Below, one piece after another: positions 1-64,000 of a DNA stretch of 64,000 bases (position 1 is the first letter of the stretch; each line of letters starts with the position of its first letter). This stretch comes from Tyzzerella sp. (GTDB lineage: Bacteria > Bacillota > Clostridia > Lachnospirales > Lachnospiraceae), in the NCBI GenBank assembly GCA_017472665.1, contig JAFUOS010000013.1:186001-250000 (forward strand), read 5' to 3'. Made by a program: the position numbers and the translations under genes. The notes beneath the pieces were generated by a model that was given only the letters and a program-made list of their open reading frames with translations, was not told the origin of the DNA and made no database searches.

Positions 1-241
1 CAACGACGAACCATTGGGAGAAAAGTACGGTATAGAACCGATTGATGAGGATAAAAAAGGGATTGCGGAAGATCCGATTACCCTTGGAGAAGATGAATAT
101 TTTGTGATGGGGGACAATCGTAATCACAGTTCAGACAGCCGTGATTCCAGTGTCGGTGTCTTAAATCGGGAGGATTTGATTGGAAGAGCATGGATTCGTA
201 TCTGGCCATTAGATAGTATAGGAGTGATTCCTCATGAGTAG
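1..241 (+). CDS. lepB: Signal peptidase I, 3' end only
   Basis: This is the C-terminal 79 or so residues of a type I signal peptidase, the membrane serine protease that removes signal peptides from exported proteins. The gene is cut by the left window edge and the reading frame is open from base 2. The conserved late box is visible as MGDNRNHSSDSR, followed by RAWIRIWPLDSIG near the end, as in this family. The catalytic Ser and Lys lie upstream, outside the window. Its stop overlaps the rnhB start by 8 bp, so the two genes are probably co-transcribed and translationally coupled. Confidence 0.93.
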   Translation, partial: NDEPLGEKYGIEPIDEDKKGIAEDPITLGEDEYFVMGDNRNHSSDSRDSSVGVLNREDLIGRAWIRIWPLDSIGVIPHE

Positions 242-1001
242 TGTGAATAAAAGTATCAGTGAGATTAAAAAAGAATTTGAACAGGCTGACAGACAAAGTT
301 TGAGGACTCTGTATGAGAAATATGCAGAGGACAATCGGGCGGGTGTTGTCAGCCTGATTGCCAAGTATAAGAAACAGGAAGAAAAGCTGGAAGCAGAAAA
401 AAGAAGAATGGAAAATATGTATATTTACGAGCGTAAGTATGCAGATTTTCAGTACATATGTGGGATTGATGAGGTCGGAAGAGGACCACTGGCAGGGCCA
501 GTTGTTGCAGGTGCTGTGATTCTGCCAAAAGATTGTGACATTCTTTATCTGAATGATTCTAAACAACTTTCGGAAAAAATGCGAGAGAAATTATATGATG
601 AGATTATGGAAAAGGCTGTGGCTACCGGTATTGGTCTTGTTGGTCCGGCTCGCATTGATGAAATTAACATTTTGCAGGCGACTTATGAAGCGATGCGTAT
701 GGCGATTGCAAATCTGAAAGTGCGTCCGGATTTGCTTTTGAATGATGCGGTGACGATTCCTGAAGTGGACATTAGACAGGTTCCGATTATCAGAGGAGAT
801 GCAAAGAGTGCGTCTATTGCGGCGGCAAGTATTATTGCGAAAGTGACGAGAGACCGGTTGATGGTGGAGTATGAAGAGGTACTTCCGGGATATGGATTTG
901 CGAGCAATAAGGGGTATGGTTCGACGGCGCATATTCAGGCGATTAAGGAGATTGGAGCGACACCAATTCATAGACAGACTTTTATCAAGAATTTCTTGTG
1001 A
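234..1001 (+). CDS. rnhB: Ribonuclease HII
   Basis: This is a 255-aa RNase HII, the endonuclease that cuts RNA in RNA-DNA hybrids and removes single ribonucleotides from DNA. The signature GIDEVGRGPLAGPVVAGAV sits at about residues 77-95 and carries the first two acidic metal ligands. A further Asp is in LLNDAVTIP, and GDAKSASIAAASIIAKVTRD is the second conserved block. The roughly 70-residue charged N-terminal extension is common in Firmicutes RNase HII. The ATG overlaps the end of lepB, and the gene lies in a lepB-rnhB-yraN-pgeF-mscS run on one strand. Confidence 0.96.
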   Translation: MSSVNKSISEIKKEFEQADRQSLRTLYEKYAEDNRAGVVSLIAKYKKQEEKLEAEKRRMENMYIYERKYADFQYICGIDEVGRGPLAGPVVAGAVILPKDCDILYLNDSKQLSEKMREKLYDEIMEKAVATGIGLVGPARIDEINILQATYEAMRMAIANLKVRPDLLLNDAVTIPEVDIRQVPIIRGDAKSASIAAASIIAKVTRDRLMVEYEEVLPGYGFASNKGYGSTAHIQAIKEIGATPIHRQTFIKNFL

Positions 1002-1060
1002 TGTTGTGGCGGCGGCAAAAAGTTAAGGCTTCAAATGTAGAATGCTGTGGGGGAAATGGA

Positions 1061-1411
1061 TTGAATAAAAGAACAGTAGGAAACGATTATGAAAAAACTG
1101 CAGGGAAATATCTAGAAACACAAGGCTATGAGATCTTAGATTATAATTTCTATACTCGTGCAGGGGAAATTGATTTAGTTGCGAGACACGATGACTATTT
1201 AGTGTTTGTTGAAGTGAAATATCGAAAAGATGCATCAGCAGGACATCCGTTTGAGGCGATTTCCATGCAAAAACAAAAGCATATTTCTAAATGCGCATTG
1301 TATTACATGAAGAAAAAGGGGTTACTTGATATGCCGGTACGTTTTGATGTAGTTGGAATTTTAGGTGATGAGATTCAGGTTCTTCAAAATGCATTTGAAT
1401 TCGTGATGTGA
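1061..1411 (+). CDS. YraN/UPF0102 family nuclease-fold protein
   Basis: This is a 116-aa member of the UPF0102 (YraN) family, small proteins with a restriction-endonuclease-like fold and no settled role. Visible motifs are GNDYEKTAGKYLETQGYEIL, then RAGEIDLVARHDDYLVFVEVK, which has the E-I-D-(n)-E-V-K pattern of PD-(D/E)XK nucleases, and a C-terminal RFDVVGI. The frame is open further upstream to 998, but a GGGGGAAA ribosome site at about 1049 sits just before the TTG at 1061. That start gives the usual family length, so I prefer it. Placement directly after rnhB is common in bacteria and suggests a nucleic-acid function, but that is inference. Confidence 0.85.
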   Translation: MNKRTVGNDYEKTAGKYLETQGYEILDYNFYTRAGEIDLVARHDDYLVFVEVKYRKDASAGHPFEAISMQKQKHISKCALYYMKKKGLLDMPVRFDVVGILGDEIQVLQNAFEFVM

Positions 1412-1468
1412 GATGCAGTTGGATTTGGAAATATTTTAATATAGTTTTGCTACAGGAGAACTGATAGA

Positions 1469-2320
1469 ATGATATATAAGAATCAAGAACAGATTTTTGA
1501 AGAAAAGCAGGTGGGAAAAGTTCTGTATTTATCCTATCCGCTATTAGAACAGACGGGACTTGTGAAGCATGGCTTTTCAACGCGCATTGGCGGTGTGAGC
1601 GAAGGAATCTGGAGTTCCATGAATTTGAGCTTTTCAAGAGGCGATAAGGAAGAAAATGTGCGAGAAAATTTCAGGCGTATGGCAAAGGCTTTGGATGTGG
1701 AAGCAGATAGTTTCGTGTTTTCACAACAGACCCATACGACAAATGTGCGAAAAGTAACGTTGGAAGACAAGGGAAAAGGATTTGCAAAGCCATTAGATTA
1801 TTATGATGTAGACGGATTGGTGACAAATGTTCCAGGCCTTTGTCTGACTACCTTTTATGCGGATTGCGTGCCACTATTTTTCATTGATCCTGTGCATAAG
1901 GCGATAGGTCTCAGCCATTCTGGCTGGCGTGGCACAGTGGGGAAAATGGGACAGGCTACACTTCAAAAAATGCAGGAAGAGTATGGAACGAATCCGTCAG
2001 ACGTCATAGCAGCAATTGGACCATCCATTTGTCAAGACTGTTATGAGGTGAGTGAAGATGTTATCCTAGAATTTCAAAGTGCATTTGATGAAAAGTATTG
2101 GGACTCATTATATTACAAAAAAGAGAATGGAAAATATCAGCTGAATCTGTGGAAAGCAAATGAGATTATTTTAGAAGAAGCAGGCGTTCGAAAAGCAAAT
2201 ATTGCTGTCACCAATTTGTGTACATGCTGTAACTCTGAAACTTTATTTTCACATCGCGCCTCACAGGGGAAACGAGGGAATTTAGCTGCTTTTCTGGCAT
2301 TAAAACAGGAGGAAGAATAA
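1469..2320 (+). CDS. pgeF: PgeF/YfiH-type laccase-domain protein
   Basis: This is a 283-aa protein of the multicopper polyphenol oxidase/laccase-domain family (YfiH, PgeF). Members are linked to peptidoglycan precursor editing and to purine nucleoside cleavage. The family fingerprint is clear: TRIGGVSEG near the N-terminus, FSQQTHTTNV, the His/Cys metal site in FYADCVPLFFIDP and GLSHSGWRGTVGKM, and the C-terminal CTCCNSETLFSHR. The ATG at 1469 follows GGAGAACTGATAGA. mscS starts 1 nt after its stop. Confidence 0.9.
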   Translation: MIYKNQEQIFEEKQVGKVLYLSYPLLEQTGLVKHGFSTRIGGVSEGIWSSMNLSFSRGDKEENVRENFRRMAKALDVEADSFVFSQQTHTTNVRKVTLEDKGKGFAKPLDYYDVDGLVTNVPGLCLTTFYADCVPLFFIDPVHKAIGLSHSGWRGTVGKMGQATLQKMQEEYGTNPSDVIAAIGPSICQDCYEVSEDVILEFQSAFDEKYWDSLYYKKENGKYQLNLWKANEIILEEAGVRKANIAVTNLCTCCNSETLFSHRASQGKRGNLAAFLALKQEEE

Positions 2321-2321
2321 T

Positions 2322-3209
2322 ATGTTATTAGCAAAGACAGTGGAAGGAGAAGAAGTGGTAGAGGAAGTTTCCAAACTGACGCAGTATATAAATGATAAGA
2401 TTCCAGATATCATAGATTTTGCATTTAGTGTGATTTTGGCATTAGTTGTATTTGTGATTGGTGCAAAACTGATTGGCTGGGTGCGCAAGTTGGTAAAACG
2501 TTCGCTTCAGCATTCCAGTGTGGATAAAGGGGTAGAACAGTTCGTTGACTCTATGTTGAAATTTGGGTTGTATGCGCTTTTGATTTTCTCAATTGGAAAG
2601 AATTTCGGCCTTGATACAACTTCTGTGGCTGCAGTGCTTGCTTCTGGCGGTGTTGCAATTGGTCTTGCTCTGCAAGGAAGTTTGTCAAACTTTGCAGGAG
2701 GTGTCCTGATTCTGCTTTTAAAACCATTTGTGGTAGGCGACTACATTATTGAAGATACCAATAAATGTGAAGGAACAGTAAAAGAAATCCAAATTTTCTA
2801 TACGAAGTTAGTGACTGCGGATAACAAAACAGTTGTGATTCCAAATGGAACGCTGGCGAATAATAGTTTAACAAACGTGACAGCACAGGATAAACGTAAA
2901 CTTGACTTAAAGGTAGATATTTCCTATGATGCAGATTTGAAAAAAGCAAAAGAACTGATTGAAACATTACTGAAAAATGATGCAAGTATAAAGCAGGAAG
3001 AAGAGATTCTTGTGTTTGTAGACAGTCTCGCAAGCAGTTCGGTTGTGCTTGGCGCAAGAGCGTGGGTAAAGACAGAAGAGTACTGGACGACTCGCTGGAG
3101 ATTGTTAGAGAATATTAAGTTGACATTAGACGAAAATGGAATTGAAATTCCATATCAGCAGCTTACGGTGCACATGGAAAACCAGGGGGCAGAAAAGGGG
3201 CAGCAATAG
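2322..3209 (+). CDS. mscS: MscS-family small-conductance mechanosensitive channel
   Basis: This is a 295-aa MscS family channel that releases solutes on hypo-osmotic shock. Three membrane segments are visible, at about residues 25-50 (IDFAFSVILALVVFVIGAKL), 77-92 and 100-130. The last is the Gly/Ala-rich pore helix (AVLASGGVAIGLALQGSLSNFAGG). It is followed by the beta domain (KPFVVGDYI ... VVIPNGTLANNSLTN) and the alpha/beta C-terminal domain. The length is close to E. coli MscS (286 aa). The ribosome site AGGAGGAAGAA overlaps the end of pgeF. Confidence 0.92.
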   Translation: MLLAKTVEGEEVVEEVSKLTQYINDKIPDIIDFAFSVILALVVFVIGAKLIGWVRKLVKRSLQHSSVDKGVEQFVDSMLKFGLYALLIFSIGKNFGLDTTSVAAVLASGGVAIGLALQGSLSNFAGGVLILLLKPFVVGDYIIEDTNKCEGTVKEIQIFYTKLVTADNKTVVIPNGTLANNSLTNVTAQDKRKLDLKVDISYDADLKKAKELIETLLKNDASIKQEEEILVFVDSLASSSVVLGARAWVKTEEYWTTRWRLLENIKLTLDENGIEIPYQQLTVHMENQGAEKGQQ

Positions 3210-3228
3210 AATAAAGTGACGATAAAAA

Positions 3229-3265
3229 AGCAATAGAATCAAGCGAGAAACTTGATTCTATTGCT
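3229..3265. terminator. Hairpin between mscS and tRNA-Thr, terminator in both directions
   Basis: A perfect 15-bp stem (AGCAATAGAATCAAG / CTTGATTCTATTGCT) closes a 7-nt loop. On the - strand it is followed by CTTTTTT, a good U-tract for ending the tRNA-Thr transcript. On the + strand the tail (CTCTTTGC) is weaker but may serve mscS. Confidence 0.85.
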
Positions 3266-3281
3266 CTTTGCATTTTATAAC

Positions 3282-3354
<73 letters not shown>

Positions 3355-3380
3355 AGGTGGTTTAACTAACCACATCAACT

Positions 3381-3409
3381 AGTATACCGAGGATGAATCA
3401 TAAAGTCAA
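3381..3409 (-). promoter_or_regulatory. Sigma-A promoter for tRNA-Thr
   Basis: On the - strand TTGACT (3409-3404) and TATACT (3386-3381) are separated by exactly 17 bp, and the tRNA begins 27 bp downstream of the -10 box. Confidence 0.85.
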
Positions 3410-3416
3410 GAAAAAG

Positions 3417-3445
3417 TTGACAAATAAAATTCATATGCTTATAAT
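3417..3445 (+). promoter_or_regulatory. Sigma-A promoter for the aro operon
   Basis: A perfect consensus promoter: TTGACA (3417-3422), a 17-bp spacer and TATAAT (3440-3445). It is divergent from the tRNA-Thr promoter; the two -35 boxes are only 7 bp apart. The predicted transcript start near 3452 gives an aroB leader of about 145 nt. Confidence 0.88.
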
Positions 3446-3473
3446 GAGAACATATTATTGACAGGTGGTTGCA

Positions 3474-3508
3474 AACCGGTATTTGAATGTGACAAATATC
3501 GGTTTTTT
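3474..3508 (+). terminator. Terminator hairpin in the aroB leader (candidate attenuator)
   Basis: A 12-bp stem, AACCGGTATTTG pairing with CAAATATCGGTT (one G-U), has a 7-nt loop and runs into TTTTTT at 3503-3508. It lies only about 25 nt after the predicted transcript start and about 90 nt before aroB. It would therefore end most transcripts unless read-through is controlled. No alternative antiterminator is obvious to me. Confidence 0.75.
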
Positions 3509-3595
3509 ATTTGATAAGTGCCATCAGCGAGAAGCGACAGATCGGATTCGCACTGAGTATGATTGGACTTAAAACGACAAAGGAAGGATAAAACT

Positions 3596-4600
3596 ATGAT
3601 TCGAATGGAATTAGGAAAAAACAGTTACAACATCGAACTGCAAAGAGGAAATTTAGAGAAAGCGAGTGAACTTCTGCAGTTGGACCGCAAAGTAATGATT
3701 ATCACAGACGCAGGTGTTCCAATTCAATATGCTGAAAAAATTGCAAGACAGAGCAAAGAGGCATACATAAAAGTAGTGACGCAGGGTGAAGGCAGCAAAT
3801 CACTCCAGACAGCCGAAGAAATTTTAGTAGAAATGTTAGAACACCAATTTAGCAGAAAAGACTGTGTAGTCGGCGTGGGCGGTGGAGTTGTCGGCGACCT
3901 CAGCGGTTTTGTAGCATCTTTGTATATGCGCGGTATCGATTTTTATAACGTTCCAACGACATTATTGTCTCAAGTGGATTCTTCCATTGGAGGAAAGACA
4001 GCAGTAAATCTTGCTGGAATTAAGAATATTATCGGTGCGTTCTATCAACCAAAAGCGGTACTCATTGATCCAGATACGTTGAATACACTTTCAGAGCGCC
4101 AGATTGTGAACGGATTGGTGGAAGCAATCAAAATGGGGGCGACCAGCGATCCAGAGTTATTTGATATTTTCAAAAAAGGAAACTGGAGAGAATCATTAGA
4201 TATCATCATTGAGAAAGCATTACTAGTGAAGAAATATGTCGTAGAGCAAGATGAAAAAGAAAGTCATCTGAGAAAAATTTTGAACTACGGACATACCATC
4301 GGACATGGATTTGAAAGCGCAGCAAAAGGAAAATACCTGCATGGCGAATGTGTAGCACTCGGTATGTTATACATGAGTGGGGACGAAGTAAAGAAGCAAT
4401 TGTTGGAAATCTATGAGAATTTAGGTTTTAAAGTTCCCGGCCTTTCAGAATTTAATCTAGATGAAGTAAAAGAAGCAATCTTACACGATAAAAAAGCAAG
4501 CAACAAAAACTGTTCCGTCGTATTTGTGTCAGAAATCGGAAATGGACAAATCGAAGAATGGCCAATGGAACAAGTATTAGGCAGATTGGAGCGTGAATAG
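3596..4600 (+). CDS. aroB: 3-dehydroquinate synthase
   Basis: This is a 334-aa dehydroquinate synthase, which catalyses the second step of the shikimate pathway (DAHP to 3-dehydroquinate; NAD- and divalent-metal-dependent). Motifs include the dinucleotide-binding GVGGGVVGDLSGFVASLYMR, VPTTLLSQVDSSIGGKTAVN, and metal-ligand blocks LVEAIKMGA and ILNYGHTIGHGFE. The ATG at 3596 is chosen because GGAAGGATAAAACT precedes it; an upstream TTG at 3563 has no ribosome site. It is the first gene of an operon with aroC, aroA and DAHP synthase, with almost no spacing. Confidence 0.97.
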   Translation: MIRMELGKNSYNIELQRGNLEKASELLQLDRKVMIITDAGVPIQYAEKIARQSKEAYIKVVTQGEGSKSLQTAEEILVEMLEHQFSRKDCVVGVGGGVVGDLSGFVASLYMRGIDFYNVPTTLLSQVDSSIGGKTAVNLAGIKNIIGAFYQPKAVLIDPDTLNTLSERQIVNGLVEAIKMGATSDPELFDIFKKGNWRESLDIIIEKALLVKKYVVEQDEKESHLRKILNYGHTIGHGFESAAKGKYLHGECVALGMLYMSGDEVKKQLLEIYENLGFKVPGLSEFNLDEVKEAILHDKKASNKNCSVVFVSEIGNGQIEEWPMEQVLGRLERE

Positions 4601-4601
4601 C

Positions 4602-5699
4602 GTGAAAAATGTATTGGGAAATAGCATTACGGTAACTTTGTTTGGCGAGAGCCATGGAGCAGAAATCGGTGCAGTCATTGATGGAATAGCACCGGGAATT
4701 GAAGTGGATTTAGAATTTATGCGCAAACAGCTGAATCTCAGAAAGCCACATGGAAAGATTTCAACACAGCGTGTAGAGACAGATGAACCACACATTGTAA
4801 GCGGTGTGTTTGAAGGAAAGACAACAGGAACTCCGATTTGCATCCTATTTGAAAACAATAATACAAAGAGCAAAGATTATTCAAAGACGAAAGATATGAT
4901 GCGTCCAGGGCACGCTGATTATACAGCAATTGAAAAATATCATGGATTTGCAGATTATCGTGGCGGCGGACATTTTTCGGGAAGAATCACGACACCAATT
5001 GTTGCAGCAGGAGCTATCCTGATTGATGCTTTAAAGAAAAAAGGAATTCATATTGGAACACACATTAAGCAATGCGGAACGATTAAAGACACTCCATTTG
5101 CAAATTATGACGAAGAGATTGCAAAGGTGAATGATTTGATTTTCCCGGTATTAGATGAAAGAGCTGCAGAAGAAATGCATGCTTACATGGAAACGGCAGC
5201 AAACGAGGGCGACAGCGTTGGAGGCATTTTAGAAACTGTAGTCACAGGGCTTCCGGCAGGCGTTGGAGAGCCTTGGTTTGATACAATGGAAAGTATGCTT
5301 GCACACGGAATTTTCAGCATTCCAGCTGTAAAAGGAGTAGAATTTGGCAAAGGGTTTGCATTTGCCGAAATGAAAGGCAGCGAGGCAAACGACCCATTTG
5401 AAATGAAAGATGGAAAGGTCGTAACTAAAACGAATAATAATGGTGGCATTAACGGTGGTATTACAAACGGAATGCCAATCTTGTTTAATACTGTAGTAAA
5501 ACCAACTCCATCCATTTATAAAGCACAGAATACAGTGGATATGAATGCTAAGGAAAATGTATCTTTCCAGATTCAAGGAAGACATGACCCAGCGATTATT
5601 CACAGGGCACGTGTGGTGGTTGACAGCGTGACAGCAATTGTGATTGCAGATATGCTGGCGTTGAGATATGGAACAGATTGGCTGCAAAAGGAGAATTAG
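4602..5699 (+). CDS. aroC: Chorismate synthase
   Basis: This is a 365-aa chorismate synthase, which converts EPSP to chorismate with reduced FMN. The signatures are GNSITVTLFGESHGAEIGAVIDG at the N-terminus, RPGHADYTAIEKY, the DYRGGGHFSGR box, and GRHDPAIIHRARVVVDSV near the C-terminus. The GTG at 4602 is preferred because GGAG lies about 9 nt upstream; the GTG at 4593 would be directly abutting it. It starts 1 nt after the aroB stop, which indicates tight coupling. Confidence 0.96.
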   Translation: MKNVLGNSITVTLFGESHGAEIGAVIDGIAPGIEVDLEFMRKQLNLRKPHGKISTQRVETDEPHIVSGVFEGKTTGTPICILFENNNTKSKDYSKTKDMMRPGHADYTAIEKYHGFADYRGGGHFSGRITTPIVAAGAILIDALKKKGIHIGTHIKQCGTIKDTPFANYDEEIAKVNDLIFPVLDERAAEEMHAYMETAANEGDSVGGILETVVTGLPAGVGEPWFDTMESMLAHGIFSIPAVKGVEFGKGFAFAEMKGSEANDPFEMKDGKVVTKTNNNGGINGGITNGMPILFNTVVKPTPSIYKAQNTVDMNAKENVSFQIQGRHDPAIIHRARVVVDSVTAIVIADMLALRYGTDWLQKEN

Positions 5700-5701
5700 G
5701 A

Positions 5702-6976
5702 ATGAAAGCAATAATTACACCAGGTAAGGCAAAAGGAACCGTGCTTGCCCCACCTTCAAAAAGCATGGCACATCGCATGCTTATGGGAGCAGGATTGGCC
5801 GAAGGAACCTCTGTGATCCAAAATATTGATTTGAGTGAGGATATTAAAGCAACTTTGGGCATCTTAGAAGCGCTGGGCAGCCAATATACAATCAAAGATA
5901 GAACTGTCACTATGAAAGGAATTGGTGGCAAAAAGGTAAAAGTGGACCGTCCGCTGGATACAAAAGAAAGCGGTAGTACGCTACGTTTCTTTATTCCGAT
6001 TTTGCTTAGCGGCGGTGGAAAGAGCAAGTTGACAGGAGCGAAGAGCCTTTTTTCGAGACCTTTAGGAATTTACGAAGATATTTGCAAAGAACAAGGGATT
6101 TATTTTCATAAGACGGAAGATTCATTAGAATTGGATGGGCAATTGCAAGCGACACATTATAAGATTCCAGGTAATATTAGCAGTCAGTTTATTACTGGAT
6201 TATTATATGCGCTTCCGTTGTTGGAAAAAGATAGTGTGCTTGAAGTGATTCCACCAGTGGAGAGCAAAGCTTATATCGAGATGACCTTAGAGGCATTGGA
6301 GTTATATGGAATTCATGTAAAACGAGAAGAAAATACCTATTATATTCAGGGGAATCAGACTTATCATGCATTGGAAGGCATGGTGGAAGGCGATTATTCG
6401 AATGCAGCATTTTTAGAGGCATTTAATTTGATTGGTGGAGATGTCGCTGTAGAAGGATTGAAAGAAGATAGTCTGCAAGGCGACAAGATCTATCAAACAT
6501 ATTTTCAAACATTGCAGACAGCAAGACCACAGACGGATATTTTGGAATCTGAAGAATTATCTCGGACGGACATTTCCTCAAATATTGATTTACCGCAGAT
6601 GGATATCTCCGAATGCCCGGACTTGGGACCGATTTTAATCGGTATGGCAGCAGCAAATCATGGAGCTGTATTTACAGGCACAAGGCGGCTCAAAATCAAA
6701 GAAAGCGACCGTGGGACTGTAATGGCGATAGAACTTAAAAAGTTCGGAATCCAAGTAGATGTACTTGAAAATGAAATTGTCGTTCATCCAGGCAAATTAC
6801 ATACGCCGGAAGTGATTTTAGATAGCCACAATGACCACAGAATTGCAATGACGCTGGCAACTTTGTGCACGATAACAGGTGGAACTATTGACGGATGCTA
6901 CGCTGTGAATAAAAGTTTTCCAAGTTATTACGAAACGATCCAGAAATTAGGCATCCAAGTAAAAATAGAAGATTAG
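5702..6976 (+). CDS. aroA: EPSP synthase (3-phosphoshikimate 1-carboxyvinyltransferase)
   Basis: This is a 424-aa EPSP synthase that joins PEP and shikimate-3-phosphate. Visible blocks are PPSKSMAHRMLMGAGLAEG (substrate-binding Lys/Ser), DTKESGSTLRFFIPI, GNISSQFITGLLYALP, the C-terminal RLKIKESDRGTVMA, and HNDHRIAMTLA. Around residues 265-300 there is a short Thr-Asp-Ile/Met-Asp-Ile-rich insertion between the usual core strands, probably a surface loop. The ATG at 5702 follows AGGAGAATTAGGA, 2 nt after the aroC stop. Confidence 0.95.
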   Translation: MKAIITPGKAKGTVLAPPSKSMAHRMLMGAGLAEGTSVIQNIDLSEDIKATLGILEALGSQYTIKDRTVTMKGIGGKKVKVDRPLDTKESGSTLRFFIPILLSGGGKSKLTGAKSLFSRPLGIYEDICKEQGIYFHKTEDSLELDGQLQATHYKIPGNISSQFITGLLYALPLLEKDSVLEVIPPVESKAYIEMTLEALELYGIHVKREENTYYIQGNQTYHALEGMVEGDYSNAAFLEAFNLIGGDVAVEGLKEDSLQGDKIYQTYFQTLQTARPQTDILESEELSRTDISSNIDLPQMDISECPDLGPILIGMAAANHGAVFTGTRRLKIKESDRGTVMAIELKKFGIQVDVLENEIVVHPGKLHTPEVILDSHNDHRIAMTLATLCTITGGTIDGCYAVNKSFPSYYETIQKLGIQVKIED

Positions 6977-7017
6977 AAATCGAAACGAAATAGAGAGTCA
7001 AGATGGAGGAACTAGAA

Positions 7018-8046
7018 ATGAATTGTGAATTCAAAAGAAAATTACCAATTCCAATGGAATTAAAAGAAATGTACCCGGTTACAGCTGAAATGCAGGCTAA
7101 TTTTGAAAAAAGGGACATCGAAATAAAAAAAGTATTATCAGGAGAAAGCGATAAGTTTTTATTGATTATCGGTCCATGCTCGGCAGATTACGAAGATTCG
7201 GTTATGGATTATATTTCAAGACTCCGTCCGGTACAGGAAAAAGTAGAAGAGAAGTTTATTATCATTCCAAGAATCTATACAAACAAACCGAGAACGACTG
7301 GAGCAGGCTACAAGGGAATGCTCCACCAGCCAGACCCATTGCATGATTCTGATATGCTGGCTGGACTTACAAAAATTCGAAAATTACATATGAGAGCATT
7401 GCAAGAGACAGAATTTACCTGTGCTGATGAAATGCTATATCCAGAAAACTATAGATATTTATCTGACTTGCTTGCATATGTAGCAGTTGGCGCGCGTTCT
7501 GTTGAGAATCAGCAGCATCGTCTGACCGCAAGTGCAATTGATGTTCCCGTGGGAATGAAGAATCCGACCAGCGGAGATTTGTCTATTATGATGAATTCCA
7601 TTTTAGCAGCGCAACATGGACATACATTTATCTATAGAGGTTGGGAAGTAGAAAGTACAGGAAATCCATATGCACATGCCATTTTACGTGGCGGTATGAA
7701 TGCCCAGGGTGAAAATCTTGCAAATTACCATTACGAAGACTTGATGAAAGTGTATGAAAGCTATCAGGAAAAGAAACTGAAGAATATGAGCGTTATCATT
7801 GATGCCAATCATGCAAACTCAAATAAGAGATTTATGGAGCAGATTCGTATTAGTAAAGATGTTATGCACAGCCGCCGGGTAAACAAAGACATTCGTTCTT
7901 TGGTAAAAGGTCTGATGATTGAAAGTTACATTGTAGATGGAGCACAATCAGCAGAGTGTGGAACCTATGGACAGTCAATTACAGATCCATGTCTTGGATG
8001 GGAAAAAACCGAAAGATTAATTTATGAATTGGCGGAAGAATTGTAA
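7018..8046 (+). CDS. aroF: 3-deoxy-7-phosphoheptulonate (DAHP) synthase, class I
   Basis: This is a 342-aa DAHP synthase of the AroF/G/H type, the entry step of the shikimate pathway (PEP plus erythrose-4-phosphate). Motifs include LLIIGPCSADYEDS, IPRIYTNKPRTTGAGYKGM, VGARSVENQQHR, GMKNPTSGD, and DANHANSNKR with metal ligands. It lies last in the aroB-C-A operon, so one promoter delivers most of the pathway; dehydroquinase, shikimate dehydrogenase and kinase are elsewhere. The ATG at 7018 is preferred because GGAGG at 7006-7010 precedes it. I cannot tell from sequence whether Phe, Tyr or Trp inhibits it. Confidence 0.93.
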   Translation: MNCEFKRKLPIPMELKEMYPVTAEMQANFEKRDIEIKKVLSGESDKFLLIIGPCSADYEDSVMDYISRLRPVQEKVEEKFIIIPRIYTNKPRTTGAGYKGMLHQPDPLHDSDMLAGLTKIRKLHMRALQETEFTCADEMLYPENYRYLSDLLAYVAVGARSVENQQHRLTASAIDVPVGMKNPTSGDLSIMMNSILAAQHGHTFIYRGWEVESTGNPYAHAILRGGMNAQGENLANYHYEDLMKVYESYQEKKLKNMSVIIDANHANSNKRFMEQIRISKDVMHSRRVNKDIRSLVKGLMIESYIVDGAQSAECGTYGQSITDPCLGWEKTERLIYELAEEL

Positions 8047-8151
8047 TGAAAAAACGTTTTTCTCAAAAACAAGAAATGGTTAAGAAAATAAGATAGAAAA
8101 AGTTTTGGGTTGACGTTTTGCAATCAAAGGAGTAATTTATAAGTTATGGGG

Positions 8152-8180
8152 TTGACATTATATCATGTCAATTTCATAAT
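8152..8180 (+). promoter_or_regulatory. Promoter with overlapping palindrome upstream of malic enzyme
   Basis: TTGACA (8152-8157), a 17-bp spacer and CATAAT (8175-8180) make a plausible sigma-A promoter about 50 bp before the gene. The -35 box is the left arm of a perfect inverted repeat, TTGACAT-N6-ATGTCAA (8152-8171), which looks like an operator for a dimeric regulator. Confidence 0.6.
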
Positions 8181-8230
8181 ATAGGGTTAAAAATGCTATA
8201 TAGCAATGATACATAAAAGGAGGATATAAT

Positions 8231-9406
8231 ATGAATTACGCAGAAGAATCTCTAAAAAAACACGAAGAATGGAAGGGGAAGATTGAAGTAGTGAGCCGTG
8301 TTCCGGTTGCTACAAAAGAAGACCTTTCTCTTGCATATACACCAGGGGTAGCGGAGCCTTGTCTTGAAATTCAAAAAGATATTAACAAAAGCTACGATCT
8401 TACGCGCCGTTGGAATACCTGTCTTGTTGTCACAGATGGTACAGCAGTACTTGGTTTAGGCGACATTGGTCCAGAAGCAGGTATGCCTGTTATGGAAGGA
8501 AAGTGTGTGCTTTTCAAAGAATTTGGTGATGTGGATGCATTCCCAATTTGTATCAAATCAAAAGACGTAGATGAAATCGTAAATACAGTATATCTGATTT
8601 CAGGTTCATGCGGTGGAGTAAACTTGGAAGATATTGCAGCTCCACGTTGCTTTGAAATTGAGAAAAAATTAAAAGAGAAATGTGATATTCCGATTTTCCA
8701 TGATGATCAACATGGTACTGCAATCATAACGCTTGCAGGCCTTATCAATGCTCTTAAAGTTGTCGGAAAAGAGAAAGAAGAAATTAAAGTTGTTGTAAAT
8801 GGAGCAGGAGCAGCCGCTACCGCAATTACCAAACTGATTCTTTCTTATGGTGTTAAAAATGTAATCATGTGCGACCGCACTGGAGCAATTTACGAAGGAC
8901 GCCAGAAAGGCATGAATCCATACAAAGAAGAAATGGCACAGTTGACAAACTTAGAAAAGAAAGAAGGCTCACTTGCTGATGTGATCGTAGGAGCTGACGT
9001 ATTTATCGGTGTTTCTGCTCCAGGTTCTTTGACTACAGAAATGGTTCAGACAATGAATAAGGATGCTATCGTATTTGCATGTGCAAATCCTACACCGGAG
9101 ATTTTCCCTGATGATGCAAAAGCAGGTGGTGCGCGTGTAGTATCTACAGGACGCAGTGACTTCCCGAACCAGATTAACAATGTGCTTGCATTCCCGGCAC
9201 TTTTCCGTGGAGCATTTGATGTTCGTGCAAAAGAAATCAATGAAGAGATGAAGATTGCAGCAGCTCTTGCACTTGCTAATCTCATTTCAGATGATGAATT
9301 GAATGAAGATTATATTATTCCAGCAGCTTTCGATCCGCGCGTGAAAGAGGCAGTTTCTACAGCAGTGGCTCAGGCGGCTCGAGATACAGGCGTTGCACGA
9401 ATTTAA
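8231..9406 (+). CDS. Malic enzyme, NAD(P)-dependent
   Basis: This is a 391-aa malic enzyme (oxidative decarboxylation of malate to pyruvate), of the short bacterial type without a phosphotransacetylase tail. Visible features are SLAYTPGVAEPCLEI, the VTDGTAVLGLGDIGPEAGMPVMEGK block, metal-binding IFHDDQHGTAI, the Rossmann motif VVNGAGAAATA, FACANPTPEIFPDDA, and SDFPNQINNVLAFPALFRGA. A strong AAAGGAGG lies 7 nt before the ATG. The gene stands alone between its own promoter and a terminator. Cofactor choice (NAD versus NADP) cannot be read with confidence. Confidence 0.95.
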   Translation: MNYAEESLKKHEEWKGKIEVVSRVPVATKEDLSLAYTPGVAEPCLEIQKDINKSYDLTRRWNTCLVVTDGTAVLGLGDIGPEAGMPVMEGKCVLFKEFGDVDAFPICIKSKDVDEIVNTVYLISGSCGGVNLEDIAAPRCFEIEKKLKEKCDIPIFHDDQHGTAIITLAGLINALKVVGKEKEEIKVVVNGAGAAATAITKLILSYGVKNVIMCDRTGAIYEGRQKGMNPYKEEMAQLTNLEKKEGSLADVIVGADVFIGVSAPGSLTTEMVQTMNKDAIVFACANPTPEIFPDDAKAGGARVVSTGRSDFPNQINNVLAFPALFRGAFDVRAKEINEEMKIAAALALANLISDDELNEDYIIPAAFDPRVKEAVSTAVAQAARDTGVARI

Positions 9407-9446
9407 GATGATAGCAAAAGAATATATGTCAAAGTATACGTAAAGG

Positions 9447-9475
9447 CAGTTGCGGGAGACCGCAACTGTTTTTTT
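9447..9475 (+). terminator. Terminator after malic enzyme
   Basis: Perfect 9-bp stem CAGTTGCGG/CCGCAACTG with a GAGA tetraloop and seven T residues. Confidence 0.95.
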
Positions 9476-9613
9476 GTTGCAAATAAATTTGAAAACCTTC
9501 TGATGCTATAAAATAATAATGGCGTAAGTCTTATTTTTATGATATAATAAATTGATCATATTATTGCGTTATCGCGATAAATCGACAAAATAATAAAGAA
9601 AGGGAATTTATTT

Positions 9614-11533
9614 GTGATGGAAAACAAAAACGAATTCAAACCTTATATTCCGGCTGAAAAAGTCACTCCGGAATTAACAGTTACTTCAATCGTTATGGGT
9701 ATCATCCTTGCAGTCATCTTTGGCGCAGCAAATGCTTATCTCGGACTTCGAGTTGGTATGACTGTATCTGCATCTATTCCTGCGGCAGTTATCTCTATGG
9801 GTGTTATCCGTGTGATTATGAAGAAAAACTCAATTTTAGAGAGTAACGTGGTGCAGACCGTTGGATCTGCCGGTGAATCTCTTGCAGCAGGTGCTATTTT
9901 TACATTGCCAGCTTTGTTCCTCTGGGCAGCTGAAGGTGTGATGGAAAAACCAGGCATCCTTGAAATTACAATAATTGCATTAATTGGTGGTCTCCTTGGA
10001 GTATTCTTTATGGTACCCCTTAGAAATGCCTTGATTGTAAAAGAACATGGTATTTTACCATATCCAGAAGGACAAGCATGTGCAGAAGTTCTTCTTGCTG
10101 GTGAAGAAGGTGGCGCAAATGCGACTACAGTATTCGCTGGTATGGGTATTGCAGCAGCTTTCAAATTTGTGATTGATGGCTTAAAAGCGGTTCCAAGTGA
10201 AGTTTCTCTTCGTTTTAAAGGCTTCGCCGGTGAAATCGGAACTCAGATTTATCCAGCTGTTATGTCAGTGGGTTATATTTGTGGGCCAAAGATTTCTTCT
10301 TATATGTTTGCCGGTGGTTTGGTAAGCTGGATGGCATTGATTCCATTGATTGTACTTTTTGGCGGAGAATCAATTCTATATCCAGGTACAAAAACAATTG
10401 CTGAAATCTATGCTGAAAGTGGAGCAAGCGGAATCTGGGGCAGTTACATACGTTACATTGGTGCAGGTGCTTTAGCGGCCGGTGGTATTATCAGTTTGGT
10501 TAAATCACTTCCACTCATTGTTAGCACATTTGCTGACGCTATGAAGAGCTTAAAAGGTGGAGTAGGATCTGCATCTGCAAAACGTACAGAACAAGATATA
10601 AGTATGAAAATCGTGCTTGGCGCTATTTTGGTATTAACATTACTTGTTTGGTTAGTACCAGCAATCCCAGTATCGCCAGTTGGTGCTATTATCGTTGTTA
10701 TTTTTGGTTTCTTCTTTGCAACTGTTTCTTCTAGAATGGTTGGTTTAGTAGGAAGCTCAAACAACCCTGTATCAGGTATGGCTATTGCAACATTACTTAT
10801 TGCAACATTAATCTTAAAAATTACAGGTGACACTGGTGCACACGGTATGCAGGGAGCTATTGCAATTGGTTCTATTATTTGTATCGTAGCTGCTATTTCA
10901 GGTGATACATCTCAGGACTTAAAGACAGGTTATCTGCTTGGTTCTACACCAAAGAAACAGCAGATTGGTGAGATCATTGGTGTTGTTGCAGCTGCATTTG
11001 CAATCGGCGGTGTGCTTTATCTGTTGGATGCTGCTTGGGGATTTGGCTCAGCAGAACTTGGTGCTCCACAGGCAACTTTGATGAAAATGATTATCGAAGG
11101 CGTTATGAACAGCAATCTTCCATGGGGACTTGTATTTGTAGGAGTATTCCTTGCAATCGTGATTGAAATACTGGGCATCCCAGTACTTCCATTTGCAATC
11201 GGTGTTTATCTGCCAGTTCAGTTAAATGCTTGCATCATGGTTGGTGGTGTTATCCGTCTGATCTTTGATAAGATGAAGAAAGAGGAAAAAGAGAAAGAAG
11301 AGATTATTACAGATGGTGTGCTTTACTGTTCAGGTATGATTGCAGGTGAGGGCCTTGTAGGAATCCTTCTTGCTATATTCGCAGTAATTGGTATCGATGG
11401 AGTGATCGATATTAGTGGTGTACTGAATTTATCTGCAGGTGTTGCTAATGTACTTAGCCTTGTAGTATTTGCTCTTATGATCCTGTGTCTGTTAAAGTTC
11501 ACAATCTGGAGAAAAAGAGATAAAAAAGCGTAA
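9614..11533 (+). CDS. OPT-family oligopeptide transporter
   Basis: This is a 639-aa polytopic membrane protein of the oligopeptide transporter (OPT) superfamily, proton-coupled importers of peptides or metal chelates. About 14-16 hydrophobic segments are visible. Family blocks include TVTSIVMGIILAVIFGAANA, VVQTVGSAGESLAAG, LPYPEGQACAEVL, SSNNPVSGMAIATL, and ISGDTSQDLKTGYLLG near the middle. The start is either GTG at 9614 or ATG at 9617; AGGGAA at 9601 serves both. A TGATATAAT box at 9539-9547 may be an extended -10 promoter. A pqqD-like gene follows after a terminator. The substrate is unknown. Confidence 0.93.
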   Translation: MMENKNEFKPYIPAEKVTPELTVTSIVMGIILAVIFGAANAYLGLRVGMTVSASIPAAVISMGVIRVIMKKNSILESNVVQTVGSAGESLAAGAIFTLPALFLWAAEGVMEKPGILEITIIALIGGLLGVFFMVPLRNALIVKEHGILPYPEGQACAEVLLAGEEGGANATTVFAGMGIAAAFKFVIDGLKAVPSEVSLRFKGFAGEIGTQIYPAVMSVGYICGPKISSYMFAGGLVSWMALIPLIVLFGGESILYPGTKTIAEIYAESGASGIWGSYIRYIGAGALAAGGIISLVKSLPLIVSTFADAMKSLKGGVGSASAKRTEQDISMKIVLGAILVLTLLVWLVPAIPVSPVGAIIVVIFGFFFATVSSRMVGLVGSSNNPVSGMAIATLLIATLILKITGDTGAHGMQGAIAIGSIICIVAAISGDTSQDLKTGYLLGSTPKKQQIGEIIGVVAAAFAIGGVLYLLDAAWGFGSAELGAPQATLMKMIIEGVMNSNLPWGLVFVGVFLAIVIEILGIPVLPFAIGVYLPVQLNACIMVGGVIRLIFDKMKKEEKEKEEIITDGVLYCSGMIAGEGLVGILLAIFAVIGIDGVIDISGVLNLSAGVANVLSLVVFALMILCLLKFTIWRKRDKKA

Positions 11534-11544
11534 AAATAATGATT

Positions 11545-11584
11545 AAAGTTTCGAGCTTCTGAAAAGGGGCTCGAACTTTTTAAA
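11545..11584 (+). terminator. Terminator after the OPT transporter
   Basis: An imperfect stem, AAAGTTTCGAGC pairing with GCTCGAACTTT (one bulged T), is followed by a short T/A tail. It sits only about 15 nt before the next gene, so partial read-through is likely. Confidence 0.7.
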
Positions 11585-11596
11585 AAGGTGTTTTAA

Positions 11597-11956
11597 ATGG
11601 GAAAAAAGAAAGAAGTAATCAATCAGAACTATCTGGAAAATGTTCCGGTAAGACAGGAAGGCTTAAAGTGGGATGCCGATGAAAAAGGTATTGTAACTTT
11701 GTATGTGCACAACACAGGCCTTATGAAAAAAATTACGCAAAAGCTTTTAAAAAAGCCAGAATATACACAGGTACATCTGGACGAAAATGGAAGTTTCGTA
11801 TGGCCTTTGATTGATGGGGAAAAAGATATCATCGAACTGGGAAAAGAAGTAAAAGAACATTTTGGCGAGAAGGCAGAACCGTTATATCCAAGACTGGCGA
11901 AATTCTTTCAGATTTTGGAAAGTTATGGGTTTGTGAGCTTTAAGAAAGGACAATGA
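11597..11956 (+). CDS. PqqD-like peptide-chaperone family protein
   Basis: This 119-aa protein resembles the PqqD family. Its pattern is N-terminal strands (GLKWDADEKGIVTLYVHNTG), then a long gap, then SFVWPLIDGEKDIIELGKEV, a winged-helix-like core, and YPRLAKFFQILESYGFVSF. PqqD domains usually present precursor peptides to radical-SAM enzymes. No such enzyme or precursor peptide is visible nearby, so its role here is open. It follows the OPT transporter gene by 63 bp and may be expressed with it by read-through, suggesting a link to peptide uptake. The ribosome site is AAAGGTG. Confidence 0.65.
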   Translation: MGKKKEVINQNYLENVPVRQEGLKWDADEKGIVTLYVHNTGLMKKITQKLLKKPEYTQVHLDENGSFVWPLIDGEKDIIELGKEVKEHFGEKAEPLYPRLAKFFQILESYGFVSFKKGQ

Positions 11957-11984
11957 TGGTAAAGTTACCATGATTGTCCTTTTT
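11947..11984 (+). terminator. Terminator at the end of the pqqD-like gene
   Basis: A near-perfect stem (AGGACAAT-G-ATGGTAA / TTACCAT-G-ATTGTCCT) includes the stop codon of the upstream gene and runs into TTTTT. It separates this gene from the convergent ABC operon. Confidence 0.92.
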
Positions 11985-11998
11985 CTATTAGGTTAGCG

Positions 11999-12856
11999 CT
12001 AAAGCCTTTTTAAATACCATTTTTCTACAATTCCAATTATTCCATATAATGCGATGGCAATAATGCAGAGTATCACGATGGACATGAGCAGCCAATCCAT
12101 CTTGAATACCTGACTGGAATAAATAATCAAGTAACCAAGTCCGTTTCTTGCAGCAAGAAATTCTCCGATAACAACACCAACCAGACAAAGCCCAATATTC
12201 ACCTTCATATTGCTAATAATTGCTGGAACAGAACTAGGAATTACCACTTTTATTAAAGCATGACGCCGTTTTCCGCCCAGTGTATAGATAAGTTTTAATG
12301 TTTCTTCTTCCACACTCATAAAGCTGGTATATAAGTTTAAAATACTTCCGAAAATCGCAACTGACATACCAGCTACGATAATTGTAGTAGGAGTTGCACC
12401 GAGCCAAACGATAAGAAGGGGTGCAAGTGCTGATTTTGGAAGACTGTTCAATACTACAAGGAAAGGCTCGGAAATTTCAGACGATTTCTTGCTAAACCAC
12501 AATATAGTAGCTAATAAAATACTAATGACTGTAACCAATAAAAAACTGACGATAGTTTCGTAAAGCGTCGTCCCAATGTGTGTGAAAATACTTTTATCTA
12601 GTACCATCGACCAAAAACAAAGTGCAACCTTACTTGGACTGCTGAAAATGAAAGAATCAATGATGTCAAAGTAGGAAGTGACCTCCCAAAGTAGCAAAAA
12701 TCCTACTAACAGTATGACTCTGGCGCTTTGCACAAACAATCGATGTTTTTTCAATTCTTTTAGGAACTGTGATTGCCTTGCAGATATTTGCTTCGTGGAA
12801 ACTCCTTCCACAGCAATTTGTTCTGCAGAAATTTGCGTTTTAGAAGCCTCATGCAT
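11999..12856 (-). CDS. ABC transporter permease, SsuC/TauC/ThiX type
   Basis: This is a 285-aa integral membrane permease of the BPD_transp_1 family. After a roughly 40-residue hydrophilic N-terminus there are about six membrane segments, and the EAA-type coupling loop is visible as TLGGKRRHALIKVVIPSSVP. The overall pattern matches permeases for nitrate, sulfonate, taurine or thiamine precursors. It overlaps the ATPase gene upstream by 8 bp, so both form one operon. No substrate-binding protein gene is next to the pair, and the substrate cannot be assigned. Confidence 0.9.
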   Translation of the reverse strand: MHEASKTQISAEQIAVEGVSTKQISARQSQFLKELKKHRLFVQSARVILLVGFLLLWEVTSYFDIIDSFIFSSPSKVALCFWSMVLDKSIFTHIGTTLYETIVSFLLVTVISILLATILWFSKKSSEISEPFLVVLNSLPKSALAPLLIVWLGATPTTIIVAGMSVAIFGSILNLYTSFMSVEEETLKLIYTLGGKRRHALIKVVIPSSVPAIISNMKVNIGLCLVGVVIGEFLAARNGLGYLIIYSSQVFKMDWLLMSIVILCIIAIALYGIIGIVEKWYLKRL

Positions 12857-13595
12857 CCTCGTTCAACTCCTTCCATACTGTATTAAAATAACCTTTAAAT
12901 TCAGGTGCGTTTCTTCTTTTTAGCGGTGTATCTTCCTCTAAAGAAAAGGTAAGCGGAACAATACTTTTTATTGTAGCCGGCCGCTTCGACAGCACAATCA
13001 CGCGGTCTCCCAAACTAATTGCCTCCGATAAATCATGGGTTACCAAAATGGCACTGCGATGTTCCTTGCGAATAATCTGACCAATATCATCCGCAACAGT
13101 CAGCCGCGTCTGATAATCCAAAGCAGAGAATGGCTCATCCAGTAAAAGTAAATCTGGCTCCATGATAAGGGTACGAATGAGTGCGGCACGCTGGCGCATT
13201 CCGCCAGATAACTCCGAAGGTTTCGCATTTGCAAAATCGGCTAATCCATATTGCTCTAAATATTCCTGCACCTTAGACTTGGTTTCAGAAGTGAGTAGAT
13301 GCTGAATTTCCAAGCCAAGCACAATGTTTTTATAAATGGTACGCCACTCTAACAGATGATCTTTTTGCAGCATGTATCCCATCCGTTTGCCGTGTAATTC
13401 TATGGTTCCCTCCTCCGGTTCCATAAGCCCTGAAATCAGAGAAAGCAATGTGGATTTTCCACATCCAGAAGGACCTACAATGCTGATAAATTCCCCTCTT
13501 TGCATTGTGAAAGAAAGGTCTGAAAGTGCAAGGGTTTCGCCTTCTAAATTATGGTAAGAATGACTCAAATTTTTGATTTCCAAGATAGCTTCCAT
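12849..13595 (-). CDS. ABC transporter ATP-binding protein, SsuB/TauB type
   Basis: This is a 248-aa ABC ATPase. It has Walker A GPSGCGKSTLL, Q-loop YMLQKDHLLEWRT, signature LSGGMRQRAALIRTL, Walker B DLLLLDEPFSALD and H-loop VTHDLSEAISLGDRV. The sequence is typical of the nitrate/sulfonate/taurine/HMP group. The ATG at 13595 follows GGAGGTGTGTG. It is the first gene of a two-gene operon with the permease and energises that transporter on the cytoplasmic side. Confidence 0.93.
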   Translation of the reverse strand: MEAILEIKNLSHSYHNLEGETLALSDLSFTMQRGEFISIVGPSGCGKSTLLSLISGLMEPEEGTIELHGKRMGYMLQKDHLLEWRTIYKNIVLGLEIQHLLTSETKSKVQEYLEQYGLADFANAKPSELSGGMRQRAALIRTLIMEPDLLLLDEPFSALDYQTRLTVADDIGQIIRKEHRSAILVTHDLSEAISLGDRVIVLSKRPATIKSIVPLTFSLEEDTPLKRRNAPEFKGYFNTVWKELNEDA

Positions 13596-13710
13596 CACAC
13601 ACCTCCATTTCGTATGATTTAATTTATGTCGAAAAACTGAATCTGTGCTTGAATGAATGGAAAGAAAATAGTATAATCACTCGTAGTATGGATGAAATCG
13701 GAGAAATAGT

Positions 13711-14331
13711 ATGAATTATCAGAAGGAACTGGAAAAGTTGATTCAAAATATTCAAAAGGAAGAAAAAGTACCCAGACTGCTATTGCACAGTTGTTGTGCA
13801 CCATGCAGCAGTTATGTGCTGGAATATTTATCCGATTATTTCGAAATCACAGTTTTCTATTATAATCCGAATATCTTTCCGGAAAATGAATATACAAAGC
13901 GTATTCTGGAGCAACAGATGCTGATTCACGATATGAAAGTAAAACATCCGGTTTCTTTCATCGCTGGCAGTTATGAGCGAGAGAAGTTCTATGAAATTGC
14001 AGCAGGACTGGAGCATTTAAAAGAAGGCGGAGAGCGTTGCTTTAAATGTTATGAACTTCGTTTGGAAGAATCTGCCAAAATGGCACAGGAAGGTGAATAT
14101 GATTATTTTACGACAACTTTAAGCATCAGCCCGATGAAAAATGCAGAAAAGCTTAATGAAATTGGTGAAAGAGTTGGAAAAAAATATGGCATCGCTTATC
14201 TACAATCTGATTTTAAAAAGAAAAATGGATACAAGCGTTCCATTGAATTATCAAAAGAATATGGACTTTACAGACAAGACTACTGTGGATGTGAGTATTC
14301 ATATGTTGAAAGAAAAAAGCAATTAAAGTAA
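13711..14331 (+). CDS. queH: Epoxyqueuosine reductase QueH
   Basis: This 206-aa protein belongs to the QueH (former DUF208) family, which reduces epoxyqueuosine to queuosine in tRNA and replaces QueG in many Firmicutes. The Cys-rich metal-binding motifs are visible: LLHSCCAPCSSYVLEYL near residue 25, GGERCFKCYELRLEE near 105, and QDYCGCEYS near the C-terminus. The ATG follows GGAGAAATAGT. It is divergent from the ABC operon, with 115 bp between starts, and precedes argH without a clear terminator. Confidence 0.92.
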   Translation: MNYQKELEKLIQNIQKEEKVPRLLLHSCCAPCSSYVLEYLSDYFEITVFYYNPNIFPENEYTKRILEQQMLIHDMKVKHPVSFIAGSYEREKFYEIAAGLEHLKEGGERCFKCYELRLEESAKMAQEGEYDYFTTTLSISPMKNAEKLNEIGERVGKKYGIAYLQSDFKKKNGYKRSIELSKEYGLYRQDYCGCEYSYVERKKQLK

Positions 14332-14412
14332 AGCGAAAGACGTTTCTCGAAATATATGAAACGATTTAGATACACACGATGTGAATTATACAAAGAAAAG
14401 AGGAAGAAGAAC

Positions 14413-15807
14413 ATGGCACAATTATGGGGTGGACGTTTTACAAAAGAAACTGACCAGTTAGTTTACAATTTTAACGCATCAATTTCCTTTGATCAAAAGT
14501 TCTATGCACAAGATATCAAAGGAAGCATGGCACATGTCAAAATGCTTGCAAAACAAGGAATTTTGACAGAAGAAGAGAGAGAGCAGATTCTCACAGGACT
14601 TCAAGGCATTTTAGATGACGTCAATGCAGGCACTTTAGAAATCTCTGATAAATACGAAGATATTCACAGTTTCGTGGAAGCTACTTTGATTGATCGAATC
14701 GGCGAACCAGGAAAGAAATTACATACAGGAAGAAGCCGTAACGACCAGGTTGCATTAGATATGAAACTTTATACAAGAGATGAAATCTTAGAAATTGACG
14801 CTCTTGTAAAAGAACTATTAAACGTATTATTAAACATCATGAAAGAAAACACAGAGACTTTCATGCCGGGATTTACTCATTTACAAAAAGCACAGCCAAT
14901 CACATTGGCACACCACATGGGAGCCTATTTTGAAATGTTCAAACGTGACCGTTCAAGATTATACGATATTCACGAACGCATGAATTACTGCCCATTAGGT
15001 TCAGGCGCCCTTGCTGGAACTACTTATCCATTGGATAGGGAATATACAGCAGAATTGTTGGGCTTCTATGGTCCTACACTAAACAGCATGGATTCTGTGG
15101 CAGACAGAGATTATTTAATTGAACTTTTATCTGCGTTATCTACGATTATGATGCACCTCAGCAGATTTTCAGAAGAAGTCATTATCTGGAATTCGAACGA
15201 ATATCAATTTGTAGATATTGATGATGCGTACAGCACAGGAAGCAGCATCATGCCACAAAAGAAAAACCCGGATATCGCAGAATTGGTACGTGGAAAAACA
15301 GGACGTGTATACGGCGCATTAATGTCTATTTTAACTACCATGAAAGGAATTCCGTTGGCATACAACAAAGATATGCAGGAAGACAAAGAATTTGTATTTG
15401 ATGCCATTGACACTGCAAAAGGATGCCTCGCATTATTTACAGGTATGCTCCGCACGATGAAATTCCGCAAAGAAGTGATGGAAAACAGTGCGAAAAATGG
15501 TTTTACAAATGCAACAGACGCAGCAGATTACCTCGTAAATCATGGCGTGGCATTCCGTGACGCTCACGGCATCGTAGGTCAGCTTGTGTTATATTGTATT
15601 GAAAAAGACATTGCATTAGATGACATGACATTGGAAGAATACAAGGCGATTTCGCCAGTGTTTGAAGAAGATATTTATGAAGCAATCAGCATGAAAACTT
15701 GCGTAGAAAAGCGTATGACAATTGGCGCTCCAAGCAGGGCTGCGATGGAAAAAGTGATTGCAATTTGCGAAGATTATTTAAAAGATTCGGAAAAAACACT
15801 TGCATAA
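14413..15807 (+). CDS. argH: Argininosuccinate lyase
   Basis: This is a 464-aa argininosuccinate lyase, the last step of arginine synthesis (argininosuccinate to arginine plus fumarate). It begins MAQLWGGRFTKETDQLVYNF. It shows the superfamily blocks HTGRSRNDQVALDMKLY, GFTHLQKAQPITLAHH and the signature GSSIMPQKKNPDIAELVRGK with the catalytic Ser loop. The ATG at 14413 has AGAGGAAGAAGAAC upstream and gives the conserved N-terminus; the frame is open 57 bp further upstream without support. argG is not adjacent. Confidence 0.97.
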   Translation: MAQLWGGRFTKETDQLVYNFNASISFDQKFYAQDIKGSMAHVKMLAKQGILTEEEREQILTGLQGILDDVNAGTLEISDKYEDIHSFVEATLIDRIGEPGKKLHTGRSRNDQVALDMKLYTRDEILEIDALVKELLNVLLNIMKENTETFMPGFTHLQKAQPITLAHHMGAYFEMFKRDRSRLYDIHERMNYCPLGSGALAGTTYPLDREYTAELLGFYGPTLNSMDSVADRDYLIELLSALSTIMMHLSRFSEEVIIWNSNEYQFVDIDDAYSTGSSIMPQKKNPDIAELVRGKTGRVYGALMSILTTMKGIPLAYNKDMQEDKEFVFDAIDTAKGCLALFTGMLRTMKFRKEVMENSAKNGFTNATDAADYLVNHGVAFRDAHGIVGQLVLYCIEKDIALDDMTLEEYKAISPVFEEDIYEAISMKTCVEKRMTIGAPSRAAMEKVIAICEDYLKDSEKTLA

Positions 15808-15880
15808 TGGCAAAAAATGTTATAACATTTTCAAATCATAAAAAAATCAGTAAACATGAGAGAGAAATGAGGAGATTCAG

Positions 15881-16966
15881 ATGGATAAGAAATTAAGAGT
15901 AGGTATTCTTGGAGCAACAGGTATGGTTGGACAGCGTTTTATTTCCTTGTTGGAAAACCACCCATGGTATGAAGTAGTGACAGTGGCAGCAAGCCCAAGA
16001 TCCGCTGGAAAAACATATGAAGAAGCAGTTGGAGATCGTTGGAAAATGAAAACTCCAATGCCAGAAGGTGTAAAGAAATTAATCGTTGCAAATGTAAATG
16101 AGGTAGAAAAGGTAGCTGAAAGCGTTGACTTTGTATTCAGTGCAGTTGACATGACAAAAGAAGAAATCAGAGCCATCGAAGATGCATATGCAAAGACAGA
16201 GACACCAGTTGTTTCTAACAACAGTGCACACCGCTGGACAAAAGACGTTCCAATGGTAGTTCCGGAAATCAACCCAGAACACTTCGAAGTAATCGAAGCA
16301 CAGAAGAAACGTCTCGGCACAACTAGAGGTTTCGTAGCAGTAAAACCAAACTGTTCAATCCAAAGCTACGCACCAGTATTAACAGCATGGAAAGAATTTG
16401 AACCAACAGAAGTAGTTGCTACTACATATCAAGCTATCTCAGGTGCAGGTAAAACATTCAAAGATTGGCCAGAGATGGTAGAAAACATTATCCCATACAT
16501 CGGCGGCGAAGAAGAAAAGAGTGAGCAAGAACCACTCCGTATCTGGGGTAAAGTTGTTGACGGCGAAATCGTGAAAGCAGAAAGCCCTGTCATCACAACA
16601 CAATGTATCCGTGTTCCAGTATTAGACGGACACACAGCAGCCGTATTTGTAAAATTTGCAAAGAAACCAACAAAAGAACAATTAATCGACCGTATCGTGA
16701 ACTTCAAAGGACTTCCACAGGAATTAGAACTTCCAAGTGCTCCAAAGCAGTTCATCCAATACCTAGAAGAAGACAACCGTCCACAAGTACAATTGGATGT
16801 AAACTTTGAAAAAGGCATGGGGATTTCCGTTGGACGTATTCGTGAAGACAGCGTGTACGATTTCAAATTTGTTGGATTATCACATAACACAGTAAGAGGT
16901 GCTGCAGGTGGAGCAATCCTTTGTGCAGAAACATTGACTGCAAAGGGTTATATCCAAGCGAAATAA
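15881..16966 (+). CDS. asd: Aspartate-semialdehyde dehydrogenase
   Basis: This is a 361-aa NADPH-dependent dehydrogenase of the branched aspartate pathway (lysine, threonine, methionine). The Rossmann start VGILGATGMVGQRFISLL is followed by SPRSAGKTYEEA and VVSNNSAHRW. The catalytic Cys is in VAVKPNCSIQSYAPVLTAW, and the substrate site is in TYQAISGAGKTFKDWP. The length and insertions fit the archaeal/fungal-like Asd subclass also found in Clostridia. The ATG follows GAGGAGATTCAG. Confidence 0.94.
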   Translation: MDKKLRVGILGATGMVGQRFISLLENHPWYEVVTVAASPRSAGKTYEEAVGDRWKMKTPMPEGVKKLIVANVNEVEKVAESVDFVFSAVDMTKEEIRAIEDAYAKTETPVVSNNSAHRWTKDVPMVVPEINPEHFEVIEAQKKRLGTTRGFVAVKPNCSIQSYAPVLTAWKEFEPTEVVATTYQAISGAGKTFKDWPEMVENIIPYIGGEEEKSEQEPLRIWGKVVDGEIVKAESPVITTQCIRVPVLDGHTAAVFVKFAKKPTKEQLIDRIVNFKGLPQELELPSAPKQFIQYLEEDNRPQVQLDVNFEKGMGISVGRIREDSVYDFKFVGLSHNTVRGAAGGAILCAETLTAKGYIQAK

Positions 16967-17012
16967 AGATGCAATATTGCAGGACAGTGGTATCAAATAA
17001 TGCTTGAGAAGG

Positions 17013-17046
17013 TGCTGGGAGAGAGAATTCTTTCCTGGCATTTTTT
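17013..17046 (+). terminator. Terminator after asd
   Basis: An imperfect stem from TGCTGGGAGAGAGAATT to AATTCTTTCCTGGCA is followed by TTTTTT at 17041-17046. Confidence 0.75.
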
Positions 17047-17151
17047 GCCCTTTGAGAAGCAGAAATTTTACATGATATTTTTTACATCACACTAGCAAAA
17101 TGACTCCAAATTTGTTATGCTATGTGGAGAGAAAAAAGTGGGGTGATTTGC

Positions 17152-19257
17152 GTGAGTCAAAATACATTGAATTATACACAGAATCGAGAATTATCATGGC
17201 TGCGTTTTAACCAGCGTGTCTTAGAAGAGGCGCAGGATCTGACTGTGCCACTCTTGGAACGAATGAAATTTGTAGCCATTTTCACGAGCAATCTGGACGA
17301 GTTTTTCATGATTCGTGTCGGCAGCCTGTATGATATGGTAATGCTTGAAGACACTTCTGTTGACAAACGTTCAGGAATGAATGCAAAGCAGCAGCTTGAC
17401 GCGATTTATGATGCGATGGGGCCTTTGTATAAAGAACGCGACCGCACATACAACGCGATTAAGAAACAACTGCATCCGTATGGAGTCTGTGGCTTGTCAT
17501 TTAAAGAATTAGAGCCATCCGAGAGAAAATATGTGAAGAAATATTTTAGAGAACAGGTTCTTCCAGTTCTGTCACCACAGATTGTAGATGCGAACCATCC
17601 ATTCCCACATTTATTGAATAAAGAACTGTACGTGATTGCAGATTTGAAGCAAGATGATAAATCCATGATTGGAATTGTGCCGGTACCACAGTTTATTTCC
17701 GATATTTTATATCTGCCGGGACATGATATCCGTTATATTCGTATGGAAAAAGTAATCATGGAATATCTGGAGCTGATTTTTGAACAATATGATATTACAG
17801 ACCGCAATTATGTGTGCGTGACGAGAAATGCGGATATTTCTCCAGATGATGAGGCATTTGATGAGAATGAGGATTTTCGTTATCGAATGCAGAAGACGCT
17901 TCATAAGAGACGGAGAATGGCACCGGTCAGACTGGAAGTTGCATATCCACTTACCAAAGAGATGGAAAAATATTTATGCGAGAAATTACATCTGGCTCCG
18001 AAACAGATTTTTAGAACCAAGGTGCCGATGAAACTGGACTATATTTTCTCGATTATCGGGAAATTGCCGGATTCCATGAAACGTTCTCTGGTAGATGTGC
18101 CGTTTACACCACAGCCATCTAAGATGGTGCAGGAAGGCAGTGTGATGAGGCAAGTAAAACGGAGAGATATTTTATTATCCTATCCATATGAAAGTATGGA
18201 ACCGTTTTTACAATTAATCAAAGAAGCTTCCGTAGACCCGAGCGTCCTTACGATTAAGATTACCATTTATCGTTTGGCAAAGAAAACACGTTTGGTGGAA
18301 TATTTGTGTGCGGCTGCCGAAAATGGCAAGGAAGTCACCGTTTTAATTGAACTCCGTGCAAGATTTGATGAACAGAATAATATTGACTGGTCAGAACGAC
18401 TGGAAGAAGCAGGATGCAGGGTGATCTATGGCTTTGAAGGGTATAAGGTACATTCCAAAATATGTCAGATTACTTACCGCAACCGAAATGAAATCCAATA
18501 CATTACACAGATTGGCACCGGTAATTACAATGAAAAGACGGCTGCGATGTACACCGATGTTTCGCTTATGACTGCAAATCGAAAGATTGGAGAAGACGCT
18601 TCTGCTTTCTTTAAAAATATGTCGATTGGAAACTTGGATGGAAACTATCAGCATTTGATTGTATCGCCGACGACTCTCAAAAAGTCGATTTTGGAAATGA
18701 TTGATGAAGAAATCGAAAAAGGCGAAAAAGGCCGCATTATTATGAAGATGAATTCTGTCACGGACCTGAAGTTTATTGAAAAGATTGCAGAAGCGTCCCA
18801 GGCAGGAGTCCAGATTGATCTCATTGTGCGCGGAATTTGCTGTATTTTGCCAGGAGTAGAAGGCGTGACGGACAATCTTTCGGTCACAAGCATTGTGGGG
18901 CGCTATCTGGAACATGCCCGTATTTTTAGCTTCGGAACAGGAAACGAGCAGAAGATTTATATTGGTTCTGCTGATATGATGACCCGTAATACAGAAAAAC
19001 GTGTGGAAGTGGCATGCCCGATTTTAGATGATACAATTAAAAAACGTCTTAATTGTATGCTGGAAGTGATGCTGGCCGACAATACAAAGGCAAGAAAGAT
19101 GCTGAGTGACGGCAGTTATGTCTTGAAAGAAAAGACGGGAGAAGAAATTGTTGCACAGGAAGTTTTCATGAAAGAGGCAATGAATACTCCGTCAAAAGAG
19201 AGAAAAGAAGAATTGTCTTGGTGGAAACGCCTGAAGAAGTTCTTCGCAAATTTGTAA
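17152..19257 (+). CDS. ppk1: Polyphosphate kinase 1
   Basis: This is a 701-aa PPK1, which makes polyphosphate from ATP. Domains in order are an N-terminal helical domain (NRELSWLRFNQRVLEEAQD, MKFVAIFTSNLDEFFMIRVG), a head domain, and two phospholipase-D-like C-terminal domains. The autophosphorylated His lies in GYKVHSKICQITYRN, and TQIGTGNYNEKTAAMYTDVS and VRGICCILPGVEG follow. The GTG at 17152 is chosen because GGGGTGA precedes it by about 6 nt; the ATG at 17122 has no ribosome site. topB follows after 15 bp, so the two are probably co-transcribed. Confidence 0.95.
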   Translation: MSQNTLNYTQNRELSWLRFNQRVLEEAQDLTVPLLERMKFVAIFTSNLDEFFMIRVGSLYDMVMLEDTSVDKRSGMNAKQQLDAIYDAMGPLYKERDRTYNAIKKQLHPYGVCGLSFKELEPSERKYVKKYFREQVLPVLSPQIVDANHPFPHLLNKELYVIADLKQDDKSMIGIVPVPQFISDILYLPGHDIRYIRMEKVIMEYLELIFEQYDITDRNYVCVTRNADISPDDEAFDENEDFRYRMQKTLHKRRRMAPVRLEVAYPLTKEMEKYLCEKLHLAPKQIFRTKVPMKLDYIFSIIGKLPDSMKRSLVDVPFTPQPSKMVQEGSVMRQVKRRDILLSYPYESMEPFLQLIKEASVDPSVLTIKITIYRLAKKTRLVEYLCAAAENGKEVTVLIELRARFDEQNNIDWSERLEEAGCRVIYGFEGYKVHSKICQITYRNRNEIQYITQIGTGNYNEKTAAMYTDVSLMTANRKIGEDASAFFKNMSIGNLDGNYQHLIVSPTTLKKSILEMIDEEIEKGEKGRIIMKMNSVTDLKFIEKIAEASQAGVQIDLIVRGICCILPGVEGVTDNLSVTSIVGRYLEHARIFSFGTGNEQKIYIGSADMMTRNTEKRVEVACPILDDTIKKRLNCMLEVMLADNTKARKMLSDGSYVLKEKTGEEIVAQEVFMKEAMNTPSKERKEELSWWKRLKKFFANL

Positions 19258-19272
19258 CAAAAAGGAAGATTT

Positions 19273-21327
19273 ATGGGAAAATCAGTATATATTGCGGAAA
19301 AGCCCAGTGTGGCACAGGAATTTGCAAAGGCATTAAAATTAAATACAAAAAGAAAAGACGGATATCTTGAGGGCGAAGACGCGATTGTGACATGGTGTGT
19401 AGGACATCTTGTTACCATGAGCTATCCCGAAGTCTATGATGAAAAATATAAAAGATGGAGTTTGGAGACGCTCCCATTTATGCCAAAGGAATTTAAATAT
19501 GAAGTGATTCCAAATGTGGAAAAACAGTTTCAGATTGTTAGCGGCATTTTGAATCGTCCAGATGTGGATACGATTTACGTCTGCACCGACTCTGGGCGTG
19601 AAGGAGAGTATATTTACCGTCTGGTAGAGCAGATGGCAGGCGTTAAAGGCAAGCAGAGAAAACGTGTCTGGATAGATTCGCAGACGGAGGAAGAAATTCT
19701 TCGTGGTATCCGCGAGGCAAAGGACTTATCAGAGTATGATAATCTTTCAGCATCGGCTTATCTTCGTGCGAAAGAAGATTACCTGATGGGGATTAATTTC
19801 TCCAGACTTTTGACTTTGAAATATGGAAACAGTATCTCAAATTATCTGAATACGAAATATACTGTGCTTTCAGTAGGGCGCGTAATGACCTGCGTGCTGG
19901 GAATGGTAGTGCGTAGAGAACGAGAGATTCGAGATTTTGTGAAAACACCATTTTACCGCGTGGTAAGTACGATAGAGGCAGGCGGGCAGACGTTCGAAAG
20001 TGAATGGAAAGCGGTGGCTGGCTCGAAATATTTTGAAAGTCCGTTGCTTTATAAAGAAAACGGATTTAAAAAGAAAGAGACAGCGGAAGAATTGGTCGCT
20101 TATTTGAGTAGCCAGAGCAGTCGAGAAAACTTTCAAGAAAGTTTTCAGGCAAGTCAAGGCGGCTCCTACGAAAATTTTTCGAACACAGGAAATGAATTAT
20201 CATGTCAGGTAGTTGCCATTGAAAGAAAACAGGAGAAAAAGAATCCGCCACTTTTGTTCAACCTAGCAGAACTTCAAAATGAGTGCTCTAAGCGATTTAA
20301 AATCAGCCCGGATGAAACACTCCGTATCGCACAGGAATTGTACGAGAAAAAGCTGATTACCTATCCGAGAACGGATGCTAGAGTGCTCTCGACGGCAGTT
20401 GCAAAGGAGATACATAAAAATTTAAATGGACTGTCGAAATATGATGTAGCAGCGCCATATTTAAAAGACATTGCGCAGTTTGGCAGCCATAAAGGCCTCG
20501 CAAAGAGTCGGTATGTGAATGATAAACAGATTACAGATCACTACGCGATGATTCCGACAGGACAGGGACTTTCGGCACTTTCCAGTGTGTCGCATACGGC
20601 AAAGCAGGTATATGATACCATTGTGAGAAGATTTTTAAGCATTTTCTACCCACCGGCTGTATATCATAAAGTAAGCATCACCACTCAGATGAAAGAAGAA
20701 CAATTCTTTGCAAACTTTAAAGTACTGAGTGAAGAAGGTTATTTAAAAGTCGTTGGCACAGGAAATGAAAATGGCGCAGATGCAGAATTGTTTGAAGTAG
20801 TCAAACAGATTCGAAAAGGTGATGTGTTAAAAGTACAGGAGCTTAGCATCAAAGAAGGCGAGACATCACCGCCAAAACGCTACAATTCAGGATCCATGAT
20901 TCTTGCGATGGAAAACGCAGGACAGCTCATTGAAGATGAAGAACTGCGTGCACAAATCAAAGGAAGCGGTATCGGCACCAGCGCGACCCGTGCAGAAATT
21001 TTGAAGAAGCTGATACATATCAAATATTTAGCTTTGAATAAAAAGACACAGGTAATTACACCGACTTTGCTTGGCGAGATGGTGTTTGATGTTGTGGAGA
21101 ACTCCATTCGCTCACTCCTGAATCCGGAACTGACCGCAAGCTGGGAAAAGGGACTGACGTATGTGGCAGAGGGGCAGATTACCTCAGGAGAATATATGGT
21201 AAAATTAGAACATTTTATTGCAAGCCGTACCAACGGTGTACTAGTATTAAATAATCAGTATCAGTTAAAGAGCTGCTATGATAAAGCAGCGTCGTATTAC
21301 AAACAAGGAAAACAGGGAGGTAAATAA
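19273..21327 (+). CDS. topB: DNA topoisomerase III (type IA)
   Basis: This is a 684-aa type IA topoisomerase. The TOPRIM domain is at the N-terminus (KSVYIAEKPSVAQEFAKAL ... CTDSGREGEYIYRLVE). The active-site Tyr is in the block LYEKKLITYPRTDARVLS. GIGTSATRAEILKKL and PTLLGEMVFDVVENS follow. The protein stops soon after the core, so the usual C-terminal zinc-ribbon tail is absent. The ribosome site is AAAAAGGAAG. Confidence 0.93.
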   Translation: MGKSVYIAEKPSVAQEFAKALKLNTKRKDGYLEGEDAIVTWCVGHLVTMSYPEVYDEKYKRWSLETLPFMPKEFKYEVIPNVEKQFQIVSGILNRPDVDTIYVCTDSGREGEYIYRLVEQMAGVKGKQRKRVWIDSQTEEEILRGIREAKDLSEYDNLSASAYLRAKEDYLMGINFSRLLTLKYGNSISNYLNTKYTVLSVGRVMTCVLGMVVRREREIRDFVKTPFYRVVSTIEAGGQTFESEWKAVAGSKYFESPLLYKENGFKKKETAEELVAYLSSQSSRENFQESFQASQGGSYENFSNTGNELSCQVVAIERKQEKKNPPLLFNLAELQNECSKRFKISPDETLRIAQELYEKKLITYPRTDARVLSTAVAKEIHKNLNGLSKYDVAAPYLKDIAQFGSHKGLAKSRYVNDKQITDHYAMIPTGQGLSALSSVSHTAKQVYDTIVRRFLSIFYPPAVYHKVSITTQMKEEQFFANFKVLSEEGYLKVVGTGNENGADAELFEVVKQIRKGDVLKVQELSIKEGETSPPKRYNSGSMILAMENAGQLIEDEELRAQIKGSGIGTSATRAEILKKLIHIKYLALNKKTQVITPTLLGEMVFDVVENSIRSLLNPELTASWEKGLTYVAEGQITSGEYMVKLEHFIASRTNGVLVLNNQYQLKSCYDKAASYYKQGKQGGK

Positions 21328-21328
21328 A

Positions 21329-21997
21329 ATGAAGGAACAATTAACAGTGAAGGCACTTTACAATCTGGACGAGACGATTGCAAAGGACATTTTTGAAGGA
21401 GTGACCTATCCTTGGGAGGTGCTTCCAAAAATCAGCGCGTTTATCGTGGAACTTGGTAATACCTTATCGGAGGAAGAATATGAGAAAAAAGGCGATAATA
21501 TTTGGATTGCAAAATCTGCAAAAGTTGCACCGACAGCGTACATCAATGGACCAGCGATTATAGGAAAAAATGCAGAGGTAAGACATTGTGCATTTATCCG
21601 TGGCAATGCGATTGTGGGAGAAGGTGCAGTGGTAGGAAACTCTACAGAGTTAAAGAATGTAATCTTATTCAATAAAGTACAGGTACCACACTACAATTAT
21701 GTTGGAGATTCTATTTTGGGATACAAAGCTCATATGGGAGCAGGTTCTATTACTTCTAATGTGAAATCAGACAAAACATTGACTACAGTAAAGACACCGG
21801 AAGGTCCAATTGAAACTGGACTTAAGAAATTTGGTGCAATGCTTGGCGATGAAGTAGAAGTGGGCTGCGGAAGCGTATTGAACCCAGGAACAGTGATTGG
21901 AAGCCATACGAACATTTATCCGTTGTCTATGGTGAGAGAATTTGTTCCGGCGAATAGTATTTATAAAAAACGCGGCGAAGTAGCTGAAAAATATTAA
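21329..21997 (+). CDS. Left-handed beta-helix nucleotidyl/acyltransferase-like protein
   Basis: This 222-aa protein contains hexapeptide repeats of a left-handed beta-helix (IWIAKSAKVAPTAYINGPAI, AEVRHCAFIRGNAIVGEGAV and others), as in the C-terminal half of GlmU and in sugar-phosphate nucleotidyltransferases. The N-terminal roughly 60 residues are not a nucleotidyltransferase domain, so the substrate is unknown. The ATG at 21329 follows GGGAGGTAAATAAA and starts just after the topB stop, so it is in the ppk1-topB transcript. Confidence 0.8.
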   Translation: MKEQLTVKALYNLDETIAKDIFEGVTYPWEVLPKISAFIVELGNTLSEEEYEKKGDNIWIAKSAKVAPTAYINGPAIIGKNAEVRHCAFIRGNAIVGEGAVVGNSTELKNVILFNKVQVPHYNYVGDSILGYKAHMGAGSITSNVKSDKTLTTVKTPEGPIETGLKKFGAMLGDEVEVGCGSVLNPGTVIGSHTNIYPLSMVREFVPANSIYKKRGEVAEKY

Positions 21998-22009
21998 GAA
22001 ATTGATTTC

Positions 22010-22234
22010 ATAAACGGACGAACAAATAAATATATATCCTTCACTTCAACGCTCCACGCCCTACGACTAGTCCACGTATCCGTAAGGCTCTGAGATAGTC
22101 GTCGTGAGGGACTCCTATCTCATAACCTAACGGCTACGGGACGGATTCTTCGGTCGTTCCACTTAACTTCCGCTCAGAATATATATTTATTTGTTCTGTA
22201 CGCATATGAATTCTATAACTATGCTAATTTCATG
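22010..22234 (+). repeat. Structured palindromic element, copy 1
   Basis: Together with copy 2 and the sequence between them, this fills most of the 800-bp gap between 21997 and recA. It is a long imperfect hairpin. An 18-bp outer stem (22020-22037 with 22179-22196) is perfect, a middle stem pairs CGTA-T-CCGT-A-AGG with CCT-A-ACGG-C-TACG, and an inner stem TGAGATAG/CTATCTCA (22091-22098, 22115-22122) closes a 16-nt loop that is identical in copy 2. No protein-coding potential is visible. The copy lies directly after the beta-helix gene in inverted orientation to copy 2. Confidence 0.85.
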
Positions 22235-22292
22235 AAAATTACAACTGAGTCGGATAAGAAAATTAGTTGTTGAACAATTTTACAAAGTTAGA

Positions 22293-22341
22293 AAGAATGT
22301 CCATCTATGATAAGACGAGGTGAGTGGAGCATTCTTTTTTT
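22293..22341 (+). terminator. Terminator-like hairpin between the two repeat copies
   Basis: AGAATG at 22293 pairs with CATTCT before a run of seven T residues ending at about 22341; the intervening arms are partly complementary. It could end a transcript from the upstream genes or from copy 1. Confidence 0.55.
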
Positions 22342-22402
22342 ATGCTGTAAATTAGCTGGAACAATATGGCTGCTTGTTACCTCTTTACTTTAGAGCACAG
22401 AG

Positions 22403-22627
22403 CACAAAGTTAGCATGAAACTTGAATTTGTATACGCACAGAAGAAATGAATCCATGTCCGAAGCGGAAGTGAAGTGGAATTGACGGAGAATCCGTCGTG
22501 TAGCCGTTAGGCTGTGAGGTGGGAGTCCCTCACGACGACCAACTCAGAGCCTTACGGATACTAGACTAGTCGGAGTCAATGGAGCGTTGGAGTGAAGGAC
22601 ATAGATTTATTTCTTCGTACGTTTACA
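22403..22627 (-). repeat. Structured palindromic element, copy 2 (inverted)
   Basis: The reverse complement aligns over its full length with copy 1 and has the same length by my alignment. Its outer stem (22441-22460 with 22597-22616) has a different sequence from copy 1 but is paired at about 19 of 20 positions. The inner stem TGAGGTGG/CCAACTCA changes an A-T pair of copy 1 to G-C. The 16-nt apical loop (TCGTCGTGAGGGACTC on the element strand) is unchanged. Confidence 0.85.
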
Positions 22628-22728
22628 ACTCAAGAAAATAATATTTACTTTCAAGCCCGTTCGTGCTATACTAGACATCCATAATACTCAAAACAAGCAA
22701 ATCTGCTCCAAATTCCCCAATAAAATAG

Positions 22729-22757
22729 TTGACAATTTCAAACAAGTATAATACTAT
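22729..22757 (+). promoter_or_regulatory. recA promoter
   Basis: TTGACA (22729-22734), a 17-bp spacer and TACTAT (22752-22757). A TATAAT at 22747 is closer to consensus but only 12 bp from the -35 box. The start of transcription would fall just before the SOS box. Confidence 0.75.
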
Positions 22758-22770
22758 AGTAATAGAAAAA

Positions 22771-22784
22771 CGAACATCCGTTCG
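22771..22784 (+). promoter_or_regulatory. LexA (SOS) box of recA
   Basis: CGAACATCCGTTCG fits the Gram-positive LexA/DinR operator CGAAC-N4-GTTCG exactly. It lies just downstream of the -10 box and 24 bp before the recA ATG, where bound LexA would block transcription. Confidence 0.93.
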
Positions 22785-22807
22785 TAGTGAAGAAGGAGAC
22801 AGATTCA

Positions 22808-23839
22808 ATGATAAATGATGATAAAAAGAAAGCCCTGGATGCAGCGATATCCAAATTAGAAAAAGATTTTGGTAAAGGTGCAGTAATGAAATTAGGAGAT
22901 GCCAGTGCCAATGTTTCAGTAGAGACAGTTCCTACAGGATCGTTAAGCCTGGATATTGCCCTTGGATTAGGCGGTGTGCCAAAAGGACGTGTGATTGAAG
23001 TGTACGGTCCAGAGTCCAGTGGTAAGACGACACTTACCTTACATATGATTGCAGAAGTACAAAAAAGAGGCGGCATTGCAGGATTTATCGACGCAGAGCA
23101 TGCATTGGATCCAGTATATGCAAAAAATATTGGTGTAGATATCGATGAGTTATATATTTCTCAGCCAGACAGTGGAGATCAGGCCCTGGAGATTGCTGAG
23201 ACGATGGTTCGCTCCGGTGCGATGGATATTGTTGTTATCGACTCTGTAGCTGCATTGGTACCACGCCAGGAAATCGAAGGAGACATGGGAGATACTCACG
23301 TGGGTCTTCAGGCAAGATTGATGTCACAGGCACTTCGTAAATTAACACCTGTGATTAGTAAATCGAATTGCGTTGTAATCTTTATCAACCAGTTGCGTGA
23401 AAAAGTAGGTGTGCTGTTTGGTAATCCAGAGACAACGACAGGTGGACGTGCGTTAAAATTCTATGCGTCTGTCCGTATGGATGTCAGAAAGATTGAGTCC
23501 TTAAAACAAAACGGAGAGATGGTAGGTAACCGTACCCGCGTCAAGATTGTAAAGAATAAGATTGCACCTCCATTCAAAGAAGCAGAGTTTGATATCATGT
23601 TCGGAAAAGGTATTTCAAAAGAAGGTGATATCTTGGATTTAGCGGCATCTGTGGATATCGTCAATAAGAGCGGTGCATGGTATGCATATAACGGTGATAA
23701 GATTGGCCAGGGCCGTGAAAATGCGAAGATATATCTGACGACACATCCAGAAGTAATGGATGAGATTGAGGCGAAGGTAAGAGCACATTATAATCTGGGT
23801 GGCAGCAAAGAAGAGGCGGCGCAGGATGAAAGTAACTAA
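22808..23839 (+). CDS. recA: Recombinase RecA
   Basis: This is a 343-aa RecA, the ATP-dependent strand-exchange protein and LexA co-protease. Walker A is [14 protein letters not shown] (near residue 66), and further blocks are [56 protein letters not shown] and [14 protein letters not shown]. The ATG at 22808 has AAGGAGA upstream; the frame is open to 22787 without support. Expression is under the SOS box at 22771-22784. recX overlaps its end. Confidence 0.98.
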
Positions 23840-24440
23840 ACTGGAGCCTGTGACAAAGACGAAGTACAAAGTGTATTTAGACGAGCAGTTCGCTTTTGTA
23901 TTATACAAAGGCGAACTGTCGCGCTATAAGATACAAGAAGAGGCGGAACTTTCACAGGAAACGATAGAAGAAATCAAAACAGAAATATTGGTGAAACGAG
24001 CAAAGCGTCGTGCACTGTATCTTCTGAACCAGATGGACCGCACGGAAGAGCAGCTTCGTCAAAAATTAGAGCGAGATTTGTATCCCAAAGAAATTGTGGA
24101 AGCTGCGATACGATATGTAGCATCTTTCGGTTACATTGGAGATACGGATTATGCGAGACGTTATGTTTCAAGTAGACAGAACTCCAAAAGTAAACGGGAA
24201 ATCAAGATGGCATTATTGCAAAAAGGTGTGTCCAAAGAAATTGTCGAACAAGCTCTAGAGGAGTGCTATCAGGAGCAGGATGAATCCGCTGCAGTGCAGA
24301 AAATACTTGAGAAAAGACGATTTTGCCCGGAAAAAGCTACTGATGTCGAAAAAAAGAAAATGTACGAATACCTTGTAAGAAAAGGGTTTTCGTATGATTT
24401 GATTCGTCAAGTGATACAAGTTTCTTTCTGGAATGCTTGA
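23826..24440 (+). CDS. recX: Regulatory protein RecX
   Basis: This is a 204-aa RecX, a helical-repeat protein that binds RecA filaments and limits their activity. Typical blocks are [40 protein letters not shown] and [20 protein letters not shown]. The ATG at 23826 overlaps the recA stop by 14 bp, in keeping with translational coupling; the frame is open to 23799, inside recA. Co-expression from the SOS-controlled recA promoter is expected. Confidence 0.9.
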
Positions 24441-24512
24441 CATTATTGTGAAAACAGTATAAAATTTATTTGTTGTATTTGTACAATGAAAATTAAATAA
24501 GGAGGTGCTCCT

Positions 24513-26069
24513 GTGCAGGATATTATTATCACTGTAATCGCTGTGGTAATTGCACTTGTTGTAGCATCGATTGTAACTCACTTTGTAACCGTATCCAAAC
24601 TTACGAAGGATGCAGACTCGAAGATTGGAAGTGCGGAAAGCAGAGCCAGAGAAATTATCGATGACGCGTTAAAAAATGCTGAAGCAACAAAAAAAGAAGC
24701 TCTCTTGGAAGTAAAAGAGGAGTCTATCAAGACGAAAAACGAGCTCGAAAAAGAAACCAAAGAAAGACGAGCCGAATTACAACGCTATGAAAAAAGAGTG
24801 TTATCCAAGGAAGAAGCTTTAGATAAAAGAGCAGATGCATTGACACAACGTGAAACAAGTTTTACGCAAAAAGAAGAGCAAATGAAGCAGCGTGAAGCAA
24901 AGGTCGAAGAATTAAGCAGGCAAAGAGTACAGGAACTAGAAAGAATCTCAGGTTTAACCTCCGAACAAGCAAAGGATTATTTGTTAAAAACTGTTGAAGA
25001 AGATGTAAAACATGATACTGCGAAGATGATTAAAGAATTAGAAACGCAGGCAAAAGAAGAAGCTCACAAAAAAGCGAAAGAATATGTTGTTAATGCAATT
25101 CAAAAATGTGCCGCAGATCATGTTGCTGAAACTACGATTTCTGTTGTTCAGCTTCCAAGCGATGAAATGAAAGGTAGAATCATTGGTAGAGAAGGACGTA
25201 ATATTCGTACTCTCGAAACGATGACGGGTGTAGAATTAATCATTGATGATACTCCGGAAGCCGTTGTTTTATCGGGATTTGATCCAATTCGAAGAGAAGT
25301 TGCCAGAATCGCACTCGAAAGATTGATTGTAGATGGACGTATCCATCCTGCAAGAATCGAAGAGATGGTAGAAAAAGCACAAAAAGATGTAGAAACAATG
25401 ATTCGTGAAGAAGGGGAAGCAGCAGCGTTAGAAGTAGGCGTACATGGTATTCATCCTGAATTAATCCGTTTATTAGGAAGAATGAAGTTTAGAACAAGCT
25501 ATGGACAAAATGCTTTGAAACACTCTATCGAAGTAGCTCAATTAGCTGGTTTATTAGCTAGCGAGATTGGTCTTGATGTGAGAGTTGCAAAACGAGCAGG
25601 TCTATTACATGACATTGGTAAATCCATCGACCACGATGTCGAGGGATCCCATATCCAAATTGGTGTTGACCTTTGTAAGAAATACAAAGAATCAGCAGTG
25701 GTTATTAATGCAGTGGAAGCTCATCACGGCGATGTAGAACCAACATCACTCATTGCATGCATCGTACAAGCAGCAGATACTATTTCTGCAGCAAGACCAG
25801 GTGCTAGAAAAGAAACATTAGAAACATATACAAACAGATTAAAACAATTAGAAGAAATCGCGAACCAATACAAAGGTGTCGATAAGTCTTTTGCTATTCA
25901 AGCAGGTAGAGAGATTCGTATCATGGTAGTTCCAGAACAAGTGTCTGATGCAGACATGGTACTAATGGCTAGAAATATTTCGAAACAGATTGAATTTGAA
26001 TTGGAATATCCAGGTCAAGTAAAAGTAAATGTAATTCGTGAATCACGCGTTACAGACTATGCGAAATAA
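24513..26069 (+). CDS. rny: Ribonuclease Y
   Basis: This is a 518-aa RNase Y, a membrane-anchored endoribonuclease that initiates mRNA decay in Firmicutes. Domains in order are one N-terminal membrane helix (residues 2-25), a long charged coiled coil (about 30-200), a KH domain ([20 protein letters not shown]), and an HD domain ([20 protein letters not shown] ... [20 protein letters not shown]). The start is GTG at 24513 with a strong AAGGAGGTG. It is the last chromosomal gene before the prophage. Confidence 0.97.
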
Positions 26070-26085
26070 GAATAAGTAACTAGAT

Positions 26086-26138
26086 AAAAACGTGGAAAGT
26101 CTTGAAAACTAAGGGTTTAAGGCGATTCACGTTTTTTT
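26086..26138 (+). terminator. rny terminator
   Basis: AAAAACGTG (26086-26094) pairs with CACGTTTTT (26128-26136) and runs into seven T residues. The long interior is itself partly complementary (CTTGAAAAC with GTTTAAGG), giving an extended imperfect hairpin. Confidence 0.75.
26099..26123. other. Candidate prophage attachment core (attL)
   Basis: TCTTGAAAAC-TAAGG-GTTTAAGGC is an imperfect inverted repeat of the kind tyrosine recombinases bind at core sites. It lies at the junction between chromosomal rny and phage DNA, with short direct repeats 60-100 bp further in. The partner site is outside the window, and the same symmetry also serves the rny terminator, so the call is tentative. Confidence 0.35.
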
Positions 26139-26184
26139 ACTTTTACTAAAATATCCTATATTATCCTGCCTTTTACGATACGAT

Positions 26185-26223
26185 TGGCGTAAAAATGGCG
26201 TAAAATTTCAAAAATGGCGTAAA
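26185..26223 (+). repeat. Three direct repeats TGGCGTAAA (candidate integrase arm sites)
   Basis: TGGCGTAAA occurs at 26185-26193, 26196-26204 and 26215-26223. Short direct repeats at this distance from a core site are typical of arm-type binding sites for a phage tyrosine integrase. Confidence 0.5.
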
Positions 26224-26427
26224 GCCAAATTTCACACATTAGACCAAGCCTACACAATCGAAAATCTTTTACAATTCAAACAACATGTCTAATCTAATAT
26301 CATATTCTTTACAAGGCTCTAAAATGCCTTTAAATCAAAAATATTTTTCACCCAACAAAGTCTTCACGTGTATCATCAACAACGATTCTAGGGGCAAAAG
26401 AAACGCTTAGAGAGCATTATAAACGGA

Positions 26428-26463
26428 AAAGAAAGGCAGACTGGGTTTGATTCCAATCTGCCT
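26428..26463 (-). terminator. Terminator at the end of the prophage late operon
   Basis: On the - strand AGGCAGATTGG pairs with CCAGTCTGCCT (10 of 11) and is followed by TTCTTTTCC. It lies 76 bp past the last prophage gene. Confidence 0.75.
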
Positions 26464-26539
26464 AAAATTTTGTCACAAAAGTTGTATAGTTTTTGGGACA
26501 AATAATTACACATCTAAACAATATTCAACTTTTTAATCG

Positions 26540-27067
26540 TTAATTATTATGGTCAATTATTCTTAATCGTTGCATAGCAGGTAATACTTCTGTGTGAACA
26601 TACCCATTACCACCAGCATCTTCATAGTCTTTGAATAATTCCCAAAATGCTTCCGACTCCATACGAGTCCATGTTTGAGATGGATTAGTTTCAATATTCG
26701 TATAATAACGATAATTCTGCAATAACCTATCTCTTAATTTATTGCGTTCTCTACGCTGATTATCGGCTTCCATTTTAATCAATCTATCCGAAGTTTCTTT
26801 ATGTATATCGCGTAACTCCTGTATTTCAGCCTTGAACATTTGTTGGATATCCAAACTTTGTTGATGCCATTCAGGATACTTACGCACAGCAGTTAATGCT
26901 TCGTGCAATTGAGCATTCTTTTCAGTTTCAGCGTCGTGTCTCTTAATTAAATAATCTCTCACTTTCTTATATACACCAAAAAGAAAAACGCAAGCCAGAA
27001 TAAATTCGACAACGTGCAAAACCGTCACATCGCCGAATAGTGCGATAAACTCATCAAGTCCTTTCAT
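26540..27067 (-). CDS. Phage membrane protein with one TM helix and coiled coil
   Basis: This is a 175-aa protein of unknown function. One membrane helix lies at about residues 15-37 (VTVLHVVEFILACVFLFGVY), followed by a charged coiled coil to about residue 115 and a C-terminal part ending in VLPAMQRLRIIDHNN. Position directly after the endolysin, at the very end of the late operon, suggests a lysis accessory role (second holin or spanin-like), but nothing in the sequence proves it. The ATG follows GGGGTGAAATTTTGCG. Confidence 0.6.
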   Translation of the reverse strand: MKGLDEFIALFGDVTVLHVVEFILACVFLFGVYKKVRDYLIKRHDAETEKNAQLHEALTAVRKYPEWHQQSLDIQQMFKAEIQELRDIHKETSDRLIKMEADNQRRERNKLRDRLLQNYRYYTNIETNPSQTWTRMESEAFWELFKDYEDAGGNGYVHTEVLPAMQRLRIIDHNN

Positions 27068-27090
27068 CGCAAAATTTCACCCCAATCTGT

Positions 27091-28116
27091 TTAAATTTTC
27101 TTGCAATAATCAAGGGAAATCCAACCGGCTCCAGATTTAAGTTTCCCCCATTTTGTAGCACCTTTACCAGTTGATTCGGCTACAATTGTATATACACCTT
27201 TATCTCTGATAGAGCCATTGGTCTTATAATTAGTACCGGCACCTTTTCTAATATTTAAAACAGATGCGGTTACTTGTACTTTATATGGCTTAAATGTATT
27301 TGCTGGCTTAGTTGTTGCGGGCGTAGCAGAACCAGTTGTTTTTCCAATCTTGCAGTAAGAAGGGTTTTCAAGATAAATCCAGCCAACTCCTGACTTGAGT
27401 TTACCCCATCCGTTTTTAACCTCAACAATTGTAAAAGTTCCCTTACCGGTCTGTCCTTTTACTTTTCCTGACATTGAACCTGTGCTACGATAGTTCAAAT
27501 CTGACACAAGAACTTGCACAGTAAATGGGACAGCAGGGAATGAAGTATTTGTTGCGTTTTGAGCAGGTGCTTGTGTTGTTTCATTAGCTCCAAGTTTGAT
27601 ATTTACCTGATTTGCAATATCGCCGTGTCGTGTGTATAAATATTCGCCCGGACACGCTTTGTTTTTAAACCAACGATGAACGGTCATATTTTGACGAGCA
27701 ACATTTCCAATCAGAGATTTATCTCCTTCCCATAACAGTTTCTTAATGCCGTTTCGCTTACAAATATCAGCCACTAAGTTGATAAGAGAAGCATAAACTT
27801 TATCATTCACCGCGTATGGATGCGTTTTGTCACACGCACATTCAATTGTGACAGCTCTTTGGTCATTTGAATTGCTAGAAGTACACCATGAACGGTTTTT
27901 CTCTTCTACAATAAGTCCGATACGCCCGTCTGCACCAATCATATAGTTACATGATGCTTGTGTTGAGGATTTGCCGAACCAATCACCCGCACTCTCAACA
28001 GAGGCTTGACCAACATAACAGTGAATTGTGATTGTATCAATAATGTGTGTTCTTGTACCAGAATGATTCGGACTCAACTTTGTGTAGTTTACTAATGGGC
28101 TGTTTGTATATGTCAT
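27091..28116 (-). CDS. Endolysin: N-acetylmuramoyl-L-alanine amidase with two SH3b domains
   Basis: This is a 341-aa cell-wall hydrolase. Residues 1 to about 180 form an Amidase_2 (PGRP-like) domain with zinc-ligand positions in ITIHCYVGQAS and in MTVHRWFKNKACPGEYLY. After a Thr/Ala/Gln-rich linker there are two bacterial SH3 domains, at about 195-262 (VLVSDLNYRSTGSMSGKVKG) and 272-340 (VTASVLNIRKGAGTNYKTNG), which likely bind peptidoglycan. There is no signal peptide, so export depends on the holin. The ribosome site is AAGGAGGTATAGATT. Confidence 0.93.
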   Translation of the reverse strand: MTYTNSPLVNYTKLSPNHSGTRTHIIDTITIHCYVGQASVESAGDWFGKSSTQASCNYMIGADGRIGLIVEEKNRSWCTSSNSNDQRAVTIECACDKTHPYAVNDKVYASLINLVADICKRNGIKKLLWEGDKSLIGNVARQNMTVHRWFKNKACPGEYLYTRHGDIANQVNIKLGANETTQAPAQNATNTSFPAVPFTVQVLVSDLNYRSTGSMSGKVKGQTGKGTFTIVEVKNGWGKLKSGVGWIYLENPSYCKIGKTTGSATPATTKPANTFKPYKVQVTASVLNIRKGAGTNYKTNGSIRDKGVYTIVAESTGKGATKWGKLKSGAGWISLDYCKKI

Positions 28117-28147
28117 AATCTATACCTCCTTAAAAAAATTGACATAC

Positions 28148-28172
28148 AAAAAGGACGGCAGAAGCACCGTCC
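28148..28172 (-). terminator. Hairpin between holin and endolysin genes
   Basis: On the - strand GGACGG pairs with CCGTCC around an 8-nt loop and is followed by TTTTTG. It would reduce transcription into the endolysin. Confidence 0.75.
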
Positions 28173-28184
28173 CTTTATAATCCA

Positions 28185-28583
28185 CTATTCAATTTCATCA
28201 TCTGAGATTTCAATTACCTGTCGCAAGGTTACCAAAGCTTTATCAATCTCATCATCAATCCATTTAATCAATGCTTCTTGGTCAACTACCTTTGATAAGA
28301 TAGGGTAGTCTGTAAAAATATCAGCAATGACTTGTGAACGTTTGATTGTTCCAGCTTTGTTCCATTCGATATAATCCTCTTCAGCGTCAGATACCAATTT
28401 TAAAATTGTTTCTTTTGCCTGTGCTTTTGCAATCGCAATCTTTTCTTCCTTGCTCTTGCCTAAATACTTCTTCGTTTTCTGTACAATCCCAATAATCAAT
28501 CCGATGATTACCATAATTGTTGTCCAGTTTGCTTCAATAATTTCCAAAAAGTTTTTAAGTCCGTTCAAAATATTCATAATCAT
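28185..28583 (-). CDS. Phage holin, LL-H-like
   Basis: This 132-aa protein has one N-terminal membrane helix (about residues 18-36, NWTTIMVIIGLIIGIVQ), a short basic stretch (KTKKYLGKSKEEK) and a helical charged C-terminal half ending in an acidic tail. That layout matches LL-H-family holins, which form the membrane hole that releases the endolysin. The gene directly precedes the amidase. The start is the ATG at 28583 or the one at 28577; AGGAG is better spaced for the latter. Confidence 0.75.
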   Translation of the reverse strand: MIMNILNGLKNFLEIIEANWTTIMVIIGLIIGIVQKTKKYLGKSKEEKIAIAKAQAKETILKLVSDAEEDYIEWNKAGTIKRSQVIADIFTDYPILSKVVDQEALIKWIDDEIDKALVTLRQVIEISDDEIE

Positions 28584-28601
28584 TTTCTCCTTTTTATTTC
28601 T

Positions 28602-28985
28602 TTATCCTACGGAATTACCCGTATCAGTTATTGGTTCTATCATCTGTGCCATTGCTGTTTCGTAAGTAATACCACCAGCCGTATTCTCGGCTTTTGCTTT
28701 GTAGTAATAGCCTAATACAACAGGTATTAACGAAACAGGCACACCAATTAGTACATACATTGCGCTTGTATCTTGTAGTGCGACCATAATGTATTCACAG
28801 AAGATAATAATTTCTAGGCACATAATAGAAACAGCCCACAAAATTACCTTGCTAGTCGAAGCAGGTTTCTTTGCAGGCTTGCTTTTATTACGTTCGTCTT
28901 TCAATTGTTTCAATCTCTCCTTTTGGAGATTTTCGTCCTGTATTTTCTTGAGTTTCTTTTCAAACTCAGATTCGGTCATAAATGC
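28602..28985 (-). CDS. Phage membrane protein, two TM helices
   Basis: This 127-aa protein has a charged coiled N-terminus (ESEFEKKLKKIQDENLQKER) and a basic linker. Two membrane helices follow, at about residues 47-67 and 77-97 (VLIGVPVSLIPVVLGYYYK), then a C-terminal tail. The ATG at 28985 follows CGAGGTGGTAGAA, so I shorten the open frame by 11 codons. It lies just before the holin and may be part of the lysis set. Confidence 0.6.
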   Translation of the reverse strand, partial: AFMTESEFEKKLKKIQDENLQKERLKQLKDERNKSKPAKKPASTSKVILWAVSIMCLEIIIFCEYIMVALQDTSAMYVLIGVPVSLIPVVLGYYYKAKAENTAGGITYETAMAQMIEPITDTGNSVG

Positions 28986-29032
28986 CATTTCTACCACCTC
29001 GTCTCGTTTATAAAACACTGATTTTATTCATA

Positions 29033-29461
29033 CTAAATCCACCGATAGTGTGGCTTTTCCTCGCGAAAGAGCCAGTAACGTAAGTAGTCGTCAATAAAAA
29101 TCGCTATACAAGAAAGGAACACCCAAGCCAGTCCAAATGGAAGGCATATTTGTCCTAAAATGTTGAGTGGCATATTAGAATAATCCCATATTCCTAGTCC
29201 GAGCCACAAATTTAAGACGCACCCAAAAATGAACTCGCCTAGAAGGATTACTCCTGCACCAATGAGTGATTGCTTCCATATCGGCATTTGGTATGAGAAA
29301 TGTTCATTTAATAATCCGATAATAATACCGCAGATACCAGCCAAACAAAACATTGATATATGACTATAACCACGCCATAATAATTCAATGACATAATAAA
29401 TAGACCCCATTATTACAAACAGGGTCGTATACTTTAATATGTTCAATATATTTTTCTTCAT
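29033..29461 (-). CDS. CmpB-like multi-pass membrane protein
   Basis: This 142-aa protein has about four membrane helices. The stretch GEFIFGCVLNLWLGLGIWDY followed by NMPLNILGQICLPFGLAWVF resembles the family annotated as putative ABC-transporter type IV (CmpB). Such proteins occur in Clostridia and their phages without a proven role. The ATG follows AGGAGGCATATC. Its place in the lysis region suggests membrane disruption or superinfection effects, but this is a guess. Confidence 0.6.
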   Translation of the reverse strand: MKKNILNILKYTTLFVIMGSIYYVIELLWRGYSHISMFCLAGICGIIIGLLNEHFSYQMPIWKQSLIGAGVILLGEFIFGCVLNLWLGLGIWDYSNMPLNILGQICLPFGLAWVFLSCIAIFIDDYLRYWLFREEKPHYRWI

Positions 29462-29471
29462 GATATGCCTC

Positions 29472-30224
29472 CTAATTCTGTTGTGCTAACAATACTTTTA
29501 GTACATCAGACTGATAAGCATCAGGAATTGTAATTCCGTATGTAATCGAACTAATCACATCAATAGAATCCAATGATTCGATATATTCTCTAAGAGCATT
29601 GAAATATGAGATATGGTATGTTTTGTGTGATGTTGCTGTTGTTACGATAATATTGATATCTTCAGCAGAATAAAATTTACACAATTCACCATCAGCGTGA
29701 TAAGGAATTGATTGTTCACCATTTGCAACCATTGATGAAAGAGTAATCAGATTTAGTTGGTCTTGTGTTGTCAACGAAAAATGATATGTCTGATTATCTG
29801 AGAGTGTTGCATCAAATCCATTTGTAATCACATTATTGCACACCTTATTCATTTCTCCAATTTTTGCCTCTTTGACAAATTCCAATGTGATTTCATCTGT
29901 GGCATCAATTACTGATTCATCTATATCTTCATAAGTTTCCTCTGGTGTAATTACTACGTCTTCTCCATTATTCAATGCTTCAGACAGTATACAGTATTCC
30001 TCAGCATCAATTTCAATGATTTGTGAATTAGTGCTATGTAACAAATCGGTTGTTTCGGCAATCATCCACGACGCACGATATAGTTCATCTCCACATTGCA
30101 GATATTGAGCCTGTGATTCATCGCAGGCAAGTAAAATGCGATGTTTCGTTTGAAATCTACGTAAATCATTTGATGTTCCAATACCAACGAACTCATTATC
30201 ATTAAGCAATTTGTAATACTTCAC
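29472..30224 (-). CDS. DUF4376-like phage tail-associated protein
   Basis: This is a 250-aa protein of unknown function. The C-terminal half (EAKIGEMNKVCNNVITNGFD ... HADGELCKFYSAEDI) resembles DUF4376, common in small proteins encoded next to tail fibres and thought to act in fibre assembly. The N-terminal part is acidic. The start is GTG at 30224, because GGAGGTGATACTG lies directly before it. This overlaps the reverse transcriptase gene by 23 bp, so its translation is probably coupled to that of the RT. Confidence 0.6.
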   Translation of the reverse strand: MKYYKLLNDNEFVGIGTSNDLRRFQTKHRILLACDESQAQYLQCGDELYRASWMIAETTDLLHSTNSQIIEIDAEEYCILSEALNNGEDVVITPEETYEDIDESVIDATDEITLEFVKEAKIGEMNKVCNNVITNGFDATLSDNQTYHFSLTTQDQLNLITLSSMVANGEQSIPYHADGELCKFYSAEDINIIVTTATSHKTYHISYFNALREYIESLDSIDVISSITYGITIPDAYQSDVLKVLLAQQN

Positions 30225-31482
30225 CAGTATCACCTCCTTGTAAACATTCATTACTATGCATTTTATAATATTTCTTGGTTATTCTATACCCACCAAATAG
30301 TTCATCATATAATCGCATCATATTCTGTCTTGTATTATATGATTTCGCAATTCTTGAATGAGAAACCCAAGATTGAAATGACGCATAGACATCATCTAAG
30401 GTCATTTTTCCTTCATCAACTAATTTTCTGAACTTCTTTAATTTACGACGCATTCTTGTCACGCCACAACGTGAAAGCACGCGTACAACCTTACCTTTAT
30501 CAGTAACAAAATATTTTACTTTCATAAAAGTAAATCCCTTGCGAATCGGGACAATACGGGTCTTTTTCATATTGAATTTCAACCCTAGTTGTGACGCGAT
30601 TGTTTGTAATCCATCAAGCAATCGTTGTAGTTCAAACTTATTTTGTGCTAAGACAACACCATCATCCATATATCTGACGTAGTGTTTGAACGAGCAGACA
30701 TCCTTAATATAATGGTCGAGTTGGCTAGGAACAGATAAAGCCATAACCTGCGAAATTTGACTACCAAGACATATTCCAGAAGCCTTATGTTCTTTGATAC
30801 TTTGTATCAATTGTTCACGTTCGAGAGTGTCTGGCATTTCCTGTTTTATCTCGTTTATAAGATATGACTCAATAATACCAACAGTTAGATTAACTATTCG
30901 CTTATCTGTAAATGCTTTGTCCAAAATAGAGTGGCAGACACTGTGACTAATGCTATCAAAGAAACTTTTAAAATCAAAAACTAACGCATAGTAATTTACA
31001 CCATATTCTTTTGTTGCTTGATTTAAGTGTTTTAGAAGACGTTTTCTGGAAAAGTCAACACCTTTTCCTTTTGTACTGGCACCGTTATCATATATTAACG
31101 AATTACCCAACACCGGAACAAGAGCGTGGTCACACAAAACTCGTTGTGTGATTCTATCATAGTAAGAGATTGGCGTAATAATACGTTCTTTACCACGTTC
31201 GTTTATAGTTACTTTTGAAATCTTATTTGTCACAGGTAACTCACCATTTAAGGTGCGTGTGATAATTTCATGAATTTGCTCAATCGCAATCATATTAAAT
31301 TCTTGTGTACTACGCTTATAGCTGACATTTTGATTGCACTTTAACAGAGCTTGGACATAATTTTCATATGTGATAATGTTGTCCAAGTTATCATGTTGTT
31401 TCATTCTGGATGCTTTCTTTTCGGCTCTCCGTTGTCTATCTCGCTCAACACGAGCAATTCGACGTTTTTTACTCGCAGACAT
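30202..31482 (-). CDS. DGR reverse transcriptase
   Basis: This is a 426-aa reverse transcriptase of the diversity-generating retroelement class. Visible motifs are the finger block (ISKVTINERGKERIITPISY), ALVFDFKSFFDSISHS with the first catalytic Asp, GICLGSQISQVMAL, and YVRYMDDGVV with the catalytic YMDD. LGSQISQ fits the [LIV]GxxxSQ signature that separates DGR enzymes from group II intron RTs. A basic thumb follows (RCGVTRMRRKLKKFRKL). There is no maturase or endonuclease domain. The ATG at 31482 is chosen since AGGAG lies 8 nt upstream; the TTG at 31488 is too close. It is expected to copy the template repeat RNA into mutated cDNA, together with the Avd-like protein. Confidence 0.95.
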   Translation of the reverse strand: MSASKKRRIARVERDRQRRAEKKASRMKQHDNLDNIITYENYVQALLKCNQNVSYKRSTQEFNMIAIEQIHEIITRTLNGELPVTNKISKVTINERGKERIITPISYYDRITQRVLCDHALVPVLGNSLIYDNGASTKGKGVDFSRKRLLKHLNQATKEYGVNYYALVFDFKSFFDSISHSVCHSILDKAFTDKRIVNLTVGIIESYLINEIKQEMPDTLEREQLIQSIKEHKASGICLGSQISQVMALSVPSQLDHYIKDVCSFKHYVRYMDDGVVLAQNKFELQRLLDGLQTIASQLGLKFNMKKTRIVPIRKGFTFMKVKYFVTDKGKVVRVLSRCGVTRMRRKLKKFRKLVDEGKMTLDDVYASFQSWVSHSRIAKSYNTRQNMMRLYDELFGGYRITKKYYKMHSNECLQGGDTGEVLQIA

Positions 31483-31774
31483 ATTCAATACTCCTTTTAT
31501 TCTTTGTTTAATAACTATCCTTTTGTGTGAAAAATTATAGTGTTACCGTGTATTCACTTGTTGATGTGGTATGAAACTATTTTGGTAACAAGAAAAATAG
31601 CCATGCACTGATATAAAATATCGGCTCGAACCACACAACACAAAAACGCTGTTATTGAGCGCACCAACTTTAAGCAAGTGGTCTTTGATTTATCAGTAAA
31701 TTTATTACCGAGAGGTCATATTCTCCTTCTCATAAATAAGATACTTCGCCCTACTATTAGGTTACTAATTTTAT
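31483..31774 (-). other. Spacer RNA between template repeat and reverse transcriptase
   Basis: These 292 bp downstream of the template repeat carry no gene. In studied DGRs the corresponding spacer is part of the template RNA and folds to prime cDNA synthesis, so it is likely functional here. On the - strand a tiny frame (Met-Thr-Ser-Arg-stop, starting near 31716) has a good GAAGGAGAAT ribosome site, but it could be chance. Confidence 0.55.
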
Positions 31775-31908
31775 GAGAATCAGGGAACGACTCCATTCGT
31801 ATTCGACGCGTTGTTGTTGTTGTTCGCGTTACCGTTATTGTTGACATTCATGAAGTTTGTAGAGTTGCTAATATTCGGCGAACGCTCCCACCAATTCTGC
31901 GCACGCAG
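31775..31908 (-). repeat. DGR template repeat (TR)
   Basis: This 134-bp non-coding copy of the 3' end of the giant tail gene lies between the Avd-like gene and the reverse transcriptase. Read on the - strand it would encode 16 Asn codons (AAC/AAT), including five in a row. Asn codons are the typical diversifiable codons of DGR templates. Compared with the variable repeat it differs at 18 positions, all adenines of this strand, plus one extra AAC codon. It carries TGA where the tail gene has TGC. Confidence 0.95.
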
Positions 31909-31950
31909 AACACGGAAACATATTAGTGTAGAATATAACCTATATTTTTG

Positions 31951-32769
31951 TTAATTTAGCCTTCCGAATCTTTTCTTATCAGAAGACTGTAATGCTTGTA
32001 AAAGCCTTATCTCTGTTGTAAGTAAAGCAGACCATTCTTTCATGACATTATTGCTATATTCTGCCATGCAAAAGACACTTAACATTGGTCTGTTTAATTT
32101 ATGTAAACATGAAATAGCATCTGAAATATGTCTTCTACGATATTGATACTCAAGTTTTGTAGTAGGTATCTTTTGATTTGCCATCAAGCAATGATACCAT
32201 GCGTTATTCACAAGTTCTAAAAGTAACTTTGCTTCATATCCTAGTGTAGATTTTTGTAAATAGATTGCTTTACCATGCACATACTGATGTAACTCACTCA
32301 TTTTTGATAAAAATTTCACACGACTAATATCCTCAGCTTTATAATACATAATTCGCTTCACCTCATCGATTTCATTATTATTGTAAAATTCTGATTTTCT
32401 ACGCATACCTTCTAATAAAGCGACTAGATTATTTGATAATACACTGATTTGTCGCATGTGTTTTGTTTCTACAGACAAAACATTGTAGTAGCAGAATAAT
32501 GGCTTTTGTAGTGTACCAATATCATATAGTATTTGGTTTATCAAATCATATCGCCACTGCGCCCTAGTATTATAGGGGACATATCCTGTACTAAGCTCCA
32601 TTATATTTGTATGAATGCGTTGTATTACATCCTGTAGAGGATTAAGTAATGTTGAACGCCGACGATTCGGAATTTTTGCAAATTGTATTCGACAATATTT
32701 ATACAATTCGTTAAAACTTCGTTCATACTCATACGGAGATAAATTTCGTTTGTTTTTCAATACTGACAT
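31951..32769 (-). CDS. Avd-like DGR accessory protein, apparently two fused domains
   Basis: This is a 272-aa all-helical basic protein between the variable-repeat gene and the template repeat, exactly where DGRs carry avd. Residues about 10-120 (YEYERSFNELYKYCRIQFAK ... VLSNNLVALLEGMRRK) and about 175-268 (YEAKLLLELVNNAWYHCLMA ... EIRLLQALQSSDKKRFG) each show the four-helix pattern of Avd. That pattern includes an Arg-rich second helix and a final [LI]xxLL helix. Known Avd proteins are about 125 aa and form pentamers that bind the RT and the template RNA. Twice that length suggests a tandem duplication. The assignment rests on context and helix pattern. The ATG follows AAAGGGTGAAAAT. Confidence 0.75.
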   Translation of the reverse strand: MSVLKNKRNLSPYEYERSFNELYKYCRIQFAKIPNRRRSTLLNPLQDVIQRIHTNIMELSTGYVPYNTRAQWRYDLINQILYDIGTLQKPLFCYYNVLSVETKHMRQISVLSNNLVALLEGMRRKSEFYNNNEIDEVKRIMYYKAEDISRVKFLSKMSELHQYVHGKAIYLQKSTLGYEAKLLLELVNNAWYHCLMANQKIPTTKLEYQYRRRHISDAISCLHKLNRPMLSVFCMAEYSNNVMKEWSALLTTEIRLLQALQSSDKKRFGRLN

Positions 32770-32791
32770 ATTTTCACCCTTTCATTCGTAA

Positions 32792-32825
32792 ATACATATG
32801 GGGTGGGTAAACCACCCCGATGTAT
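32792..32825. other. Strong hairpin between tail gene and Avd-like gene
   Basis: ATACAT-(AT)-GGGGTGG / CCACCCC-(G)-ATGTAT gives 13 bp in two helices around a GTAAA loop. The T-run is on the + strand side, so it is not a normal terminator for the late operon. It may be a transcript-processing or DGR target structure. Confidence 0.6.
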
Positions 32826-32840
32826 TTTTTTTATTTGTAG

Positions 32841-32855
32841 AAAAACTACGTTTTT
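32841..32855. other. Small hairpin 5 bp beyond the variable repeat
   Basis: AAAAAC-TAC-GTTTTT is a 6-bp stem with a 3-nt loop; an alternative is GTAG-AAAAA-CTAC. It sits immediately after the 3' end of the variable repeat, where known DGR targets have a hairpin or cruciform needed for efficient homing. It overlaps the tail gene stop codon. Confidence 0.4.
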
Positions 32856-35800
32856 AGATTGAGAAGCAGGGAACGACTCCATACGTAGACGACGCGTAGT
32901 AGCTGTACGCGCCACCGCTATGGGAGACACTCATGAAGTAGGTAGAGTTGCTAATAATCGGCGAACGCTCCCACCAATTCTGCGCACGCAGCCATTTACC
33001 ACCGTCCGAAGCATCCAAGTTGCTGGTTGGTTCATAGTAATACTCGTGTTGCGCAAATTCTTCCTGTGGCAAATAGTAATATCCAATGTTTGATTTAACC
33101 CAGATATCGCCTCGTTTTACGTTTGCAGTAGTCAGAGAGGTCGGGTCGGTTGATGAATCCGTATAATACGTTACATCTTCTGGTATAATTTGTCCTCTAA
33201 ATTTCATTCTTGAGTTATTAGAGGTAAACCAAGTAATGTAGCTACCCTCCCCAACGTATGGTGTCTCTTGTGAATTATCCAATTCGGTTCTAGCAGCAAG
33301 ATATACTTTATCCTCCGAAACTAGGATTTCTTCAGATTGTGAACCAGCACTTGCGCTAATTCTTGCAGTTTTAATCAACGACTTCCATACCGTAGGGAAC
33401 GCATCATAAATACGTGTATTGACAAATGTACGCATCAAGCACGCATCCCATCCACCAGCATTTGTATTAGACGCATTCATGCGATGTCCAAAATCAAGCA
33501 TATTGTTCAAAATAAATGATGCCATTGTTTTTTGACTTCCGCCACCTGCAATACGATATCGTTCAGCACCACAGTATTCAGCACGCCATGTTTCGTGTGT
33601 CCAAGACGCTAATTGTTGAGCGTTTGTAGCACCTAAATCGTCGTACCAGATTTTACACCAGTTAATCCATCCTGTACCGTAATCGTCGTATCCACCATCT
33701 TCTATGAATTTGATAGCACCAAGTACAAGTGTTGCCTCAGATGATGTTGGTCTAACACGTACTAACTCAAATGTTGATTGTGCGTCATTATATACATTAT
33801 CTGCGATATTAAACGCATTGATAAACAAGCGGTCAGACCCTTTCTGATGTCTCAGTACACAAATATTCTTTCTGGTCTTAAAACCAACATTTGTTGATTT
33901 ATCTCCCCATTGAATATTTGGCGCACCACTGTAACGCAATCTAAATCCCTCACTACCATCTTCTTCAAAACATGCAAGCAAGGTACTATTGGTGTCCGTT
34001 CCATAGAACTCATAATCAATCGCTAATGTAAATGATGGAGCATCTTCACTAAACAGTTTGATGCCAGTATCAATTGCGGTGTTACCATCAAAGAATTTGT
34101 TCTCGCAAATTACTTGTGATTCGACATTATTGAAGTCAAAATCGTGTCCAACTTGAATGTCAATATAATCCTTCAATTCAAAGTAGTTTGCCGTTCTTCC
34201 AGACGATGTTACACCATAAACCTCAGCGGCAGACATATCTTTTAGGTCTTTGCCAACAGCAGGTAATTCGGCTCTATCCCAGATTGCATATACGTCTGTA
34301 TCGCCTGTGATATATCCTGTAGACTTATCCCAGCCTGCGAAGACGTTATAAATATACTGTCCTTCATCTTCGGTATTTATAGGTGTATCGCCACTATACA
34401 CAACTTCGCTCGCATAATCTGCTTGAACAGAACCTAAAGATAAACCAGCACGAGCATACCATGTCACAGTGTATTTTCGAGTGGTTTCTGTATAAACAGC
34501 AGTAATAGTACGTGGAGATAATACAACGCTTGTAATATCATCCCAACCACTACCAGTATCATATACACCATCTGTTTCCGTACCAAACGTATATACATAT
34601 TGAGCATCGCTTTCCTTGACAGGTTTCTCAATGTATCCTTCCGCATATGGGTCTGGCGGAGTAGAACCTCTATCAACGTATGTTGTGAATAAAACAGTGT
34701 TTTCATCATCGGCGTTGACATATGTAACGAGATATTGTTGTACGAGTTGGGTTGCGTCATATGTTACATCAAGATTATCCCAAGATTTATCGTAGTTTGT
34801 TAATTCTTGGTCACGCACTTGTCCACTAACATATACTTCACCGGTCAAAACAGAACCACCGTGAATGCCATAGAGTTCGCTTGTAGAATCCACAGTAATT
34901 GTTCGGTCGTTTTCATCAAGACCCATCAACTTTAACAATCTGTTTAACAGAGTAGTTTCAGCAAGTTCCCAATCTACACCTAATACTCTTATACGTGTAA
35001 GATTGTTTGCATTATTAACTAACGCAAGTGTGCTAATATTTGGACAATCTTCCAATCTAATTGATGAAAGATTTTCATAACTTTCAAGTGTAAAGTTTTC
35101 ATCAGTGAGATTATATAAACTTCTCATGTTCAAAGAAGCAGGAGAGCAGAGTTGTGCATTTTCCAATAATCCACCAAGAGCGAACGTTACACCAGTAAAT
35201 CCACTACCACGAATATCCAAATCACGTAACGATTGACAGCCAGATAAATCTAGTGTCTGAGCAACATTCGGGCAATTTTGAATATACAAATGCTCGAGCA
35301 TTGTATTTGTACCGAAGCCAATTTCTGTTAAGTTATTATTGCTATATCCTTCTGCTGTTGAACCGATTTGTAATGAACGAAGTTTCGTAGCCGCAGAGAA
35401 GTCGGAACGTCCAACATACAGGCACGAAATATCACCAACAGCCTGTACTAAGTTTGCGCCATGAATGTTGATTACAGTATCGTTCATATCACCAGACTCA
35501 GAGAACACAATCGTATAATATTGTCCCTTTTCAGCTTTCTGTCTTTTGAAAATACTACCGATTTGCGTTACAATATAACCCTTATTATAGAGCATAACTT
35601 GTAACTCTGATTTTGGTTCGACACCAGCCCACTCATTAGGTGTATACCCACGTAATGTAATAGACTTACTTGTACAAGCAGTACCCATATACTGACTTGC
35701 CATATAGTATAAGTTATTTGTTACAAACGCTTCTCGTTGATGGTTTTTCTTTCCGCCTTCAAGCATTGGAATGTAAGTTGTAACTTCTTTTTGTTCATAC

Positions 35801-38800
35801 AAACGAAGATACTTATACCAATAATCTTGGTTATATACGCGCTCAGGAATTATATCCTGACGTTCTTTAGCAAATGCTAAATACGCTTCAGCATTCCATG
35901 CACCAGCCGATTCACGATTTGTCCACATCAGCTGACGAGCCTCATACAAACCATAGATAAAGCACCAGTAAACATTGTCTCTACCGTTAAATACAGCACC
36001 ATCTCCTAAATCGTCATAACCTTCGCTTCCGAACGGAATAACCAACTTACCAGTGTTGTTATTTCCATCAGCCGTATCGTTGTCGTAGTTCTTTACTAAG
36101 TGCCAGTGTACTAAGTCTTCAGTACCCCAGAACGTATTTTTACATACATTATCAACCATTGCATGTTGTTCAATGAAAACATAGTGATATACCATAGAAT
36201 CCATGATTAAATGGTCTTCACACTCAGACAACATCTTCGCCATACGATATTCATATGTATCATGTGTATACGTACCAGCGTATGTGTCAATTGTCAATCC
36301 AGCTAAAACCTCTCCGTCTTGACCTGTACCTCTAAAGGTATATGCTTCAAAAGTAACTTCCTCGTCTAAGGCTTCATCCGTATGAGCAGCCGGGTTGCCA
36401 TTCGCAAACCAATGTACCAAGTTAATGAATGCAGTTTTCATATCATCTGTCGGAGATTCTGGATATCTGAATTCAAAATAATCTTCACTATCCAGTTGGT
36501 CTACGTTGAATGTAGGGTCTAACATCATACAGTGTGTAGAGTTGTTATCCTTCGTTTCGATACAACATTCGAGAGGGTTATCTAAATCATGGAAAACAGC
36601 AGAGTTGTTTTTACTATTACCCATGTTACAAATTGCATACATATGATAATTATCATCAGCAAACAATCCATGAGATTGGTCTTTAATAAATTGAACACCG
36701 ATATTATGCTCCATACAGTCTCTGGAGTTTGGATTTTTAAGTCTGTATGCAGTAATATAAGGTTGGTAACGGTGATACCATTCGGCAATACACATATTGT
36801 TGATGTTTTCGCAAGAAGCGATATTTACTTTTGTATTAAAGTAATTAACACCAATAGAGTTATCACTCATGCTATATGTATCAATATGGTCGCCATTACC
36901 ATCGGTAAACCCTTCAGTAAAATTACCATCTGTATTTGCACCAGAATCTTTGTAGTCTACAGAAGAAGTACCTTGAATATTGATTGTAACATTGTTTGCA
37001 GTTAATTGATGTCGTGCATCACCAGCGTTGTAAATCTGCTGATAACTACATCCGGTTACATAGTCCTTTTTACCCTCAGTCATTCTTGGAATATCCCAAA
37101 GATGAACTCTACACTTCGGGTTCTGCTTCGCGAGTTCTTCATATGAAATTTCGCCAGATTCTGTGAGAATGTTATTTCTGTTATATCGAGCCACCATTTC
37201 TTGAGCGTTTGGTGCATCTGCGATAAAGTTTTCAATATGGTTATCCATCGTCAGATATGACTCATATGCTTTGACCATATAAATATAAACATCACAATCG
37301 GTAGAACCGATTACAACTTTTTGTTTATTGATATGTGTAAAGTTATCATCAGTTGCATAAACATTTGTGCTTGTTAATACACCATCAAGATATGTTTGAA
37401 TATATCTATATCCGCTGTCTGGAGCAATGTCGTACTCAAATTCTGTATAAGAACCTTCAGCGTATTGAATATCGAGCGTATTCTGTCCAGAACGAGCAGT
37501 ACCACCATTTGCACCAAGTTCGATACCAATACCACTATCCATACATGAAAGGAATACAGCGTCATAATCACGGCTATTTAAAGCCTTAAAGATAACTTTA
37601 AAGTTTTTACCGTTTGTTTTTGCTTCATTACCAAATAATTCGTAATTGATAGTTGCAGTAGTACCAGCCTTAATACAAATATATTGTCTGATATTACCGT
37701 TCTCATCAGTCTCGGTCTTAATACCACCATTATTCCAATCGAAATTATCGGAAAATGTCATATTAACACCATTGCTGCTCCAAGAACGCAAAGCGTCATT
37801 TCCGGCAATGTCACTTGCTTTCAAACGAAATGCGTATCCCGGAATTTCTTCATTTTCAATATCCAGTTTCTCAACTGTTATCTTAATAGATTTGACTGTA
37901 TCTCCAGAAGTAATAGTTAATTGTTTTTCCCCAGCTGTATCAGGAGTGTAGTTCCAATAATGAAGTGTTCGGTCTACGTTTGTCCATGTGGCAACATTTA
38001 CCCCATCAACAGCAAGAACTGCATCGGCAGTAAGAGATGACGGATTGTATATCGCAACTGGAATTTGCAGTGTATTATGTTGTGTCATCGTTACGTCTGC
38101 TATAGGACTTCCAATTACAGTAGACAGATTATCTGTATCTACAAACATCATGTCGTGGAAGATTGACTCTGAACGAATTTCTTGTTTATTTACAGTAGCA
38201 GTAAGATACAGTTCAACCATATGGCTTCCGTGAGGATATTTGTCAATGGTTGCATACTGTTGAACACCAGAACGTGTTGTTTCACTTGTAACCACTTCAA
38301 CACCATCAATCAAGATGTGTGTTGTTTTCGATAAATCACCATAAGGCGTCCATCTGATAGCCACAGTATCAGAAATGTTTACGGTAGTATCGTCGTAATC
38401 CCATACTGCATACATATTGATAGCATTGACAGACCAAGTCTTTGTTGTGATTGTCGGTTCATCACCACCAGTATCAACACTGACTGAAATTTTAACGTTA
38501 TTAGTACCAACTGCAAGGTATTTGCCAATATCAAAAGAGTTATCGCCCTGATGTACGACACTGGTTGCTTTCTTTACATTACCAACATACCATGTTGCTG
38601 TACCATCACCCACCATATCTCCGGCAGAATCAATTGCATTAAATGTGAATTCGATAGGGCATTCATCACCATATACGCACTGAGTAGATGATGCAGTGAT
38701 TCTGGTAATTGATGCAGAACCTGTAGCAGATGCACCACCGCCACCAGAAATTTCGATTTCCTTTGTTTCTCCGTCTGTATAAACTACAGTGATACCATTT

Positions 38801-40437
38801 TCACTCTTATTTACGTCTTCAACCTTAATAGTTGTATCTTTTGTATCAACAATTTTTGAACTTCCATCTTTGAAATGAACTTGAATACCTGCGTCAGCTT
38901 CAGTAATATCAGAAACGAGATTACCTAACGAATCTACTTTTGCACCAATAAGTTCAATTTTGTTATTTTGCTCTTCAATGATTGCACTTAATTCCAAGTT
39001 TTTATCGGACAGTGTTGATATCATTGTGTCAATTTCATCTTTTGTATACGAATTTCCTCCAATTGCATGGAAATTACCATTGATGTATCTATAATGCACA
39101 TATGACCCTTCGTCATTCAAAACATAGTAATCTGTAAACTCATTTCCTGTTTCTGGAAGTTCGGATACAATTTCTGCGATAGACCCTGCAACAACTTCCC
39201 AATATCCATCAATCCATTTGTAATACAGACATCCTGAATCTGATTTGAGAATGTAGTCAACATCTTCTTCGCCTACTTCTGGTAAGATATCTACAACCAT
39301 TGTAGATGAGCTACCAAATACATCCCATTTGGCATCTCCGTTATCATCGATAATCCACCAATATTTATCATATCCAGTACCGGCATTATTTGGTACTAAA
39401 TAGAAAGTCATACTTGCACCAACTAAAGGTAATTCGTCAACAATTTCAATTGAAAATGCTTCGTAATCGGCAAGTAAAGCTTGTGCATAAGTTCTTGATA
39501 ATGTTACGGCACCACGCACAGCATCACCAAGATTTGTGTAATATATCGTATCGGTCAGTTTATACGCATCTGCGATTTCATCTTTGACATCATTCAGTTT
39601 ACGCTCAACTGTATCGGCTTTCGCCTGTGCATATGAGAAGATATCAATTTTCAATCCTTGTGGGTCATATACATTAGGTTGCATCGCTGTATCAGCCTTG
39701 ACCAATGTTTCTTCAAATCCAGAATCAACTTTTTGTCTTGTAACACTTCCGTCCTGAATTGTCATATTTGCTAATTGACCGCTAGAAAGATATTCATCCA
39801 TTTCTTTTTGTACAGCTTCTGAAATCAGTTCAGCAATTATTTCGTTATTCTCTAATTGTGTAACTTTAATCGTCAATTCATCGACTTCTGACTGTTCGGC
39901 TTTTGTTGCCACAGCTTCCGCATTCGCTTTTTCCGCAGCTTTTGCACGTGCGATTTCTGTTTCCAAATCTGTCTGATTGGCTTTATCATTGATTTGGATT
40001 TGCAACTGTTTATCAGCATCAGCTAATTCAGAAGCATGTTGCTCGTTCATTGTTGCGAGTGCATTAACTTTTGTTACAAGTTGGTTATATAAAGATAAAG
40101 AAATATCTGTACTTTGTGCATCTGATACAAGGATATTTTCATCAATTGTCAAAGTTAAGTAATTGGTTGTGGCGATTGTGTTTTCGTTACTTCCGTATAA
40201 CATTACCGTACATGTACCAACACCAATTTCAGATGGGAGATAAGCAGCTTTATCATCATCTAGGTATGCGTTATATGCCACACCATTTTGCATAAATTGA
40301 GCAAACGTCGCTAGTCCATCCCAGTCACCAGATGTATTAAATACAAAACGAACAAATTCTTGTGTTCCAGCCACGAGGCTCTTTAAATTTGTCGCAATTT
40401 TCAATTTTTGATTGGCGACATTAACTAATATGTCCAT
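32854..40437 (-). CDS. Giant modular tail protein, DGR target, presumed receptor-binding protein
   Basis: This 2,527-aa protein reads as a mosaic; boundaries are rough. A BppU-like baseplate N-terminus spans 1-115 and a coiled coil spans 120-230. Three tandem repeats of about 40 residues lie at 325-460 (each V-x-x-LP-x-x-G ... ending in a Trp or His turn). Ig-like domains span 565-860, and a concanavalin-like lectin domain spans 860-1062. A CotH-like stretch lies at 1100-1560 (VTINIQGTSSVDYKDSG). Leucine-rich repeats span 1650-1840, InlB-type B repeats 1895-2055, and a second lectin-like domain 2087-2279. The C-terminal domain (2290-2527) has the WWERSP ... GVVPCFSI pattern of C-type-lectin/DUF6273 folds. 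Its last 45 residues carry the DGR variable repeat. It probably forms the fibre that contacts the host. The ATG has GGAAGG upstream. Confidence 0.88.
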   Translation of the reverse strand: MDILVNVANQKLKIATNLKSLVAGTQEFVRFVFNTSGDWDGLATFAQFMQNGVAYNAYLDDDKAAYLPSEIGVGTCTVMLYGSNENTIATTNYLTLTIDENILVSDAQSTDISLSLYNQLVTKVNALATMNEQHASELADADKQLQIQINDKANQTDLETEIARAKAAEKANAEAVATKAEQSEVDELTIKVTQLENNEIIAELISEAVQKEMDEYLSSGQLANMTIQDGSVTRQKVDSGFEETLVKADTAMQPNVYDPQGLKIDIFSYAQAKADTVERKLNDVKDEIADAYKLTDTIYYTNLGDAVRGAVTLSRTYAQALLADYEAFSIEIVDELPLVGASMTFYLVPNNAGTGYDKYWWIIDDNGDAKWDVFGSSSTMVVDILPEVGEEDVDYILKSDSGCLYYKWIDGYWEVVAGSIAEIVSELPETGNEFTDYYVLNDEGSYVHYRYINGNFHAIGGNSYTKDEIDTMISTLSDKNLELSAIIEEQNNKIELIGAKVDSLGNLVSDITEADAGIQVHFKDGSSKIVDTKDTTIKVEDVNKSENGITVVYTDGETKEIEISGGGGASATGSASITRITASSTQCVYGDECPIEFTFNAIDSAGDMVGDGTATWYVGNVKKATSVVHQGDNSFDIGKYLAVGTNNVKISVSVDTGGDEPTITTKTWSVNAINMYAVWDYDDTTVNISDTVAIRWTPYGDLSKTTHILIDGVEVVTSETTRSGVQQYATIDKYPHGSHMVELYLTATVNKQEIRSESIFHDMMFVDTDNLSTVIGSPIADVTMTQHNTLQIPVAIYNPSSLTADAVLAVDGVNVATWTNVDRTLHYWNYTPDTAGEKQLTITSGDTVKSIKITVEKLDIENEEIPGYAFRLKASDIAGNDALRSWSSNGVNMTFSDNFDWNNGGIKTETDENGNIRQYICIKAGTTATINYELFGNEAKTNGKNFKVIFKALNSRDYDAVFLSCMDSGIGIELGANGGTARSGQNTLDIQYAEGSYTEFEYDIAPDSGYRYIQTYLDGVLTSTNVYATDDNFTHINKQKVVIGSTDCDVYIYMVKAYESYLTMDNHIENFIADAPNAQEMVARYNRNNILTESGEISYEELAKQNPKCRVHLWDIPRMTEGKKDYVTGCSYQQIYNAGDARHQLTANNVTINIQGTSSVDYKDSGANTDGNFTEGFTDGNGDHIDTYSMSDNSIGVNYFNTKVNIASCENINNMCIAEWYHRYQPYITAYRLKNPNSRDCMEHNIGVQFIKDQSHGLFADDNYHMYAICNMGNSKNNSAVFHDLDNPLECCIETKDNNSTHCMMLDPTFNVDQLDSEDYFEFRYPESPTDDMKTAFINLVHWFANGNPAAHTDEALDEEVTFEAYTFRGTGQDGEVLAGLTIDTYAGTYTHDTYEYRMAKMLSECEDHLIMDSMVYHYVFIEQHAMVDNVCKNTFWGTEDLVHWHLVKNYDNDTADGNNNTGKLVIPFGSEGYDDLGDGAVFNGRDNVYWCFIYGLYEARQLMWTNRESAGAWNAEAYLAFAKERQDIIPERVYNQDYWYKYLRLYEQKEVTTYIPMLEGGKKNHQREAFVTNNLYYMASQYMGTACTSKSITLRGYTPNEWAGVEPKSELQVMLYNKGYIVTQIGSIFKRQKAEKGQYYTIVFSESGDMNDTVINIHGANLVQAVGDISCLYVGRSDFSAATKLRSLQIGSTAEGYSNNNLTEIGFGTNTMLEHLYIQNCPNVAQTLDLSGCQSLRDLDIRGSGFTGVTFALGGLLENAQLCSPASLNMRSLYNLTDENFTLESYENLSSIRLEDCPNISTLALVNNANNLTRIRVLGVDWELAETTLLNRLLKLMGLDENDRTITVDSTSELYGIHGGSVLTGEVYVSGQVRDQELTNYDKSWDNLDVTYDATQLVQQYLVTYVNADDENTVLFTTYVDRGSTPPDPYAEGYIEKPVKESDAQYVYTFGTETDGVYDTGSGWDDITSVVLSPRTITAVYTETTRKYTVTWYARAGLSLGSVQADYASEVVYSGDTPINTEDEGQYIYNVFAGWDKSTGYITGDTDVYAIWDRAELPAVGKDLKDMSAAEVYGVTSSGRTANYFELKDYIDIQVGHDFDFNNVESQVICENKFFDGNTAIDTGIKLFSEDAPSFTLAIDYEFYGTDTNSTLLACFEEDGSEGFRLRYSGAPNIQWGDKSTNVGFKTRKNICVLRHQKGSDRLFINAFNIADNVYNDAQSTFELVRVRPTSSEATLVLGAIKFIEDGGYDDYGTGWINWCKIWYDDLGATNAQQLASWTHETWRAEYCGAERYRIAGGGSQKTMASFILNNMLDFGHRMNASNTNAGGWDACLMRTFVNTRIYDAFPTVWKSLIKTARISASAGSQSEEILVSEDKVYLAARTELDNSQETPYVGEGSYITWFTSNNSRMKFRGQIIPEDVTYYTDSSTDPTSLTTANVKRGDIWVKSNIGYYYLPQEEFAQHEYYYEPTSNLDASDGGKWLRAQNWWERSPIISNSTYFMSVSHSGGAYSYYASSTYGVVPCFSI
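32861..32991 (-). repeat. DGR variable repeat (VR)
   Basis: This 131-bp segment encodes residues 2483-2526 of the giant tail protein, from LRAQNWWERSP to VVPCFS. It matches the template repeat at every non-adenine position. The substituted codons (residues 2494, 2500, 2503, 2505-2507, 2509, 2511-2514, 2517 and 2519) all correspond to Asn codons in the template. The conserved last stretch before the stop, GGAGTCGTTCCCTG, would act as the homing initiation site. Confidence 0.95.
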
Positions 40438-40520
40438 AAATTTTCCTTCCTTTCATATCGCAAAGGGGCAACCCTTAGTAATATAATGTTTTCTATGTTC
40501 TTTTTTTTTTGTTTGCAAAT

Positions 40521-40551
40521 GCAAAAGAGTGGTACGACTATGTACCACTCT
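40521..40551 (-). terminator. Hairpin upstream of the giant tail gene (candidate attenuator)
   Basis: A perfect 10-bp stem AGAGTGGTAC/GTACCACTCT with a 6-nt loop is followed on the - strand by TTTTGC. It lies in the 165-bp gap before the tail gene and would lower transcription of the tail gene and DGR relative to the other tail genes. Confidence 0.7.
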
Positions 40552-40602
40552 GTAAAATGCTAGTTTGGTGCATTTTTTAATTACACCACATTCATTATTC
40601 AG

Positions 40603-40803
40603 TTATTCTTTTTCCGCCTCTAAAAGTTCGTTATAGCGTTTTCTATCTGTTTCCAATTGTTGTTGAGCCATCAGACGAATATCTGACAGAAAATCTTTCA
40701 TAATCGGTTCTATCACAAATGATGGTAAACCAGATGTGTTAATCAGAGATGTTAGATTTTCAATAAATTCAGCTCTAGCAACAGTGATAGGTTTTTGTAT
40801 CAT
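40603..40803 (-). CDS. Small phage protein, unknown function
   Basis: This 66-aa helical protein (MIQKPITVARAEFIENLTSL ... ending in LLEAEKE) resembles small proteins often found between tail fibre genes of Firmicutes phages. I recognise no domain. It has a good ribosome site (AAGGAAAGGAAATAAAT) and sits between the DUF859 gene and the giant tail gene, so it may help fibre assembly. Confidence 0.6.
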   Translation of the reverse strand: MIQKPITVARAEFIENLTSLINTSGLPSFVIEPIMKDFLSDIRLMAQQQLETDRKRYNELLEAEKE

Positions 40804-40823
40804 ATTTATTTCCTTTCCTTCAA

Positions 40824-42281
40824 TTATCCATTTACAACCGATAGGATATAGTCCGCAAGTGTCATAGCCGTTCCTTCTGCATCATATATGTAAACATTTC
40901 GCATAAAACGTGCATCGAGAGCTACTTCCATTGAATCACTTTCTGCAATCTTTCCGATACCAAGCCCTTTACCGCCAGCACGAAAGTCTAATAATACTTC
41001 GATTGTCGAAATAAACGCATTAGATGTATCTGAATTACCGAGTAAATCCGTTACAACTAATTGAAAGTCGTAGCTACTTGCTTCATCAAACTCAATATCA
41101 TCCAAGGTAATATCTGAACCTGCGATTATTTCTCCGTACTCCGTCCATCCGAAATCGTGTGGTTTCTTGTAGTATAGGGTAGCAGTAATAGAATTCAGTT
41201 CGTTTACGGACGAAAATTCCCAATTTGTTTGAATTACAAGTGTTTTTGCTGACGACTCACTACGGGCTACAATAAACTCATTTACCCTCGGATTTGAATA
41301 CGGATAAAATGTCAGTGTGCCAGCAGTTTTACTTGCAGAATTTCGGCTACGACTATCTTTTGCTACTACATTAAATGTAATATCTCCTGATGAAGTTAAG
41401 ACACCTCCAGTATAATCAAGAGTTGCACCATTTTGTGTGGTTGAATAGCCATCAGAAATAGTATAACTACTGATAGTTGAACTATATTGACCAGAAGCCG
41501 AAGCTTTTACTTTTACTCTTGTATATCCAGTCACACACACACCCCAGTCGGCAACCTGCTCATTATTACTGTTATCGATTTCTAAGGATGCACTATCAAT
41601 AGTTGGTATAACTGATGATGGTACATTCAGAGTAATTGAAATATCTTTTTGTCCAATTTTTGTGTTCCCACTATATGTAATACAACGTAAAGTACCAGTT
41701 CCATATGTAGCGTTTGGTACTTGATTTGCAAGTGCTAGAGGTGGAGTCCACGATACGGATGTACTTGCTGTTTTTGTTGCAATTGTATCTGAAGCATCGC
41801 CAAAATAGTATTCTAATGTATGCGTGAAGGATGAGGTTGCACGAGATATTGTGATTGTTGACGCGCTACCCATAGTTCCGGTTCCCATACTTACCCCAGA
41901 TGTTCTTGGTATCGTATCTAAGGTGAACGTTGCTGAATTTGAACAATTGACAGATGAGTAATATACCGCCGCTTTAACTGATACACTAAATGATTGTGTA
42001 CCGTCAGCAGCATGGTCAATCGTTTTCGTTCCGGTAGTAACAGTACCCACACCACGCATAACTCTATCAGTTTTACTTACGACAGTTTCACCAGCAATGA
42101 CTACTTCCAATGTACGCTCCGCAACTGTATATGGATAAGAACCAGCGGTACTTAATGTCCATGAAATAGTTGATTGGTTGTTTGCAATGGATTGTGTAGC
42201 AGTCCACGAGAGAGTATAACCTCTTGATGTTCCGTCATCTGCATACCAATATCCAGCAGTAACGCTACCGCTTAAAGCCAT
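40824..42281 (-). CDS. DUF859-like phage minor structural protein
   Basis: This is a 485-aa beta-rich protein. The N-terminal GSVTAGYWYADDGTSRGYTL and the following SxWTLST/SDRVMRGVGTV repeats match the DUF859 family of siphophage minor structural proteins. Fibronectin- or Ig-like segments follow, and the C-terminus has RAGGKGLGIGKIAESDSMEV, a common baseplate/fibre tail motif. It lies between the tail hub and the receptor-binding gene and is likely part of the tail tip. The ribosome site is GGAGGAAAAATT. Confidence 0.8.
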   Translation of the reverse strand: MALSGSVTAGYWYADDGTSRGYTLSWTATQSIANNQSTISWTLSTAGSYPYTVAERTLEVVIAGETVVSKTDRVMRGVGTVTTGTKTIDHAADGTQSFSVSVKAAVYYSSVNCSNSATFTLDTIPRTSGVSMGTGTMGSASTITISRATSSFTHTLEYYFGDASDTIATKTASTSVSWTPPLALANQVPNATYGTGTLRCITYSGNTKIGQKDISITLNVPSSVIPTIDSASLEIDNSNNEQVADWGVCVTGYTRVKVKASASGQYSSTISSYTISDGYSTTQNGATLDYTGGVLTSSGDITFNVVAKDSRSRNSASKTAGTLTFYPYSNPRVNEFIVARSESSAKTLVIQTNWEFSSVNELNSITATLYYKKPHDFGWTEYGEIIAGSDITLDDIEFDEASSYDFQLVVTDLLGNSDTSNAFISTIEVLLDFRAGGKGLGIGKIAESDSMEVALDARFMRNVYIYDAEGTAMTLADYILSVVNG

Positions 42282-42292
42282 AATTTTTCCTC

Positions 42293-45200
42293 CTATTCTT
42301 CGGTGTCACCTTCCCATGTCAGAGATACACCGCCATCTTCTCTAGGAGAAAAGAAGAATTTACCTAAAACTAAAGAGTTCTCAATAACACCATTAGGAAT
42401 GTAGAGTTGGTTATTGTTTACATAAGAAACAATCGTGTCGCCTTGTTTAAAATACACGCCACGATTATCAATCAATGTATGAAACTCACTTCCAATAGCA
42501 CCGAGTGTTAATCCATTACCATCGAATCGCATATACTGCTCAGTATCTGCCTTATATTGTTCCAAAATCGCATTGGTTTCGGCTAATACCTCCTGATAAC
42601 GTCTATCAATGTCTGAGTATATGTTTTGTGATTCCGTATGTACGGCATTTTGGATACTAGCACTAAATCTGTCGATGTTACACAAATCGTTCAATGTTTC
42701 TAATGATGTATCAGCAGAAGAGTTTATACGGATTGCACCGTTTAATACTAGGTCTCCATATCCATCAATGTACAACACACGAGTGATTTGTTCTTCGCCG
42801 TCTTCGTCAATAGAACGTCTTTGAATCGTGAACGCCATTTCATTTGTACCATCTTCAACATTATCAGTATAATCAGTTGTTATGACTAAACCACGTTCGT
42901 CCATTGTGATACTATTTTTGGTGTTATAAATCCCAACCTTTTCACCGAGAATTAAATTACCAATCAGCGTATCAGCGATAACACCATATGCTTCTTCAAA
43001 TTTTCCGGTTTCAGGATTGTAGTAGGTAAAATCTCCAATACCTGCCTTTGATGTCAACCAATTATCATCTGTGAGATATAATCCTCGATTGATGATTTTC
43101 AGTTGTTTATCACTATACATATTTGTTGTCGGCAGATATTCACGACATAATATCCCATGAGAATCCCATGTGACATTTTGATGGTCTGCATTATCAATAA
43201 TTTTCATCTTTGTTAATGCAAGACCTTTTGTTGTCCAATCTTCAAGTTGTTTGTTACTTTTTTGTCCTTGACTAGCCTGTCTTGTCACAGCGTCGTATGT
43301 TCCAGCCATTGATGCGGCTTGATTTAATACGCTCTCGGTATCACTTACGCCCGTAACACAACGTTTTACGTCTGAAAATTCGATAGAAATATTTTCAAGA
43401 TTTTCAAAATCAATTGTGTAGGAAACTAATCGTAGACGATAAACTGTATTATCGACCTCAACACGAATCCAATTTCCGACTGCAAAATGCTCTACAAGTG
43501 GTGTGAATTCTTTCATCACAAGCAAATTCTTGAGAGTTGCACTAATTGAATGCTGAAGTGTTGAAGATTTATAAATTTCTTTGTTTGCAACTTCAATAAA
43601 CTCCATTGCGCGATTGAATAACTCTCCATTATCCAATCCATCTGAGATGTAGTTATCGTTTGTATATGTATCTTCTCGTCGGTATGATACAAACTCCAAC
43701 CACAATTCCGTTCCAAGATATCCTTCCAAATTAAGTGAGTTTTGGATATTTGCACGTTCTTCTTCTAGGAATGTTTGTAAACCGTGTTGAGTCAAATCGT
43801 CATCTAAATCATATACGCCGATGATTGTCGCAATTTCACTTTCACGGACTTTCATTTCATCTTGCAAAGCAAGTAATTTTTGATAGTATGGAGTGTATAA
43901 AGCAGAATATAAGTTAGGCGTTTTATCAGCCCACGTATCACTATTTGCAATTCCTTGTTCTATCAGTATGTCTAAGCAAGACTGGCATGAATCTTCAAAC
44001 ATTTGCAAACTTGTTAAGCAATACTTTTTGATTTCTTCCACAAATACACTCAAACTTAATTCAAATAACGAGACAATATCATTTGCGTCATTATCATCTG
44101 CTTTATCTTTTAACGTTTTTTCAAGTTTTTGACGAATGTATTCTTCTTTATCATCATTGATAATTACTTGTGCAGGCAAACTATCAGCAGTATCTGTTTC
44201 ATCAGCGTAATTCGTCACCGTAAAATTACCAACCCATACATCACCATCTAGTACGCCATTTTTTACTTTTACACGATAGCGCGGGTCAACAATTGTACGA
44301 GCAACTGATAACACCGCATTTGATGCACTTGCAGATGAACATCTGCTCAAATCTTCGACAGCAACAGGAGAGAGTGTGTTGGAACCCAACCTTGCAGCTT
44401 GTAATGCCGCCGTTGTACGTGATAATTCTGGTGATGGCATAAAACTGTCATTCAGAAATAAATACAAATCAATCGTGTCATATAATGCATTCATCAACTC
44501 TTGATATCCAACAATTGGACTGGAAATAGTACGTAACTTGTCATTATATACCGCATATTTTTCAATCAGTGCGTTATATGATGTTAATAATTCTTCTGGT
44601 ATACTAACTTTGTGTTCTTTGATGTAATACAAATATGAAGTGTCATATTCACCTAATTTTTGTGATAATTCCGCAGACATATCAGCCCTTGTTTCATCAG
44701 ACATATTCCAAATATATCCACTACCGTTTGGATTGCAGTTTAAAACTGTAGCAGTCATTAAATCGTCACCAGCAACTAGCCTGAAACAGTTTTTGACGGA
44801 AGAAGTATCCGTTGTAAACGTAATATTGTCTGCAAGATTATCTGTAGACACAAAAATACTCGTGTCTTTACCATAGCCAGTCAGAATGTTTTTACTATTA
44901 CATTCCGGACATACATGTGTAAAGTTATCACGAGTTCCACATTCAAGACAGTATGCTTGTAAATCATACACATTGATTTCACGTTTAATTGAGCCATCAT
45001 CATTTGAACTAGAATCAATCACGAAAATACAATCTATTTCATCAGCAATTGTATGAAAAGCATCTAATAAGGATTGACTATCAAACGTGAATGTTCGCTG
45101 TATATTTGCGATACTAACATCAACGTGACCAATCGTGTAATGAGGTGCTTTTTCCATAATGCGATGTAACAAAGAAGCTTCTATATGGTCTTCTCGATAA

Positions 45201-45610
45201 AGCACAGTAGGATAGTCTTTGTTATAATCTTCGCGTGCTATATCATTTTCGGTATTGATTTCAATATTATATAAGTTGATTTGGGATAATTCCGATTCAC
45301 CAAGAGATACACAAGTAATGTTCTTGACTGTACCGTCTTCGCTTGCAATCTCAACATATATCTCAAACCAAATATCCCACTCGGGACACCATAATAGGCG
45401 AAAATTTGTGATTTTATCCCAGTGTACACATTCATTTCCGTTATCGTATTTTTGCACTTGAAAGCTCAAATCAAATTGAGCGTTAAATGCATCAGATAAT
45501 GAAATATTTGTTGCCGGGATAGCACCAATTTTTTTACCTTTACGGGTAGCTAACACAAATGTCGGAGTAATGACATTATGTGTGTTGTCAAATTTAATTC
45601 TAACCGCCAA
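42293..45610 (-). CDS. Tail hub / tail-associated protein (Tal) with internal zinc ribbon
   Basis: This protein of about 1,105 aa occupies the Tal position after Dit. The N-terminal roughly 370 residues look like a phage tail hub domain. Within it, at about residues 220-242, lies a zinc ribbon, CLECGTRDNFTHVCPECNSK, with two CxxC pairs. The remainder is largely helical and then beta-rich, with a C-terminal part (about 930-1,105) typical of fibre attachment. I do not see a clear peptidase active site. The start is likely TTG at 45610, since AAAGGA lies 8 nt before it; the GTG at 45619 abuts that site. Confidence 0.8.
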   Translation of the reverse strand: MAVRIKFDNTHNVITPTFVLATRKGKKIGAIPATNISLSDAFNAQFDLSFQVQKYDNGNECVHWDKITNFRLLWCPEWDIWFEIYVEIASEDGTVKNITCVSLGESELSQINLYNIEINTENDIAREDYNKDYPTVLYREDHIEASLLHRIMEKAPHYTIGHVDVSIANIQRTFTFDSQSLLDAFHTIADEIDCIFVIDSSSNDDGSIKREINVYDLQAYCLECGTRDNFTHVCPECNSKNILTGYGKDTSIFVSTDNLADNITFTTDTSSVKNCFRLVAGDDLMTATVLNCNPNGSGYIWNMSDETRADMSAELSQKLGEYDTSYLYYIKEHKVSIPEELLTSYNALIEKYAVYNDKLRTISSPIVGYQELMNALYDTIDLYLFLNDSFMPSPELSRTTAALQAARLGSNTLSPVAVEDLSRCSSASASNAVLSVARTIVDPRYRVKVKNGVLDGDVWVGNFTVTNYADETDTADSLPAQVIINDDKEEYIRQKLEKTLKDKADDNDANDIVSLFELSLSVFVEEIKKYCLTSLQMFEDSCQSCLDILIEQGIANSDTWADKTPNLYSALYTPYYQKLLALQDEMKVRESEIATIIGVYDLDDDLTQHGLQTFLEEERANIQNSLNLEGYLGTELWLEFVSYRREDTYTNDNYISDGLDNGELFNRAMEFIEVANKEIYKSSTLQHSISATLKNLLVMKEFTPLVEHFAVGNWIRVEVDNTVYRLRLVSYTIDFENLENISIEFSDVKRCVTGVSDTESVLNQAASMAGTYDAVTRQASQGQKSNKQLEDWTTKGLALTKMKIIDNADHQNVTWDSHGILCREYLPTTNMYSDKQLKIINRGLYLTDDNWLTSKAGIGDFTYYNPETGKFEEAYGVIADTLIGNLILGEKVGIYNTKNSITMDERGLVITTDYTDNVEDGTNEMAFTIQRRSIDEDGEEQITRVLYIDGYGDLVLNGAIRINSSADTSLETLNDLCNIDRFSASIQNAVHTESQNIYSDIDRRYQEVLAETNAILEQYKADTEQYMRFDGNGLTLGAIGSEFHTLIDNRGVYFKQGDTIVSYVNNNQLYIPNGVIENSLVLGKFFFSPREDGGVSLTWEGDTEE

Positions 45611-45627
45611 ATGTGTCACTTCCTTTC

Positions 45628-46443
45628 TTAGTCTGGCGTATCCTTGATAATAGGAGAGTAGCGAAACTCTAATTTACAAGGTAACGATACGGATATTCGA
45701 TTATTTCTATTTGTAATCGTGTTTCCAATTCGTAAGAATGTATAATTGAAATCATTGCTAATGTCATGACTATCTAGGGATGTACTGATAATTAACGCAT
45801 CGCCATCAATAGTGATTACCTCGCCAACCGAACAGTTTTTGATTTCAAGAGTACAATCTTCCATATCGTTGTAAATAAATAAATCACCGTCTCGATTGAT
45901 GGTGATTTTCATTGACGGATATGTTGAACCGATTTCATCTGACATATCACTCAATACATACGTTTTTGTTGTATCGCTGATTGTCCATGAGACATATTGT
46001 TCTTGACCATATCCAAAAGGTTTATTTGTTTCCATTGTCAACTCTAATCCGTAGAGAACTTTGTTGACTGTAATTTTGCTTATATTAAAACTTGCTTCAT
46101 AATAACAAGTCTCTTGTTCTTTGTCGTCTTCATTAAGAACCTGAAATTTTAAGAATTCACGTCGATTGAGCCACCTCATAAGGTCACGGTATTCGTCGTT
46201 TGTAATTCGCAAATCCTCATATTCATCTGGGTTCTTACAAATCTGAAAGGTAGCCTGTACGCATTCGTCATATTTTGCGCTTGTCAAACTGGATATTTTA
46301 CCACTATGCCGTTTGACTGTATTGAATGTAATTTTCGAACCAGCACTAGCAATTTCCGAGTCTGAAGAACTACCAAACTTGCATATGATAAATCCGTAAT
46401 CACTTAGATATTGACCGTCATACTCAAAATCTAATGCAAACAT
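45628..46443 (-). CDS. Distal tail protein (Dit)
   Basis: This is a 271-aa distal tail protein, which forms the ring joining the tail tube to the tip. The N-terminal half (MFALDFEYDGQYLSDYGFIICKF shortened here by family comparison) and the region RREFLKFQVLNEDDKEQETC fit the Dit/phage_tail family. The galectin-like C-terminal half follows. Position between the tape measure and Tal supports the call. The ATG follows AAGGGGCGATAAAT. Confidence 0.85.
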   Translation of the reverse strand: MFALDFEYDGQYLSDYGFIICKFGSSSDSEIASAGSKITFNTVKRHSGKISSLTSAKYDECVQATFQICKNPDEYEDLRITNDEYRDLMRWLNRREFLKFQVLNEDDKEQETCYYEASFNISKITVNKVLYGLELTMETNKPFGYGQEQYVSWTISDTTKTYVLSDMSDEIGSTYPSMKITINRDGDLFIYNDMEDCTLEIKNCSVGEVITIDGDALIISTSLDSHDISNDFNYTFLRIGNTITNRNNRISVSLPCKLEFRYSPIIKDTPD

Positions 46444-46467
46444 ATTTATCGCCCCTTTCTAAAATGA

Positions 46468-46767
46468 TTATTTTATGCAACGCATGAACTGACGAAACTT
46501 CATAGTGTAATGGTTTTTCATCTGATGAACTTCATGTATTGCTTGTAAATACTGTTCTTTAATTGCTGCAATATCTTCCATGCATTGAAGATATTCTTTT
46601 CGAGTTTCTTCAACGGAAGTAAGTTGATATTTTAATCGAACCACCTCATCTGATAATTCTGTGTTTTGTCTTTTTAGATTTTCATTTTCTGCTTTGTATT
46701 TAGCAATCTGTCTAAACAGAGAGTTAATACGTTTTTGCTGTGTTTCACACTTTTTTTGATAATTCAT
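46468..46767 (-). CDS. Small coiled-coil phage protein
   Basis: This is a 99-aa protein that is almost entirely coiled coil (QKRINSLFRQIAKYKAENEN and onward). No known domain is recognised. The ATG at 46767 has GGAGGAAAAGGAA upstream and lies after the hairpin at 46790-46816; the frame is open further upstream without support. It is encoded between the tape measure and Dit. Confidence 0.65.
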   Translation of the reverse strand: MNYQKKCETQQKRINSLFRQIAKYKAENENLKRQNTELSDEVVRLKYQLTSVEETRKEYLQCMEDIAAIKEQYLQAIHEVHQMKNHYTMKFRQFMRCIK

Positions 46768-46784
46768 TTCCTTTTCCTCCAAAT

Positions 46785-46816
46785 ATAAAGGAGAGGCATA
46801 TACAAAATGCCTCTCC
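46785..46816 (-). terminator. Hairpin after the tape measure gene
   Basis: On the - strand GGAGAGGCAT pairs with ATGCCTCTCC (10 bp) and is followed by TTTAT. Confidence 0.7.
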
Positions 46817-46820
46817 GGTG

Positions 46821-49800
46821 TTACCACTTGAATTTACTCTTTTCAAGTTTACTTCTACCAACCAAACGGTCTACCGTCATAGATTGTATGAATCTTTCAA
46901 ACTTGTCGTCGTTACGCATCTTATTCATAAAATCGTTATAATCTTCGACGTGGTCAATAGGTATATTGATTTCGTAATGCACATCACCAAATGTCGTACC
47001 CTGAATACCGTCTGGAACATTTGTATGTCCTAATGTTTCGGAAATATCCAGTTTACCACCTGTAAAGATACTATCTAGTGAAATGTGTCCGTCTGCAATA
47101 TCACGCAGAACATCACGCAATGACATGACATTTGCGGTGTCTTCCGAATCAAGGAAGCTCTCTGGTTTGTCCTTTTCGCCGTCAACCCAAGCAAGACCTG
47201 TGTAATCAACAAGACCACCAGTTTTATATGCTTTTACATCAGACTTCTTAAACCAGCCCGTCACACCACTTGAAAGTTTATGGTAGCGTACTTTTAAATA
47301 GCCATTCTTTTCCCCAAGTACAGTATAAATAGGGTCGTTCTTATAATACTGTGTACCACCACCACCACCGCTTGATGTAGAATAAATTCTTGCACTTCCA
47401 GCATTGATTTTACCGCCAACGGTAATTGCTTTTGCAGCGGTCTGTGTAGGTTGAACAGTAGGTGGATTGACCTGCTGTACAACCGCTGGTTTAACCGATG
47501 GGTCTGCTTCGGTTGTTGGTGTCGCACCATCAACGGTTTTATCTGCTTCTTTATCACTTTCTTTAATCATTTTGCCTACGTTTGTTGAAATCGTAGTTAA
47601 TGTTGAATTAACTGTGGTAAGAGCAGTATTAAACTTCTCGCCATACGACGTGATTACCGTATACGCTTGTCCTTCTGGCATCCAAATAGATTTCATACTT
47701 TCCGATAAAGTATATCCAACTTCTGTTGCTTCTGTATTCAATGCGGATGCAATATCAGTCGCACTTTGGTTGATTTCAGTAATCATATCGTTCATGAGTG
47801 CCTCTGCGTCATCCAAACGTGAGTTGAGCATTGTTTCGTATTCCAGATACAGATTGTCAAGCAATTTTGTTGTATCGCTGATATATCGTTCGTATTGTGT
47901 TTCCTCCAATGTTTCCATTGCTTTTGCAAGGTTGACCTCAATTTTCTGAACAACAGCACGGTTTTCTTCCGACATATCATTTCGGTAAGCACTTAACTGT
48001 TTTTGTAGTGTTGCAATTTCGGATGTTTGCTCTTTAATTTTCTTCTGATAGTCATACAAATCTTTTGCACTATCCAATGACTCTTTGTATTTATCTATCA
48101 AATCGCTTAGAGCCTCAAGTTCAAGGTTGATACCTTCCTCAACCATATCTATAATCGCTTGCTTTTCATCTTCGGCAGATAAAATAGATTCCCGTTGTAA
48201 TTCTAATAATTCTTCTTTTCGTTCAAGAAGAGTAGTATTATTAGGGTCTTCCGCAAGCAGTTCGTTAATAGCCAAAATTTCTTTTGCATATTCGTCTGCT
48301 TGGTGCATATATACATTATAATTCTGACCGTGTAATCCCATTGTCGCCTTACCGGTATCAGTAAGTTGTCCGTTATCGGTATACAAATCAGAATTTTCCA
48401 TAAGTTTGATAAGGAAATCTGCTTCGGCTGTTACATTAGAAATCTGCTCTTGTAGGTAATCAAAGTGTCCCCATTCAACTTCGCGAATAGAATTTCCAAA
48501 CTCAATTACTGCTAATTCTGATTGTTGGATTGCCTCCTTAACAGCGTTGATTTCCTGTTGCATTGCATACCAGTCTTCAGAGCCTTTTTCAATCAATCCG
48601 GCATTCATCGCGGCAGACATCGCAGTTACTAATTGTTGTAGTTCTTGCTTTTGTGCGTTGATATTTTCGTTCTCTACGTCACGCATAGCATAATAATATT
48701 TCGTACTAGCAAGATAACCTTGTGCCTCAATTTTTTCAATACCCGTATTAAAGGTATTAGTCAGATGCTCCATTAACGCTAGTTCGTCGTTATACTCTTT
48801 CGAAATATTGTCGAAACTCTGTTTGGCAAGTGAAGACAGTTCGTTTCGTGCTTTTTGCGCTGCATCGTATGCATCAAGAGATGCTTCATAGTATTCTTGA
48901 TATTGCTTTATTTTATCTGCTAAATCTTCGTCTGTAATCGTACTGATATCTAACGCACCATTACGAACTAAGCGTTTGTAAGATTCATCTAACGTCACAC
49001 CGTTTGCAAGTGCTTCGTATGTCTTGGCTGCATCATTTTGTAAACCAAGCTCCGTATTAACAGCAGAAATTTGTTTTTTGAGTTCGGCATTACGTTTAGT
49101 CCAAGATAACCATGTAGATGACACCATATCACTAAGATTAGTAATAGTACGTTGCAAACGCTTAACAGCAATATCAATCCAATTGAATGATTCGGAGAAC
49201 TCTTTGTTTGCCTTTTTGTTCGCTTCCTTAATATTCTCTAAAGCATTATTGTAATTATCTGTAATATTTGAACTAGGTGTATAATTTCGATTCTTACCGT
49301 TTTCTGTATTACCGAAATGAAAATCATTGATATCAATGGTTTGTGGTACAAAGTTAGATGATACAGATTTTCCAAATGCAGCTATGGAATCGCCGATAGA
49401 CTTCAAAGACTCTCCACTGGCACCAAGTTCAAACTTAATTGCTGGTAGCTTTAACTGATGTCCAAGAACCTCAACAGAACTCCAGTCGATTGATTTTATT
49501 CCAAAGCTGAGTTCGACCTTGAAGTTAGATATTGCCTGTCCAAGATTATCGAATAGTGTACCTATTGCAGTCGCCATGTCTTGAATTGCACTGTTTGTGT
49601 TTGCTGCAATAGCCTGCGCAGCAATTTCTTGGTTTGCTACATTCGCAGTGAGGTTTGCAGCAATTTCACTCGTTGTTGTTCCAAGTGTTCTGGCAATTTC
49701 ATCTGCCATCAAACCACCAGAGGCAACAATATTCGCCAAATCTTGTGCGATTACTTGAGCATGTGCAGTAAATTCATCGGAACCGACCTCAACGGCACCA

Positions 49801-52800
49801 ATCATAATTTGTTCAAGTGAATAAATACTATCTTGGTAACCTTCGATAATCGAAATCGCATCGTTCATAGAACTTTGTGTGCCATCTAGCGATTTGTTTG
49901 TTGCATTATCAATTGCATCACCGTTTTTATTCCAAGCCTCAGAGTTGTCTTGAAGAGCGTCGGTTAATTTACTTAAAGCTTTTCCGATTGATAAATAGCC
50001 TTCAAGATATTCAGAAATACTCATTTCACCTTTATCAAACGCTTCAATTAAACCGGATAATCCGCTGGCAGATTGCTGTACACTATCTACAAAAAATTGT
50101 TTTGCAGCCTTTGTTGCGTCTTCCATTGAATCTGTAAATGAAGAAGCATCAAAATTATCAATCTCGGATTGTAATGCGTCAAAATATTCCTTATGAGACA
50201 GCGCACCTTTATTAAACAACTCGGTTAAATGTTGTATACGTCTGCCTATTATTGTGTCATCAAACGCGTCATATAGGCGTTTTGATGTATCTTCGACGGC
50301 TTTAGATAACGCAGGAAAACTGTTTTGGGCAGTATCAATTAAAACCTGTTTGTATTCTTCTGAATATGCTGTATTATCACGTATACTTTGGATATACGCA
50401 TCTAAATCTTCTTTGGTTTTAATACTGTTTGTTTTAAGATAATTTGCTAATTCTAATCTTGCATCTGCCTGATGTAAAGTATTGATAGCGTCGGCATAAG
50501 CAGTTGCACTTTCTTTCAACATATTGATATTGCTGGTTACATTACCATATATCGTGTTTACGCCCATTCCACTAACTGCGCTACCAAGGTCTAATAACGA
50601 ACTGTCGTCTAACTCAGATGCAGTTTGTTGTATCAGAGCAGAAATCTGTTGCATACCTTGATAGTATTCGTATAAATCTTCAGCAGACTCAGATTTTGCC
50701 GTCCAATTTCCAAATAGATTTTCACCGTCGAGTTGGAACTGCTGACTGGTTTGCTTTGCAGTCTTCGATAAGATTTTTGCTATTTCTTTATCTAAACTAT
50801 CATACCCTGTGCTACTCCAACTAAAACCGATACTATTGCCTTTAAAATCGTTTTGAGCAGCAGCAACTAACGCTTGTTCTGCCAATGATTTGTTTGCATA
50901 AGCGTCTTCGCTAGCTTTTTTTAATGTCGCATAAGTAGTGTCATTTATTGCACCCGATAGTGAGTCATATTTACCAATAAGCGTATCAATTTGCTTCTCG
51001 GTATATCCCATTTGCTCAAGTTGAAGTCTAAACGCCTCTGTTAAATCTTCGGTACTTTTAGTACCTTCGTCTAACTGTTTCTTTAAATCAAGAAGTGCTA
51101 ATGCGTGATTTAGAGATTCATTCGCTTGATTTGCACTTTCTTGTGCGGCTTCTTTTGTTTTTTCTTTTGTTTTTTCAATTGATTGTTGTGCCAAAGTAAA
51201 AGCTGTAAATACCGCAATAAATCCAGCAACGGCTAGTTGTGCAGTTGATGCAAGTGCAGTGATGTTTTTAAACCCAGCACCAATAGCACCGAGGGATGAT
51301 GTCCCTGCGGCTTTTGCAGATACAAAACCATCTTTAAAGATTGCGAACACACCAGAGATATCATTACCTAGTCTCGAAATTGTTTTCCACAAACTTGATA
51401 TCAATCCTGCAATGCTTTCAGCCTTTATAATGGCTAATATCCCAGCAGTAGTATACAAAACGGTATTTAGTCCACCTAATTTATCTACTAACTTACCTAC
51501 TGATATTAAGATGTTGAGTAAATTTGTGCCTAAGTCCACAACATCTTTAATGAATTGACCTTGAATTAGAGTATTAGACAACTCTTCAAAAGTTGCTTTG
51601 AAGATATTGATTTTACCTTCAATACTAGCAAGCACTTTTTCATTTTCTTTTAATGCAGAACCTTCAGAATTCGCCGATGTTTCTAATGCATCGTTTGCAA
51701 CCTTAAAATTTTCCAATATTGCGGCTACAACATTCGAATTACGTTTTCCGCCAACCATTTCAAGAATATTAGCCTGAGATACGTCAGTTAATTCATGCCA
51801 AACCCCTGATAATTCTTTAAGAATCTGATATGTAGACTTAAACGAATTGTCATCAGCCATAATATCAACCTTACTTCCGGTTAATGCAAGAATCTCGTCA
51901 CGTAATTCAGAAACGCTAGTTGCCATTCCGTCTGTTGATTCGCCAGCCTCTTCAGCCTCAGTCTTAGCCGCACGCAGATACATAGATACGGTCTTTAATG
52001 TTGTACCAACTTTATCTGGGTCTTGAACAATAGTGTTCGCCGCAGCGGCTAATGCGATGGTTTCGTCAAGCGTGTTGTTTGCCGCACGCATAGCAGCGGC
52101 AGAACGCAACAAAGCATCACCGACACCACCAGAAGAAATAGCATAGTTATTACCAATCGCATTGAATTTGTCTACAATCGACATAACATCTGACGCTTCA
52201 ACACCAAATGCCTGCATTGTAGCAATAATACTTTCTGATGCGGTATTGATATCTTCGATACCATCACCAACATTTTTATATACAATCGCAGCATCTGCTA
52301 ATTGCTCCGCATCAGACAAACCAAATCCTAATCTTGCAAAGTCGGCAGAAGCAGAAACAACGTCTGTCATCGTAGAACCAAGTTTCTTTGCTCGGTCTGA
52401 TGCTTTATCTAAAAATTGATTATATGTTGCATTGGTTTCATCAGTAACCTTTTTAAGTTCAGTCATTGCTGTATCAAGCTCTTTGACATTTGTTACCATC
52501 TGTCGTATTGCACGATACGCCGCCATAATAATTCTAGTTAATCCAAACCAAGTTGTGAATTTATTTGCAAGACCACCGAGACGTTGACCAAGTGTTTTAG
52601 TATCTTCACCTACTCGCCTAATACCAGCCGCAGCGGTGTCTGAGGTATCTCTAATTGCTGCCATGCGTTGATTGAATGTTTCCAAATCAATTTCTCGTCT
52701 GCTTAGTTGTCCGATTAAAGAATCTAATGCTTGAGCTTGCTTATTGTAAATTTCATACTCACCAGATGACTTTCCGCGTTGTGCAGCAGTCCACTTAGTG

Positions 52801-53183
52801 AGGTTTTTAGTCATTTGTGCGTGTAGTTTTGAAGCACGTGTTAAAGCATGTATTTCTTTTTCTCTATCATTTAATGCCGTTTTACTAGCATTATTGTTAG
52901 ACTGTTGAGCAGATGCATTTTGTTTTCTTGCCTGTGTGTTTTGCTGAAAGGCAGCAGTTTGTTTATTTATTTCGGCGGTGCTATGTGATAGTGACTGACC
53001 GCCAGCAGTCTTATACAAATTCTCAATTTGCTTTCGCATAGTGGTGAGAGAATTTGAATCAAATTCAACTTTTATTTTCGGGGGATTTGCGTTTAAGGCG
53101 TTTGTCAATTGTCGAATTTGACCAGCCATTTGTTTATAACTGGGTTGCACATCAACCCCGACTGTTAAAAGAAAATCAGCCAT
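46821..53183 (-). CDS. Tape measure protein with C-terminal SH3b-like domain
   Basis: This 2,120-aa protein sets tail length. By the usual rule of about 0.15 nm per residue it implies a tail of roughly 300 nm. The N-terminus is helical. A TP901-type core domain lies at about 265-405 (SASADFARLGFGLSDAEQLA ... ALLRSAAAMRAANNTLDE). A hydrophobic segment at about 640-670 could act at the host membrane, and long coiled coils fill much of the rest. Near residues 1930-1985 there is an SH3b-like domain (ARIYSTSSGGGGGTQYYKND ... GVTGWFKKSDV), which may bind the wall or membrane on injection. No lysozyme or peptidase motif is seen. Confidence 0.93.
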   Translation of the reverse strand: MADFLLTVGVDVQPSYKQMAGQIRQLTNALNANPPKIKVEFDSNSLTTMRKQIENLYKTAGGQSLSHSTAEINKQTAAFQQNTQARKQNASAQQSNNNASKTALNDREKEIHALTRASKLHAQMTKNLTKWTAAQRGKSSGEYEIYNKQAQALDSLIGQLSRREIDLETFNQRMAAIRDTSDTAAAGIRRVGEDTKTLGQRLGGLANKFTTWFGLTRIIMAAYRAIRQMVTNVKELDTAMTELKKVTDETNATYNQFLDKASDRAKKLGSTMTDVVSASADFARLGFGLSDAEQLADAAIVYKNVGDGIEDINTASESIIATMQAFGVEASDVMSIVDKFNAIGNNYAISSGGVGDALLRSAAAMRAANNTLDETIALAAAANTIVQDPDKVGTTLKTVSMYLRAAKTEAEEAGESTDGMATSVSELRDEILALTGSKVDIMADDNSFKSTYQILKELSGVWHELTDVSQANILEMVGGKRNSNVVAAILENFKVANDALETSANSEGSALKENEKVLASIEGKINIFKATFEELSNTLIQGQFIKDVVDLGTNLLNILISVGKLVDKLGGLNTVLYTTAGILAIIKAESIAGLISSLWKTISRLGNDISGVFAIFKDGFVSAKAAGTSSLGAIGAGFKNITALASTAQLAVAGFIAVFTAFTLAQQSIEKTKEKTKEAAQESANQANESLNHALALLDLKKQLDEGTKSTEDLTEAFRLQLEQMGYTEKQIDTLIGKYDSLSGAINDTTYATLKKASEDAYANKSLAEQALVAAAQNDFKGNSIGFSWSSTGYDSLDKEIAKILSKTAKQTSQQFQLDGENLFGNWTAKSESAEDLYEYYQGMQQISALIQQTASELDDSSLLDLGSAVSGMGVNTIYGNVTSNINMLKESATAYADAINTLHQADARLELANYLKTNSIKTKEDLDAYIQSIRDNTAYSEEYKQVLIDTAQNSFPALSKAVEDTSKRLYDAFDDTIIGRRIQHLTELFNKGALSHKEYFDALQSEIDNFDASSFTDSMEDATKAAKQFFVDSVQQSASGLSGLIEAFDKGEMSISEYLEGYLSIGKALSKLTDALQDNSEAWNKNGDAIDNATNKSLDGTQSSMNDAISIIEGYQDSIYSLEQIMIGAVEVGSDEFTAHAQVIAQDLANIVASGGLMADEIARTLGTTTSEIAANLTANVANQEIAAQAIAANTNSAIQDMATAIGTLFDNLGQAISNFKVELSFGIKSIDWSSVEVLGHQLKLPAIKFELGASGESLKSIGDSIAAFGKSVSSNFVPQTIDINDFHFGNTENGKNRNYTPSSNITDNYNNALENIKEANKKANKEFSESFNWIDIAVKRLQRTITNLSDMVSSTWLSWTKRNAELKKQISAVNTELGLQNDAAKTYEALANGVTLDESYKRLVRNGALDISTITDEDLADKIKQYQEYYEASLDAYDAAQKARNELSSLAKQSFDNISKEYNDELALMEHLTNTFNTGIEKIEAQGYLASTKYYYAMRDVENENINAQKQELQQLVTAMSAAMNAGLIEKGSEDWYAMQQEINAVKEAIQQSELAVIEFGNSIREVEWGHFDYLQEQISNVTAEADFLIKLMENSDLYTDNGQLTDTGKATMGLHGQNYNVYMHQADEYAKEILAINELLAEDPNNTTLLERKEELLELQRESILSAEDEKQAIIDMVEEGINLELEALSDLIDKYKESLDSAKDLYDYQKKIKEQTSEIATLQKQLSAYRNDMSEENRAVVQKIEVNLAKAMETLEETQYERYISDTTKLLDNLYLEYETMLNSRLDDAEALMNDMITEINQSATDIASALNTEATEVGYTLSESMKSIWMPEGQAYTVITSYGEKFNTALTTVNSTLTTISTNVGKMIKESDKEADKTVDGATPTTEADPSVKPAVVQQVNPPTVQPTQTAAKAITVGGKINAGSARIYSTSSGGGGGTQYYKNDPIYTVLGEKNGYLKVRYHKLSSGVTGWFKKSDVKAYKTGGLVDYTGLAWVDGEKDKPESFLDSEDTANVMSLRDVLRDIADGHISLDSIFTGGKLDISETLGHTNVPDGIQGTTFGDVHYEINIPIDHVEDYNDFMNKMRNDDKFERFIQSMTVDRLVGRSKLEKSKFKW

Positions 53184-53216
53184 ATATTTTTTTCACCGTC
53201 CTTTAATGTTGAATAT

Positions 53217-53250
53217 AAAGAAAAGGATTGGCTCAAACTTGCCAATCCTT
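53217..53250 (-). terminator. Hairpin before the tape measure gene
   Basis: On the - strand AAGGATTGGC pairs with GCCAATCCTT (10 bp, 8-nt loop) and is followed by TTCTTT. It overlaps the stop of the preceding gene. Confidence 0.75.
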
Positions 53251-53827
53251 AGTTATAGATTTCATTAGGGGTAATATCTAACACACCGTAATCAACAGCA
53301 TAGTTTCCCATAAAATCTCTTATTGCGTTATCTATGAAATGAGTGCCGCTTCTCTGTCTTAAACTAAGAGCATCTTCGCCGTGCCACACGCCACGAACAA
53401 CGTGTCCAGCTGAATAGCCTGTATTTAACAGAGCCGCGATATTTTGAATACCATCTGGATATGACGATGGTGCTAATGATTCTCGTCTCAAATCATTTTC
53501 AAAATATATTTCAATTTGATATCGATTACCGCCGATATTTTTAGGTGCGGTAAAGTTTAAGTCAGAAAGAGCCTCAATTGCGGTTTCGCCCAAATCACCA
53601 TTTGCCGCATTTGTGCCAGCATGACTTAGAATTTCTTGACGTAACACACTAATAAATTTGTCTGCGGCTTCTTCTGGAGTATGTATCATACCAGTTTTAC
53701 TCGTACTTAATGTAAAACTACCAAGCATAATTTTATCCACTAACTGAGATACTTCTTTTTGCTTTGCATTCGTATTCATAACAGCCTGTGCTTTTTTCAG
53801 AATAGATTGCATATCAATTTTAGTCAT
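53249..53827 (-). CDS. Phage tail-region protein, unknown
   Basis: This is a 192-aa protein directly upstream of the tape measure gene. It starts helical (MQSILKKAQAVMNTNAKQKE), and its C-terminal half contains YFENDLRRESLAPSSYPDGI and VRGVWHGEDALSLRQRSGTH. It resembles hypothetical proteins in Clostridia siphophages, but I recognise no domain. The ATG at 53827 has GGAGATACAA upstream and overlaps the end of the previous gene, which suggests coupling. A tail-assembly role is inferred from position only. Confidence 0.65.
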   Translation of the reverse strand: MTKIDMQSILKKAQAVMNTNAKQKEVSQLVDKIMLGSFTLSTSKTGMIHTPEEAADKFISVLRQEILSHAGTNAANGDLGETAIEALSDLNFTAPKNIGGNRYQIEIYFENDLRRESLAPSSYPDGIQNIAALLNTGYSAGHVVRGVWHGEDALSLRQRSGTHFIDNAIRDFMGNYAVDYGVLDITPNEIYN

Positions 53828-54449
53828 TTGTATCTCCATTTGTCTTAGGCATCGGAATGATTTTTGAACTGTCTTCGGAACGCTCTAAAACTGCTTTTGC
53901 TAATTTTTCTTCATCAATACCACCAGAAGCCATCATACTAAGCAGTTTTGAAACTTCGTCACCAGAAAATCCTTCAAACATTTGAGTACATTGTTTTTGT
54001 AAACTTTCAAACGCCCCAAATAATGTGTTCATCTGCATATTGATTGCTTCAATATTAGCCTGTGCGTGATGTTTCATCTTATCTTCTACAGAGTGAATCA
54101 TTTCGCTTAATTGCGCTGAATGTACATATGGAAGAATGCTTTCAAGAATATCTGAGCAATATATCAAATCGTATTTTTCTTGCACGTTGTCTGGAAGTTC
54201 GATGTCGGTGTACATTTCCAAGATATAACTTTTAATCGCAAAATCTTTAAGTTCTGGCATAAATTCACCGGTTTCTCCATCAAAACATAATTGGAAGACA
54301 TTGTTTACAAACGTCAACATATCCTTAAATGAGAGAGTGCGCTGTACGTTAATATCCAATCCGTTCCAAGCAACAACCTGCGTCGGTTTATGTAATCTGT
54401 TTACAACCTCTTTTAAGTTTTCTAAATTTGCTTTATTATTATTTTCCAT
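53820..54449 (-). CDS. Putative tail assembly chaperone-like protein
   Basis: This is a 209-aa helical protein in the position of the tail assembly chaperone, between the tail tube and tape measure genes. Features are a short conserved-looking segment QVVAWNGLDINVQRTLSFKD near the N-terminus and a Met/Gln-rich helix in the C-terminal half. A slippery frameshift site as in classical G/GT chaperones is not evident. The ATG at 54449 has GGAGGAAAATTGAAT upstream; the TTG at 54455 is an alternative. Confidence 0.6.
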   Translation of the reverse strand: MENNNKANLENLKEVVNRLHKPTQVVAWNGLDINVQRTLSFKDMLTFVNNVFQLCFDGETGEFMPELKDFAIKSYILEMYTDIELPDNVQEKYDLIYCSDILESILPYVHSAQLSEMIHSVEDKMKHHAQANIEAINMQMNTLFGAFESLQKQCTQMFEGFSGDEVSKLLSMMASGGIDEEKLAKAVLERSEDSSKIIPMPKTNGDTND

Positions 54450-54451
54450 AT

Positions 54452-54934
54452 TCAATTTTCCTCCTTGATTTCCGTGTTGCAGACTTCGTCTGCGTATTTA
54501 TTTATTGTAATTTTTAACTCTGTACGTGGGTTTGTTGCGTCTACTCCACACGTCAGAGTGATTTTTTTTATGTGTTGACTGCTATCATCGACAATCATCC
54601 CACTTTCAACCAGTCCGTCATACAAGAATTTCCCAATGGAATTATCAATATCGTGTCTACGATTTGTGGCATAATACACCGTCTGGTAGATTTCGCATTC
54701 GTCAATGCGTAGGTTAGCGTAACCTTGTTCTTTTACAAACCATTTAATAAAATCTTTCCAGCGTTGTTTTAATGCATTCATCATCGGACGTTTCATTATC
54801 ATCCAAATGTTAATGCTTTCATGATACGGGTGTGGGATAGGGCGTTTTTGTGCCTTTGGATGTTGTGAGAAATAGTAATCATCATATCGTTTTAACACAT
54901 CGTTATCAATTACTAAACGAATCTTTTTTCTCAT
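54452..54934 (-). CDS. RusA-like Holliday junction resolvase
   Basis: This is a 160-aa protein with the RusA signature: NRRHDIDNSIGKFLYDGLVE followed by SGMIVDDSSQHIKKITLTCG, providing the conserved acidic metal ligands (D-x-D-N and DD). RusA proteins cut Holliday junctions and help process branched phage DNA before packaging. The location is unusual, inside the structural operon rather than with replication genes. The ATG at 54934 follows GGTGATAATA. Confidence 0.82.
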   Translation of the reverse strand: MRKKIRLVIDNDVLKRYDDYYFSQHPKAQKRPIPHPYHESINIWMIMKRPMMNALKQRWKDFIKWFVKEQGYANLRIDECEIYQTVYYATNRRHDIDNSIGKFLYDGLVESGMIVDDSSQHIKKITLTCGVDATNPRTELKITINKYADEVCNTEIKEEN

Positions 54935-54945
54935 TATTATCACCA

Positions 54946-54983
54946 TTGAAAATAAGGCTACACCTCACAAAAGATGTAGCCTT
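54946..54983 (-). terminator. Hairpin upstream of the RusA-like gene
   Basis: On the - strand AAGGCTACA pairs with TGTAGCCTT and is followed by ATTTTC. Confidence 0.65.
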
Positions 54984-54991
54984 GTAATACT

Positions 54992-55294
54992 TTATATCGC
55001 AGTTTCTTCCGTTTCGTCCTCGAAATCGTCCTCGAACCATGTATCTTCCTCGTCATATTCAGCGAGGTCGCTATAATCCGAAACCGATTTTGTAACAATA
55101 ACGTCTTTCTCCGCAACTTCATCCGCTACGGGTTTTACCGAGCGAGACGCTCTAATCTGTGCAAGATATGCTGAACCGCACGCTGGCGAACAAGCAACAT
55201 CCTGCCACCGGAAGACACCTGCGACATGACGCGCAGTATGGCAATACTCGTATTCCTTACCGCACACTTTACATTTCTTAGTCGCAGTTGCCAT
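54992..55294 (-). CDS. Small zinc-finger phage protein with acidic tail
   Basis: This 100-aa protein begins with a likely zinc finger: CKVCGKEYEYC, then H, and later CSPACG. Its C-terminal third is strongly acidic (EEDTWFEDDFEDETEETAI). Function is unknown. The finger resembles those of phage DNA- or RNA-binding proteins, and the adjacent RusA-like gene suggests a nucleic-acid role. The ribosome site TTAGGAGGTAG is strong. Confidence 0.65.
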   Translation of the reverse strand: MATATKKCKVCGKEYEYCHTARHVAGVFRWQDVACSPACGSAYLAQIRASRSVKPVADEVAEKDVIVTKSVSDYSDLAEYDEEDTWFEDDFEDETEETAI

Positions 55295-55311
55295 TATAAA
55301 CTACCTCCTAA

Positions 55312-56109
55312 TTATTCTGTTGCATCAGCAACATTTGCACCGAAGATAGTGTATGTCCACAAGTTTGCTCCAATACCGCAAGCACCAGCAAGAGCCTCAG
55401 CATCAAATGCGTGTACGGTTTGGTTATCGCCCATCTCTAAAGAGAATTCTCCAGAGAAGTCAGCCTTTGGAATATAGATTTGTACTCTGTAAACATTAGA
55501 GCATTTGTCCTCAGCTAAAGCATTGATATACATCTTGCATTTGCCAGAATATACATCGCTGTCATTTGCTAAAACATCAGCAATAATGCGTCTCTTGTAA
55601 CGAATCTCAATTTCAGAACCGTCAGCAATGTCAGTATGGAATGCCAAAGCTTTTGTTTCTGGATTGTAAGTAAACTTACCTTCACCAACTTCAGCAGCCT
55701 GCTCTAACGTAGCACCGAGAGAACCATTGTCATTACGTACATACAACGCTTCGATTTCAGCACCTTCTGTACCAATGGCAATATAGTCTGTTGAAGCAGC
55801 ACCACCAGAAACTACCTTATGGTCTGTCCAAGCAACTTCCGTTGTCTTATTTTCAAATTTTCCACCTGTTTGTAACTCAAGCAATCCACCAGATACGAGA
55901 CCGTTTGTACCACTGATTGTAACGGCTTTATTTCTCTTTAAGCTTGAAAGCTTACGTCCACCTTTACCAGTGATATCTGTCTTTTCTTCCGTATTGCTGA
56001 TTGTAGCGTTCTGCAATTCGTCCATTGTGAACTTATATGCTCCAGTTACTAAATCAAACACGTCGATTGTCTCAAGACTGGTAATTGTAATATCATTGAT
56101 ATTTACCAT
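55312..56109 (-). CDS. Major tail tube protein
   Basis: This is a 265-aa beta-rich protein in the position of the major tail protein, upstream of the chaperone-like and tape measure genes. Segments such as TGKGGRKLSSLKRNKAVTIS, GGLLELQTGGKFENKTTEVAW and YIPKADFSGEFSLEMGDNQT are typical of siphophage tube proteins. The ATG at 56109 follows AAGGAGGATATATCAC; the frame is open 15 codons further without support. Many copies stack to form the tail tube. Confidence 0.85.
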   Translation of the reverse strand: MVNINDITITSLETIDVFDLVTGAYKFTMDELQNATISNTEEKTDITGKGGRKLSSLKRNKAVTISGTNGLVSGGLLELQTGGKFENKTTEVAWTDHKVVSGGAASTDYIAIGTEGAEIEALYVRNDNGSLGATLEQAAEVGEGKFTYNPETKALAFHTDIADGSEIEIRYKRRIIADVLANDSDVYSGKCKMYINALAEDKCSNVYRVQIYIPKADFSGEFSLEMGDNQTVHAFDAEALAGACGIGANLWTYTIFGANVADATE

Positions 56110-56134
56110 GTGATATATCCTCCTTTTTGAAATT

Positions 56135-56161
56135 AAAAAGAACCCGTTTTGCAACGAGTTC
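56135..56161 (-). terminator. Hairpin upstream of the major tail gene
   Basis: On the - strand GAACTCGTT pairs with AACGGGTTC (one G-U) around GCAA and is followed by TTTTT. Confidence 0.8.
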
Positions 56162-56173
56162 AGCTTGTTTTTT

Positions 56174-56890
56174 TTATTTATGTGTTAGCCAGTTTAAATC
56201 TGACTGACTTAACTCTTTTGGGTTGATGTTACCGGTGTACACACCGAACATCCGATTATCATAGTCGACTTTCTTTAAGACTTGTCTAACACTTTCGTTA
56301 AATTGATAAATTGAAAGTTCTCTTGTCCCCTCAAAATCATATTTGTATTGTTCTGTGTTGACCATAGCGACTATGAGAGACTCAAGCTCAGAATCTTTTG
56401 AACGATTCCTGTTACGCTTTCGTTTTGCTCTTGCTCGTTCGAGCATATATGCTTTTGCTTCATCATTCGCAGGCTTTCTACGATTCTTCTCAAGATGATG
56501 TATTTTTCTAAGCACACTAGCAATATAGTTATGCACCAACTTATCTATTACAGCACCTGTTTCTGGATTTTTCAGAATAAAATGTCCGTTTGATGGGTTT
56601 TCTTCTAAGACAAATTTTGTCAAATCAAGATTTCCAAATACGAGAGAGGTATCTCTACGTTTTAAACCGTCGAACATCAATAAGAATAATTCATATTCAT
56701 TGATGGACGTAAAATCAATATGAGCATCATCAAGCTCAACCATCAAATCAATAGGCATAGCAGTTAATACTGTGATGAGATTATAATACACATCTTCCTG
56801 TTCTAATACATCTCCAACTTTTGGAATCATAATCTGAATATGTTCATTGATTGGATATGTGTTTTGATAAAGCATGTTTCGTGTAGCCAT
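56174..56890 (-). CDS. Phage protein, unknown (neck/tail region)
   Basis: This is a 238-aa protein between the connector genes and the major tail gene. It carries a strongly basic stretch (RARAKRKRNRNRSKDSELES) and ends in SQSDLNWLTHK. I recognise no domain. Similar proteins occur in Clostridia siphophages at this position. The ATG follows GAGGTGTATAGGA. Confidence 0.6.
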   Translation of the reverse strand: MATRNMLYQNTYPINEHIQIMIPKVGDVLEQEDVYYNLITVLTAMPIDLMVELDDAHIDFTSINEYELFLLMFDGLKRRDTSLVFGNLDLTKFVLEENPSNGHFILKNPETGAVIDKLVHNYIASVLRKIHHLEKNRRKPANDEAKAYMLERARAKRKRNRNRSKDSELESLIVAMVNTEQYKYDFEGTRELSIYQFNESVRQVLKKVDYDNRMFGVYTGNINPKELSQSDLNWLTHK

Positions 56891-56892
56891 TC

Positions 56893-57393
56893 CTATACAC
56901 CTCGTTTTCGATTGGAAGGAATCGGCTTGCTTACGCTTGAATTACGGTTGAAATCTTTTGCATAGAATGTCATTACTTTACCGTTATAATCAGTCATTGG
57001 CGCAAAACGTTTAACCGAATGTAGGTCTAATGTGCCAAGTCCATACTCAAAACTACCATTGATTTCTTTGCAAATTTCACAGCAGAGTTTATCAGTTCTG
57101 ATACCTCCTTCGTCGAGTCGTAATTTGCTTCTGTGCGTAAACACCCATACATATAGAATGGGGGTCAAAAATGTTTTACCTGTGACGGATTGAACGTCTA
57201 CATCAAAACAAATATATGTATTCCCATGTTCTACAGTTTCTGGGATATATTCGGTCGGAAATACGAGAGTGTATGCTAATCGTTTTGAATTATCCAGCGT
57301 AGCATCTTCATCTAATAATTTGATAATTGCTTCGTTGGTTAATAGGTCTTTCATCAACTTGTTCTTATAGTCGAAAAATTCCTCTAATTGCAT
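56893..57393 (-). CDS. Tail completion / neck-like protein
   Basis: This 166-aa protein follows the expected order of adaptor, stopper and tail-completion genes, which is the main evidence. It is beta-rich in the middle (DVDVQSVTGKTFLTPILYVW) and ends in a basic tail (PIPSNRKRGV). The ATG at 57393 follows GAGGTGTGGTTATA and its last base coincides with the end of the previous frame. Confidence 0.55.
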   Translation of the reverse strand: MQLEEFFDYKNKLMKDLLTNEAIIKLLDEDATLDNSKRLAYTLVFPTEYIPETVEHGNTYICFDVDVQSVTGKTFLTPILYVWVFTHRSKLRLDEGGIRTDKLCCEICKEINGSFEYGLGTLDLHSVKRFAPMTDYNGKVMTFYAKDFNRNSSVSKPIPSNRKRGV

Positions 57394-58145
57394 TATAACC
57401 ACACCTCTTTTCCAATGTTAGAAGATGAGTTATCTTCCTGATTATTGTTATCATTTTCCAACGGGAAATGACTATAATAATCGGCAATGCTTAATTCAAA
57501 ATTGTCCATATCTGTACTCATGGTTTCAGATAAGACAAACGTGAATACGCCTTGATTATTATATGTTTTACCTGCTTTCATTGGTTTTGTTAGCAGATAC
57601 GCATTTTTCTTGAGTGACAATGGGTCATCAACTAAAAATCTGTGTTCTCTGTCGAATTTCACAGTATCTGCATTGCGACCGATTGTAATGGCGATACGAG
57701 AATCTCCACGTGTAACAATGAAATCCCTATCTTCGTATTCACCACTCATGTATTTTGTTCCGTCTTCAACAACACACCATTGTTCGTGAATAATATCGGA
57801 ATCATCAATCCATTTTAACAAGTAATTACACTGAACTAACTTAACTCTGGTTTGAACTTCGACAGCAGCATCTTTTTCGGTAATTAACCAATGATGGTCT
57901 GCCCATTCTACAATCTCCCCAGCATTAAATGTTTCTCCCGGAAGAGAATACATAATTTTTTCGTCTAAGTTATCAGAATCAATTATTGCCACATTCATAG
58001 AGACATTGTTAATACTCACAACTTGATAAGACAATGAGTCTTGAAGTTTTGTATTCAATCGTCTTTGCTCACGCAATAATGTAGCATTACGTTTCGTAGA
58101 ACCGTGTGTATTGAGACGCTCTGTGTATGTTTTCCATGCGCTCAT
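57393..58145 (-). CDS. Head closure (stopper-like) protein, provisional
   Basis: This is a 250-aa beta-rich protein with a basic helical N-terminus (WKTYTERLNTHGSTKRNATL) and a Pro/Gly-rich middle (SLPGETFNAGEIVEWADHHW). Its position after the connector genes suggests a head-tail joining role. There is a C-terminal Asn/Asp-rich stretch. The ATG at 58145 has GGAGGTGTGTTA upstream. Confidence 0.5.
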   Translation of the reverse strand: MSAWKTYTERLNTHGSTKRNATLLREQRRLNTKLQDSLSYQVVSINNVSMNVAIIDSDNLDEKIMYSLPGETFNAGEIVEWADHHWLITEKDAAVEVQTRVKLVQCNYLLKWIDDSDIIHEQWCVVEDGTKYMSGEYEDRDFIVTRGDSRIAITIGRNADTVKFDREHRFLVDDPLSLKKNAYLLTKPMKAGKTYNNQGVFTFVLSETMSTDMDNFELSIADYYSHFPLENDNNNQEDNSSSNIGKEVWL

Positions 58146-58486
58146 TAACACACCTCCGTACTTGCATAAACAGATTTTAATTTATTACATATCGAAATTG
58201 CTCGGAACACTTCTCGCTTAACTATTACAACTGTACAAGACGGATTGTCGATTAAGTATTGAAGTATCGCTAAAAGTGTTAAATATTGAGGATTTTCACC
58301 AACTTCGGGTATAAAGTCCTTACATCCAAGTAATTCTGTTTGCAAACTCTGCATATATGTAATAAGTGAATCTTCGTTGTTTTCTCGCATAGGGAGAATC
58401 TTAAAAAATTGATTTACGAGATTGTGAAAATAGTTTTTCAGAAGATTCGTGGTAACTGGAGTTCCAGTAACAGTATTCACCATCAT
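58145..58486 (-). CDS. Small phage protein in the connector region
   Basis: This is a 113-aa helical protein of unknown function. Its start overlaps the stop of the gene upstream (TATGATG), which suggests translational coupling. No domain is recognised. Position suggests a head-tail connector component. Confidence 0.55.
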   Translation of the reverse strand: MMVNTVTGTPVTTNLLKNYFHNLVNQFFKILPMRENNEDSLITYMQSLQTELLGCKDFIPEVGENPQYLTLLAILQYLIDNPSCTVVIVKREVFRAISICNKLKSVYASTEVC

Positions 58487-58932
58487 AGATGTAAATCCGT
58501 TAAATCCCCAGTGTTATAGGAATATTCACGAATTAAACGTGTATAATCCTTTTGAGCCTTAGCATATGCGTTCCCTACACGCAGTAACAGCTCGGCAGGA
58601 GAGTAGACGCTAAAATCTTTTGTACTGATTGCATTTTCTAACAATTCCTGCTTATATACATATGGTTTAAGCCATTGTACGACCATTCCTTCTGAAACAA
58701 TATCAATAATTTCATCCATATCTTCGGAAGGAACACTAACAGCAAATTCTTTTGTTTCATCATTTGCGGTTGTACTGAAATCATATTTGCAGTTCTTTTT
58801 AAAACCACTAATAGCACGTTTCATATAACCATACACTTCATTATTCCTATCATCTTCAGGAAGCGATAGTAATTCATATTCAGTGATTTTGCTTAGAAAC
58901 GCACTAACAAACACATCATAAGGAACGCTCAT
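58483..58932 (-). CDS. Head-tail adaptor-like protein
   Basis: This 149-aa largely helical protein fits the position and fold pattern of head-tail adaptors: an acidic N-terminal helix bundle, then EDMDEIIDIVSEGMVVQWLK and the C-terminal YTRLIREYSYNTGD. It follows the capsid and a small head gene. The ribosome site is AAGGAGGCTGTAACTA. Confidence 0.6.
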   Translation of the reverse strand: MSVPYDVFVSAFLSKITEYELLSLPEDDRNNEVYGYMKRAISGFKKNCKYDFSTTANDETKEFAVSVPSEDMDEIIDIVSEGMVVQWLKPYVYKQELLENAISTKDFSVYSPAELLLRVGNAYAKAQKDYTRLIREYSYNTGDLTDLHL

Positions 58933-58946
58933 TAGTTACAGCCTCC

Positions 58947-59504
58947 TTATTTCTCAATTAACTCAACACCTAAAGACTCCTCTAGTGCTGTGATTGCTTT
59001 ATGAGAATCAATTTGCCCATCAATAATCAGTTGTCTTGCACGATATGCTGCCGATTTCTTCTGACCGGTGGATAATTCTGAAACAATTGCTTTGATTTCA
59101 TCAGCACTTTTCAAGAAGAGGTTATCAAACTCATCAATGCTGATTGCATTTTTGTAGAATTGGCGTACACCGAGGTAATCCACAATCCAATCCTCTTCAA
59201 ACATAAACCAGTTATTTTCAAAGAATTTCTTATATGTGTTTTTGGCGTTACGCAATTCACGTAATTCCATTTCTTGTTCAGCACCAAATGAATCCCAAAC
59301 AAAACGTTCGCCAGTTTTCTTACTGCGATATACTAATCTGCCTTGAAATCCATTACGAACAACCACATATTGTGTCGCGTCAATATCTTTTGGGATTAAA
59401 GTTTTTCTTTCGGTCACTGTAGCATTTACGGCACCGTCTTTTTTGTTAGTAACAGAAATGCCTTGACCATCAACTTTTATTGTTTTTGATGTATTTTTAC
59501 TCAT
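58947..59504 (-). CDS. Phage head-region protein, unknown
   Basis: This is a 185-aa protein between capsid and adaptor. It has a Thr/Lys-rich start, the segment YVVVRNGFQGRLVYRSKKTG with an aromatic EELR-type helix after it (MELRELRNAKNTYKKFF), and a helical C-terminus ending in ALEESLGVELIEK. I have no family name for it. The ATG follows AAGGAATATAAAAAGAC. Confidence 0.6.
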   Translation of the reverse strand: MSKNTSKTIKVDGQGISVTNKKDGAVNATVTERKTLIPKDIDATQYVVVRNGFQGRLVYRSKKTGERFVWDSFGAEQEMELRELRNAKNTYKKFFENNWFMFEEDWIVDYLGVRQFYKNAISIDEFDNLFLKSADEIKAIVSELSTGQKKSAAYRARQLIIDGQIDSHKAITALEESLGVELIEK

Positions 59505-59530
59505 GTCTTTTTATATTCCTTTCTTTCATT

Positions 59531-59556
59531 GAAAACGGGAGTCACAAAGACTCCCG
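59531..59556 (-). terminator. Hairpin after the major capsid gene
   Basis: On the - strand CGGGAGTC pairs with GACTCCCG (8 bp, 5-nt loop) and is followed by TTTTC. Placed after the most abundant structural gene, it would reduce expression of what follows. Confidence 0.8.
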
Positions 59557-59575
59557 CATATTGTTATACCTAAAA

Positions 59576-60592
59576 TTAGGCAGTCATTTCGTAACGACCG
59601 ATACCAGCGTTACCACCAGCTAATACGATACCCATTCCGTATTTTTCTCCGTAGAGATACTCTTGAGTAAAGTCAGCGTTGCTCATTGGGTCACCCATAA
59701 GAACAATCGGATTTCCTTCGTAAACAACCTTAATTGGTTTGTCGTCACCAGCGATGATTGTAATTACATCATCATCCATCACAAATTCAGTAGAACCTAC
59801 TTTATGACGTTGTGGCGCAGCAACTACAGGAGTTCCATAGAACTTACCGTAGTAACCCATGTTATAAAGGTCATTCTTTGAACCGTCGCTCTGAATAGAA
59901 GGAGCGAGATTACGAAGTGCTTTCTTTGTTCCGATGATTGTAGCCTGTTTTCCACCAGCAGCAGCTTCAACGTGAGAAATCAAGTCTAACAACTCGTCCT
60001 CATCATAAGCACCAGCTGTTGGGAAGTATGTAACACCACCGAATTGGTCAGCAGTTGCACCTGCCCACAAAGCATAAATATCATTCAACAGTTTCTGACG
60101 GAAAGATTCAGATACTTTGTTGATGAAATCGTTGAAGTCAACACGACCAGCGAGTACGCGATTTAACTCTTCATAAATTCTAACCATCTTGAGAGTAGTT
60201 GGAATAGAAGTTTCGCTTACTCCACCGAGTCTCTGACGACGAACGCCCTGAGTACCATCAGCAGCTTCAGCTACAATAAACAAGTTCTTATCTTCAACAA
60301 GGAATAAGTTCTTGTCACCTTCAGCAACATTACGGAAATCAACGAGAGCATTGAAGTATTCATCTCCCTGAAGTCCCTCAACAACAGTTCTGCTCAAAAC
60401 TTCTTCAAGTAAAGAGAACAAACCATTGCATTTACCATCACGCACATTCTTGAAGTCAAGTACAGTGCTTCCACCGTTTGCTTCAATAAGTGCATTCATC
60501 AGCACCTCATTAGACTGTGCTGCGGAGTATTTTTCAACTTTGCCTCTATAGTTATCAACGGCAAGTTTTACAATGTCTTTCATATCACTCAT
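59576..60592 (-). CDS. Major capsid protein
   Basis: This 338-aa protein fits an HK97-type major capsid protein. Features are a helical N-terminal arm, an E-loop-like region (VRRQRLGGVSETSIPTTLKM), a spine helix (FNDFINKVSESFRQKLLNDI), an axial domain with ATIIGTKKALRNLAPSIQSD, and late beta strands ending in GRYEMTA. It follows the protease/scaffold and decoration genes. The ribosome site is AAAGGAGACATAAGAA. Confidence 0.87.
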   Translation of the reverse strand: MSDMKDIVKLAVDNYRGKVEKYSAAQSNEVLMNALIEANGGSTVLDFKNVRDGKCNGLFSLLEEVLSRTVVEGLQGDEYFNALVDFRNVAEGDKNLFLVEDKNLFIVAEAADGTQGVRRQRLGGVSETSIPTTLKMVRIYEELNRVLAGRVDFNDFINKVSESFRQKLLNDIYALWAGATADQFGGVTYFPTAGAYDEDELLDLISHVEAAAGGKQATIIGTKKALRNLAPSIQSDGSKNDLYNMGYYGKFYGTPVVAAPQRHKVGSTEFVMDDDVITIIAGDDKPIKVVYEGNPIVLMGDPMSNADFTQEYLYGEKYGMGIVLAGGNAGIGRYEMTA

Positions 60593-60613
60593 TTCTTATG
60601 TCTCCTTTCCAAA

Positions 60614-61129
60614 TTAGTCCACTTTGATAACGTAGTATGTATAACGTCCTACGATTTCAACAGCGATGATTTTTCCAACAGCAGTAGCATCTGCTGTCGC
60701 AGAAGCTGCAACATTCAATTTTGTACCAGCAGCCAATTCAACAATGTTTCCAACAGCTGGTGCTTCAACTCCTGTTAAAGCTTCTTTTGTTACAGAGAAT
60801 TCATCTCCAGAATGTAAGTGGTATCCACGAACGTTCTTACCTGCTTCGTTAATAAACTCATCCAGATTACGAACTCTTTCGTCGTAAGCCACTTCCGGTG
60901 CAGCGATTAACACTACATCACTCAATTTGTCATTAGCCGCAACATCAGTAGCTACAAAGATTTCGCGTTCCCCTTCTACGAGAACAGTCATCTTTACAAC
61001 ATTACCGTTTTCAATTTCAGCGGCAGTATTTCCATCAGCACCCATATATCTTACGGATACCAAAGCTGTGCGCACATCAGTGCCAGCTAAGTTGTCTGTA
61101 CGAACAACACCATATTTTGCCTTTGCCAT
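60614..61129 (-). CDS. Capsid decoration-like protein
   Basis: This 171-aa protein lies directly before the capsid gene. It is beta-rich (NTAAEIENGNVVKMTVLVEG, AVGKIIAVEIVGRYTYYVIK), as expected for head decoration or fibre proteins. No specific family is recognised. The ATG follows AGGAGGTAAAAACAC. Confidence 0.6.
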   Translation of the reverse strand: MAKAKYGVVRTDNLAGTDVRTALVSVRYMGADGNTAAEIENGNVVKMTVLVEGEREIFVATDVAANDKLSDVVLIAAPEVAYDERVRNLDEFINEAGKNVRGYHLHSGDEFSVTKEALTGVEAPAVGNIVELAAGTKLNVAASATADATAVGKIIAVEIVGRYTYYVIKVD

Positions 61130-61149
61130 GTGTTTTTACCTCCTAAAAA

Positions 61150-62682
61150 TTAGTTATCTTCCGAGAAACCATATTTCTCGAAAAGTCCGCCATAAGGCTG
61201 TTTTTCTTTGTGTTCTTTATCAATTTTGATTTTTGGAACCGTTGTTGGTTCAGCAGAGAATTTTGCACTCACGCCTTGTCTACCACGTAATGCGAAACAT
61301 TTTTCTTCAAGTGTTTCAAGGTCATATTTCATGCAATCTGCTTTCAATGTTTCAAAAGCCTCGACACCGACTAAGTCCTCGAACTGAGCGAAAACTTCGT
61401 CGCGCTCACCTCTTGCAATAGTGTCCTCAATGTCGCTCTTATACTTTCTGAGTTCACTAAGTTCTGTCTCCATAGACGCAATCGTGTCAGAGGCAGATTG
61501 GTATTTTGCTGCAATATCAGCATTTGCTCGAAGTTGTTCTTCCATTTGAGAGAAAACCCCGAGAATTGGAGATGTTTGTTCACCCTCATCAAAATCAGCA
61601 ATCACATATTTCTTGCGTTTCTTGCTTTCAAAATCAATGTCGATATTGTCGCCATTAAATTCATACGAGAATCCATATAACAACCAATCGTTTGAATCCC
61701 AGCAATAAACTTCTTTTGCTTCAAAATCGCAATCAACATAGTAGTAACGAGAGCATTCGCCCCATTCGCGCTGCACCTTGACTGCGCTTAATGAACCGCA
61801 AATTTCTTCTACGATATTACTTGTGAGAGCAAATTTTTCAGGTACAACCGGTGGTTCAACAACCGGCGGTTGTGTCATTGCCTCAAACTTTTCTGTTAAT
61901 TCTTCAACTGTAAAATCTTCAATAGAGAAATCTAAAGTAGTAACATCAATGCCGTATTTTTCAATGAGTTCTTGTTTCTTATCCAATACCTTTTCTCCTC
62001 CTTCCGTCGAATATTCTGTTTGATGTGTATTGTCATCCTCTTGAGAGGGATTGACCGTTGTATAACTTTCCTTTAACTCAAGCATCATCTCGGAAAGCTG
62101 TTGCTTGAAATCTTGTTTTGCAAAAACAAGCGAAGCAGATTCAAAGCAAGGTTTACAATCTCCGAGCAAAGCAAATGCAGTAAACTCGAAGTCGTCAATA
62201 TGGTAGATGCCATCTACTGACTTTCCATCTTTGATTGTTAATTCCATACTTTGAGCCGTGATTCCGTCTCGTTTTACCTTTGCAAACGCAGGTTGACGTT
62301 TCCAAAGCAGTGTTTCAGCACACAGGTATTCATGCAGGTCACCGTTTTCTTCCTCAACGGTCTCCCAGAATACCTTTGCACTCTCAGGAATTACACCGAT
62401 AGGTTCAGTAATGTTAATAAGCCGTAAACTTCCATCGCCACTATGGACAAGTTCCATATCGTGACCGCCGATAGTATCAGCTTCTACGTCATAGTTACAA
62501 ACAACCGGGCAGTTGTAGATTGTCTTTAAACAACGTTCAAATGTTTCCTTTGATATGTAACTTTTGTTTTGGTTTTTACCGTGATACGCAATACGTAAGA
62601 CTCCGGCATCAAATGACGAATTGACCTCGCATAAATTGGTTAGAGATGATGAATATGTCAAATGTAAGACTTCCTGATTCAT
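61150..62682 (-). CDS. Prohead protease with scaffold-like C-terminus
   Basis: This 510-aa protein precedes the decoration and capsid genes. Residues 1 to about 200 resemble phage prohead proteases (YISKETFERCLKTIYNCPVV, YHIDDFEFTAFALLGDCKPC). The C-terminal third is coiled coil (QMEEQLRANADIAAKYQSAS and onward) and charged, as in scaffolding domains. Between them lies a Pro-rich linker and a beta stretch. The catalytic residues cannot be fixed from sequence alone. The ATG at 62682 follows GGAGGTTATTG. Confidence 0.72.
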   Translation of the reverse strand: MNQEVLHLTYSSSLTNLCEVNSSFDAGVLRIAYHGKNQNKSYISKETFERCLKTIYNCPVVCNYDVEADTIGGHDMELVHSGDGSLRLINITEPIGVIPESAKVFWETVEEENGDLHEYLCAETLLWKRQPAFAKVKRDGITAQSMELTIKDGKSVDGIYHIDDFEFTAFALLGDCKPCFESASLVFAKQDFKQQLSEMMLELKESYTTVNPSQEDDNTHQTEYSTEGGEKVLDKKQELIEKYGIDVTTLDFSIEDFTVEELTEKFEAMTQPPVVEPPVVPEKFALTSNIVEEICGSLSAVKVQREWGECSRYYYVDCDFEAKEVYCWDSNDWLLYGFSYEFNGDNIDIDFESKKRKKYVIADFDEGEQTSPILGVFSQMEEQLRANADIAAKYQSASDTIASMETELSELRKYKSDIEDTIARGERDEVFAQFEDLVGVEAFETLKADCMKYDLETLEEKCFALRGRQGVSAKFSAEPTTVPKIKIDKEHKEKQPYGGLFEKYGFSEDN

Positions 62683-62698
62683 CAATAACCTCCTATAA

Positions 62699-62726
62699 TA
62701 AAAAAGCCGTATGAAAACTCATACGG
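62699..62726 (-). terminator. Hairpin before the protease gene
   Basis: On the - strand CCGTATG pairs with CATACGG (7 bp, 6-nt loop) and is followed by CTTTTTT. Confidence 0.78.
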
Positions 62727-62906
62727 TTAAAATGTGAGAGTGTCCGAGAAGACATATTCAGATTCGTTTAATCCAAAACACATCTCTGGTTTATTCTCAA
62801 ACACAAAAATATTTTTTGTTTCATTACTTTTTAAAAGCGTATAACCTTCGGCAAGAAGTTTATCTTTTGCCGATTCGGTACACGCATATATAAATTTTCC
62901 ACCCAT
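62727..62906 (-). CDS. Small phage protein next to portal
   Basis: This is a 59-aa protein that begins MGGKFIYACTESAKDKLLAE and has an aromatic FVFENK segment in the middle. Short proteins of this look are common after portal genes in Clostridia phages; function is unknown. I place the start at the ATG at 62906, just after the portal stop; ATG at 62927 is an alternative. Confidence 0.6.
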   Translation of the reverse strand: MGGKFIYACTESAKDKLLAEGYTLLKSNETKNIFVFENKPEMCFGLNESEYVFSDTLTF

Positions 62907-62913
62907 TACTTCA

Positions 62914-64000
62914 TTAACCCCAATCATCTTTCTGTTCTTGAGTTTGCTCACCAGAGTCAGTTCCTTCACCAATGTCCTTAACTGGTGCGCCACCATCAGG
63001 ATTGTCTTTTATAATATCTTCAGAACTCATTTGCGAAGAACTTTGCAGTGGACGGAATAAATCCTGTAAACCAAGAACTTGTCCTTCCAAGAAACTCATG
63101 TTATCGAGTTCTGCTTGTCCGAGACCTTGTGATGCACAATATAAAGAAATTGTTGGCATACCAAAAGATGCCGCCTTCAAATATGCATCTCCTAATTCTT
63201 TTCGGTTGTATTCGCTACAGTCTAGGAATGTAACCTTGAAGTTTTTTCCATAACTTTGTGATTGAATAAATCTGTTCACGACATCTTCAATACTTTTTAC
63301 AATACCAAAAGTTAGTGCTTGGTCAGCTTTAATAGATAATTGCAGAGCGTTAGCAGATGCTTTTTCATTATTAAATAACAATGAATTAACACCGGCTGCG
63401 GTAAAAATGTTTTGTTCTGCATCGGAAATAGTGTTGGTATCTCCAGCATTTGACTTTTCAAAACTGATTTTATCCAGTTTCATCGGCGTCAAAATTGAAC
63501 CAACTTCTTCTGGAAGAACAGCGTCAAGATTACGCCAAAATTCTTTAGCCTTATCTAAGTCAATACCCCATGAACCATCGTCTTCCATAGGCAATGTCAT
63601 TGCGAGCATTGCGTAGTTCTCCAATTCCGTTTTTGTGAGTTTTAATTGTTTATAGTCTTCTAGGTCATATAATTCTCTTAAAATTCCGATGAACGGTGGG
63701 AGAGAGTACGACAGGATATCGTTATTTGCCTTAACAGCAAATGACGTTGGAGAATCTAATTCAATCCATTTCTGTGTTCTATTCTTTTGGTACATTGCAT
63801 ATTTAGTTTTAAATTCTGGTGGGTAATATTCCAACATCGTTGCATTGGAATCAAAATATGAGAAGTTAAAACTTACATTAAGAACATTTCCTTCAATTGT
63901 AGATACGGCACAATAATCACTTGGTAACTGCTGAATTGTAATATTATCGTTAGTCACCCATAATGTGCCATAAAATGTATCTTCACGAAGACATACTGTC
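62914..64000 (-). CDS. Portal protein, 5' end beyond the window
   Basis: The frame is open to the right edge, so the gene is partial; the GTG at 63957 is most likely an internal Val. The visible roughly 360 residues fit a siphophage portal: beta-rich wing segments, SFEKSNAGDTNTISDAEQNI, NSLLFNNEKASANALQLSIK, helical stem and clip regions, and a hydrophilic tail. The portal forms the dodecameric ring through which DNA is packaged. Terminase would lie further right. Confidence 0.75.
   Translation of the reverse strand, partial: TVCLREDTFYGTLWVTNDNITIQQLPSDYCAVSTIEGNVLNVSFNFSYFDSNATMLEYYPPEFKTKYAMYQKNRTQKWIELDSPTSFAVKANNDILSYSLPPFIGILRELYDLEDYKQLKLTKTELENYAMLAMTLPMEDDGSWGIDLDKAKEFWRNLDAVLPEEVGSILTPMKLDKISFEKSNAGDTNTISDAEQNIFTAAGVNSLLFNNEKASANALQLSIKADQALTFGIVKSIEDVVNRFIQSQSYGKNFKVTFLDCSEYNRKELGDAYLKAASFGMPTISLYCASQGLGQAELDNMSFLEGQVLGLQDLFRPLQSSSQMSSEDIIKDNPDGGAPVKDIGEGTDSGEQTQEQKDDWG

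Follow-up and report, generated by a model that had tools for sequence, protein, structure and literature searches.

A prophage in a Tyzzerella sp. contig very probably carries an intact diversity-generating retroelement (DGR) whose accessory protein consists of two fused Avd-like domains and which, judging from its sequence, likely works by mutagenic retrohoming. Within the window (the whole stretch of 64,000 nucleotides that was analysed), positions 30202-32991 of the reverse strand hold a target gene, an accessory gene, a template repeat (TR) and a reverse transcriptase (RT) in that order, with the RT, accessory and target ORFs all open. Flanking ORFs belong to tape measure, portal, tail and endolysin families, indicating a phage context, and the prophage neighbours recA/recX/rny-like ORFs that, from their sequences, are presumably host genes. 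The preliminary description had called this a complete DGR with the order target-avd-TR-RT. Completeness is borne out by the open ORFs, by the placement of the RT with DGR RTs and by TR/variable repeat (VR) substitutions that fall at adenines in 18 of 18 cases; the order is the one shown by the BPP-1 record. On these features the cassette is a real DGR, with the double-length accessory as its variant part.

The TR occupies 31774-31908 (-) (135 nt) and the VR 32860-32991 (-) (132 nt). Every aligned non-adenine position is identical between the two, and with adenines at 43 of 135 TR positions, the chance of all 18 substitutions falling on them is (43/135)^18 = 1.1e-9. The VR has a single 3-nt deletion inside the (AAC)5 run of the TR (31810-31824), leaving the TR one AAC codon longer; a literature search for codon-length DGR indels gave unrelated papers only. 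In the host assembly, which is 65% complete, a 47-nt pattern taken from the TR, with any base allowed at A, matched exactly only the TR and VR, so this exact-pattern scan found no further VR, and the reversed-pattern control gave 0 matches. Over 74 TR/VR pairs, 1205 of 1323 substitutions are at adenines, 73 of the pairs coming from an adenine-tolerant scan that favours such bias; these pairs were aligned strictly, since a loose alignment ran into the flanks and was discarded. The TR has an IMH*-like end with an in-frame TGA at 31780-31782, faced by TGC at 32866-32868 in the VR, which ends at the stop of the target. The corresponding 3'-end difference, GAT in the TR versus GCT in the VR, recurs in 23 of the 24 TR/VR pairs from tandem loci, the window included, and in 35 of the 50 from single-copy loci, a pattern that by its sequence is IMH*/IMH-like. 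Among tandem-form relatives with a common TR, a strain comparison confined to these relatives placed VR differences mainly at template-A columns, as the proposed check on strain variation had anticipated. Adenine-directed retrohoming thus appears as strain differences at loci other than that of the window, which argues that the tandem variant is active in nature.

The target gene (32854-40437 (-)) directly follows tail genes and encodes a predicted tail/baseplate protein of 2,527 aa, with the VR at the extreme 3' end of the ORF. The protein matches phrog_14959 (1.2e-73) and phrog_24896 (6.8e-31), both families of unknown function, and its VR-bearing C-terminus (residues 2320-2527; 32857-33480 (-)) matches DUF6273 at 2.4e-12. 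DUF6273-like DGR target domains are termed C-type-lectin-like in PMC10743442. Foldseek returned nothing useful for the C-terminus of the window's target and structural realignment was weak, so we claim no fold for it. The combination of a giant target with a double-length Avd had been put forward as possibly new. A giant DGR target alone is not new, as target ORFs of 2,164-2,903 aa occur in 14 of 25 listed loci (L019 and L020 being near-copies, L006 and L021 truncated at the contig end). As for the double-length Avd, the literature passages seen on Avd fusion, duplication and four-helix bundles describe no tandem form; the word Avd is absent from the main text of PMC8144416.

The RT gene at 30202-31482 (-) encodes 426 aa from an ATG preceded by AAAGGAG, which by sequence is a likelier start than the TTG at 31488 (ORF 30202-31488 (-), 428 aa). 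DGR-type RTs are marked by YxDD and LGxxxSQ, and both catalytic motifs are intact here as YMDD and LGSQISQ. Matches to phrog_1423 (reverse transcriptase, 2.8e-74) and RVT_1 (1.9e-15) are accompanied by a closest solved structure that is the Bordetella DGR RT, 8ub7_A (5.9e-16 with the single sequence, 1.2e-30 with a profile). Placement outside the DGR clade had been named as grounds for rejection; the tree instead joins the RT with BPP-1 Brt, apart from group II and retron-like RTs (SH-aLRT 99), subject to a caution over long branches.

The accessory gene (31951-32769 (-)) encodes 272 aa in which two Avd-like domains are recognisable, upholding the double-length Avd of the preliminary description. 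Residues 1-127 (32389-32769 (-)) match a single-copy profile with an i-E of 3.4e-15 over positions 2-131, and residues 148-271 (31957-32328 (-)) match at 9.5e-20; the 63 single-copy proteins behind this profile were picked with a model seeded by tandem halves. The first half keeps the single-copy N-terminus MSVLKNKR..., and structure prediction, applied to single chains, places helices at residues 14-124 with pLDDT mostly above 90; as modelled, the accessory has the Avd/S23 four-helix bundle fold. The second copy is the better conserved, with 22 of 25 invariant columns in A1 and 8 of 12 in A3 lying after residue 150. Searches of Pfam, NCBIfam and PHROGs with the window accessory, and of Pfam with 18 members of A1 (tandem accessory), gave nothing above noise. 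The bAvd models PF22296 and NF033474 matched BPP-1 Avd (7.3e-36 and 5.7e-31) but not the window accessory, which we therefore name Avd-like rather than a bAvd member. A solved-structure sequence search with the tandem profile found no Avd, and direct profile comparison with BPP-1 Avd was unsuccessful. Among the single-copy accessories compared with family models, that of L036, the second DGR of the same genome (G000 C7), matched PF05635 at 1.6e-5 (below the cut-off) and TIGR02436 at 5.9e-5, that of Roseburia phage Shimadzu matched NF033474 at 0.0097, and those of L023 and L049 matched no Avd or S23 model in Pfam or NCBIfam.

The tandem form is confined to one RT clade in a tree of 91 loci, with L083 counted as tandem. 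The survey covered 111 RT loci including the window, of which 91 entered the accessory survey and tree; 20 were omitted as the same contig fetched again or as apparent near-copies by match score. The viral scan was limited to the 80 best of 587 relatives, which leaves DGRs at greater distance under-sampled. Single-copy accessories were found in L036 and 62 further loci, and within the tandem clade no locus has a single-length accessory gene, L083 being tandem by reading and L001 lacking an accessory. The L083 ORF, about 305 aa from MAVLKRFR, was labelled single by the model, which missed its first half; we counted it as tandem because two bundle-sized parts are visible by eye rather than by profile. 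The tree was fitted with L083 labelled single, under which the group table implies 3 changes of the tandem label, or 2 with tandem and single rows only. At E 1e-10, the tandem protein was found among 397 genomes of the family only in the window's own, and tblastn against INPHARED phage records returned no relative at E up to 0.01. A protein of less than about 150 aa is out of reach of a protein search with the tandem query, so the all-tandem result of these searches is uninformative on single copies. The relatives L032-L035 are Clostridia/Ruminococcus records, which makes the gut Firmicute host of the preliminary description plausible.

Between TR and RT lies a structured spacer RNA (31498-31779 (-)) that we read as a diverged RT-2 RNA (RF03077). 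The match spans the full model (1-222) at 35.3 bits, below the gathering score of 40, with an E value of 8.6e-6 when 4 kb was searched and of 1.2e-6 for 551 bases. What the spacer shares with RT-2 is this end-to-end match, placed precisely between TR and RT in the window and relatives alike; what differs in the window is the sub-threshold score and 51 unaligned nucleotides where the model has 4 positions. RF03077 is strong in spacers of 13 of 17 single-copy loci, and its gathering score is reached by L024, L045 and L036 and, in an Rfam scan, by 12 of 16 sources. Spacer helices covary across 18 tandem-clade spacers, and the RNA looks remodelled in this clade; A4 comprises 18 of the 24 tandem loci, excluding L002, L004, L007, L033, L017 and L042. 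Rfam files RF03077 as 'RT-2 RNA', type sRNA, an orphan family; the original RT-2 paper, by Weinberg et al. in 2017, may already link it with DGRs. Literature searches on RF03077 and on structured RNAs of DGRs gave one paper naming the family, PMC11701678, where it appears in a table only.

Three known cassettes stand closest to the variant. The BPP-1 DGR (NC_005357) has the common order of mtd/VR, avd, TR and brt with an endolysin downstream and, in the literature passages seen, the same adenine-directed VR. In contrast, its Avd is single (128 aa, PF22296), its target Mtd is about 380 aa, and its spacer RNA, likewise between TR and RT, matches RF03022 (Phage_DGR) where that of the window is RT-2-like. 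The DGR of Roseburia phage Shimadzu (LR596903) has an RT in the same group, an accessory annotated as Avd and a spacer matching RT-2 at 144.9 bits, but its Avd is of single length (136 aa) and its RT is 31.5% identical to that of the window. L036 is a complete cassette near tail genes with 15 TR/VR substitutions, all at adenines; it differs in a single 166-aa accessory and in a spacer that scores 104.7 bits against RT-2, and its RT, 43-48% identical, branches outside the tandem clade.

Ideas about what Avd does in mutagenic retrohoming usually derive from the BPP-1 complex. By analogy with the description of that system, the spacer RNA would recruit the RT and tandem Avd and prime cDNA synthesis; the RT would make errors at adenines as it copied the TR RNA, and its cDNA product would take the place of the VR in the last part of the gene for the predicted tail protein, whose tip would likely be randomised. 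As the preliminary description proposed, the target may be the receptor-binding protein and its diversification may alter host range. A single chain may occupy two of the Avd positions in the ribonucleoprotein, or may place one bundle in the ring and carry the other as an extra. By its description, the Avd-fold protein 2GSC consists of five four-helix bundles. Fused pairs cannot divide evenly into a ring of five, so the stoichiometry would depart from that of BPP-1, and the DGR machine of the tandem branch is accordingly predicted to have an assembly unlike that of the textbook case. The broader proposal is a lineage running on a re-engineered ribonucleoprotein, in which one duplication fused two Avd subunits and changed ring or stoichiometry, the RT-2-descended TR-spacer RNA was remodelled alongside, and RT-2 is the spacer scaffold of the group; to this we give slightly less than an even chance. 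A rival reading, somewhat improbable, holds that one bundle alone acts as Avd while the other has moved to a new role, perhaps contacting the phage tail protein, the DNA of the target or another site on RNA. The stronger conservation of the second copy, its better fit to the single-copy profile and the undetected first half of L083 all favour such a division, but the first half is recognisable in 24 of 24 tandem proteins tested (a set picked because both halves were seen), retains the single-copy N-terminus and a predicted bundle, and is accompanied by no single-length gene in the clade.

A real but dead DGR, with the VR a fossil of past diversification, would accord with a strain comparison made on relatives rather than on the window locus, with the low spacer score and with the extra AAC codon in the TR; we regard it as quite improbable, given open genes, intact catalytic motifs, TR/VR identity at all aligned non-adenine positions and spacer helices that are conserved and covary in the clade. 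An unrelated helical protein, not Avd-like, is a very improbable reading of the 272-aa accessory, even though Avd family models fail to match it and helical bundles readily match each other. Least credible by far, at next to no probability, is an ordinary diverged duplication without reverse transcription: duplications of such length are common, but the adenine restriction, here and over the 74 pairs, lies beside an RT.

The tandem lineage and its single-copy sisters, one even in the same genome, constitute a natural experiment on the number and roles of the bundles. Placing RT-2 between TR and RT gives an orphan family a testable job as DGR spacer scaffold and an annotation handle for DGRs whose accessory gene Avd models miss. 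Lastly, a hairpin, GGGGTGG-TTTAC-CCACCCC, lies at 32800-32818 (-), 41 nt downstream of the VR, and scores 13 (stem plus its G+C, searched within 110 nt after the VR). An overlapping Rfam match to Srn266 at 32790-32882 is below its gathering score and was taken as chance. The post-VR hairpin is absent from 6 of 24 loci and scores 10 in 2 more, and it reaches a score of at least 11 in the remaining 16, versus 3.1% of 960 random stretches.

The four components of the diversity-generating retroelement (DGR) lie on the minus strand in the order target gene (32854-40437), accessory gene (31951-32769), template repeat (TR, 31774-31908) and reverse transcriptase (RT, 30202-31482, with ATG the likelier start), the same gene order as in the DGR of Bordetella phage BPP-1. 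Unbiased alignment of the TR with the variable repeat (VR) revealed 18 substitutions, 18/18 at adenines of the TR, together with a single 3-nt deletion inside its (AAC)5 run. The preliminary description of a complete DGR is confirmed. Strict alignment of 74 TR/VR pairs from the window and related loci, performed as for the window, placed 1205 substitutions at A and 118 at other bases; because the scan behind most pairs tolerates mismatches at A only, the window's unbiased alignment affords the cleaner measure of bias. Past the RT, the minus strand carries a tail-fibre-like gene, then three small ORFs to which no function is assigned, and then an endolysin gene. The tail-fibre-like gene (29472-30251) overlaps the RT 3′ end, matches tail fibre family phrog_1348 (1.3e-16) and may act as a partner to the DGR target. 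By eye, a similar-looking reading frame lies immediately upstream of the accessory gene in the tandem locus L035.

The RT matched the PHROG RT family at 2.8e-74, and its best solved relative, using an alignment of RT relatives (A2) as profile, was the Bordetella DGR RT (1.2e-30), followed by a maturase RT (8.8e-17). In a 103-row tree it was placed among 95 DGR-like rows including BPP-1 Brt, which were separated from 8 group II/retron-like rows with an SH-aLRT of 99, the tree program flagging the branches of BPP-1 and the outgroup as long.

The accessory was also correctly described as a double-length Avd; that it is an unrelated helical protein is a very improbable alternative, made slightly less so by the cautions that the structural tools attach to their matches. 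Across 91 RT loci, a domain model assigned two Avd-like domains (tandem) to 24, one (single-copy) to 64 and none to 3. Sequence begins <0.7 kb upstream of the RT in two zero-domain loci (L069 and L086), and neither accessory nor TR was found in the third, L001. L083, counted among the 64, is tandem by reading: its strongly diverged accessory ORF (3735-4991, ~305 aa) has a first half that the model did not recognise, and its RT branch is long. A single RT clade of 26 rows (SH-aLRT 99) comprises the 24 tandem loci, L083 and L001; outside it, every row labelled with one or two copies is single, BPP-1 included. One duplication explains this distribution, the number of changes by itself not distinguishing gain from loss. 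L001 and L003 have tandem-clade RTs with spacer-like sequence upstream by eye, but a TR/VR pair was found in neither; we regard them as stripped or rearranged DGRs. The window's own genome carries a second complete DGR, L036, in a different phage region, with VR at 10235-10369, single-length accessory at 10426-10926, TR at 10952-11086 and RT at 11285-12448 (contig C7, 192284-193447). In contrast to the window DGR, it has one accessory copy, and its RT falls just outside the tandem clade.

The TR-RT spacer of the window (31498-31779) gave a full-length match to the Rfam family RT-2 (RF03077) at 35.3 bits (E 1.2e-6 to 8.6e-6), below the gathering score of 40. Among 17 single-copy spacers examined, 13 passed at 99-152 bits, including L023, L036 and Roseburia phage Shimadzu, and no match was found in L084, L091 or L112; the BPP-1 spacer matched Phage_DGR (RF03022), not RF03077. 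Of 11 tandem spacers, two passed (L024, 80 bits; L045, 61.9), L019's contig (as L043) reached 40.0, the window fell below, and L042, L006, L008, L035, L002, L032 and L040 gave no match, L006 and L032 in gathering mode only. RT-2 thus seems to provide this group of DGRs with its spacer scaffold, in a form that looks remodelled in the tandem clade. An RNAalifold structure for 18/24 tandem-clade spacers paired 91% of cells versus 36-46% when slid, with covariation of 0.628 versus 0.276 shuffled, values somewhat favoured by deriving the structure from the alignment on which it was scored. We infer that spacer remodelling goes together with accessory duplication. In the Rfam 15 paper passage on RT-2 (PMC11701678), the family appears solely in a table of improved structures. 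The window DGR belongs to an established type of system, its helper protein being a new variant and its RNA being newly placed in the TR-RT spacer.

In the best-supported mechanism, TR RNA would be reverse-transcribed with errors at adenines, guided by the spacer and tandem Avd, and the VR would then be replaced. The Avd-fold protein 2GSC is described, in the part of PMC10053308 consulted, as five four-helix bundles. Since a two-bundle chain cannot fill five places evenly, tandem Avd would either contribute one bundle per chain to the ring or form a different ring. At the 3′ end, GAT in TR lies opposite GCT in VR in 23/24 tandem and 35/50 single-copy pairs, a recurrent mismatch consistent with an IMH*/IMH boundary that lies beyond the part being copied. 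In the window this difference is an in-frame TGA in TR versus TGC in VR, so faithful copying of the position would remove four target residues. A hairpin scoring at least 11 follows the VR in 16/24 loci versus 3.1% of 960 random stretches; BPP-1 likewise has a stem-loop, whose removal impairs retrohoming according to the excerpt of PMC12875486.

The tandem-form relatives L007, L008 and L033 have identical TRs over the VR-matching part. Between their VRs, differences occur in 15, 18 and 20 of 40 template-A columns and in 5/109, 2/108 and 5/108 others, some of the latter resembling 3′-end alignment slips. L002 and L005 differ at 14/32 template-A columns and 0/50 others; no difference at all separates L025 from L034 or L004 from L005. 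In pairs further apart, both column kinds differ: L005/L032 (24/33 template-A, 23/135 other), L011/L025 (23/50, 19/111) and L002/L032 (21/32, 4/50). These comparisons, which cover relatives of the window locus, show apparent adenine-directed change in tandem-form DGRs.

The 74 pairs contain 9 internal indels, each exactly 3 nt and located within or next to a run of AAC or AAY, in the window (TR 31810-31824), L002, L007, L016, L018, L024, L033, L067 and L092. Seven occur among 24 tandem-form pairs versus two among 50 single-copy pairs (Fisher 0.004, the pairs not being independent). The L007 and L033 VRs have gained one codon relative to the TR common to L008, suggesting that codon-length slippage may occur during retrohoming.
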